Source: Planctomycetota bacterium (GTDB taxonomy: Bacteria; Planctomycetota; Planctomycetia; Gemmatales; Gemmataceae). Taken from it: DNA of 35,570 nucleotides. This document shows, piece by piece, positions 1-35,570 of this stretch. Below the pieces are notes generated by a model that had not been told where the DNA came from, searched no databases, and saw nothing but the letters and a program-made list of their open reading frames with translations. Location: contig VGZJ01000024.1 of the NCBI GenBank assembly GCA_016872595.1, positions 1 through 35,570 on the forward strand, read 5' to 3'. Numbering within the stretch: the first letter of the stretch is position 1; every line of letters begins with the position of its first letter. The position numbers were made by a program, and so were the translations under genes.

Positions 1-80
1 TTGTCGAACTCGTCGGCCGAGAGCCCCGTGAACATGCGGAACAACAACGGCTTCCGACGCAATTTCTCGTAATTCGTCAT
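1..80 (-). CDS. IS5-like transposase, N-terminal fragment (runs off the left edge)
   Basis: Read on the minus strand, the first 80 bases open with ATG at 80 and stay open for 26 codons to the window edge. The peptide begins MTNYEKLRRKPLLFRMFTGL and continues with SADEFD. This matches the N-terminal helix-turn-helix region of IS5-family transposases (H-T-H_Tnp_4/DDE_Tnp_4 type), which typically start with a 'xxYEKLxxxPxxFxxLTGLxxxEF' pattern. The catalytic DDE part lies outside the window, so it cannot be said whether the gene is intact. The IS end should lie between 81 and about 125; the bases 109-123, read on the minus strand, begin AGACTCGTTGCGCAA and are a plausible terminal repeat, but the partner end is not visible. 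The family call rests on recognition of a short segment only. Confidence 0.6.
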   Translation of the reverse strand, partial: MTNYEKLRRKPLLFRMFTGLSADEFD

Positions 81-108
81 AACCCTATGAATAGGCCATC
101 GATCGCTA

Positions 109-3100
109 TTGCGCAACGAGTCTAAGGCTTCGGTGAAACCGCCGGCGCGCGGGGCACGGTTGCGCGTCGAGTTGCTCGAGGATCGCCTCGCGCCGCACAG
201 CGGCGTCACTCAGTTCGCCATCCCGACCGACAACGCCGGAGCTGCCGGCATCGTCCTAGGGCCCGACGACAACTTCTGGTTCGCCGAGTTCAACGCTAGC
301 CGCATCGGTCGCATCGGCGGCGTCGGCACGGCGAACACCATCACCGAGTTCACCCTGCCCGCCGGGCGAGGTCCGCTCAACCTGACCGTCGGCCCCGACA
401 ACCTGATCTACTTCACCGAGAACACCGGCGACCGCATCGGTCGCATCAACCCGCTCGCCGGCTCCGACGCCGCCATTCAGGCGTCTTTCACCGAGTTCGC
501 CGTCCCCGGCGCGGGCAGTAAGCCCAACGACATCGCGGCCGGCCCCGACGGCGCGCTGTGGTTCACGCAGACCGGCAGCGACCAGATCGGTCGCATCACC
601 ACCGCCGGCGTCGTCACCGAGTTCGCCGTCCCCGGCGCGGGCAGCGCTCCCGCCGGCATCACCGCCGGCTCCGACGGCAACCTCTGGTTTACTCAGGCCG
701 GCAGCGGCCAGATCGGTCGCATCACCACCGCCGGCGTCGTCACCGAGTTCGCCGTCCCCGTGCAGAGTACGACGTCGTTCAGCGACCCGGAGGACATCGT
801 CTCGGGGCCGGGCGGGCACCTCTACTTCACCGACTTCGGCCGCGACCAGATCGGCCGCATCACCACGGCGGGCGTCTTCACGCAGTTCAACCTGCCCGAG
901 GGCCGAGGCCCGCAGCAGATCGTGGCGTCGCCCGACGGCAACCTGTACTTCACCGAGGCCGGCAGCGGTCGATTGGGCCGACTCCCGGCCAACGCGCTGA
1001 ACCCCGGCCGCCCGACCTCCGGCATGCCGCCGCTGGAAGAGTTCGATTTCGTCGCCCGCGACAGCGTGCCGCTGGGCATCGCCATCGCTGGAGAGACCGG
1101 AAGCGAAGACATCTTCTTCACCCTCAACGGCGGCAACGCCATCGCCACGTTCGAGGCGCACCTAGCGCAGATCACCGCCGCTGGCGTGGGGCCGACCATC
1201 CAAGTCTTCGACATCCACCTCAATCCGGTGCGGACCTTCACGCCCTTCGCGGGCTATCAGGGCAACCTGAGCGTGGCCATCATGGACATGGCCGGCGCTC
1301 ACTCCGTCGGCGGGGCGACCAACGGCGTGCCCGACGTCATCGTCGGCAGCGGCATGGGCGGTAACGGCCACGTCAAGGTCTTCGACGGCAGCAACAACGC
1401 CGAGTTGGCCAGTTTCTTCGCCTTCGCGAACTACAACGGGGCCGTTACGGTCGGCGCGGACGACGTCAATGGCGATGGCCGCAACGACCTCGTCGTCGCC
1501 GCTTTGGGGCACGTCAAGGTCATCGACGGCACCAAGTTGGGCATGGTGCAGGCTAACGGCGTCATCTCCGACGCGGCCCTGCTGACGAGTTTCGCGGCTT
1601 TCACGCCCGGCACGGTGACCGACGTCTCGCTGGCGGTCGGCGACCTCAACCGCGACGGCAGGGCCGAGATCATCGTCGGGGCCGGCGCGGGTGCCACGCC
1701 GCACGTCAAGGTCATCAGTGGAGCGAATTTCGGCCTGCTGGCGAGCTTCTTCGCCTTCGATCCGGGCTTCCTCGGTGGCGTCAGCGTCGCGGTCGGCTTC
1801 AACGTCTCGGAGCGCAACCTCGTCGTCGGTGCTGGCGCGGGCGCGTCGCCGCACGTCAAGGTCATCGACGTCGATCTGTTCGGCACGACGATGCCCAACG
1901 GACAGATCCCCGACAGCGCCTTGTTGGCCAACTTCTTCGCGTTCGATCCCGGCTTCCGCGGCGGCGTGCGCGTGGCGGCCGACGACCTGACCAACGCCGA
2001 TGGCGTGCCGGAACTGATCCTCAGCGCCGGACCGGGCGCGGGACCGGCCGTCAAGGTTCTCAACGGCGCGATGCTCAATCAGGTCGCTCCCGATGGTGAG
2101 ATCGCCGACGCTGCGGTGATCGGCAGCTTCTTCGTCGGCAACCCGAATTTCACCGGTGGCGTGAGCATCGGCGCGGACGCCGACCACCGCGACGGTCCGA
2201 TCTTCGGTCCGCCCGGCATCACCATCACCCAGAGCCAGCGCGACATCAACGACGTCTACATCTTCCAGTCGCCGACGAATCCCAACAACACGGTGATGGC
2301 GATCACCGTGACGCCGTTCTCGTCGACGACGACGCAGCCGGTGTTCGCGGCGGACACGACGTACGACTTCCGCATCATCAACCGCGACCTGCCTGGGGCG
2401 ACTGACGACCTAGCGTTCCGTGTGACCTTCGGACCGCCCGATCCGGGCAACAACAACGTGCAGGACGTGACGATCCGGGCGCTGCCGGCGGCGAAGTTCC
2501 CCGGCGTCGGCGGCGTGCTGGTCAAGACGTTCACCGGCACGACGACGAACGTGCGCGGCGTGGGCGGCACGGGGGCGCGGTTCCTAGCTTCGGAACAGGA
2601 CGATCCGTTCCTCTTCGACGCGGGCGGCTTCGCCAACCTGCTGAACAACGCCACGGCCATCGCCGGCGTCGTGGCGGGCGCTTTCCCGCGCGGCACCAGT
2701 CCCAACGGCTTCGGGCCGGGCAGCACGCCGAACTTCAACGCTCCCAACGCCTTCGGCCCCAACGCGAACACGCTGGCGCTGACGTTGGAGGTGCCGTCGT
2801 CGATCCTAGTCGGTGCCTTGGGCGACGCCGTCGGCTTCTGGGGCCGGGCCGAACTCAACAGCACCAACGTGCAGATCGACCGCATGGGTCGCCCGGCGAT
2901 CAACACGGCCGTCATTCCGCCGATCCCGCGCGGCTCGATGTTCCCGATCAACAGCTCGTCGCTCAACCGCAACGACGTGCGCAACGCCTTCAACGCCATC
3001 CACCCGCGGGACGACCGGACTATGTTCGGCGACGACATGGTGAGTGTGCTGACGGCGTTCTACCCCGCCGGCAGGCCGGGCGGCACGCCGAACGCGACTC

Positions 3101-3492
3101 AGGCGGGCGTCGTGGCGAACCTGCTGTTGCCGGACGTCTTGGTGTTCGACGTGACCAGCACGGCCGGCTTCGGCGGCGACCTCGTGACGGCCAACGGCGA
3201 GACCTTCCTCGCCGGCGGTCGTAAGCTCAGCGACGACGTGGTCAGCGTCGAGTTGCAAGTACTGACCGACGACGACCTGCCCGCCGGGCTGGGCGGCGGC
3301 CCCAACCAGCCGGCGCTGGTCACGCAGAACGTGCGCGACGACAACCGCTCGGGTACGACGGGTCTGATGGACGGCTCCATCGTCGGCCCCGGCTCGCCGG
3401 ACACCGGCACGCAGCGGCTGGCGGTCTTCCCGTACTTCGGGCCGCGCAACGCGAACCCGCAGCCGGCTCCGGGGCCCACGCCGCCGCCGTAA
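109..3492 (+). CDS. Exported mosaic protein: Vgb-like propeller, FG-GAP repeats, DUF4331
   Basis: Large protein of 1127 aa, probably surface or secreted. Residues 20-29 hold the planctomycetal N-terminal signature VELLEDRLAP, found at the start of many giant exported proteins of this phylum. Residues about 33-310 are repeats of the type GPDGNLWFTE/QIGRITTAG, as in virginiamycin B lyase-like (Vgb) seven-bladed propellers. Residues about 330-700 contain FG-GAP/VCBS-like units (DVNGDGRNDLVVA, GAGAGASPHVKV). Residues about 705-1090 resemble DUF4331 (ITDVYIFQSP-like opening, later QIDRMGRPAIN). The C-terminus is Pro-rich. No enzymatic role can be assigned; binding or adhesion is a guess. The start is uncertain: TTG at 109 is the first start codon after an in-frame stop at 88, and GTG at 133 is possible. 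The start lies beside an insertion sequence, so the natural 5' end may have been lost. Confidence 0.85.
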   Translation: MRNESKASVKPPARGARLRVELLEDRLAPHSGVTQFAIPTDNAGAAGIVLGPDDNFWFAEFNASRIGRIGGVGTANTITEFTLPAGRGPLNLTVGPDNLIYFTENTGDRIGRINPLAGSDAAIQASFTEFAVPGAGSKPNDIAAGPDGALWFTQTGSDQIGRITTAGVVTEFAVPGAGSAPAGITAGSDGNLWFTQAGSGQIGRITTAGVVTEFAVPVQSTTSFSDPEDIVSGPGGHLYFTDFGRDQIGRITTAGVFTQFNLPEGRGPQQIVASPDGNLYFTEAGSGRLGRLPANALNPGRPTSGMPPLEEFDFVARDSVPLGIAIAGETGSEDIFFTLNGGNAIATFEAHLAQITAAGVGPTIQVFDIHLNPVRTFTPFAGYQGNLSVAIMDMAGAHSVGGATNGVPDVIVGSGMGGNGHVKVFDGSNNAELASFFAFANYNGAVTVGADDVNGDGRNDLVVAALGHVKVIDGTKLGMVQANGVISDAALLTSFAAFTPGTVTDVSLAVGDLNRDGRAEIIVGAGAGATPHVKVISGANFGLLASFFAFDPGFLGGVSVAVGFNVSERNLVVGAGAGASPHVKVIDVDLFGTTMPNGQIPDSALLANFFAFDPGFRGGVRVAADDLTNADGVPELILSAGPGAGPAVKVLNGAMLNQVAPDGEIADAAVIGSFFVGNPNFTGGVSIGADADHRDGPIFGPPGITITQSQRDINDVYIFQSPTNPNNTVMAITVTPFSSTTTQPVFAADTTYDFRIINRDLPGATDDLAFRVTFGPPDPGNNNVQDVTIRALPAAKFPGVGGVLVKTFTGTTTNVRGVGGTGARFLASEQDDPFLFDAGGFANLLNNATAIAGVVAGAFPRGTSPNGFGPGSTPNFNAPNAFGPNANTLALTLEVPSSILVGALGDAVGFWGRAELNSTNVQIDRMGRPAINTAVIPPIPRGSMFPINSSSLNRNDVRNAFNAIHPRDDRTMFGDDMVSVLTAFYPAGRPGGTPNATQAGVVANLLLPDVLVFDVTSTAGFGGDLVTANGETFLAGGRKLSDDVVSVELQVLTDDDLPAGLGGGPNQPALVTQNVRDDNRSGTTGLMDGSIVGPGSPDTGTQRLAVFPYFGPRNANPQPAPGPTPPP
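490..741 (+). repeat. Two tandem 126-bp units in the propeller region
   Basis: Two consecutive 126-bp units (490-615 and 616-741, 42 codons each) encode near-identical propeller segments, and a third copy starts at 742 but soon diverges. Long stretches are identical at nucleotide level, for example the run around 575-614 and its counterpart at 701-740. This points to recent in-frame duplication or gene conversion of propeller repeats. Confidence 0.8.
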
Positions 3493-3517
3493 GCGCGACG
3501 GGTCGTTCGACCGAAAC

Positions 3518-3561
3518 CCGGAGCACGGGACCGGAGCGCGCGCTCCGGTCCCGTGCTCCGG
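3518..3561. terminator. 44-bp perfect palindrome behind the exported protein gene
   Basis: Bases 3518-3538 (start ccggagcacgggaccggagc) are the exact reverse complement of 3541-3561, and the two central bases keep the symmetry, so the whole 44 bp is a perfect palindrome. It begins 25 bp after the stop at 3492, so it could act as a strong transcription-terminating hairpin, although no T-run follows. A smaller hairpin (ggtcg-tt-cgacc) lies at 3501-3512. Confidence 0.75.
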
Positions 3562-3652
3562 TCGTTCGTGCCTGCGGCCACAAGTTTCCGCTCGCGCGCG
3601 GGGCCGCTACAACACCTCCTACCCCGTGCCGCGCACCACCCCGGGTCCCCTC

Positions 3653-5662
3653 ATGTCCGCTCTCCAGTACCTGCCGCACACGCGCATCAAGACGCTCAAG
3701 CTCGCCAGCGCGGTCGCCGCGGCGAAGCACGTCGCGTCCGAGATCGACAAGCTCATTCGCGCGCGCAACGCCGCCGGCAAGAACACCGTGCTGGGGCTGG
3801 CCACCGGCAGCACGCCGGTCGGCCTGTACCGCGAACTGATCCGCCTGCACAAAGAGGAAGGGCTGGACTTCTCGCGCGTCGTCACGTTCAACCTCGACGA
3901 ATACTATCCGATGCCGCGGGAGAGTCAGCACTCGTACTTCCGGTGGATGCACGAGACGCTGTTCAACCACATCAACGTGAAGTGGGACAACATCCACATC
4001 CCCGACGGCACGCTCAAACCGAACGAGGTGGACGCGGCGTGCGCGGCCTACGAGGAGAAGATTCAGGCCGCGGGCGGGATCGACATTCAGATTCTGGGCA
4101 TCGGACGCACCGGGCACATCGCGTTCAACGAACCCGGCAGCCCGCAGAACAGCCGCACGCGGCTCGTCACCCTCGACAGCATCACCCGGCGCGACGCGGC
4201 CGACGGGTTTTTCGGCGAAAAGAACGTCCCGCACCACGCCATCACGATGGGCGTCGCAACGATCCTCGAGGCGCGCCGCATCTACATGATGGCCTTCGGC
4301 GAGCACAAGGCCGGCATCGTCTACAAGGCCGTCGAGCAACCGCCGACCGAGGCCGTGTCCGCGAGCTTCCTCCAAGAGCGCAAGGAAGCGGTGGTGGTGC
4401 TCGACGAGGCCGCGGCGTCGGAGCTGACGGCGATCAAGCTCCCGTGGGAGGTCGGGCCGTGCGCGTGGACCCCGGAACTGGTGCGCAAGGCCGTGGTCGC
4501 CCTCTCGCTCACGGTGAAGAAGGGGTTGCAGAAGCTCAACGACGACGACTTCCGCGACCACCACTTGTACGAACTGTTGCGCGAGAAAGGCCCGGCCGAA
4601 CAGATCGGCGAGGCCGTGTTCCACGACCGCATGGCGACGATCAAGCCGTACCCGGCGGGGCGCGTCGATCAACCTACCCCTCCGGCCCCCCTCCCTGAAG
4701 GGAGGGGTGAGAAAGAGACCGCGCGCGCCGAGAACACTTCTAACACCTCGTTGCCTTCGTCCCCCTTCCCTTCAGGGAGGGGGGCCGGGGGGGTAGGTTC
4801 GGCTCCCAAAACGATTCTGGTCTTCAGCCCGCACCCGGACGACGACGTGATCTCGATGGGCGGAACCATCATCCGCCTCGTGGAACAGGGGCACAAGGTT
4901 TACATCGCGTACATGACGAGCGGGAACGTCGCGGTGTTCGACCACGACGCGCGCCGGTTCGTCGACTTTATCGACGAGTTCCTTCAGGCGTTCGGCAACC
5001 CGGCCGAGCAGTCGAGCGCGGGCACCATCAAGGAGCGCGTGTACGCGTTCCTCGACGCCAAGAAGCCAACAGAGCCGGACACGCCCGAGGTGCGCAAGGT
5101 GAAGTCGGTGATCCGCGCGACCGAGGCCCGCGCCGGCGCGCTGGTGTGCGGCATCCCGCCGGAGCAGTGCGAGTTCATGGACCTGCGGTTCTACCACACC
5201 GGCACCAAGACCAAGAAGCCGATCCACGAGAAGGACATCGAGGACATCGTCGATTTGCTGAAGCGGCTGAACCCGGCGCAGGTGTACGTGGCCGGCGAAC
5301 TGAGCGACCCGCACGGCACGCACCGCATCTGCGCGGAGGCGATCTTCACCGCGGTGCGGCAGGTGCGCCCCGCCGGGTTCGACCCGGACGTGTGGCTGTA
5401 CAAAGGTGCGTGGGAAGAGTGGGAGCCGCACGAGATCGAAATGGCCGTGCCGCTGTCGCCGGAAGTGCTGGAAAAGAAGAAGCAGGCCATCTTCCGGCAC
5501 CAGAGCCAGAAGGACCGGGCCATGTTCCCCGGGGGCACCGACCGGCGCGAGTTCTGGCAGCGCGCCGAGGCCCGCAACCTCGCGACCGCGCGCACCTACG
5601 ACGCGCTGGGCCTGCCCGAGTACTTCGCACTCGAAGCGTTCGTGAAGTGGAAAGACGGCTGA
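3653..5662 (+). CDS. nagB: Glucosamine-6-phosphate deaminase-like / PIG-L deacetylase fusion
   Basis: 669 aa from ATG 3653; an in-frame GTG at 3626 would add 9 residues. The N-terminal ~330 residues are a NagB-type isomerase/deaminase domain (ATGSTPVGLYRELI, FNLDEYYP, GIGRTGHIAFNEPGS). The C-terminal ~285 residues are a LmbE/PIG-L-type deacetylase (VFSPHPDDDVISMGG with the HPDD zinc motif, and SDPHGTHR near the second metal ligand). The same two-domain architecture exists in Bacteroidetes proteins annotated as glucosamine-6-phosphate deaminase. In E. coli NagB the catalytic loop reads NDGH, with Asp141; here it is RTGH, so that Asp is Thr while the His and the Glu of FNEPGS remain. True GlcN6P deaminase activity is therefore uncertain. 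The domains are joined by a linker made from a palindromic DNA repeat (4671-4799). A role in amino-sugar catabolism fits the kinases at 22847-25008. Confidence 0.85.
   Translation: MSALQYLPHTRIKTLKLASAVAAAKHVASEIDKLIRARNAAGKNTVLGLATGSTPVGLYRELIRLHKEEGLDFSRVVTFNLDEYYPMPRESQHSYFRWMHETLFNHINVKWDNIHIPDGTLKPNEVDAACAAYEEKIQAAGGIDIQILGIGRTGHIAFNEPGSPQNSRTRLVTLDSITRRDAADGFFGEKNVPHHAITMGVATILEARRIYMMAFGEHKAGIVYKAVEQPPTEAVSASFLQERKEAVVVLDEAAASELTAIKLPWEVGPCAWTPELVRKAVVALSLTVKKGLQKLNDDDFRDHHLYELLREKGPAEQIGEAVFHDRMATIKPYPAGRVDQPTPPAPLPEGRGEKETARAENTSNTSLPSSPFPSGRGAGGVGSAPKTILVFSPHPDDDVISMGGTIIRLVEQGHKVYIAYMTSGNVAVFDHDARRFVDFIDEFLQAFGNPAEQSSAGTIKERVYAFLDAKKPTEPDTPEVRKVKSVIRATEARAGALVCGIPPEQCEFMDLRFYHTGTKTKKPIHEKDIEDIVDLLKRLNPAQVYVAGELSDPHGTHRICAEAIFTAVRQVRPAGFDPDVWLYKGAWEEWEPHEIEMAVPLSPEVLEKKKQAIFRHQSQKDRAMFPGGTDRREFWQRAEARNLATARTYDALGLPEYFALEAFVKWKDG
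4671..4799. repeat. Palindromic element of the CCTACCCC/CCCTTCCC family inside a coding sequence
   Basis: The arms 4671-4703 and 4767-4799 are reverse complements over 33 nt with one mismatch. The total length is 129 nt, an exact multiple of three, and the reading frame of the surrounding enzyme fusion is kept through it. It encodes about residues 340-383 (beginning PTPPAPLPEGRG, ending SGRGAGGVG), a Pro/Gly-rich linker. Relatives lie at 14070-14121 and 20150-20252. Confidence 0.9.
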
Positions 5663-5710
5663 CCCGCGCGGCGCGCGGGGTTCGGGGCCCGCGCCTGCTA
5701 ACATGACCCC

Positions 5711-6724
5711 ATGACGCACTTTCTCGCGCTCGAAACGTCCTGCGACGAAACCGCCGCCGCGGTGTTCACCGACGAACTGGCGGTGCTGTCGAGTGTGGTC
5801 GCGTCGCAGACCGACCTGCACGCGAAGTTCGGCGGCGTGGTGCCCGAAATCGCCAGCCGCGCGCACCTCCGCAACCTCCTGCCCGTCGTCGACGAAGCCC
5901 TCACGCGCGCCAACGTCGCGCTCAACGACATCGGCTGTATCGCGGTCCACAACACGCCGGGCCTCGTCGGCGCGTTGCTCGTCGGCGTGAGCGCGGCGAA
6001 GGCGCTGGCGCTAGGCCTCGGCGTGCCGCTTGTGGGCGTGAACCACGTCGCCAGCCACATCTACGCCTGCCGGTTGGCCGCCGGGTGCGACATCTTCCCG
6101 TGCGTCGGGCTGGTCGTCAGCGGCGGGCACACGGCCCTGTTCCGCTGTGACACCCCGTTGTCACTTCACCTGCTCGGTGGCACCCGTGACGACGCCGCGG
6201 GCGAGGCGTTCGACAAGGTCGCCGCGATCCTCGGGCTCGGCTTCCCCGGCGGGCCGGCGGTCGAGCGCGAAGCGGCTCAGGGCAACCCCAAGTCGCACGA
6301 CTTCCCGCGCCCGTTCCTCGACGACGGCCGCTTGGAGTTCAGCTTCAGCGGACTGAAAACGGCGGTTCTGTACGCTTGCCACGGGCAAGACGTGAAGAAG
6401 GCCGCGCCGCCCGGCCCCGGCCCGAAGCGCGCCGACCTCGCCGCCAGCTTTCAGGTCGCGGTGGTCGATGTGCTGGTGATGAAGTGCAAGCAGGCGCTGC
6501 GCAAGACCGGCCTGACGCGGCTCGCCGTCGGCGGCGGGGTCAGCGCGAATAAGCCGCTGCGCGCGGCGCTCAACGCGATGTGTGTGAAGGAGGGCGCGGA
6601 ACTGTTCATCCCGCCGCTGAGCCTGTGTACCGACAACGCGGCGATGGCCGCGCTCGCGGTGGAGAAGTGGAAGCGCGGCGAGTTCGCGCCGCCGGAACTG
6701 GACGCCGAACCCAACTGGCTGTGA
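5711..6724 (+). CDS. tsaD: tRNA N6-adenosine threonylcarbamoyltransferase TsaD
   Basis: 337 aa, the usual length for TsaD/Kae1/YgjD. With TsaB, TsaC and TsaE it transfers the threonylcarbamoyl group to A37 of ANN-decoding tRNAs in the cytoplasm. Visible signatures: LALETSCDETAAAV at the N-terminus, PEIASRAH, the metal-binding histidines in VNHVASHIYA (H112, H116), SGGHTALF, EAFDKVAAILGLGFPGGP, FSFSGLKTA, GGGVSANKPLR and the C-terminal LCTDNAAMAAL. All expected motifs are present, so it should be functional. It starts 48 bp after the fusion gene and may share its transcript. A long imperfect palindrome follows the stop. Confidence 0.97.
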   Translation: MTHFLALETSCDETAAAVFTDELAVLSSVVASQTDLHAKFGGVVPEIASRAHLRNLLPVVDEALTRANVALNDIGCIAVHNTPGLVGALLVGVSAAKALALGLGVPLVGVNHVASHIYACRLAAGCDIFPCVGLVVSGGHTALFRCDTPLSLHLLGGTRDDAAGEAFDKVAAILGLGFPGGPAVEREAAQGNPKSHDFPRPFLDDGRLEFSFSGLKTAVLYACHGQDVKKAAPPGPGPKRADLAASFQVAVVDVLVMKCKQALRKTGLTRLAVGGGVSANKPLRAALNAMCVKEGAELFIPPLSLCTDNAAMAALAVEKWKRGEFAPPELDAEPNWL

Positions 6725-6735
6725 ACACAGACGGA

Positions 6736-6845
6736 AGGCAGAAGAGTTTCGACCGGATCACAGGATGAATAGAGATGAAGAGAAGAACATCGTTCCGTTC
6801 TTCATCTCAGTTCATCCTGTGAACACAGACGAAACTCTTATGCCT
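6736..6845. repeat. Imperfect palindrome, GGCAGAAGAG/CAGGATGAA family
   Basis: The left arm, 6736-6788 (start aggcagaagagtttcg), pairs imperfectly with the right arm, about 6792-6845 (end cgaaactcttatgcct). It fills the gap between convergent tsaD and the small basic protein gene and may terminate both. The sequence is clearly related to the outer palindrome at 18836-19053, sharing GGCAGAAGAGTTT and CAGGATGAA, so this is a repeat family and not a local accident. Confidence 0.75.
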
Positions 6846-6873
6846 TCGTGCCGTTGCTCTTCTACTTTGGTCG

Positions 6874-7122
6874 CTACTTCTTCTCGTCCTTCGGGGCGGG
6901 AGCAGCCGGCGCAGGTGCGGCCTTCTTCGCCTTCTTCTTCGCCGCGCGCTCGGCCTTGTGCTTCTCGGACTCGACCTTCGCCGCGGCTTCCAGCTTCGCG
7001 ACCTCGGCGTTCACCGCGAGGCGCTGCTCCTTCGGCAGGTACGCGCCCGCGCCCAGCCGGGTCTCGTACTTCTTGCGCCGCTTCTCGGTCTTCTTGCGAA
7101 TCACGCTCGCGGGGTTCCCCAT
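6874..7122 (-). CDS. Small, highly basic Lys/Ala-rich protein of unknown function
   Basis: 82 aa from ATG 7122. It opens MGNPASVIRKKTEKRRKKYE, followed by a predicted helical, charged middle and a low-complexity tail rich in Lys, Ala and Pro ending in PAPKDEKK. The composition suggests nucleic-acid or ribosome association, but no family with a known function is recognised. The gene is divergent from the methyltransferase gene at 7205, leaving an 82-bp shared promoter region. It is convergent with tsaD across a palindrome. The basic N-terminus followed by a patterned middle makes chance unlikely, but in GC-rich DNA this is not proof. Confidence 0.65.
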   Translation of the reverse strand: MGNPASVIRKKTEKRRKKYETRLGAGAYLPKEQRLAVNAEVAKLEAAAKVESEKHKAERAAKKKAKKAAPAPAAPAPKDEKK

Positions 7123-7204
7123 GATCGGCTCCGTATCTGTGTGGTTCGACTGATTCACTCTAAGGTAGCAGGTACACCCCGAACGTCGAGGGCCGGGCGG
7201 CGCG

Positions 7205-8383
7205 ATGAACCTCCAGACGTTTCGCGCGCTGCTCGCGCCCGACGGACAAGCCGCGCTCGCGGACGCCGCGGCGCGCGCCCCTACCGAGGCCGCGTACCTC
7301 GCCCACTTCGACGGGCTCCGCAAGCGGTACGCGCCCGAACTGGCGAAGGGCGCACTCGAAACCGCGCTCCTTCGGATCAAGGCCCGCGCGAAGTTCGCGG
7401 CGGCGGAGAGTATGTACTTCCTGCGCGAGCCGCTGGAACAGGCGACCGGCGACGCGGTCGCGAGGCACCGCGCGCGCCGGCTCGCCCCGTACGAGCACGT
7501 CGCCGACCTGTGTTGCGGGATCGGCGGCGACACGCTCGCGCTTGCCGCGGCCGGGGCGACCGTGGACGCGGTCGATACCGACCCGCTGCGCGTCGCCGTG
7601 ACCGAGGCGAACGCCGCAGCACTCAGCCTCGCGGCCCGCGTGCGCGGCATCGTGGGCGACGCGCTCGCGGTGCCGCTGCCGGACGCGCGGGCCGCGTTCG
7701 CCGACCCCGGCCGCCGCGCCGACGGCCGCCGCTACCTCGACCCCGAAGACTACTCGCCGCCGCTGGCCGCGCTGCGGGCGCGGTTCGCGCCGGGGTTCCC
7801 GCTCGGCGTGAAGGTCGCGCCCGGCGTCCCGCTCGCCGACCTGCGCGGCACCGACGCCGAAGTCGAGTTCGTCTCGCTCGGCGGCGAACTGAAAGAGTGC
7901 GCGCTGTGGTTCGGGCCGCTGCGCACGACCGCCCGCCGCGCGACCTTGCTTCCCGCCGGCGGCGCGCTGTGGGCCGACGCGCCGCGCGAGCCGCGCCCGC
8001 TCGCCCCGGTCGGCGCGATCCTGTTCGACCCGGACCCGGCCGTCGTGCGCGCCGGGTTGGTCCACGACCTCGCGGAGCAACTCGACGCCCGCCCCATCGA
8101 CCACCAAGTTCAGTTGCTCACGGCCGACGCGCCCGCGGCCACGCCGTTCGCCACCGCCTTCGCGGTGGAGGACGTCGCCCCGTTTCACGTGCGCCTGTTG
8201 CGCGAGTACCTGCGCGCGCACAACGTCGGCCGCGTGACCGTGGTGAAGCGCGGCTCCCCCGCGGACGCCGACGACCTGCTGCGCAAGCTGAAGCCGACCG
8301 GCGACGGCCACCGCACCGTGATCCTGACGCGCGCCGACGGCGCGCACACGATGATCGTGGCCGCGCGCGTCGGTTCCCCTTGA
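7205..8383 (+). CDS. SAM-dependent methyltransferase with THUMP-like C-terminus
   Basis: 392 aa. An N-terminal helical region is followed by a class I methyltransferase fold with motif I VADLCCGIGGDTLALAAAG (about residues 97-115), the acidic loop VDAVDTDPLR, and ADPGRRADGRRYLDPEDY in the place of the usual catalytic N/DPPY loop. The last ~90 residues resemble the 'THUMP-like' C-terminal domain annotated for this group. The substrate is unknown, with RNA a reasonable guess from the family. Start ATG at 7205; no strong ribosome site is seen. The downstream TIGR03067 gene begins 65 bp after the stop with its own ribosome site. Confidence 0.8.
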   Translation: MNLQTFRALLAPDGQAALADAAARAPTEAAYLAHFDGLRKRYAPELAKGALETALLRIKARAKFAAAESMYFLREPLEQATGDAVARHRARRLAPYEHVADLCCGIGGDTLALAAAGATVDAVDTDPLRVAVTEANAAALSLAARVRGIVGDALAVPLPDARAAFADPGRRADGRRYLDPEDYSPPLAALRARFAPGFPLGVKVAPGVPLADLRGTDAEVEFVSLGGELKECALWFGPLRTTARRATLLPAGGALWADAPREPRPLAPVGAILFDPDPAVVRAGLVHDLAEQLDARPIDHQVQLLTADAPAATPFATAFAVEDVAPFHVRLLREYLRAHNVGRVTVVKRGSPADADDLLRKLKPTGDGHRTVILTRADGAHTMIVAARVGSP

Positions 8384-8448
8384 CGTGCCGCGGCGCGGTC
8401 GCCATACCGCCGCGCGAAACTCGGACCCGGGCGACGAGGAGGGCTGCC

Positions 8449-8931
8449 ATGCTCCGCGTGGGCGCGCTAATGGGAGTGTTCGGGATGGCGACGCTACTGA
8501 TGGCCAACCCGCCGGCCACGGCCCCGGTCGCCAGCGGCGACATCGACAAAGTGCAGGGCTACTGGAAACCGCTCCAGTGCGACTACGAGGGCGCGCCGGC
8601 CATGCCCGCGGACCTCATGAAGCAAGTCACGGTCGTGTTCGATAAGAGCGAGTACCACCTGTACTTCAAGGACGAGAAGGCCCCCACCGGCAAGCCCGCG
8701 GTGCTGCGCCTCGCGCTGGCAAACGTCGCCCTCGACGCGGCCACGAAGACCATCACGTTCGAGTTCGCCGACGGCCCGTTGAAGGGCAAGAAGAGTCACG
8801 GCATCTACGAACTGGCCGGCAACCAACTCAAGCTGTGCTACGGCCCCGCGGACAAGCCCAAGCCCACCAAGTTCGAGTCCCCCGCCCGCAGCGGGTACTT
8901 CAACGAAACGTGGGTCCGCCAAGTGAAGTAG
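8449..8931 (+). CDS. TIGR03067-type exported planctomycetal protein
   Basis: 160 aa. The start is ATG 8449, preceded by a good ribosome site (gaggaggg, about 8436-8443). The N-terminus is a short hydrophobic signal peptide ending near residue 20-28. The body follows the TIGR03067 pattern: an opening of the type 'LQGxWKxxxxxxDG' (here VQGYWKPLQCDYEG), a central beta-rich part, and GIYELAGNQLKLCYGPAD followed by KPTKFES near the end. The family is expanded in planctomycetes and its function is unknown. The TAG stop lies inside the left arm of the repeat at 8928-9038. Confidence 0.8.
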   Translation: MLRVGALMGVFGMATLLMANPPATAPVASGDIDKVQGYWKPLQCDYEGAPAMPADLMKQVTVVFDKSEYHLYFKDEKAPTGKPAVLRLALANVALDAATKTITFEFADGPLKGKKSHGIYELAGNQLKLCYGPADKPKPTKFESPARSGYFNETWVRQVK

Positions 8932-9038
8932 TGAGCAGTGGGCAGTGAGCAGTAAAGACAGAAGGCCGGAGCCTGACACGGTTCTGGTCTTCGGTCTTCT
9001 CTGCCCACTGCCGGCTGCGCACTGCCCACTACTGAGCC
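8928..9038. repeat. Imperfect palindrome, GTGGGCAGTG family
   Basis: The left part 8928-8963 (gtagtgagcagtgggcagtg and following) and the right part 8990-9038 (ending ctgcgcactgcccactact, then gagc) are reverse complements with several mismatches and indels. The left arm begins in the last codons of the TIGR03067 gene and supplies its stop. It sits in the same-strand gap before mutS2 and may act as a terminator. Confidence 0.7.
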
Positions 9039-9129
9039 GTACAATTCCCTTTCCGCGAACCCCGCTTTCCGGCGGTGTGTCTTGGCGGGCATGATTATCC
9101 TCGACGTAGAAAGCGCGCCGGCGGGCCTC

Positions 9130-11034
9130 ATGGACGCTCACACCCTCGACTTGCTCGGCTTCGATAAACTCCGCGCCCTTCTCGCCGGCTATACCGCGTC
9201 GTCACTCGGTGGCGACCTCGCGCGCCAGCTCGAACCGAGTACCGATCTCGCCGTTGTCCGCAAGGAAATCGCACTCGTTACGGAAATGGTCACGGCACTT
9301 GGGTTGAACCAAGCGCCGCCGTTCAGCGGGTTGCACGACGTTCGCCTGATTGCCCGGCGCGCGGCCATCGGCACGATGCTGACCGCGGAGCAACTGATCG
9401 AGGTCGCGGAGGCGCTGAACTGTACCGGGGCGATGTACCGCTACCGGATGCGCCTCGCGGAACACCTCTCCGGCCTCATCGACCACCTCAGCGGCATCGA
9501 AGACCTCGGCACCGTCAGCAAGAGCATCGGCGGGTGCATCGACGGCCGCGGGCACGTCCTCGACATGGCGAGTCGCGAACTCGCCTCCTTGCGGCAAAAA
9601 CTGTTCGAACTCGACGAGAAGGTGAAAGCGGAAATACGCCGGTTGCTGCGCGACCCCGAACTGCGCAAGGTGCTGAGCTACCCGAACGCGACCGTTCACG
9701 GCGACCACTACGTTCTGCCGGTCTCGGTGAACTACCGGCACAAGGTGCCCGGCGTCGTGCACCGCGTCAGCAACACCGGCGAGACGCTGTTCGTCGAACC
9801 GGCGAGCATCGCCGGCCTGAGCGCGGATCGCGTGCAACTGAAAGCCGACGAGGACCGCGAGGTGAAGCGCGTCCTGCGCCGGCTGAGTAGCGAGGTGGGC
9901 CGCGTCGCGAAACCGCTGGTGTACGCCCTCGACGTGATCGCCAAACTCGACCTGATCTGCGCGAAGGCCCGCTACGCCCGCGACTTCGACATGTACCCGC
10001 CGGACGTGAACGACGAGGGCCGACTTTGGCTGCGACAGGCCCGCCACCCGCTTCTCGAATCCCTGTTCAGAAGCGAGCCGGTCGACGGCCGCAAAGTGAT
10101 GCCAATCGACATCCGCCTCGGCATCGGGTTCAACCTGCTGGTGATTACGGGGCCGAACACCGGCGGCAAGACGGTCACGCTGAAGACGACGGGGCTGTTG
10201 TGTCTGATGGCGCAGTGCGGGATGCACCTGCCCGCGGGCGAGGGAAGTCTGGTGCCGGTGTTCCGGCACGTCCTCTCGGACATCGGCGACGAACAGAGCC
10301 TCGAACAGTCGCTCAGCACCTTCAGCTCGCACGTCTCGCGCATCGCCTCCATCTTCAGCGTCGCCGACGCACAAAGCCTCATCCTGCTGGACGAACTCGG
10401 TGCGGGCACCGACCCGACCGAAGGCGCGGCCCTCGGCCGGGCCATTCTTGATCAACTCGACGAGGTGGGCTGTCGCGCGATCGTGACGACGCACCTCGGC
10501 GACCTGAAGACGTATGCGTTCAACAACGAGCGCGCGGAGAACGGCGCGGTCGAGTTCGACATCGAGACGATGCGCCCCACGTACCGGCTGCACATCGGCC
10601 AATTCGGGATGAGCAACGCCCTCAAGATCGCCCGCCGCTTGAAGCTGCCGAAAGCGCTGCTCAAGAAGGCCCACCGCTACCTCAAGAAGCGCAAGGGCAA
10701 GAGCGGCGAACTGGCGCGCCTGCAAGAGCTGCGCCTCGAAGCGGAGCAGGCGAAGGCCGACGCGCTGGTCGCCAAGCACGAGGCCGACCGCGAGAAGGCC
10801 GCGCTCGAACAGGAGCGCGGTGCGCTGGCGAAGGAGTCCGCGGATCGCGCCGCGTTGAACGAGCTGCGCGCCACCCTGAAAGCCGGCACACCGGTCACGG
10901 TCGAGCGCTTCGGCGCGGTCGGCAAGGTCGTGAAGGTGGACGCGAAGAAGCAGACCGTGACCGTCAGCGTCGGCATCGGCCAATGGGAAGTGCCCTTCGA
11001 CGAGGTTTTCCCGGTAGGCGAGCGGGGGGCGTAA
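9130..11034 (+). CDS. mutS2: MutS2-family ATPase lacking the Smr nuclease domain
   Basis: 634 aa from ATG 9130; MDAHTLDLLGFDKL fits the usual MutS2 opening. TTG 9082 and ATG 9091 are longer alternatives. An N-terminal helical core and clamp region are followed by the MutS ATPase domain with Walker A GPNTGGKTV (near residue 340), STFSSH, Walker B LLDELGAGTDP and TTHLGDLK, then a Lys/Glu-rich coiled coil (about 520-580) and a small KOW-like domain (GTPVTVERFGAVGKVV). MutS2 proteins of Firmicutes are about 780 aa and end in an Smr endonuclease domain; here the protein stops before it. The family acts in recombination control or rescue of collided ribosomes; without Smr only the ATPase/clamp function is expected. 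The stop codon lies inside an inverted repeat. Confidence 0.9.
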   Translation: MDAHTLDLLGFDKLRALLAGYTASSLGGDLARQLEPSTDLAVVRKEIALVTEMVTALGLNQAPPFSGLHDVRLIARRAAIGTMLTAEQLIEVAEALNCTGAMYRYRMRLAEHLSGLIDHLSGIEDLGTVSKSIGGCIDGRGHVLDMASRELASLRQKLFELDEKVKAEIRRLLRDPELRKVLSYPNATVHGDHYVLPVSVNYRHKVPGVVHRVSNTGETLFVEPASIAGLSADRVQLKADEDREVKRVLRRLSSEVGRVAKPLVYALDVIAKLDLICAKARYARDFDMYPPDVNDEGRLWLRQARHPLLESLFRSEPVDGRKVMPIDIRLGIGFNLLVITGPNTGGKTVTLKTTGLLCLMAQCGMHLPAGEGSLVPVFRHVLSDIGDEQSLEQSLSTFSSHVSRIASIFSVADAQSLILLDELGAGTDPTEGAALGRAILDQLDEVGCRAIVTTHLGDLKTYAFNNERAENGAVEFDIETMRPTYRLHIGQFGMSNALKIARRLKLPKALLKKAHRYLKKRKGKSGELARLQELRLEAEQAKADALVAKHEADREKAALEQERGALAKESADRAALNELRATLKAGTPVTVERFGAVGKVVKVDAKKQTVTVSVGIGQWEVPFDEVFPVGERGA

Positions 11035-11102
11035 GCCCCCTGATGTCCCGACAACTCGAACTGTTTTCACATCTCATCAGGGGGCTTACGCCCCCGCTCG
11101 CC
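11017..11102. repeat. Inverted repeat spanning the mutS2 stop codon, GGGGGCTTACGCCCCC family
   Basis: The left arm 11017-11045 and right arm 11075-11102 are reverse complements over 28 nt with a single extra G on the left. The last codons and the TAA (11032-11034) of mutS2 lie inside the left arm. It probably forms the terminator hairpin. The right arm contains ggggcttacgcccccgctcg. Confidence 0.85.
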
Positions 11103-11188
11103 ATTCTGCCGTTCAGCCTTCTCGCGGCGTCGTTCTGACCTACACTCAACCTTGTTCCGCTCCCCATTCTTTCCGAAAGGGTGTGCCC

Positions 11189-12229
11189 ATGCGCACGCTG
11201 CTGCTCACCGCCGCGCTGGTCGGGTTCGTCGCCCCGGCCGCGGCCCAAGAAAAGCTCAAGGTCGGCGACAAGGCCCCGCCGGTGAAGGCCACCAAGTGGC
11301 TGCAGGGTAAAGAAGTGTCGGCGTTCGCCGAGGGCAAGGCGTACGTGATGGAGTTCTGGGCCACGTGGTGCGGGCCGTGCATCGTCATGATGCCGCACAT
11401 GGGCGAGTTGCAGAAGCAGTACGCGAAGGACGTGGTGTTCATCGGGTTCAGCGCCAAGGACCCGAACAACAGCCTCGAAAAGGTTCAGGCACTGGTCGAG
11501 AAGCGCGGGCCGAAGCTGGGCTACACCTTCGCCTACGCCGACGACCGTGAGACCTACGACGCGTGGATGAAGGCAGCACAGCGCAACGGCATCCCGTGCT
11601 GCTTCGTGGTGGATACGGCCGGGAAGATCGCCTACATCGGGCACCCGATGTACCTCGACGTGGTGCTCCCGAAGGTCGTCGCCGGCAAGTGGACCGCGGC
11701 CGACAACGACGGCATCGACGCCATCGAGAAGGACGTCAACGGCGTGTTCCAAGCCACTCGCGACCCGGACCCGGAAGTGTTCCTCACCAAACTGGCCGAG
11801 TTCGAGAAGAAGAACCCGCTCTTGGCCGGGATCCCGTACTTCAACGGGCCGCGCGTCAGTTCGCTCCTCAAGGCCAAGAAGACCGACGAGGCGAAGAAGG
11901 CGATTGAGGGGCTGATCGCCAAGGGGACCAAGACCGAGGACCACACGCTGCTGTTGATGGCGTCGAACGTGGCCCGCTCGCCGCTGGCGAACGGCGACAA
12001 AGCGCTGCTGGCGCTGTCGATGAAGGCCGCCGAAGGCGCGCTGAAGATCGCCGGCGACAAGGAGTGGCAGGTGACGCTGGCGCTGGCCGAGGCCCACTTC
12101 GCCAACGGCGACAAGGCCAAGGCGCGGGAGTTCGGCGCGAAGACCGTGGCCCTCACCGAGAAGGAGAGCGCCGGGCTGAAGCAGTTCGTCGAGAACCAAG
12201 TGAAGAAGTTCGAGGACAAGAAGGACTGA
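11189..12229 (+). CDS. Secreted TlpA/thioredoxin-like protein
   Basis: 346 aa. ATG 11189 is chosen over GTG 11183 because a gaaaggg ribosome site lies about 8 bases upstream. There is a cleavable signal peptide ending at AAAQ (residue 20). Residues about 22-165 form a thioredoxin fold with the redox motif WATWCGPC (C61, C64) and a cis-Pro region near GIPCCFVVDTAGKIAYIG. The C-terminal ~150 residues are helical, Lys/Ala/Asp-rich and TPR-like. It is expected to act outside the cytoplasmic membrane as a thiol-disulfide reductase or redox chaperone. The next gene encodes a c-type cytochrome, whose haem attachment needs reduced cysteines, so a functional link is possible but not shown. Confidence 0.85.
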   Translation: MRTLLLTAALVGFVAPAAAQEKLKVGDKAPPVKATKWLQGKEVSAFAEGKAYVMEFWATWCGPCIVMMPHMGELQKQYAKDVVFIGFSAKDPNNSLEKVQALVEKRGPKLGYTFAYADDRETYDAWMKAAQRNGIPCCFVVDTAGKIAYIGHPMYLDVVLPKVVAGKWTAADNDGIDAIEKDVNGVFQATRDPDPEVFLTKLAEFEKKNPLLAGIPYFNGPRVSSLLKAKKTDEAKKAIEGLIAKGTKTEDHTLLLMASNVARSPLANGDKALLALSMKAAEGALKIAGDKEWQVTLALAEAHFANGDKAKAREFGAKTVALTEKESAGLKQFVENQVKKFEDKKD

Positions 12230-12236
12230 CGCAGGA

Positions 12237-12273
12237 CACGGAGCCGCGAGCGCTCGCCGCTCGCGGCTCCGTG
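12237..12273. terminator. Hairpin between thioredoxin-like and cytochrome genes
   Basis: A 16-bp perfect stem (12237-12252 and 12258-12273, arm cacggagccgcgagcg) with a 5-nt loop lies 8 bp after the stop at 12229. It is GC-rich with no T-run. It probably reduces read-through into the next gene, which starts 27 bp later. Confidence 0.75.
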
Positions 12274-12299
12274 ACCGACTCACCTCTCGGAGCGCTCGC

Positions 12300-13361
12300 A
12301 TGTCTCGGCTCCCACTACTCGCGCTCGTGTTCGCACTGCCGGCGTGTTCGCGCCCGGCCCCCGCGCCGCCCACCGAACCCGCGCCCTCTGTTGTGATCGT
12401 GCCCGACAACATCGTTCCGCCCGCGCCGGCGACCGTGGCGATTCCGCCGCCGCGCCCGATCCCGCTCGCGGCCGAACCGTGCGACCCGAAGGGCGCGCTC
12501 GACCTGATCGTCGTGCGCCGGCCGAACTGCTCGTGGCGCGTGCAATACCCACAGGGCCAGCGACTCCTGCTCGCCGGGCCGGAGGCCGTGCTCGCCGACG
12601 CCGACCGCGCCAACGTCCGGCCCCTCGTCGTGCCGCTCGGCCACCCGGTCACCTTCGTGCTTACCTCGGACGGGGGCACGAACCCGTTCGACGTCCCGAC
12701 GTTCGGCATCAGCACCGAAGCGCCACAGGGGAAATGGGCGCACGCGACCGTGCGCCCGACGCGCGCCGGCACGTTCACCATCTGGAGCGGGCGCGAGCAG
12801 ATCGGCACCGTGCAGGTGGTTCCGGCCGCGGAGTTCGACGACTGGCTCGCGGGGCGGTCGCCCGGTACCGATCCCGTGAACGGCTCGGTCGCGCACACCG
12901 GGCGGCAACTGTTCCTGAAACTCCAGTGCAACATTTGTCACAGCGGCGCGCCGAACGCGAAAGCTCCATTCCTCGAAGGGCTGTTCGGCACGAAGGTCGC
13001 GCTCCGCGGCGGCGGGTCCGAGGTGGCCGACGAGCAGTACATCCGCGAGTCGATCCGCAAGCCGAAGGCCAAGATTGTTGAGGGGTGGGAGCCGATCATG
13101 CCGGCGTACACGCTCGACCTCGTGACCGAAGAAGAGGTGAACGCGCTGGTCGCCTACATTCGCAGCGCGCGCAAGCCCGGTTCGCTCGCGCCGGTGCCGA
13201 TGATCGACGCGCCCGTGAAGGGGCCGACGATCCCGCCGGACGAGCCGCGCTGGGACGAGGTGGAGCGGATCAAGAAGAAGCTGATCGAGCGCGGGTTCGA
13301 CCCGGCGGAGATCGAGCGCCTGTACCCGCGCCCGGTCGCCCCGCCCCCGCGCCCGAAGTAA
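12300..13361 (+). CDS. Lipoprotein with degenerate COX II-like domain and cytochrome c domain
   Basis: 353 aa. A signal peptide ends in the lipobox LPAC (C16), followed by a Pro-rich tether. Residues about 105-185 follow the layout of the cupredoxin domain of cytochrome c oxidase subunit II, but the CuA-binding cysteines and histidines are absent. Residues about 195-292 are a class I cytochrome c with CNICH (C210, C213, H214) and a likely axial Met in EPIMPAY (M267). The block DEQYIRESIRKPKAKIVEGW is typical of the cytochrome tail of caa3-type subunit II. The N-terminal two-helix hairpin of subunit II is missing. This looks like a subunit II relative that lost CuA and the membrane hairpin and now serves as an anchored electron carrier. 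No other oxidase genes are in the window. Confidence 0.8.
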   Translation: MSRLPLLALVFALPACSRPAPAPPTEPAPSVVIVPDNIVPPAPATVAIPPPRPIPLAAEPCDPKGALDLIVVRRPNCSWRVQYPQGQRLLLAGPEAVLADADRANVRPLVVPLGHPVTFVLTSDGGTNPFDVPTFGISTEAPQGKWAHATVRPTRAGTFTIWSGREQIGTVQVVPAAEFDDWLAGRSPGTDPVNGSVAHTGRQLFLKLQCNICHSGAPNAKAPFLEGLFGTKVALRGGGSEVADEQYIRESIRKPKAKIVEGWEPIMPAYTLDLVTEEEVNALVAYIRSARKPGSLAPVPMIDAPVKGPTIPPDEPRWDEVERIKKKLIERGFDPAEIERLYPRPVAPPPRPK

Positions 13362-13372
13362 CGGCGCGACGC

Positions 13373-13786
13373 TCAGGCCGGCGGGGTCGCGCCGCCGGCC
13401 GCGGCCTCCTTCGCCTTGCGCGCCTTCTTCGCTTGGATGAACGAGTTCACGCACATCCCCACGAACACCACGCACACCAGAATCATCAGTTCGCCCGCGA
13501 CGGCAGACTTCTTCGTGGGGTCGAAGTCGCCGGTTTTGCTGTACTGGCGGATCAATGGCGCGAACCCGCCGAGCGCCCCCACGAGACCAATCATTGCCGC
13601 GAGGTGCATGACGTGCTTGCGCAGGTAGTCCTTGAACGCCAGCGCCCCGCACGCGATCAGGGCCGCCCCGAAGAACGCCGGAATCAGGGCCGTCATCGGC
13701 GGCGGCTGTACCTCCGACGTACCGTAGGCCACGATGCCCACCAGAACCAACAGCGCGCCGCAAATCAGCGTCGGCCAAGCCATCAT
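13373..13786 (-). CDS. Four-helix membrane protein of unknown function
   Basis: 137 aa, or 136 from the second Met. Four hydrophobic segments lie at about residues 4-22, 32-51, 60-79 and 97-116, separated by short loops; the loop between helices 3 and 4 is polar (RQYSKTGDFDPTKKSA). The cytoplasmic-looking tail is Lys/Ala-rich. No family is recognised. It lies 11 bp from the convergent cytochrome gene and 25 bp behind the small gene at 13812-14054, so it may be the last gene of the guaA transcript. Confidence 0.7.
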   Translation of the reverse strand: MMAWPTLICGALLVLVGIVAYGTSEVQPPPMTALIPAFFGAALIACGALAFKDYLRKHVMHLAAMIGLVGALGGFAPLIRQYSKTGDFDPTKKSAVAGELMILVCVVFVGMCVNSFIQAKKARKAKEAAAGGATPPA

Positions 13787-13811
13787 GGGTATCTCCGGTA
13801 CGTGTTCTGCA

Positions 13812-14054
13812 TCAACCGCGAAGGTCGTCGGAGATTAACTGTAGGACTTGGCGCACCAGTTGGTCCGGCCCTTCGAGGTCAACGGCCCAAGCGTCGATGA
13901 AGACGGAGAGCGCGTCGGCCCCGACGCGGAAGCGGTGCAGTCCCACGCCGAGGGCGTCCCATTCGCCCTCGCGCGCCGCGCCAACGGCCGCGAGCGCGGC
14001 CAGCAAGCGCTCGCGCGTGTCGTAGTCGTCGGACGCGCAGATGTCGGCGCGCAT
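13812..14054 (-). CDS. Small unknown protein downstream of guaA
   Basis: 80 aa from ATG 14054. Sequence: an acidic N-terminus (DDYDTRERLL), a middle GLHRFRVGADALSVFIDAWA and a helical end (QLVRQVLQLISDD). It is a plausible compact alpha/beta protein. No family is recognised. It lies between guaA (separated by the palindrome 14070-14121) and the four-helix protein. Support is coding-like composition and position only. Confidence 0.5.
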   Translation of the reverse strand: MRADICASDDYDTRERLLAALAAVGAAREGEWDALGVGLHRFRVGADALSVFIDAWAVDLEGPDQLVRQVLQLISDDLRG

Positions 14055-14069
14055 GGGTTCGCCCGAAGA

Positions 14070-14121
14070 AACCTAACCCCCCGCCCCCTTCCCTTCAGGG
14101 AAGGGGGCGGGGGGTTAGGTT
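14070..14121. repeat. Perfect palindrome of the CCTAACCCC/CCCTTCCC family behind guaA
   Basis: 25-nt arms 14070-14094 and 14097-14121 are exact reverse complements around a 2-nt centre. It starts 4 bp after the guaA stop on the minus strand and could terminate or punctuate that transcript. It shares CCTAACCCC and CCCCTTCCCT with 20150-20252 and 4671-4799. Confidence 0.9.
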
Positions 14122-14125
14122 GGTA

Positions 14126-15670
14126 TTATTCCCACTCGATCGTCGCCGGCGGCTTGCTGCTGATGTCGTACACGACGCGGTTCACGCCCTTCACCTTGTT
14201 GATGATGGCCGTGGCGACGCGGGCAAGCAGGTCTTCGGGCAGGCGCGACCAGTCCGCGGTCATGAAGTCGTCGGTTTGCACGCACCGCAGGCACACGGCG
14301 TTCTCGTAGGTGCGGCCGTCGCCCATCACGCCGACACTCTGCACTGGCAGCAGCACCGCGAACGCTTGCGAGGTCTTCCGGTACCAGCCGCTTTTGTGCA
14401 GCTCTTCGAGGAAGATCGTGTCGGCCTTGCGGAGCGTGGCGAGCTTCGCTTCGGTGATGTCGCCGAGCACGCGCACCGCGAGGCCGGGGCCGGGGAACGG
14501 GTGCCGCCACACAACCTCTTCCGGCAGCCCCAGTTCGACACCGAGCCTACGCACCTCGTCCTTGAAGAGGTCGCGCAGCGGTTCGACCAACTCGAAGCCG
14601 AGTTCGGCCGGCAGCCCGCCGACGTTGTGGTGCAACTTGATGGTCGCGGCCGGGCCGTCGGCGCTGCCGCCGCTCTCGATCACGTCCGGGTACAGCGTGC
14701 CCTGCGCGAGGAAGTGCGCGTCGGGGATGCTCTTCGCCTCGTGCTTGAACACGTCGATGAAGGTCTTGCCGATAATCTTCCGCTTCTCCTGCGGGTCGCT
14801 GACGCCCTTGAGCGCCGTCAGGAACCGCTCGCGCGCGTCGACCGCGTGCAGGTCGGCCTTGAACCAGTCGCGGAAGGTGTGCTTGACGAGTTCGGTCTCA
14901 CCCTCGCGCATCAGGCCGTTGTCCACATAGATGCACGCGACCTGCGGCCCGATGGCCTTCACCAGCAGCGCGGCGCACACGCTCGAATCGACGCCACCGC
15001 TCAGCCCGCAGATGACGCGCTTGTTGCCGACCTTCGCCCGGATGTCGCGCACCGTATTGTCGATGAACGCCGTCATCTTCCACGAGCCGGAGCACCCGCA
15101 CACGTCGCGGAGGAAGTTCGCGAGGATCTGCCCGCCGTGCGGGGTGTGGGCCACTTCCGGGTGGAACTGAAGGCCGAACAGCGGGCGCGTCTTGTGCTTC
15201 ACCGCGGCCAGCGGGCAGGTGTCGGTGCTGGCGAGCGCCTCGAAATCGCTGCTGGCGACCTGCACCTGATCGCCGTGGCTCATCCATACGGTCGATTCGG
15301 TGGGGTAGCCCTGAAAGATGGTGTTGCGCTCGCTCACGGTCAGCGTAGCGCGGCCGTACTCGCGAGTGTGTGCGGTCTGGCCGACTTTGCCGCCCATGAA
15401 GTAGCACGCGAGCTGCATCCCGTAGCAGATGGCGAGCACGGGCACGCCCAGCTCGAAAATCTTCGGGTCGCAGTGCGGCGCGCCCGGTTCGTACACGCTC
15501 GCGGGCCCGCCGGAAAGGATGATCCCTTTCGGGTTCAGTTCCTTCACGCGCGCGGCGCTGATGTCGTGGCGCACGATCTGGCAGAACACGTTCTGCTCGC
15601 GCACCCGCCGCGCGATGAGCTGCGCGAACTGCGAACCGAAGTCGAAGATCAGGACCAGTTCGTTTGTCAT
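14126..15670 (-). CDS. guaA: GMP synthase (glutamine-hydrolysing)
   Basis: 514 aa from ATG 15670, preceded by an aaaagg ribosome site; TTG 15676 is possible but less likely. It converts XMP to GMP with ATP and glutamine in the cytoplasm. The N-terminal class I glutamine amidotransferase domain has the nucleophile in AICYGMQL (C82) and the His/Glu in [10 protein letters not shown]. The ATP-pyrophosphatase domain has the P-loop LSGGVDSSV, and the C-terminal dimerisation domain ends in the family's IEWE motif. It is complete and typical. It lies downstream of proC on the same strand across a 259-bp gap filled by a long palindrome. Confidence 0.98.
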
Positions 15671-15683
15671 GAGCAAAGCCTTT

Positions 15684-15930
15684 TATCCGCAGATTCCGCA
15701 GATGGACACAGATTGAAGACAGAAGGCAGAACGGCCACAAGAAAGCACAAGACACACAAAGAAGACCCAGCCCGAATACAGATCAGAAGACAACAGAATC
15801 AGCAACGCAGCGGTATGCCTTCAACCATGCTCCTGTCTTCTCTGCTGTCTTCTTTGTGGCTTTTGTGCCTTTTTGTGGCCGTTCTGCCTTTTTGTCTTCA
15901 ATCTGTGTCCATCTGCGGAATCGGCGGATC
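15684..15930. repeat. Long imperfect palindrome between proC and guaA
   Basis: The left arm 15684-15766 and right arm 15847-15930 are reverse complements over about 85 nt with some mismatches and small indels. The outer parts (ccgcagatggacacagattg, then aagac) are identical. It fills almost the whole gap and its right arm reaches into the proC stop codon (15929-15931). No gene is seen in the gap. The guaA promoter, if separate from proC, must lie within or beside the repeat. Confidence 0.85.
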
Positions 15931-16789
15931 AACTCTTCTTCCCCAACTCCTGTGCCCGCTTGGTGGCGGCTTCGACAGCGTCGATTGCGGCGGCGCGGAA
16001 GGCGGCGCGCTCTAGCGCGTGCAGGCCGACGATGGTCGTTCCGCCGGGGCTGGCGACCGCGTCCTTCAGCGCGCCGGGGTGCTGGCCGGTTTGCAGCACC
16101 ATTTGCGCCGCGCCCAGAACCGTTTGTGCCGCGAGTGCCTGTGCGGTCGCGCGCGGCAGGCCGCACTTAACCCCGCCGTCGGCCAGCGCCTCGATAAACA
16201 GGTACACGAACGCCGGGCCGCTCCCGCTTAGGCCGGTGACGGCGTCGAGCAGGTGCTCCGGCAGCGCGTGCGCCACGCCCACCGCGCCGAACAGCTTGCC
16301 CACGAGGTCCGCGTCGGCCGCGGCGCGCGCGGTGTAGCCACTGGCGCTGGCCCCGACGAGGCACGGCGTGTTGGGCATGACGCGCGCGAGGCGCTCGGTG
16401 CCGAGGCCGGCGGCGAGCGTATCGAGCGTGACCCCGGCCGCGATGGAGATGACGAAGTGCCGCGGCGTCAACACCGGGCGCAGTTCCGCGAGCACCGCGG
16501 GCACGATCTGCGGCTTCACCGCGAGCACCAGCACGTCGCAGGCCCTCGCGACTTCGGCGTTGGTGGAGAGGGTGGGAACGCCGGTCGCGGCCTCGAACTT
16601 GGCGCGCGCGTCCGGGTACGGGTCGGCGGCGCGACTGCGGGCGGGGTCGATGAGGCCGGTTCGCGCCCACGCCGCCGCGAGCGCGGTCGCCATTTGCCCC
16701 GCACCGAGGAAGCCGACGGTCAGGGGAAACGGCGGATCGAGGGCCACGGGCCACACCCCGCGAACGGCGGAGGGGAAAAGACTCATCAT
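15929..16789 (-). CDS. proC: Pyrroline-5-carboxylate reductase
   Basis: 286 aa from ATG 16789; ATG 16786 is equally possible. It catalyses the last step of proline synthesis, P5C to proline with NAD(P)H. The Rossmann motif VGFLGAGQMATALA lies near residues 23-37. Further family marks are VLAVKPQ, SIAAGVTLDTL, RVMPNTPCLVG, and the C-terminal helical domain with LDAVTGLSGSGPAFVY and SPGGTTIVGL. It is about 15 residues longer than usual at the N-terminus, so an internal start may be used. It is divergent from the MFS transporter gene, and 114 bp separate them. The stop codon touches the repeat at 15684-15930. Confidence 0.95.
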   Translation of the reverse strand: MMSLFPSAVRGVWPVALDPPFPLTVGFLGAGQMATALAAAWARTGLIDPARSRAADPYPDARAKFEAATGVPTLSTNAEVARACDVLVLAVKPQIVPAVLAELRPVLTPRHFVISIAAGVTLDTLAAGLGTERLARVMPNTPCLVGASASGYTARAAADADLVGKLFGAVGVAHALPEHLLDAVTGLSGSGPAFVYLFIEALADGGVKCGLPRATAQALAAQTVLGAAQMVLQTGQHPGALKDAVASPGGTTIVGLHALERAAFRAAAIDAVEAATKRAQELGKKS

Positions 16790-16903
16790 AGCACCCGGAC
16801 GGGGCGCGCGGAAATGCTGGCGTCGGAACCGGCCCGCGAGTAATGTTGCTGGGACGTTGCAACCCTCCCGCCCGCTATTCCTCTTGCCCGTGGACCCGCT
16901 GCC

Positions 16904-18544
16904 ATGCCGTCCGACCCGAACGCAAGCGCCAACGCGCCCGATTACACGAACTTCGCGCCGCGCACGGGCTGGGCCAGTTTGCGCGACCTGAACAAGTACC
17001 AGTGGTTCGTGTTCTTCGTCGCCGCGATCGCGTGGATGGCGGACTGCATGGACCAGCAGCTCTTCAACCTCGCGCGGGTGATGTCGCTCACGGACCTGCT
17101 CGGCGGGGCGAGCGCGAACCCGGACGACGTGAAGACGTGGGCCGCCGTCGCGACCGCGGTGTTCCTCGTCGGCTGGGGCGCGGGCGGGCTGGTGTTCGGC
17201 ATGTACGGGGACCGCATCGGGCGCGTCAAAACGCTCACGTACACCATCCTCCTGTACTCGATCTTCACCGGGTTCAGCGCGCTCTCGCAGGGGCCGTACG
17301 ACTACTGTGTGTACCGCTTCCTCACTGGGCTGGGGGTGGGCGGGGTGTTCGCCGCGGCCGTGTCGCTCTTGGCCGAAACGATGCCCAGTCACGCCCGACC
17401 GTTCACCCTAGGCCTCATGCAAGCCAGTTCCGCCTTCGGGAACTGCACCGCGGCCCTCATGTTCATCTCGCTCGGCCTGCTCGAACTGAACGGCCACCTC
17501 GACGGCCTCAGGTCCGTGGGGCTGAACGCGTGGCGCGTGCTGTTCCTGATCGGGCTGTTCCCCGCGCTGCTCGTCATCTTCATCCAGCGCCGGTTGAAGG
17601 AGCCGGAATCGTGGGTGCGGGCGAAGGCCGCGGCCGACGACGGTACCGGGCGGAAGCTCGGGTCCTACGGCGACCTGTTCACGAACGCCATGACCCGCAA
17701 GCACGCGGTCCTCGGCATGCTGCTCGCGTTCGTCGGCGTCGTCGGGCTGTGGGGCATCGCGTTTTTCTCGGTGGACCTGCAACAATCGATCTTCCGCCCC
17801 ACGTTCGCGAAGGAGGCCGCGGTGCTGCACCCGTTCGGGGACGATGTCGCGAAACTAGTGAAGGCGCTGCGGTCGAACGACGAGGGCGCGGACCCCGCTA
17901 GGCCGGTCACGGCTGCGGAGATCGACGCCGCGCTCAAGGCCGCGAAAGCGAAGCCCGAAGCCGAGCGCAGCCCGGCACAGGTCGAGCTCCTGAAACTGGC
18001 CGCGCCCGTTGAGAAGGAGCGCGGGCAGTACCTCAAGGGGCAGGGCATCATCTGGGCCGGGATCACGTCGCTGGCGATCAACATCGGCGCGTTCTGCGGC
18101 ATGTCCGGGTTCTCGTGGCTCGCGAGCAAGATCGGCCGCAAGCCGGCGTTCATGATCACCATCGTCGCCGCGGCCGGCAGCGTCGCCCTCGTGTTCATGG
18201 GCATGAAGACCCGCACGGACATCATCTGGATGAACTTCGTGATGGGAGTGTGCATGCTCGCGCTGTTCGGCGGGTACGCGGTGTACCTGCCGGAACTGTT
18301 CCCCACCCGCCTGCGAGCCACCGGCACCAGCTTCTGCTACAACGTGGGTCGGTTCATCGCGGCCAGCGGCCCGCTCATGCTCGGCGTGCTGACGACGCAA
18401 GTGTTCGCCTACGCGAGCGAGGGCGGCCAGTACCAAGACCGGCCGTTCCGGTACGCGGGGCTGGCGATGTGCAGCATCTTCGCGATGGGCCTGCTCGTGC
18501 TGCCGTTCCTGCCGGAAACGAAGGACAAACCGCTCCCGGAGTAG
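16904..18544 (+). CDS. MFS transporter with enlarged central-distal loop
   Basis: 546 aa. It is a major facilitator with about 12 membrane helices. Motif A is visible in the loop after helix 2 (GMYGDRIGRVKT) and its repeat in the second half (SKIGRKPAF); LPELFPTRLRATG resembles the sugar/aromatic-acid porter branch. Unusual is a ~95-residue, charged, Ala/Lys/Glu-rich insertion between helices 7 and 8 (about residues 295-385), probably extracytoplasmic. The substrate cannot be told. A small unknown gene follows 21 bp downstream and probably shares the transcript. Confidence 0.85.
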   Translation: MPSDPNASANAPDYTNFAPRTGWASLRDLNKYQWFVFFVAAIAWMADCMDQQLFNLARVMSLTDLLGGASANPDDVKTWAAVATAVFLVGWGAGGLVFGMYGDRIGRVKTLTYTILLYSIFTGFSALSQGPYDYCVYRFLTGLGVGGVFAAAVSLLAETMPSHARPFTLGLMQASSAFGNCTAALMFISLGLLELNGHLDGLRSVGLNAWRVLFLIGLFPALLVIFIQRRLKEPESWVRAKAAADDGTGRKLGSYGDLFTNAMTRKHAVLGMLLAFVGVVGLWGIAFFSVDLQQSIFRPTFAKEAAVLHPFGDDVAKLVKALRSNDEGADPARPVTAAEIDAALKAAKAKPEAERSPAQVELLKLAAPVEKERGQYLKGQGIIWAGITSLAINIGAFCGMSGFSWLASKIGRKPAFMITIVAAAGSVALVFMGMKTRTDIIWMNFVMGVCMLALFGGYAVYLPELFPTRLRATGTSFCYNVGRFIAASGPLMLGVLTTQVFAYASEGGQYQDRPFRYAGLAMCSIFAMGLLVLPFLPETKDKPLPE

Positions 18545-18565
18545 GCGGTTCACCGACGAGAACAG

Positions 18566-18820
18566 ATGACGGTTCCCGATTGGCTGCAAACGCGGGGCGG
18601 CGCGCTCAAAGCGGGCGTGCGCCCCGAAACGACGTTCGTGGTGCTGGAAGGCACGCCGCAATACAAGCTGGAAGTGCGCCCCGCGGCCGGCACGTTCGCG
18701 TGCGCGGTGAGCAACACCGTCAACGGCAAGCGCCTCGACGACCCGAAGGCGACGTATGCCGACGCCGCCGGCGCGCTGGCCGGCGGGCTGGAGCAACTGC
18801 GGAACGCGCTGGGGTGGTAG
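18566..18820 (+). CDS. Small unknown protein after the MFS gene
   Basis: 84 aa from ATG 18566, 21 bp behind the transporter. It begins MTVPDWLQTRGGALKAGVRP and ends in a helix (GGLEQLRNALGW). The middle alternates beta-like segments (TTFVVLEGTPQYKLEVRP). No known family is recognised and no signal peptide is seen. It is followed by the composite repeat at 18836. Confidence 0.6.
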   Translation: MTVPDWLQTRGGALKAGVRPETTFVVLEGTPQYKLEVRPAAGTFACAVSNTVNGKRLDDPKATYADAAGALAGGLEQLRNALGW

Positions 18821-18835
18821 ATGGAGTGCAAACAG

Positions 18836-19053
18836 GCAGAAGAGTTTTGACAGGATGAACAGGATCAAAACAGGATGAAGAGAGACATCAACTTGCTCTG
18901 TTGAAACCCTATCATTTGACGGGGTTTCCGCAGGGGGCGATTCGGCGAATCTCCGGGGATTCCGCCGCCTCTAACCAGAGGGTTTCAACAGAGCAACATC
19001 AACTCTCAATTATCTCTGTTCATCGTGTTCATCCTGTCAAAACTCTTCTGCCT
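18836..19053. repeat. Outer palindrome, GGCAGAAGAG/CAGGATGAA family, split by a MITE
   Basis: The left arm starts at 18836 (ggcagaagagttttgaca, then ggatgaac) and the right arm ends at 19053; 26 nt match perfectly at the outer ends. Removing bases 18894-19004, which are the inner element plus one 9-bp duplicate, restores a compact palindrome with additional pairing (gatgaagagaga against tctctgttcatc). A related copy lies at 6736-6845. It lies between convergent genes. Confidence 0.85.
18894..18995. mobile_element. 102-bp MITE-like element with 17-bp TIRs and 9-bp target duplication
   Basis: The ends 18894-18910 (tgctctgttgaaaccct) and 18979-18995 are exact reverse complements. The element is flanked directly by identical 9-mers, acatcaact at 18885-18893 and 18996-19004. 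No open reading frame of note is inside, so it is non-autonomous. Internal hairpins such as gattc-ggc-gaatc are present. It is inserted in the loop of another palindromic repeat. A 9-bp duplication is seen in several IS families (for example IS4/IS10-like, IS1, ISAs1); the parent element is not in the window. Confidence 0.9.
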
Positions 19054-19074
19054 TTTTGCCTTCGCCCCCACAAC

Positions 19075-20112
19075 TCACTTGAAGAGGTCCGCGGGTTTCA
19101 CCGGCGTCTTGACCCACTCGGCGTTGTTCTTGAAGTAGAAGCGCGTCGGCTTGAACTCGCCCACGAGCGCCACGTTGGTCTTGTCTGGAATCTTCTGTTC
19201 CAGCCCGATGGCCCAGAAGCAACCGTTCACGATCAAGCGGCGGGTGCCCTCCCATTCGAGGTCTTGCGACGCGCCCATCGTGGTCGTAAACACGCGGCCG
19301 GACTTCAGGACCGGTTCCGGGGTGTTCGGGGCGACGACGTACGTCTTCGTCCACGCGACCGGCATCATCGGGTCGTTCTTCTTACCGGTCACGGCCTTCG
19401 AGTCGGCCTTCAGCGTTTCGGTCACTTCGCCCAGCACGAGCGGCGTGCTGTCGCCCGGTAGCGGCAGCTTCACGGTGTAAACGTCGGTCGTGCCGAAGAT
19501 GTCGCCGGCCCCGATGCCCTTCAGGATCGGGTGCTTCTCCTGCCCCTTCGCCACAATGCCGCGCGTGCCCTCCTTGCCGTGCGCGCCGTGGTGGTTCACC
19601 CACTGCTCGCCCAGCACCGCCTTGCCGAAGCCGCCCTCCCAGCCCTTCTCCTTGCTGCCGTTGTTGAACTTGGCGTACGCGCTCTTCCCCGGGATGCCGT
19701 TGAAGGCGTGCGTCGAGGTGCGCAGTCCGACCACCGGCTTGCCGGTCATCAGGTAGTCGTCGATGTGCTTGAGTTGGTCGTCGGGCAGGTTCAGGAACCG
19801 CGTGAAGATCACGAGCAGGTCCGCGTCCTTGAGCGCTTCGAGGCCGGGCACGTTGTTGATGTTCGGGTTGACAGTTCCGTCCTTGGGGTCCACCGTGAAG
19901 AGCACGGTACACTTGAACCCATGGTGCTTCGACAGCATCTTCGCCAGCAGCGGGATCGTCTCCTCGGAGCGGTACTCCTGATCGCCGCTCACGAGGACAA
20001 CGTGCTTGCCCTTGCCGGGGCCGTCGCCCCCTTCGAGAACGACGGGCTTGTCGGCGGCCGAGGCGAAGGGCGCGAAGGCGAGGGCGACGAGCGCGAGGCG
20101 AAACGGTTTCAT
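19075..20112 (-). CDS. Exported ThuA-like domain protein
   Basis: 345 aa with a signal peptide (MKPFRLALVALAFAPFASAA). The rest is a ThuA-like, glutamine-amidotransferase-fold domain: HVVLVSGDQEYRSEETIPLL at the start, ADLLVIFTRF, GKPVVGLRTSTHAF, and NGCFWAIGLE near the end. ThuA-like proteins are linked to trehalose or other sugar use, and planctomycetes have many; the reaction is unknown. It is divergent from the S9 peptidase gene, with the palindrome 20150-20252 in the 187-bp shared upstream region. Confidence 0.85.
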   Translation of the reverse strand: MKPFRLALVALAFAPFASAADKPVVLEGGDGPGKGKHVVLVSGDQEYRSEETIPLLAKMLSKHHGFKCTVLFTVDPKDGTVNPNINNVPGLEALKDADLLVIFTRFLNLPDDQLKHIDDYLMTGKPVVGLRTSTHAFNGIPGKSAYAKFNNGSKEKGWEGGFGKAVLGEQWVNHHGAHGKEGTRGIVAKGQEKHPILKGIGAGDIFGTTDVYTVKLPLPGDSTPLVLGEVTETLKADSKAVTGKKNDPMMPVAWTKTYVVAPNTPEPVLKSGRVFTTTMGASQDLEWEGTRRLIVNGCFWAIGLEQKIPDKTNVALVGEFKPTRFYFKNNAEWVKTPVKPADLFK

Positions 20113-20149
20113 GGCGTGCGTATTGGGGTGAGAGGAAGAGGGCAGAAGA

Positions 20150-20252
20150 ACCTAACCCCCCCAACCCCCTTCCCTGAGAGGGAAGGGGGAGCCAGAGTGT
20201 TGTTTTCTCTTCCCCCCTTCCCTCTCAGGGAAGGGGGTTGGGGGGGTTAGGT
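20150..20252. repeat. Palindromic element of the CCTAACCCC/CCCTTCCC family in a divergent promoter region
   Basis: 34-nt arms 20150-20183 and 20219-20252 are exact reverse complements, and pairing continues for a few bases inward. It sits upstream of both the ThuA-like gene (minus) and the S9 peptidase gene (plus), a position where a terminator would make no sense. It is related to 4671-4799 and 14070-14121. Confidence 0.9.
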
Positions 20253-20299
20253 CTCTTACCGCCCAGTATACTGCCTGAACGACGTTCGGGAGGGCAGCC

Positions 20300-22705
20300 A
20301 TGTTTCGCCTGTTCTTGTGCGGGGTGTTCGCGGTGACGATCGCGCTCGACGCATTCGGGCAAGAGGGCTACCAGAAGCCGCCGCCGGCGGTCGCGGCGAT
20401 CCTCGACGCCCCGACCCCGCCGGCGCTGTCGGTCAGCCCGACCGGGGACCACGTGTTGCTCGTCCAGAGCGCGCGGTACCCGGCCATTGAGGAACTGGCC
20501 GCGCCGATGGTGCGGCTCGCCGGGCTGCGCATCAACCCGAAGACCAACGGCCCCGCGCGCCCGCCGCGCGTCACCGGCATTTCCCTGATGCCCGTGACCG
20601 GCGGCGAGGCGAAGCCCATCACCCTGCCGGAAAAGGGCAAGTGCGGGTCGCCGTTCTGGTCGCCGGACGGCAAGCGGTTCGCGGTTCTCAACACCACGCC
20701 CAGCGGCATCGAACTGTGGGTGTGCGAAGTCGGCGACACCAAGTTCCAGAAGGTGAAGGGGCTGCTGGTGAACGCGGCCATCGGCGAGCCGGCGCAGTGG
20801 ATGCCCGACAGCCGCTCGCTGCTGGTTCAAACGATCCCGCACACGCGCGGCGACGCCCCTTCGCCGCCGCTCGCACCCGCCGGCCCGGTCATTCAGGAAA
20901 GCGGCGGGAAGGCCGCGCCCGTGCGCACCTATCAGGACATGCTGAAGGACGCGCACGACGCGGCCCTCTTCGAGCACTACTGCACGTCGCAACTGGTGAT
21001 CGTCGCGCTCGACGGCGAGCGCACCGCGGCGCACGACCTCGGCAAGCCCGGCATCGTGACCAACTCGGACCCGTCGCCGGACGGCCAGTTCGTACTGGTC
21101 GCGCGCCTCGCGAAGCCGTTCTCGTACCTGCACCCGTACACCTCGTTCCCGCGCGCCGTCGAGGTATACAAGGCGAGCGGGGAGAAGAGCGCGACGGTCG
21201 CGGAACTGCCGCTGCAAGACAAGGTGCCGATCGAGGGCGTGCCCACCGGCCCGCGGTCGATCCGCTGGGTACCCACCAACCCGCACGCGCTCATCTGGGC
21301 CGAGGCGCAGGACGACGGCGACCCCAAGAAGAAGGTGCCGCACCGCGATGCCCTCTTCACCGCGACGGCCGGGGCCGAGATCAAGGGCACGGAGCTGTTG
21401 AAGATCGAGCACCGCTTCGCGGGGTTGGACTTCTTCCCCAGCGGCAACCGGATGCTGGTGCGCGACTACGACCGCGACCGCAAGTGGGTGCGCACGTTCC
21501 TCGCGCCGACCACGACGATTCTCGCGCCCGATCCCAAGCTGCTGTGGGAGCGGTCGAGCCAAGACCGCTACGGCGACCCCGGCGCGCCGGTCGCGCGGAC
21601 GCTCCCCAGCGGGCACCTCGTGATCCGCACCGCGGGTGACCCGGCCGGCGACACGTTTTTCCTGCGCGGCGATGGCGCGACCCCGAAGGGCGACCGCCCG
21701 TTCCTCGACAAGTACAACCTGAGCACCGGCAAGGCCGAGCGCCTGTTCCACTGCCCCGAAGGGGCCTACGAAGAAGTGGTGCGCGTGCTGAACGTGTCCG
21801 GGTCGAAGGTGCTGGTACGGCGCGAGACCGTGACCGAGCCGCCGAACGTGTACTACCGCGACGGCGTTCACGAGAAGAAGCTTACGGACAACACCGACCC
21901 CGCGCCCGAGCTGCGCAAGGCGAAGAAGCAACTCGTCACAACGAAGCGCGCCGACGGCACGACCATCTCGTTCACGCTGCACCTGCCGCCGGGCCACAAG
22001 GACGGCGACTCGGTGCCCGCGGTGTTCTACGCCTACCCGGTCGAGTTCGCCTCGGCCGACACCGCGGGCCAAGTGAGCGGGTCGCCGCACCGCTTCACCG
22101 CGGTCGGCGGGTACTCGCACCTGTTCTTCCTCACGCAGGGCTACGCGGTGATGGAAGTGTCCATGCCCATCGTCGGCCCGCCGGAGACCGCGAACAACAA
22201 CTTCGTCGAGCAACTGAACGACAATGCGAAGGCCGCGCTCGACAAGGCCACGGAGTTCGGCATCGACAAGACCCGCGTCGGCGTGATGGGCCACAGCTAC
22301 GGCGCGTTCATGACGGCGAACCTGTTGGCGCACTCCGACCTGTTCAAGGCCGGGATCGCGCGGAGCGGGGCGTACAACCGCACGCTCACGCCGTTCGGGT
22401 TCCAGAACGAGCGCCGCACGTTTTGGGACGCGCCCGAAATCTACGGGAAGATGTCGCCGTTCTACCACGCGCACAAGATCAAGGAGCCGATCCTGATGAT
22501 CCACGGCGCGAGCGACGCCAACCCCGGCACGTTCCCGGTGCAGAGCGAGCGCATGTATCAGGCGGTGCGCGGCACCGGCGGCACCGCGCGGCTGGTGCTG
22601 CTCCCGCACGAGGACCACGGCTACGCCGCGCGCGAGTCCATCGGCCACGTCCTGTACGAACAGATCGCATGGTTCGACAAGTACGTGAAGGGCGCGAAGA
22701 ACTAG
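20300..22705 (+). CDS. Secreted S9 peptidase (prolyl-oligopeptidase/glutamyl endopeptidase type)
   Basis: 801 aa with an N-terminal signal peptide (to about residue 20). The opening YQKPPPAVAAILDAPTPPAL resembles the start of the chloroplast glutamyl endopeptidase-like S9 group. Residues about 40-530 form a beta-propeller domain, and the C-terminal ~270 residues an alpha/beta-hydrolase domain. The catalytic triad is visible: Ser in MGHSYGAF (S666), Asp in GASDANPGT (D739), His in EDHGYAARES (H773). It should cleave peptides outside the cytoplasmic membrane. A palindrome follows 5 bp after the stop. Confidence 0.92.
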   Translation: MFRLFLCGVFAVTIALDAFGQEGYQKPPPAVAAILDAPTPPALSVSPTGDHVLLVQSARYPAIEELAAPMVRLAGLRINPKTNGPARPPRVTGISLMPVTGGEAKPITLPEKGKCGSPFWSPDGKRFAVLNTTPSGIELWVCEVGDTKFQKVKGLLVNAAIGEPAQWMPDSRSLLVQTIPHTRGDAPSPPLAPAGPVIQESGGKAAPVRTYQDMLKDAHDAALFEHYCTSQLVIVALDGERTAAHDLGKPGIVTNSDPSPDGQFVLVARLAKPFSYLHPYTSFPRAVEVYKASGEKSATVAELPLQDKVPIEGVPTGPRSIRWVPTNPHALIWAEAQDDGDPKKKVPHRDALFTATAGAEIKGTELLKIEHRFAGLDFFPSGNRMLVRDYDRDRKWVRTFLAPTTTILAPDPKLLWERSSQDRYGDPGAPVARTLPSGHLVIRTAGDPAGDTFFLRGDGATPKGDRPFLDKYNLSTGKAERLFHCPEGAYEEVVRVLNVSGSKVLVRRETVTEPPNVYYRDGVHEKKLTDNTDPAPELRKAKKQLVTTKRADGTTISFTLHLPPGHKDGDSVPAVFYAYPVEFASADTAGQVSGSPHRFTAVGGYSHLFFLTQGYAVMEVSMPIVGPPETANNNFVEQLNDNAKAALDKATEFGIDKTRVGVMGHSYGAFMTANLLAHSDLFKAGIARSGAYNRTLTPFGFQNERRTFWDAPEIYGKMSPFYHAHKIKEPILMIHGASDANPGTFPVQSERMYQAVRGTGGTARLVLLPHEDHGYAARESIGHVLYEQIAWFDKYVKGAKN

Positions 22706-22710
22706 CCGAG

Positions 22711-22819
22711 TTCACCGCGGGGACCACAGAGTACGCGGAGAGTACACCGAGAGTTGAGCCGGCTGTAATCTGTCGCTCTTTTGTCTTCTCTCTGCGTGCT
22801 CTGCGGTCTCCGCGGTGAA
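22711..22819. repeat. Imperfect palindrome, TTCACCGCGG/ACAGAG family
   Basis: The arms 22711-22742 and 22788-22819 are reverse complements with about four mismatches (left start ttcaccgcggggaccacaga). It fills the gap between the S9 peptidase and the GlcNAc-kinase-like gene on the same strand and may end the first transcript. The kinase frame stays open through the right arm, giving a false upstream start at 22781. Confidence 0.8.
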
Positions 22820-22846
22820 TACCCTTCGGAGTTGGCGAGAGGCACT

Positions 22847-23782
22847 ATGGCGGAACCGCAACTCATAATCGGGATCGACGGCGGGGCGTCGCACACGGCG
22901 GCGGTGCTGGCCGACGCGCGGACCGGCGCGGCACTGGGGCGCGGCGAGGCCGGGCCGTCGAACATTCAAGCCGTGGGCGTGACCGCGGCGCTGCGCGAGC
23001 TGAACACCGCGGTCGCCGGCGCGTTCCGCTCCGCGAAGGTCGCGCGCGCGCCGGTCGCGGCGGCGGCGCTGGGACTGGCCGGGGTGGACAAGGCCGAAGG
23101 GCTGGACGTGATCCGCGGTTGGGCCGACCTCGTTCAACTCGCCGACAAGATCACCATTGCCAACGACGCGACGCTCCTGTTTGCGGCCGGCACGCCGGAC
23201 GGCTGGGGGCTGGCCGTGATCGCCGGCACCGGGTCCATCGCGCTCGCGCAAGACGCGCACGGAAAGGACGCCCGCGCCGGCGGTTGGGGCTACCTGCTGG
23301 GCGACGAGGGGAGCGCGTTCCGCGTCGGGCTGCTCGCGCTGCGGGCCGCGTGCCGCGCCGCCGACGGCGTCGGCGAGCCGACCGCACTGCTGCCGGCGCT
23401 GCTCCAGAAGTTGGGCACGCCGGACGCGCGCGAGTTCATCCCGGCCGTGTACCGCGGGACGTGGGACAAGGCGTTCATCGCGGGCCTCGCGCCGCTGGTA
23501 CTGAGCGCCGCCGCATCGGGCGACGCGACCGCGACCGCGATTGTCGAGCAGGAGGCGCGGGAACTGGCGCGAACCGCGGCCGGCGCTGTCGCCAACTGCG
23601 GGCTGTCGCGCGACGGCGTGCCGGTCGCGCTGGCCGGCGGGCTGGCGCTGGAGAGCGCCCCGTACCGCGAGCGATTCTTGCACGAACTTCGCGCCTGCGG
23701 CGTCACGCCCGGCCCGGTCGGGTTGGTGGACGATCCGGTCGTGGGCGCGGTCGTGCTCGCGCGCCGGTTGCTGACGAAGTAG
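22847..23782 (+). CDS. BadF/BcrA-type ATPase, N-acetylglucosamine-kinase-like
   Basis: 311 aa from ATG 22847, with gagagg as ribosome site a few bases upstream; the frame is open further but only through a repeat. ASKHA-fold kinase: phosphate-1 loop LIIGIDGGASHTAAVL, the phosphate-2 region VIAGTGSIAL, GGWGYLLGDEGSAF and the C-terminal ALAGGLALES. This pattern matches the BadF/BadG/BcrA/BcrD family members annotated as N-acetylglucosamine kinases, which form GlcNAc-6-phosphate from GlcNAc. It converges on the AnmK-like gene 35 bp away. Together with the deaminase/deacetylase fusion at 3653 it suggests amino-sugar salvage; the exact sugar is inferred. Confidence 0.8.
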   Translation: MAEPQLIIGIDGGASHTAAVLADARTGAALGRGEAGPSNIQAVGVTAALRELNTAVAGAFRSAKVARAPVAAAALGLAGVDKAEGLDVIRGWADLVQLADKITIANDATLLFAAGTPDGWGLAVIAGTGSIALAQDAHGKDARAGGWGYLLGDEGSAFRVGLLALRAACRAADGVGEPTALLPALLQKLGTPDAREFIPAVYRGTWDKAFIAGLAPLVLSAAASGDATATAIVEQEARELARTAAGAVANCGLSRDGVPVALAGGLALESAPYRERFLHELRACGVTPGPVGLVDDPVVGAVVLARRLLTK

Positions 23783-23817
23783 TCACGGCGGGAAATCAGC
23801 TCGGCCCGACCGCTTGT

Positions 23818-25008
23818 TTACGCGGCGCGGGCGGCGCGCGGGTAGTCGCCGGTCTGGTCGGCGAGCCACGCGGCACAGCGGGCCCAGTTGCGGGGGTCGC
23901 CGGGCGCGATGTGGCCGAGGATTCGGCCGCCGCCCGCGCCCGTCAGCACCGGCAGGTTCGCGCTCACGCCGTCGCAACTGAGGGCCGCGAGCAGCGCCGC
24001 GGCGGTCGCGGCCCGCGCCAGCGCCGGCACGCCGACCGCGTCCGCGCGCTCCACCGTTCCGCCCAACTGCTGCGCGACGAGTTGCATCAGGAACCCGTTG
24101 CGCACCCCGCCCCCGCTGAGGAGCACGCGGCGCGGGCCGTCCGGCTTCAGCGCGGCGAGCTTGGCGGCGTCGCCGACGGCGCGCGCGGCGAGGTGCGTCG
24201 CGGTGCAGAGCAGGTCCGGCAGACCCGCGCCGAGTTGCCGCGCGGCGTCGAACGTGGCGAGCAGGAAACTGCGCCCGAAGGCGTCCGGGCGCACAGCCTT
24301 CGGCGCGGCGCGCGCGAAGTGCGGGTGTTCGAGCCAGCGCGCTAGCAGCGGGTCGAGTAGCCGGCCCTGCACGGCCGTCTTGCCGCCCGCATCGACGTGC
24401 TCTTTGCCGCGTGAGCCGTGGAACAGGATCGCGTCGAGCAGTTGGTTGCCCGGCCCGGCTTCGAACCCGAACACGGTGCTGACGGTCCCGCCCGCGGGCA
24501 CAACGAGTACGCTGGTCGCCGCGCCGAGGTGAACGAGCAACCGCGTTTCGGCCGGGTCGCGGAACAGGAGGTAATCGGCCGCGGCGGTCAGCAGGTGCCC
24601 GGTGCCGCCGGCGGCGCGGTCGCGGTCGGCGAACCCGTGCAGCACCGTGATCCCGAGTTGCTCGGCCACGCGCCCCGCGACTTCCGGCCAGTTTATCGCG
24701 GCGCTCGCCACTGGCCGCGCCGGTTCGAGGAACCCGGCGGCGAAGGTGTCGCGCGGCGACACGGCCCCTTTGCTGAGCGCTTGGCGCGCGGCGAACACGA
24801 CCGTGTCGGCGATGGCCCGCAGGCACTCCGGCGGGACCGCGGCCGGCGCGGAGCGGAGCACGTCGCGCACCGCCGGCGCGAACGCTACGCGCCCCGCGGG
24901 GGCCGCGCGCGGCGCGAGGTCGAGGCCCACGCGCTCGGCCCGCACCGCGACCGCGTCCGCCCCTTCCAACCCGGAACCGACCGACAGGCCAAGGAACGTG
25001 CGCGACAT
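23818..25008 (-). CDS. anmK: Anhydro-N-acetylmuramic acid kinase-like protein, divergent
   Basis: 396 aa from ATG 25008. The family enzyme opens and phosphorylates 1,6-anhydro-MurNAc to MurNAc-6-P in murein recycling. Conserved here: GFEAGPGNQLLDAI (residues 181-194), VDAGGKTAVQG (205-215), LEHPHFARAAPK, VLLSGGGVRNGFLM, and DRDRAAGGTGHLL (128-140) in the place of the usual D-x-A-x-GGQGAPL block. Two hallmarks deviate: the N-terminal GTSxDG is GSGLEG, and the HGQT motif expected near residues 92-105 is missing. It may be a subfamily with altered sugar specificity, or inactive. Two palindromes lie just upstream, between this gene and the C26-like gene. Confidence 0.75.
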   Translation of the reverse strand: MSRTFLGLSVGSGLEGADAVAVRAERVGLDLAPRAAPAGRVAFAPAVRDVLRSAPAAVPPECLRAIADTVVFAARQALSKGAVSPRDTFAAGFLEPARPVASAAINWPEVAGRVAEQLGITVLHGFADRDRAAGGTGHLLTAAADYLLFRDPAETRLLVHLGAATSVLVVPAGGTVSTVFGFEAGPGNQLLDAILFHGSRGKEHVDAGGKTAVQGRLLDPLLARWLEHPHFARAAPKAVRPDAFGRSFLLATFDAARQLGAGLPDLLCTATHLAARAVGDAAKLAALKPDGPRRVLLSGGGVRNGFLMQLVAQQLGGTVERADAVGVPALARAATAAALLAALSCDGVSANLPVLTGAGGGRILGHIAPGDPRNWARCAAWLADQTGDYPRAARAA

Positions 25009-25015
25009 GAGGGGG

Positions 25016-25077
25016 CTTCCAAGTTCGAGGGTCCGAACTAACCGGACGGTCATACCGTCGGTTCTCGAACTTGGAAG
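25016..25077. repeat. Palindrome upstream of anmK-like gene, nested hairpin
   Basis: 14-nt perfect outer arms (25016-25029 cttccaagttcgag and 25064-25077) enclose a second stem (accggacggt-cat-accgtcggt with one bulge). It starts 7 bp upstream of the anmK-like start codon, so it would be in the 5' leader if the transcript starts farther upstream. Confidence 0.8.
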
Positions 25078-25089
25078 CGCGAACTTGCC

Positions 25090-25203
25090 AAAGTGGTAGG
25101 CACGCTCCGTGTGCCGTCGCCGCGCATCTTGGAGGTGCTCGCGAGATACGCGGCGCACATCCCCCATATGCAGCGACGGCACACGGCGTGTGCCTACTAC
25201 TTT
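25090..25203. repeat. Imperfect palindrome, GTAGGCACAC/GTGCCGTCGC family
   Basis: 31-nt arms 25090-25120 and 25173-25203 are reverse complements with about four mismatches (right arm contains gcgacggcacacggcgtgtg). It lies directly behind the stop of the C26-like gene (25215) on the minus strand, next to a second, unrelated palindrome. Confidence 0.8.
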
Positions 25204-25214
25204 GAGGCGAGCGC

Positions 25215-26015
25215 CTACGCGACCGCGAGGACGCCGTCGCAGGCGCGGACCGCGGCCTGCACGAAGCACTCGAAGATTTGCACGTCCAGCGCGCTGGCGG
25301 TGTCCGCTTCCGGGTGCCACTGCACGCCGACGCAGAACCAGTTCGGGTCCGTCGATTCGATGGCCTCGATCACCCCGTCCGGGGCGCGCGCGGCCACGCG
25401 CATCCGCTTACCGATCTGGTTCACCGCTTGGTGGTGCGTGCTGTTGACGCGCAGCTCCTGCGTCCCGTAGATGTCGTCGAGCCGCGTGTTCTCCTCGATC
25501 AGCACCATGTGGCGGTGCGGCGCGCCGGTCTGGTCGTAGTGCGGCAGCGCCTTGGGGTTGTCGGTGGGCAGGTGCAGGTGCAGGGTGCCGCCGGCGAACA
25601 CGTTCAGTTGCTGCATGCCCACGCCGATGCCGAGGACGCTCGTGCGGCGCTCGAAAATGCGGGTCAGCAGGTAGCGGTCGGCGTCCTCGCGGCGGGCCGG
25701 CATCGGGTTCACGGCGGGCGTGAGCGCTTGGCCGTTGCGCCGCGGGTCCATGTCCGCGCCGCCGGTCAGCACGATCCCGACGCACTGGTCGAGCAGCGCG
25801 TCGATGGCGGCGAGGTTGTCGCGGCGCAGCGGGGGCAGCACGACCGGCAGCGCGCCGGCCCCGATCAGGGCGTCGATGTAGCCGAGGTTCAGTTTCGCGA
25901 ACGGGGTGGCGTTCTTCGGGGCCACGAGGTCGGCGTTCACCGCGACGAGCGGGCGACCGACCGGCACCACGGGTTCCTTTTCCTTCACCTTTACGTCTTT
26001 GATGCGCGCGGGCAT
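25215..26015 (-). CDS. C26-family amidotransferase homologue without the catalytic Cys
   Basis: 266 aa from ATG 26015. The fold is that of gamma-glutamyl-GABA hydrolase/PuuD-type class I amidotransferases: AVNADLVAPKNATPF, VGIVLTGGADMDPRRNG, NSTHHQAVNQIG, and the His/Glu pair in VGVQWHPEAD (H234, E236). The nucleophile elbow, normally GICRGMQ, reads GIGVGMQ, so the catalytic Cys is Gly131. Hydrolysis of gamma-glutamyl substrates by the usual route is therefore not expected; a binding or regulatory role is possible. It is divergent from the Gfo/Idh/MocA gene across 195 bp, in which no gene or clear element was seen. Confidence 0.85.
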   Translation of the reverse strand: MPARIKDVKVKEKEPVVPVGRPLVAVNADLVAPKNATPFAKLNLGYIDALIGAGALPVVLPPLRRDNLAAIDALLDQCVGIVLTGGADMDPRRNGQALTPAVNPMPARREDADRYLLTRIFERRTSVLGIGVGMQQLNVFAGGTLHLHLPTDNPKALPHYDQTGAPHRHMVLIEENTRLDDIYGTQELRVNSTHHQAVNQIGKRMRVAARAPDGVIEAIESTDPNWFCVGVQWHPEADTASALDVQIFECFVQAAVRACDGVLAVA

Positions 26016-26210
26016 GTGCGGCGTGTCCTCCGTGACCACTGAGCGGCGGGGCGTCGTGCCCCGGTGTGCGTGCAAGGGAGCAGTGTAGCGGGCGCGAAAA
26101 GCGCGATTCAAGCCCAGTTCGCGGCTTTCTCGTTGCCCGGCGCGCGCGCGGCGATTACACTCACTTCGCACCGCCCGTACCCACACCACACCTGCTCGGA
26201 GACTCTCCCC

Positions 26211-27611
26211 ATGGCCCGCCGGATCACCCGGCGGCAGGCGCTCGCCGCGTCCGCCGCGTCCCTCGGCTACTTGCACCTCGCCCCGGCCGTTTCCGTCGCG
26301 CGCGTGTACCGCGCCGCCGAGAAACTGCGCGTCGCCGGCATCGGCGTCGGCGGCAAGGGCTCCAGCGACATCGACCACGCCGGCAACCTGATGGACGTCG
26401 TCGCGCTGTGCGACGTGGACGACGGCCGCCTCGCGCCGAAGGCCAAGAAGTGGCCCGAAGCGAAGACGTTCTTCGACTACCGCAAGATCTTCGACGACGC
26501 CTCGCTGCTGAAGAACATCGACGCCTTCGTGGTGAGCACCGCGGACCACTCGCACGCGCAACCCAGCGTGCTGGCGATGCGGGCCGGCAAGCACGTGTAC
26601 TGCCAGAAGCCGCTGACGCACGACGTGTACGAGGCGCACCTGATGCGCGCCGAGGCGAAGAAGAACAAGGTCTGCACCCAGATGGGGAATCAGGGCACCG
26701 CGGCCAACGGCCTGCGCCGCGCGGCCGAACTGCTCCGGGCCGGCGAACTGGGCGACGTGGCCGAGGTTCACGTGTGGACCAACCGCCCGGCCGGGTACTG
26801 GAAGCAGGCCCCGGACGTGACCGACAAGAAGCCGCCCGCGAAGGGCACCGCGCCCAAGAACGTCCACTGGGACGAGTTCCTCGGCGTCGCCCCCGACCGC
26901 GAGTACGCCGGCGGCATCCACCCGTTCGCGTGGCGCGGGTACTGGGACTACGGCACCGGCGCGATCGGCGACATGGCGTGCCACACCGCGAACATGGTGT
27001 TCATGGGCCTGAAGCTGGGCCACCCGACGAAGGTGTCGGCCGAGGCCGGTGGCGTGAACACGCTGACCGCCCCGAGCCACGCGCACGTGAAGATCGACTT
27101 CCCGAAGCGCGAGGGCTTCGTGCCGGTGACGCTCAACTGGTACGAGGGCATGAAGGACGGGAAGAAGTTGTACCCGCCGGAGGCGCTCGTCAACAAGGCG
27201 ATCGAGCTGGCGAAGGCGAAGAAGATCGTGGACAGCGGGTCCATCGTCGTCGGTACGAAGGGGTTCGCGTACTCGCCGAGCGACTACGGCTCGACGGTGT
27301 ACTTCAGCACCGGCAAGATTGCGAACGGGGGCACCAAGCCGGAGACGTTCGCCGAGAACAACAAGGAAGATCAGGGCCAGAAGAACGAGTGGGTCGAGGC
27401 GATCAAGGCGAACAAGCCGGAGATGGCGCTGTCGAACTTCGACTACGCCGGCCTGCTGACCGCGGCGTTCCTGCTGGGCAACGTGGCGATCCGTACCGGC
27501 AAGGCGTTCAACTTCGACGGCGAGAAGTGTTCGGCCGACATCAAGGAAGCGGCCCCCCTGCTGCGCCGCACCTACCGCAAGGGCTGGGACCTGATCGGCT
27601 ACAACGCCTAA
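26211..27611 (+). CDS. Exported Gfo/Idh/MocA-family oxidoreductase
   Basis: 466 aa from ATG 26211. The N-terminus carries a twin-arginine-type signal (ARRITRRQALAASAASLGYL). The NAD(P)-binding Rossmann domain begins LRVAGIGVGGKGSSDI, with VALCDVDD and STADHSHA; the family's EKP motif appears as CQKPLTHDVYEAHL. The C-terminal alpha/beta domain has HWDEFLGVAP, YWDYGTGAIGDMACH and NEWVEAIKANKP. Many such TAT-exported paralogues occur in planctomycetes and probably act on sugars or inositols in the periplasm-like space; the substrate is unknown. It ends in a strong hairpin shared with the convergent DUF1501 gene. Confidence 0.9.
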   Translation: MARRITRRQALAASAASLGYLHLAPAVSVARVYRAAEKLRVAGIGVGGKGSSDIDHAGNLMDVVALCDVDDGRLAPKAKKWPEAKTFFDYRKIFDDASLLKNIDAFVVSTADHSHAQPSVLAMRAGKHVYCQKPLTHDVYEAHLMRAEAKKNKVCTQMGNQGTAANGLRRAAELLRAGELGDVAEVHVWTNRPAGYWKQAPDVTDKKPPAKGTAPKNVHWDEFLGVAPDREYAGGIHPFAWRGYWDYGTGAIGDMACHTANMVFMGLKLGHPTKVSAEAGGVNTLTAPSHAHVKIDFPKREGFVPVTLNWYEGMKDGKKLYPPEALVNKAIELAKAKKIVDSGSIVVGTKGFAYSPSDYGSTVYFSTGKIANGGTKPETFAENNKEDQGQKNEWVEAIKANKPEMALSNFDYAGLLTAAFLLGNVAIRTGKAFNFDGEKCSADIKEAAPLLRRTYRKGWDLIGYNA

Positions 27612-27619
27612 CGTGAACG

Positions 27620-27661
27620 GCGCGACGCCGCAGGCGGCTACTGCCGCTTGCGGCGTCGCGC
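27620..27661. terminator. Bidirectional hairpin between convergent genes
   Basis: The 18-bp arms 27620-27637 (gcgcgacgccgcaggcgg) and 27644-27661 pair with a single G-T and a 6-nt loop. It starts 8 bp after the oxidoreductase stop and ends 2 bp before the DUF1501 stop, so it can serve both strands. Confidence 0.85.
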
Positions 27662-27663
27662 GT

Positions 27664-29040
27664 TTATGCCAACACCTTCTCCATCACAATGCCGCCGACG
27701 TCCGTGAGGCGCTCGTCGCGCCCGCTGTGGCGGTACGTGAGCTTCTCGTGGTCGAGGCCGAGCAGGTGCAGGATGGTGGCGTGGAAGTCGTTCACGCTCA
27801 CCACGTCGTCGACCGCGTTGAGGCCGAACTCGTCGGTCGCGCCGACGCCCTGCCCGCCCTTCGTGCCGCCGCCGGCCAGCCACATCGTGTAGCCCAACGG
27901 GTTGTGATCGCGGCCCTTTCCGCCCTGACTGTTCGGCGTGCGGCCAAACTCGCTGCACCACACCACGAGCGTATCCTTCAACAGCCCGCGCTGCTTCAAG
28001 TCCTTCAGCAGCGCCGCGATGGGTTTGTCGACGTGCCCGCACATCTTCTCGTGGTTGGCGTCCACGTCGTCGTGCGCGTCCCACTGCGTGACGAGCGGGC
28101 CGCCGCCGCTGTACACGCTCACGAACCGCACGCCGCGCTCCACCAAGCGCCGGGCGAGCAGCAACCGCGTGCCGAAGTCCGCGGTCTTCTTGTCGTCGAG
28201 GCCGTAGGCCGTCTTGGTGGCCGCGGTCTCCTTGCTCAGATCGACGGCGTCCGGGGCGTGCGCCTGCATCTTGAACGCCAGTTCGTAGCTCGCGGTGCGC
28301 GCTTCGAGTTCGGCGTCGCCCTTCGCCTGCTCCGCGTTCAGCTTGCGGACGAGGTCGAACGCGCGGCGGTTCTGTTCGGGGCCGGTGTCCGCGGGCGGCT
28401 TCAAGTTGATGATCGGGTTCGGACCGGGGCGCAGCAGCGTGCCCTGATACACCGGCGGCAGGAACGCACTTGACCAGCACGGCGCGCCGCCCTCCGGCAC
28501 GCCTTCGGGTTGCGGCATCACGCAGTACGCCGGCAGGTTGTCGGTCACGCTGCCGAGGCCGTATGTGACCCACGAGCCGAGGTTCGGCCAGCCCATGAGC
28601 GTGCGCCCGGTGTGCAACTCGTACATCGCCGGCGCGTGAACGGTGTTGCTGCACCAGCACGCGCGCAGCAGGCACAGATCGTCGGCGCAGGTCGCGAGGT
28701 GCGGCAGCAGGTCCGACAGTTCGAGGCCGCTCTTGCCGTGCTTCGCGAACTTCCGCGTACTGGGCAGGATCACCTCGTTGCCCGTGGTGAACTGGCTCTT
28801 GGGCCGCCCGGTCGATTCCGGCAGCGGCTTCCCGGCCCACTTCGCCAACCCCGGCTTCGGGTCGAACAGGTCCATTTGCGACGGCCCGCCGACCATGAAC
28901 ATGAAGATGACGCGCTTCGCCTTCGGCTCGAAGTGCGGTTTCTTCGCGGCCAGCGGGTTCGCCGCGCGCGCGTCGCGTGCGAGCAGGGCGTTCAGCGCGA
29001 CGCCAGCGAGCAGTTCGCGGCGCGAGAGGGGTGCGTTCAT
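27664..29040 (-). CDS. DUF1501 protein with twin-arginine-like signal
   Basis: 458 aa from ATG 29040. The N-terminus ([21 protein letters not shown]) looks like a TAT signal. DUF1501 marks: [20 protein letters not shown] at the start, [30 protein letters not shown], and [23 protein letters not shown] with the C-terminal [20 protein letters not shown]. The family has an alkaline phosphatase/sulfatase-like fold; in planctomycetes it is usually paired with a DUF1553/DUF1549 cytochrome-type gene, which is not adjacent here. No reaction is known. Confidence 0.92.
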
Positions 29041-29123
29041 GGTGCCAGCGTAGCCGCGCGCCAAACGCGATGCAAGGACACCGTAGCGCGCTCGGGGTGG
29101 CGCTCGCAACCCTTTGCGCGGTT

Positions 29124-29304
29124 GCGGATACGTTGAGCGCGCTTGGGGTGGCGCTCGCAGCGCCTCGCTGACCCCAAGCTCTTGAGTGCAACGTCTTCGG
29201 CGTAAAGACTAACGCGCCTGCTGTACCGCGAAGCGGTTACACCCGATAGCTTGGGGTCAGCGAGGCGCTGCGAGCGCCACCCCAAGCGCGCTCAACGTAT
29301 CCGC
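29124..29304. repeat. 57-bp perfect inverted repeat around a structured 67-nt centre
   Basis: Bases 29124-29180 (start gcggatacgttgagcgcgct) are the exact reverse complement of 29248-29304, with no mismatch. The 67-nt centre has two small hairpins: gtctt/aagac near 29194-29210 and accgc-gaa-gcggt near 29225-29237. A diverged extra copy of part of the left arm (gcgctcggggtggcgctcgc) lies just before it at about 29088-29107. The element occupies the region between the divergent DUF1501 and protease genes; the rest of this 318-bp gap shows no gene. Confidence 0.92.
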
Positions 29305-29358
29305 GCACACCGCGACGCGCGTTCGCTTTCGCCCCCGGAATCGGGTACGCTGGTTCTT

Positions 29359-31410
29359 ATGCTGATCGCGCTCGCGCTGTGGCTGGTCTCGGTCGCGGAA
29401 CCGCCGTTCAACGGGTGCGCGTGGGTGCGCGCCGAGAACGACGGGGCCGGGGCCGGGTTCGTTGTGGACGTTAACGAGCGGTATCTCGTCACCTGTCGGC
29501 ACATCGTCGCGGACCGCAAGAAGGTGGACGTGTTCTTCCCGTGGGTGCGCGACAGCGCGCTCGTCACCGACCGGCGCGAGTACCTGCGCAACCGCGACGC
29601 CCTGCGCGAAGCGAAGTTGCTCGTGACGGGCACCGTCGTTTACACGGCCGACGAAACGGACCTCGCGCTCGTGCGCCTCGACGCGCTCCCGCCGGGCGCG
29701 CGCGCGGTGAAGATCAATGCACTGTTCCAGCAACCGGGCACGCCGCTCCGCGTCGTCGGCCACCGCTTCGACCTCGATACCGTGTGGAACGTAACCGCCG
29801 GCCCGCTGCGCGCGACCGGGCCGCTCACCGACGGCTACTTCTGGCGCGGCAAGAAGCTCGCGGCCGGCGCGCACGTCCTCATCGGGCAACTGCCCACCGA
29901 AGAGGGCGACTCCGGCGGCCCGGTGTTCAACGCCCGCGGCGAAGTGGTCGGCATGGTTAGCGCGCTGCGCCGCCAGTGCCCGCAAGCCGCGGTCGCCATT
30001 TCCGCGCGCGAGATCGTGTTGTTTTGCGGCCAGTCGTGCGTTGCCGACAGGAGCGAACGGCCCGTGACAGAAGTCGCTTCGCTCTACCGCGCGACGGTGT
30101 GGATCAAGCCGACCGCGACCGACGTTTCTCTCGCGGGCGCGCTGATCGAGAAGGACTTGGTACTCACCAGCGCGCGCGGCGTGAGTGCGAACGAGCGCGT
30201 CGGCGTGGCGTTTCATCTGGGCACCGACAGCGAGCCATACAGCACGCGCGCCGCGTACCGCGATCCGCTGGCGCTCTATCTGAATCGCGCGTGGCGCGCC
30301 GGCACCGTGATCGCGCGCGACGCGGCGCGCGACCTCGCGCTCATCAAGCTCGACAGCGCGCGCGACGGCACGAAGGCGCTGCCACTCGCGGCCGTCGTGC
30401 CGAACGCGGGCGACGCTTTGCACGCGATGAGTCACCCCGGCGGGTTGGAGTTCGCGTGGGTGTACGCCGCCGGCAGCGTGCGGCAGCGCGGCCCGGTCGC
30501 GCTCGACTTGGGCGAGAAGGCCCCGCGGGTCGCGGCGCTGGTGTGTCAGCTTCCGGCGCAGGCCGGTTCGCCCGGCGGCCCGATCCTGAACGCGAACGGC
30601 GAACTGGTCGGCGTGCTGTCGGCGCGCGAGGGCGCGCAACTCGTCGGCTACGCCGCGACCACGGACGAGATTCGCACCTTCCTCGATGTGGCCCTGCGCG
30701 ACCGACCGGCGACGACCTTCGCGGGGTTGCTCGCGCGCGCGGAGGATGTGCCCGCGAACCTCGCGCGCCGGTACGCCGACGCGCTCGCCGCGCGCGCCCA
30801 TCAGCTTCTCATCGGCAACAAGCCCGACGAGGCGAAGCGCCTCTGCGCCGCGGCGCTGGAACTCGACCCCGCGTGCCTCGCGGCGCGCCGGTGCCGCGTG
30901 CGGTTGCTCCCGTGGGCCGAGGTTCCGGTGGAACTTGACGCGCTGCTCGAACGGCACCCGCACGACCGCGACGCGCTCGTGTCCCGCGCCGAGTTCGCGT
31001 GTACGGCGAAGGACTGGCGCTTGGCCCGCGGGCACTTGGAGCGCGTGCTTGCGGTGGCCCCGGAGGATGTCGCGGTGCGCCAGCAACTCGCCGGCGTGCT
31101 GCTCGCATTGGGCGAAGACGCGAAGGCCGCGGTCGCCATCGGCGACGTGTTCCGCGTCACCGGCGCGCGCGTCGGATCGGTCGCGCGCGACCTGCTCGCG
31201 CAAACGGACGCGCTCGAGCAAAAGTTCCCCGATTCGCCGGGGATCGCCGCCGACTGGCTCACGAAGGCTCTGACCGCGGCCGAGAAGGGGACGCCGGACG
31301 CGAAGCAGAAGGCGGCGCTGACCGCGCTGCTGAAGGCCGCGGCCGGCGCGAAGACCGACGCCGACCGACTCCGCGCGCTCCGTGCGGGGGTCAACGAGTT
31401 GGGGAAATAA
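29359..31410 (+). CDS. Tandem trypsin-like protease domains plus TPR region; second domain inactive-looking
   Basis: 683 aa from ATG 29359, with a hydrophobic N-terminus (MLIALALWLVSVAE) as signal or anchor. Domain 1 (about 20-225) has a full serine protease triad: YLVTCRHIV (H48), ETDLALVRLD (D101), EGDSGGPVF (S185). Domain 2 (about 238-470) has the same layout, DLVLTSARGV, ARDLALIKLD (D325), AGSPGGPIL (S404), but the His position is Arg273. Residues about 480-683 contain TPR-like helical repeats. It is probably an exported or membrane-tethered protease with a pseudo-protease partner domain in the same chain. The SolA-like gene starts 3 bp after the stop, so the two are co-transcribed. Confidence 0.87.
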   Translation: MLIALALWLVSVAEPPFNGCAWVRAENDGAGAGFVVDVNERYLVTCRHIVADRKKVDVFFPWVRDSALVTDRREYLRNRDALREAKLLVTGTVVYTADETDLALVRLDALPPGARAVKINALFQQPGTPLRVVGHRFDLDTVWNVTAGPLRATGPLTDGYFWRGKKLAAGAHVLIGQLPTEEGDSGGPVFNARGEVVGMVSALRRQCPQAAVAISAREIVLFCGQSCVADRSERPVTEVASLYRATVWIKPTATDVSLAGALIEKDLVLTSARGVSANERVGVAFHLGTDSEPYSTRAAYRDPLALYLNRAWRAGTVIARDAARDLALIKLDSARDGTKALPLAAVVPNAGDALHAMSHPGGLEFAWVYAAGSVRQRGPVALDLGEKAPRVAALVCQLPAQAGSPGGPILNANGELVGVLSAREGAQLVGYAATTDEIRTFLDVALRDRPATTFAGLLARAEDVPANLARRYADALAARAHQLLIGNKPDEAKRLCAAALELDPACLAARRCRVRLLPWAEVPVELDALLERHPHDRDALVSRAEFACTAKDWRLARGHLERVLAVAPEDVAVRQQLAGVLLALGEDAKAAVAIGDVFRVTGARVGSVARDLLAQTDALEQKFPDSPGIAADWLTKALTAAEKGTPDAKQKAALTALLKAAAGAKTDADRLRALRAGVNELGK

Positions 31411-31413
31411 GCG

Positions 31414-32535
31414 TTGTCCACTTCCTTCGACGTGATCGTTCTCGGCGTGGGCGGGATGGGGTCCGCCGCGTGCTACGAGCTGGCGCGGCGCGGGCGGCGG
31501 GTGCTGGGCCTCGAACAGTTCCCGCTGGTTCACAGCCGCGGCAGCTCGCACGGTCACACGCGCATCATCCGCACCGCGTACGCCGAAGGCCCGGCGTACG
31601 TGCCGCTCGCGCGGCGCGCGTTCGCGCGCTGGTACGAACTCGAACAGCGCACCGGCAGGCACCTGCTGACCGAGTGCGCGTGCCTGAACGCCGGGCCGCC
31701 CGGCAGCGCGCACGTCGCGGGCGTGCGCGCGTCGGTGCGCGCGCACGACCTCGCGGCCGAGGAACTGACGGGCGACGAGATCAACCGCCGCTACCCGGCG
31801 TTCAACTTCCCGGCGGACTACACCGGCGTCGTCGAGCGCGACGCCGGGTTCCTGTACGTCGAAGACTGCGTGCGCGCGCACATTGACAGCGCGGTGTCAC
31901 TCGGCGCGGAGGTTCGCGCGGAGGAACCGGCGCGCGACTGGAAGGCGGTCGGTGACGGGGTCGAAGTGACGACGGACAAGGGGACGTACCGCGCCGCGAG
32001 GCTGGTGGTCACGGCCGGCGCGTGGGCGACGAAGCTGCTCGCGGACGTGGGCGTTCCGCTCCGCGTCATGCGGCAAACGCTGCTCTGGTTCGAGGTCGCG
32101 GCCGAACGGTTCCGGCGCGACACGTTCCCCATTTTCATTGCTGACGCGCCCGAGGGCGCGTTCTACGGGCTGCCGATGATCGACGCGCGCGGCGTGAAGT
32201 TGGCGCGGCACTACGACGCGCCCGAGCTGCGCGGCCCGGAAGACGTGAGTTGGGATCTGACGGCCGACGACGAGGCCGCGCTGCGCCCGCTCGCGGGGCG
32301 CTTCGTCCGCGGCCTCGGCCCGCTGAGCGCGGGTCAGGTGTGCATGTACACGGTCACGCCGGACCGGAACTTCGTGATCGACGTTCACCCGCGGTTCCCG
32401 CGGGTGAGCGTGGCGTGCGGGTTCAGCGGGCACGGGTTCAAGTTCGCGTCGGTGGTTGGCGAGATCGTGGCCGACCTCGCCGAGCGCGGGACCACGGCGC
32501 ACGACCTCGGGCCCTTCTCCGCGCGCCGCGCGTAG
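31414..32535 (+). CDS. solA: N-methyl amino acid oxidase (SolA/monomeric sarcosine oxidase type)
   Basis: 373 aa from TTG 31414, 3 bp after the previous stop; no better start is near. FAD-dependent oxidation of N-methyl amino acids, producing formaldehyde and H2O2. FAD-binding motif VIVLGVGGMGSAACYELARR near residues 7-26, then RGSSHGHTRIIRTAY, typical of this family. The cysteine that carries the covalent flavin is present in QVCMYTVTPDRNFVID (C310). The C-terminal GFSGHGFKFASVVGEIVADL is also canonical. Length is normal. The exact substrate (sarcosine, N-methyltryptophan, or another) cannot be told. The gene ends 3 bp from the convergent binding-protein gene. Confidence 0.9.
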   Translation: MSTSFDVIVLGVGGMGSAACYELARRGRRVLGLEQFPLVHSRGSSHGHTRIIRTAYAEGPAYVPLARRAFARWYELEQRTGRHLLTECACLNAGPPGSAHVAGVRASVRAHDLAAEELTGDEINRRYPAFNFPADYTGVVERDAGFLYVEDCVRAHIDSAVSLGAEVRAEEPARDWKAVGDGVEVTTDKGTYRAARLVVTAGAWATKLLADVGVPLRVMRQTLLWFEVAAERFRRDTFPIFIADAPEGAFYGLPMIDARGVKLARHYDAPELRGPEDVSWDLTADDEAALRPLAGRFVRGLGPLSAGQVCMYTVTPDRNFVIDVHPRFPRVSVACGFSGHGFKFASVVGEIVADLAERGTTAHDLGPFSARRA

Positions 32536-32538
32536 CGC

Positions 32539-33633
32539 TTACTTCCCCTTCGCCGAGGCGATGTCGGCGCGGAGCTTGTCCTCGAACGGCTTCACCGGCA
32601 CCACCTCCGCGGTGATGCCGTCGATCTTGTCGCCGGTCTTCGTCACCACGCGGTACGGGATGATGGGCACCTCGTAGTTCTTCGTCGCCAGCGCCTCGAC
32701 CGACTTGTAGCCGTACTGGAACGGGTCCTGAACGACGGTCGCGGTGATCTCGTCGGCGGCAATCGCGGCGAGCGTGGCGAAGTCTTCGTCGAACCCGACG
32801 ATCTTGATGTCCTTCGCCATCGCGCGGGCCTTCGCCTCGGCCAGAATCGCCGGCGGGTTGTAGGCGTACAGGCCGACCATGCACAGGTCCGGCACGCCCT
32901 TCACGCGGCCCAGCACCGCGGACGCGGTGGCCTGCGCCTTCGACGGCTCGCCGTCCTCGCGGGCCGCGCCCTCGGCCCCGCCCACCTTGTCCGAGGCGTC
33001 CACCACGAAGTACTTGCCGAACGTGCGCCCGCTCAGGTCGCCGCGCGTCGGGTGCTTGCTCACCACGCCCTGCGCGTCCTTCTCGCCCGCGAGTTCGTCG
33101 AGCACGCCCTGCGTGCGGGCCTTCCCGTTGGCCGACTTCGTGCTGCCGATGAAGATGGCAACGGTGCCGCCGTTCGGCAGCACGCCCTTGCTCTTCACGA
33201 TCCGGCCCACGGCTTTACCGGCCTCGTAGTTGTCGATGCCGATGTAGCACTTGCACCCGGTGCCGGGGGCATCGTTGTCCACCGCGATCAGCGGGACCTT
33301 CTTCGCGAACCGCGTCAGGTCTTCCTTCTGCCCGTTCGGGTCGATCACGCTGACCGCGATCCCGTCCAGCCCCTGCTTCACCCACGCCTCGACGATGGGC
33401 GTCTGCACGCTGGTATCGAAGCCCTTCTCCGGCTGGCGGAACTGCAACTCGACGTTGTGCTTCTCCGCGGCCTTCTTCGCCCCGGCCTCGCAGATGCTCC
33501 AGAAGTCGGCCGTGCAGTTGGTGACGATGCCGATCTTGATCTTGCCGGTGTCGGCCTTCTTGCCGCACGCGGGCACGAACGCGAGTACCGCGGCGAGCGC
33601 GGCGACGACCGTAACGCGGGAGAACAGGGACAC
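32539..33633 (-). CDS. Sugar-binding lipoprotein of ABC transport type, orphan
   Basis: 364 aa from GTG 33633. It is a type I periplasmic binding protein (ribose/galactose-like, Peripla_BP_4). The signal peptide ends in VPAC, so it should be a lipoprotein (C23). Typical marks: IKIGIVTNCTADFWSICEAG, QTPIVEAWVKQGLDGIAVSV, VPLIAVDNDAPGTGCKCYIG, IVGFDEDFATLAAI and VVQDPFQYGYKSVEAL. The ligand is probably a sugar. No ATPase or permease gene is adjacent: the downstream gene is on the opposite strand and the upstream one encodes a polymerase. It may work with a transporter elsewhere or as a sensor. Confidence 0.85.
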   Translation of the reverse strand: MSLFSRVTVVAALAAVLAFVPACGKKADTGKIKIGIVTNCTADFWSICEAGAKKAAEKHNVELQFRQPEKGFDTSVQTPIVEAWVKQGLDGIAVSVIDPNGQKEDLTRFAKKVPLIAVDNDAPGTGCKCYIGIDNYEAGKAVGRIVKSKGVLPNGGTVAIFIGSTKSANGKARTQGVLDELAGEKDAQGVVSKHPTRGDLSGRTFGKYFVVDASDKVGGAEGAAREDGEPSKAQATASAVLGRVKGVPDLCMVGLYAYNPPAILAEAKARAMAKDIKIVGFDEDFATLAAIAADEITATVVQDPFQYGYKSVEALATKNYEVPIIPYRVVTKTGDKIDGITAEVVPVKPFEDKLRADIASAKGK

Positions 33634-33719
33634 GATGCACCCGTGGTTCGAGGGAGAGCGGAGTGTGGTCAAGCTACCCGCCGCGCGGGAAGTGGCAAGC
33701 GCCGCGCGCGGGCGCGGGA

Positions 33720-34955
33720 TCAGTTCACGCGCTTGTCGAAGTCGGGGATTTGGGTGAACGCGATGCGCGTCGGGGCCGCGTCGCGCATCCCGAACATCGC
33801 GCCCAAGTACACCACGCTCGCGCCGAACTCCGCGTTCACGTCGTCCATCGCCGCGGAGATGTCCTCGCCCTGCCGGTCCTCGTCGAACAGCGACGGGGTC
33901 GCGCTCCGCGCCGGTACGAGGTCGCTCAGCACGGTACCCACCTTGAACGGCGTGCGCCCGCGCGGGCGCAGCGCCCACAGCTTCTGCGCCGCGCTCACGA
34001 GCGCCGGCGTGTCGTGGCACCGCGGCACGCGCGTGCCCTCCTCCCACCAGTGCGATTCGCCGCGCTCGTCGCCGTAGAAGCTGACGCCGAGCGAAATCGC
34101 CCCACACCAGTAGCCGATCTTCCGCAGCCGGGCCGCGGCCTTGTGGACGAGCCGCATGATGACGCCGTACGCGCCGTCGTCGGTGCGCAGGCTCGGCGGC
34201 AGCACGTGCGAGTGGCTCACGGTCTGCCGGCGCGTCGGGGTGTCGGCCACGTCTTCGCCGCGCAGCAGGCGGAACCAGCGCTCGCCGTGAACCTTGCTGC
34301 CCCACACTTCGGACAGGGCCTTCGCGGGGGCCTTGCACAACTGCTCGACGGTGAAGATGCCGTGCAGCTTCAGCCGCCGCTCCATGCGCGGCCCGACGCC
34401 GGGGAAGTCGGTGAGCTGGAGCCGGTACAGCGCCGCCGGCATCTCGGCGTCGGGCAGCACCGTGAGGCCGTTGGGCTTCTGCATGTCGGACGCGACCTTC
34501 GCCAGCATCGTGTTCGGGCCGATCCCGATGGAGCAGTGCATCTGGTCGCCGGCGAGGGCGTAAATCTCGCGCTTGATTGTGCCGGCCATGCCGGTCGCGA
34601 CGTCGGGTTTCCGTTCGTCGGCCATCAACCGACATGACATTTCGTCGATGGACATGACAGTCTCAACCGCGACGACGCGCCGCACGGCCGCGACGATGCG
34701 GTTGTGCATGACGACGTACCGCTTGTGGTTCGCCACCACGCTAATCACGCCGCGGCACAGCCGGCGGGCCTCCCAGACGGGCGTGCCGGTCTTGATGCCG
34801 AACCGCTTGGCCTCGTAGCTGGCGGCGATGCACGCGGTGGTCTCGGCGTCGGTGGGCACGACGATGACCGGCCGGCCGCGCAGTTCGGGCCGCTCCTGCT
34901 GTTCGCAGGACGCGAAGAACGAGTTCATGTCGATAAACATGTGTCGGAGCGGCAC
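33720..34955 (-). CDS. dinB: Y-family DNA polymerase (DinB/Pol IV-like)
   Basis: 411 aa. The start GTG 34955 is supported by ggaggtg a few bases upstream; ATG 34940 is an alternative. Translesion polymerase: the first metal ligand in HMFIDMNSFFASCEQQ (D9), the second pair in MSIDEMSCRL (D104, E105). PNTMLAKVASDMQKPNGL and FPGVGPRMERRLKLHGI mark the palm/thumb and helix-hairpin-helix. The little-finger domain follows. TPSLFDED near residue 358 resembles a beta-clamp-binding motif. No imuA or dnaE2 is adjacent, so the usual mutasome cassette is not seen. The 86-bp gap to the downstream binding-protein gene has no clear terminator. Confidence 0.9.
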   Translation of the reverse strand: MPLRHMFIDMNSFFASCEQQERPELRGRPVIVVPTDAETTACIAASYEAKRFGIKTGTPVWEARRLCRGVISVVANHKRYVVMHNRIVAAVRRVVAVETVMSIDEMSCRLMADERKPDVATGMAGTIKREIYALAGDQMHCSIGIGPNTMLAKVASDMQKPNGLTVLPDAEMPAALYRLQLTDFPGVGPRMERRLKLHGIFTVEQLCKAPAKALSEVWGSKVHGERWFRLLRGEDVADTPTRRQTVSHSHVLPPSLRTDDGAYGVIMRLVHKAAARLRKIGYWCGAISLGVSFYGDERGESHWWEEGTRVPRCHDTPALVSAAQKLWALRPRGRTPFKVGTVLSDLVPARSATPSLFDEDRQGEDISAAMDDVNAEFGASVVYLGAMFGMRDAAPTRIAFTQIPDFDKRVN

Positions 34956-34984
34956 GAGAACACCTCCAGCACGTGCCGCCCGCG

Positions 34985-35035
34985 AATACTAATTAGGCGT
35001 ACACTATAAACATTAGTGCGCAATGATTCGGGTAA
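34985..35035 (-). promoter_or_regulatory. AT-rich upstream region of the Y-family polymerase gene
   Basis: A short AT-rich island in otherwise GC-rich DNA lies 30-80 bp upstream of the polymerase start. It contains actaattag, and ACTAAT/ATTAGT as inverted hexamers about 18 bp apart (from 34988 and near 35012). TATAGT on the minus strand (35003-35008) could be a -10 box, but no good -35 is seen. An SOS (LexA) operator would be expected for this type of gene, but none of the known consensus forms is recognised. Confidence 0.35.
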
Positions 35036-35046
35036 AAGCAAGCGAA

Positions 35047-35073
35047 TCGCGCCGGAATGCGCGCGACTTTTTT
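35047..35073 (+). terminator. Possible intrinsic terminator in a gap without a gene
   Basis: Short stem tcgcgc (35047-35052) / gcgcga (35061-35066) followed by six T (35068-35073) on the plus strand. No plus-strand gene ends here. It would fit a short transcript starting in the AT-rich region (TATAAA at 35005-35010) or may be chance. The rest of the 34956-35237 gap shows no credible gene. Confidence 0.3.
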
Positions 35074-35237
35074 ACTCCGCAGGGGAAAGCGATGAGATAA
35101 CGGGTGCCGTTGACGGTGGGACGCGGAGTCGGTTGGGACGGTTGAGCGATGGCCACCCGTCCGAAGTGGAAGTCGCTCGTCATTGCTGCTGACGGTTCCC
35201 GTTGGGGCGGATTGTCGCCACGAACGCCGCGCACCGG

Positions 35238-35459
35238 CTAGTAGCGCGTCCCGCGGGTCTTCGCGTCGAGGGACCCGCTCGCGTGCCGCAAGAAGACCGC
35301 GAACAGCGCACACGCGACGAGCGTGGGAAGGACGAACCCGCCTAACCACAGCCACATCCGGGTACCCTCATAAACCATCGGGACGAGGAACGTGGCCACC
35401 ATTAGGGCCAAGCAGACGCAGGCCAGCACACCGGTGAGCAGAATCTTCCAGTTTGGCAT
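35238..35459 (-). CDS. Small membrane protein with two helices
   Basis: 73 aa if started at ATG 35459 (MPNWKILLTG); the frame is open to ATG 35507, which would give 89 aa with a polar extension. Two hydrophobic segments lie at about residues 5-26 and 34-55, followed by a short polar tail (RHASGSLDAKTRGTRY). No family is recognised. Nothing is seen downstream that would form an operon with it. Confidence 0.55.
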   Translation of the reverse strand: MPNWKILLTGVLACVCLALMVATFLVPMVYEGTRMWLWLGGFVLPTLVACALFAVFLRHASGSLDAKTRGTRY

Positions 35460-35570
35460 CGTGACGTTTGAGCCCCTATTTCCCAGATGACCTTCGACTT
35501 TCGGCATGGCATGTGCGCCGGAACCCTGGGATTCCCAGCGTTTCTGCCTCTTTCCTGCCGAAATGACCGA

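Follow-up and report, generated by a model that had tools for sequence, protein, structure and literature searches.

How a long palindromic DNA element comes to lie inside the coding sequence of a two-domain enzyme, and whether the protein makes use of it or tolerates it, is the question raised by the window (the whole 35,570-nt stretch of DNA that was analysed). So far, palindromes within coding sequence have been described chiefly in Rickettsia, Wolbachia and some genomes rich in REPs. The source genome (G000) belongs to the Gemmata lineage and is a fragmented metagenome assembly (MAG) of 6.8 Mb in 590 contigs, of which the window is contig C24. The gene concerned (positions 3653–5662, + strand) encodes 669 aa from a presumed ATG start, with the open frame extending from a GTG at 3626. 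It joins a NagB-type glucosamine-6-phosphate isomerase domain (3713–4390, + strand; PF01182, residues 21–246), which has relatives of solved structure, to a PIG-L-type deacetylase domain (4817–5353, + strand; PF02585, residues 389–567). The element (4671–4799, + strand) falls between them, as the sequence-only reading of this DNA had proposed.

The coordinates and the outermost 33-nt arms with one mismatch given in that reading were recovered. Over their full 45 nt the arms are 89% complementary, and each carries an inner hairpin, CCCTCCCTGAAGGGAGGGG in the left arm (4671–4715, + strand) and CCCTTCCCTTCAGGGAGGGG in the right (4755–4799, + strand). The inverted-repeat score is 31, whereas 200 shuffles reach 10 at most, and the linker RNA of the fusion gene has a predicted fold of −105.9 kcal/mol (z = −9.25). 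The element's 129 nt correspond to 43 codons (approximately residues 340–382, QPTPPAPLPEGRGEKETARAENTSNTSLPSSPFPSGRGAGGVG). Just one of its six frames is open, that of the host gene. The earlier remark that the length is a multiple of three and that no stop is introduced is thus accurate, although shuffled sequences indicate that an open frame is expected from composition. In an AlphaFold2 model (alignment of 34 orthologues) pLDDT is below 50 at residues 341–382, coinciding with the element-encoded segment, and the domains on either side are confident and well folded. The 43 residues apparently form a floppy or disordered Pro/Gly-rich linker.

Alignment of orthologues bears on the age of the insert. 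We compared 54 distinct orthologues, each with both domains, and found a short linker of 12–27 nt (4–9 residues) in 35 of them; distant orthologues mostly have 12–15 nt. The sister genome (92–94% identical) has the same fusion with a linker of 27 nt (GRVAKAGEA) and without the element. The remaining long linkers include 10 that are palindromic and 9 that are not, so the orthologues do not all share one ordinary non-palindromic linker. By this comparison the fusion predates the insert, in agreement with the order of events suggested earlier: the element entered an existing fusion gene. Outside the element the linker here is 21 nt, compared with 27 nt in relatives, so either the element did not insert cleanly or later changes altered the linker. 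Linker lengths are nearly all multiples of three. The exception, in a Fimbriiglobus MAG (L087, around 1736), has a 17-nt linker with the NagB and PIG-L parts in different frames, which could come from an assembly slip or from a gene that is split.

The linker has received palindromes repeatedly. At least 10 orthologues, this genome included, carry a long palindrome there, and these belong to several unrelated families. A-type elements occur in L010, L040 and L050 as well as here; L042, L044 and L048 have purine-rich types, and L049, L053 and L067 have palindromes with different hairpins. Each matches other places of its own genome, with many matches at about 81–98% identity for the L053 and L049 inserts. 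On a gene tree of 54 rows, built with the linker left out of the alignment, presence of a palindrome requires eight changes, seven of them forced by well-supported branches, and ten changes if the families are told apart. A single ancestral insertion followed by losses was rejected, as the families differ and the lineages between are empty. The site does not record a single event; the ten orthologues and the tree point to repeated arrivals of unrelated palindromes. All four A-type inserts start at one nucleotide, 13 nt into the linker from a conserved Gly codon, and starting points differ between families. Three of the four belong to one clade, and these inner-clade copies may partly have a common origin.

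The element is one member of a dispersed family, here called family A. Searching the source genome with a 22-nt core pattern gives 114 matches (59 forward, 55 reverse), whereas the reversed control gives none; many of these sites match both strands because the pattern is near-palindromic. BLAST with the 129-nt element also returned many copies at 70–80% identity over most of the length. From 60 fetched stretches we read 67 copies, so the genome holds at least 67, and all family A counts are lower bounds because the assembly is fragmented. Typical copies have AACCTA...TAGGTT ends enclosing a pair of inverted CCCTTCCCTGAAGGGAAGGG hairpins and span about 95–140 nt; single-hairpin and compound forms also occur. 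Family A is therefore a many-copy palindrome with terminal inverted repeats in the size class of ~100–150 bp. Together with the orthologue comparison, this supports identification of 4671–4799 as a mobile-type palindromic repeat that arrived after the fusion arose. Two other copies lie in the window, a single-hairpin copy at 14070–14121 and a two-hairpin copy at 20150–20252 that is flanked by divergent genes. Both are intergenic, as the sequence-only reading said of family members, but this does not extend to the whole genome, where 40 of the 67 copies are genic and read through in frame.

Coding calls for these copies were based on codon usage and homology. Codon usage was scored over 240 nt per side, and a call required an open frame with both flanks scoring best in that frame. 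Hosts recognised by Pfam include MutL, RecO, Lnt, dihydrolipoyl acyltransferase (E2), PutA and RecD2, and further Fpg, NuoL, TilS, Mfd, UvrA, UPF0261, ABC and P-type ATPases and others. Peptides flanking each insert were joined without the element and searched in three relatives (82 comparisons, 35 junctions). A near-empty orthologue (less than 60 nt, counting 18 nt of trimmed flank) was found at 27 of the 35 testable junctions. A change of frame was possible in the 38 comparisons in which the two flanks aligned as distinct segments, and every one of these 38 spacings is divisible by three; the other 44 comparisons gave single segments, which are uninformative on frame. Inserts avoid recognised domains. 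Only 7 of 37 lie inside Pfam matches (12 of 37 counting split or truncated matches), compared with 22 expected, and the simulated P for 12 is about 0.0004. Stop-codon depletion as an adaptation to coding was rejected, because the number of open frames in genic copies (2.69) is close to that in dinucleotide shuffles (2.66).

Homologous sites were read in the sister (G006) and in two other relatives (G003 and G015). At several of them, including the Fpg, aldehyde dehydrogenase, ABC, sulfatase-sialidase, ArnT, PutA, AMP-binding/acyltransferase, E2 and two glycosyltransferase sites, relatives hold palindromes unlike the copy in the source genome, all in frame. Some insertions are clearly common to the source genome and the sister, as in a spermidine synthase-like gene. 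At two sister sites (L230 and L200), where the source genome has the full element, there are GGGGGGGTAGGT-like remnants, for example GGGGGGGTAGGTT; these are apparently scars of in-frame partial deletion.

We consider it very probable that the element is a selfish palindromic repeat that survives in the NagB/PIG-L fusion because the protein tolerates it. Family A repeats would spread selfishly; one copy entered the linker of the already fused gene in frame, where it would be translated as a Pro/Gly-rich disordered segment that leaves both domains intact and is presumably neutral. Selection would remove insertions that break frame or fold, and for this reason survivors would gather in intergenic DNA and in those linkers and loops that tolerate them. 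Unrelated palindromes would thus come to land at the same tolerant sites in different lineages.

A more tentative extension, which we regard as possible but doubtful, is that several unrelated families reuse the same protein landing sites and have been shaped for one preferred frame as disordered linkers. In at least 31 of the 40 genic copies the element is read in the frame AA|CCT, which yields Q/E/K-P-N/T-P-P, a second frame also being open. The peptide in the dominant frame starts with P-N/T-P-P and mostly ends in GVG or GLG, and the other open frame is clearly used by only 2 of the 40. Simple tolerance does not obviously account for this dominance. If the extension is correct, linker length in many core enzymes would be a mobile trait, particular to each lineage.

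The dominant frame could also reflect targeting, in which a DNA or RNA feature at such junctions draws insertion and selection plays a minor part. The identical start nucleotide of the four A-type inserts and the different palindromes at the same sites of several genes are in keeping with this, as are two copies with inverted flanks of their own. In these (L165 3307–3443, contig C105 of the source genome, and L172 1337–1478), copy-specific flanks add 16 and 9 nt to the inverted repeat, and the copies perhaps landed in a pre-existing palindrome. Insertion into pre-existing palindromes as a general rule was rejected, as just these two copies are striking: overall, flank complementarity is not clearly above that of re-paired flanks. 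Nor did we find a clear target-site duplication (mean 1.38, compared with 1.01, sd 0.20, for re-paired flanks). The families, moreover, start at different places within the linker, and the three A-type inserts of one clade might owe their shared start partly to shared origin. We therefore regard targeting as unlikely. Genes for Y1 transposases of the REP-associated type are present in the source genome and most relatives and were considered as the mover. At the loci read this found no support: none of the six, among them one of the five in the source genome, has family A hairpins beside the transposase, and no Y1 transposase gene was found in G002, which is rich in matches.

Less probable still is the domestication put forward in the sequence-only reading, by which a longer flexible linker would have been selected for better coupling of the two catalytic domains. 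Long linkers have appeared many times in this gene (the 10 palindromic and 9 non-palindromic cases among 54), with the frame kept throughout, which speaks for this reading. Most orthologues, the sister included, manage with 4–9 residues, however, and the linker sequences of different lineages are unrelated. The same elements also occur in dozens of unrelated proteins, which points to tolerance; tolerance accounts for the data, and the description of the element as domesticated is not borne out.

It is very improbable that the palindrome is bypassed in translation, or serves as an RNA signal between the domains, without becoming part of the protein. The hairpin is very stable, and bypassed palindromes have been reported for yeast mitochondrial genes (cited in PMC6649704). 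Under bypass, though, there would be no need for spacings in multiples of three or for a host frame that stays open in 40 copies, and relatives hold in-frame partial remnants. That the segment is low-complexity coding sequence or an assembly artefact is scarcely credible: the codons are GC-rich Pro/Gly codons and the metagenome assembly is fragmented with many repeats, but both flanks belong to one orthologous gene in frame, the arrangement recurs in independent genomes, many further sites in the genome match the element, and its degree of palindromy greatly exceeds that of shuffles.

Returning to the reading as a tolerated selfish repeat, the closest known counterparts are the Rickettsia palindromic elements (RPEs; Ogata et al. 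2000, 2002, reviewed in PMC2229807 and PMC10969869). These are ~100–150 bp long, and a genome carries several families of them; some copies are intergenic, and many lie inside conserved genes and keep the frame (PMC2229807, PMC10969869). A conserved encoded peptide has been reported for RPEs (PMC2229807, PMC10969869), and in the guanylate kinase case the insert is translated in a working protein (PMC2229807). Family A shares the size, the many copies, the in-frame positions in conserved genes and the orthologues without insert, and its single dominant frame recalls the conserved RPE peptide. The comparison with RPEs had been made from this locus and proves apt genome-wide, given the 40 of 67 copies in frame and the empty orthologues. 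RPE hosts are Rickettsiales, whereas the host here is a planctomycete of the Gemmata lineage, and family A is GC-rich with two CCCTTCCCTGAAGGGAAGGG hairpins, which sets it apart from RPEs as these are described.

Intragenic REPs of the GTAG and CGTC families are 20–40 bp units, one end of which bears a GTAG or CGTC tag. They occur in several phyla, often in repair genes including uvrA, and the palindromes are often in inverted pairs; intragenic GTAG repeats are reported to be most numerous in Opitutus terrae (Verrucomicrobia), and REPs have been reported in Planctomycetes (PMC3733652). Family A resembles them in its inverted pairs and in its copies within uvrA and other repair genes. It differs in being a symmetric unit of 95–140 nt with AACCTA/TAGGTT ends (CCTAACC or CCTACC), in having GTAG inside the arm and only in some copies, and in its absence from the flanks of the six Y1-transposase loci read here. 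MITEs such as Correia, ERIC and QMITE, for which in-frame gene fusions are described (PMC2229807, PMC10969869), are likewise short and many-copy with terminal inverted repeats and occasional gene fusions; unlike these, family A copies have no clear target-site duplication. A literature search on palindromic repeats of Gemmata and Gemmataceae returned nothing relevant by title and abstract. New here, set against the cited works, are the phylum for extensive coding palindromes, the sequence families (RPEs being compared by description) and the reuse of sites by unrelated families.

Planctomycete coding palindromes thus occur on a scale comparable to known cases and in core genes of repair, respiration and metabolism. 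They account for the puzzling 'linkers', rich in Pro and Gly, of predicted planctomycete proteins and advise caution before these are called conserved domains. Whether such inserts are tolerated or useful is directly testable, because relatives with, without and with unrelated inserts exist.

Other inverted repeats were identified in the window. The longest, at 29124–29304, has 84-nt arms that are 89% complementary and 13 nt apart, and is not a member of family A. AT-richer inverted repeats at 15682–15932 and 18828–19059 (of ATGAACAGGATCAAAACAG and CCGCAGATTCCGCAGATGGACACAGATTGAAG types) look like additional repeat families.
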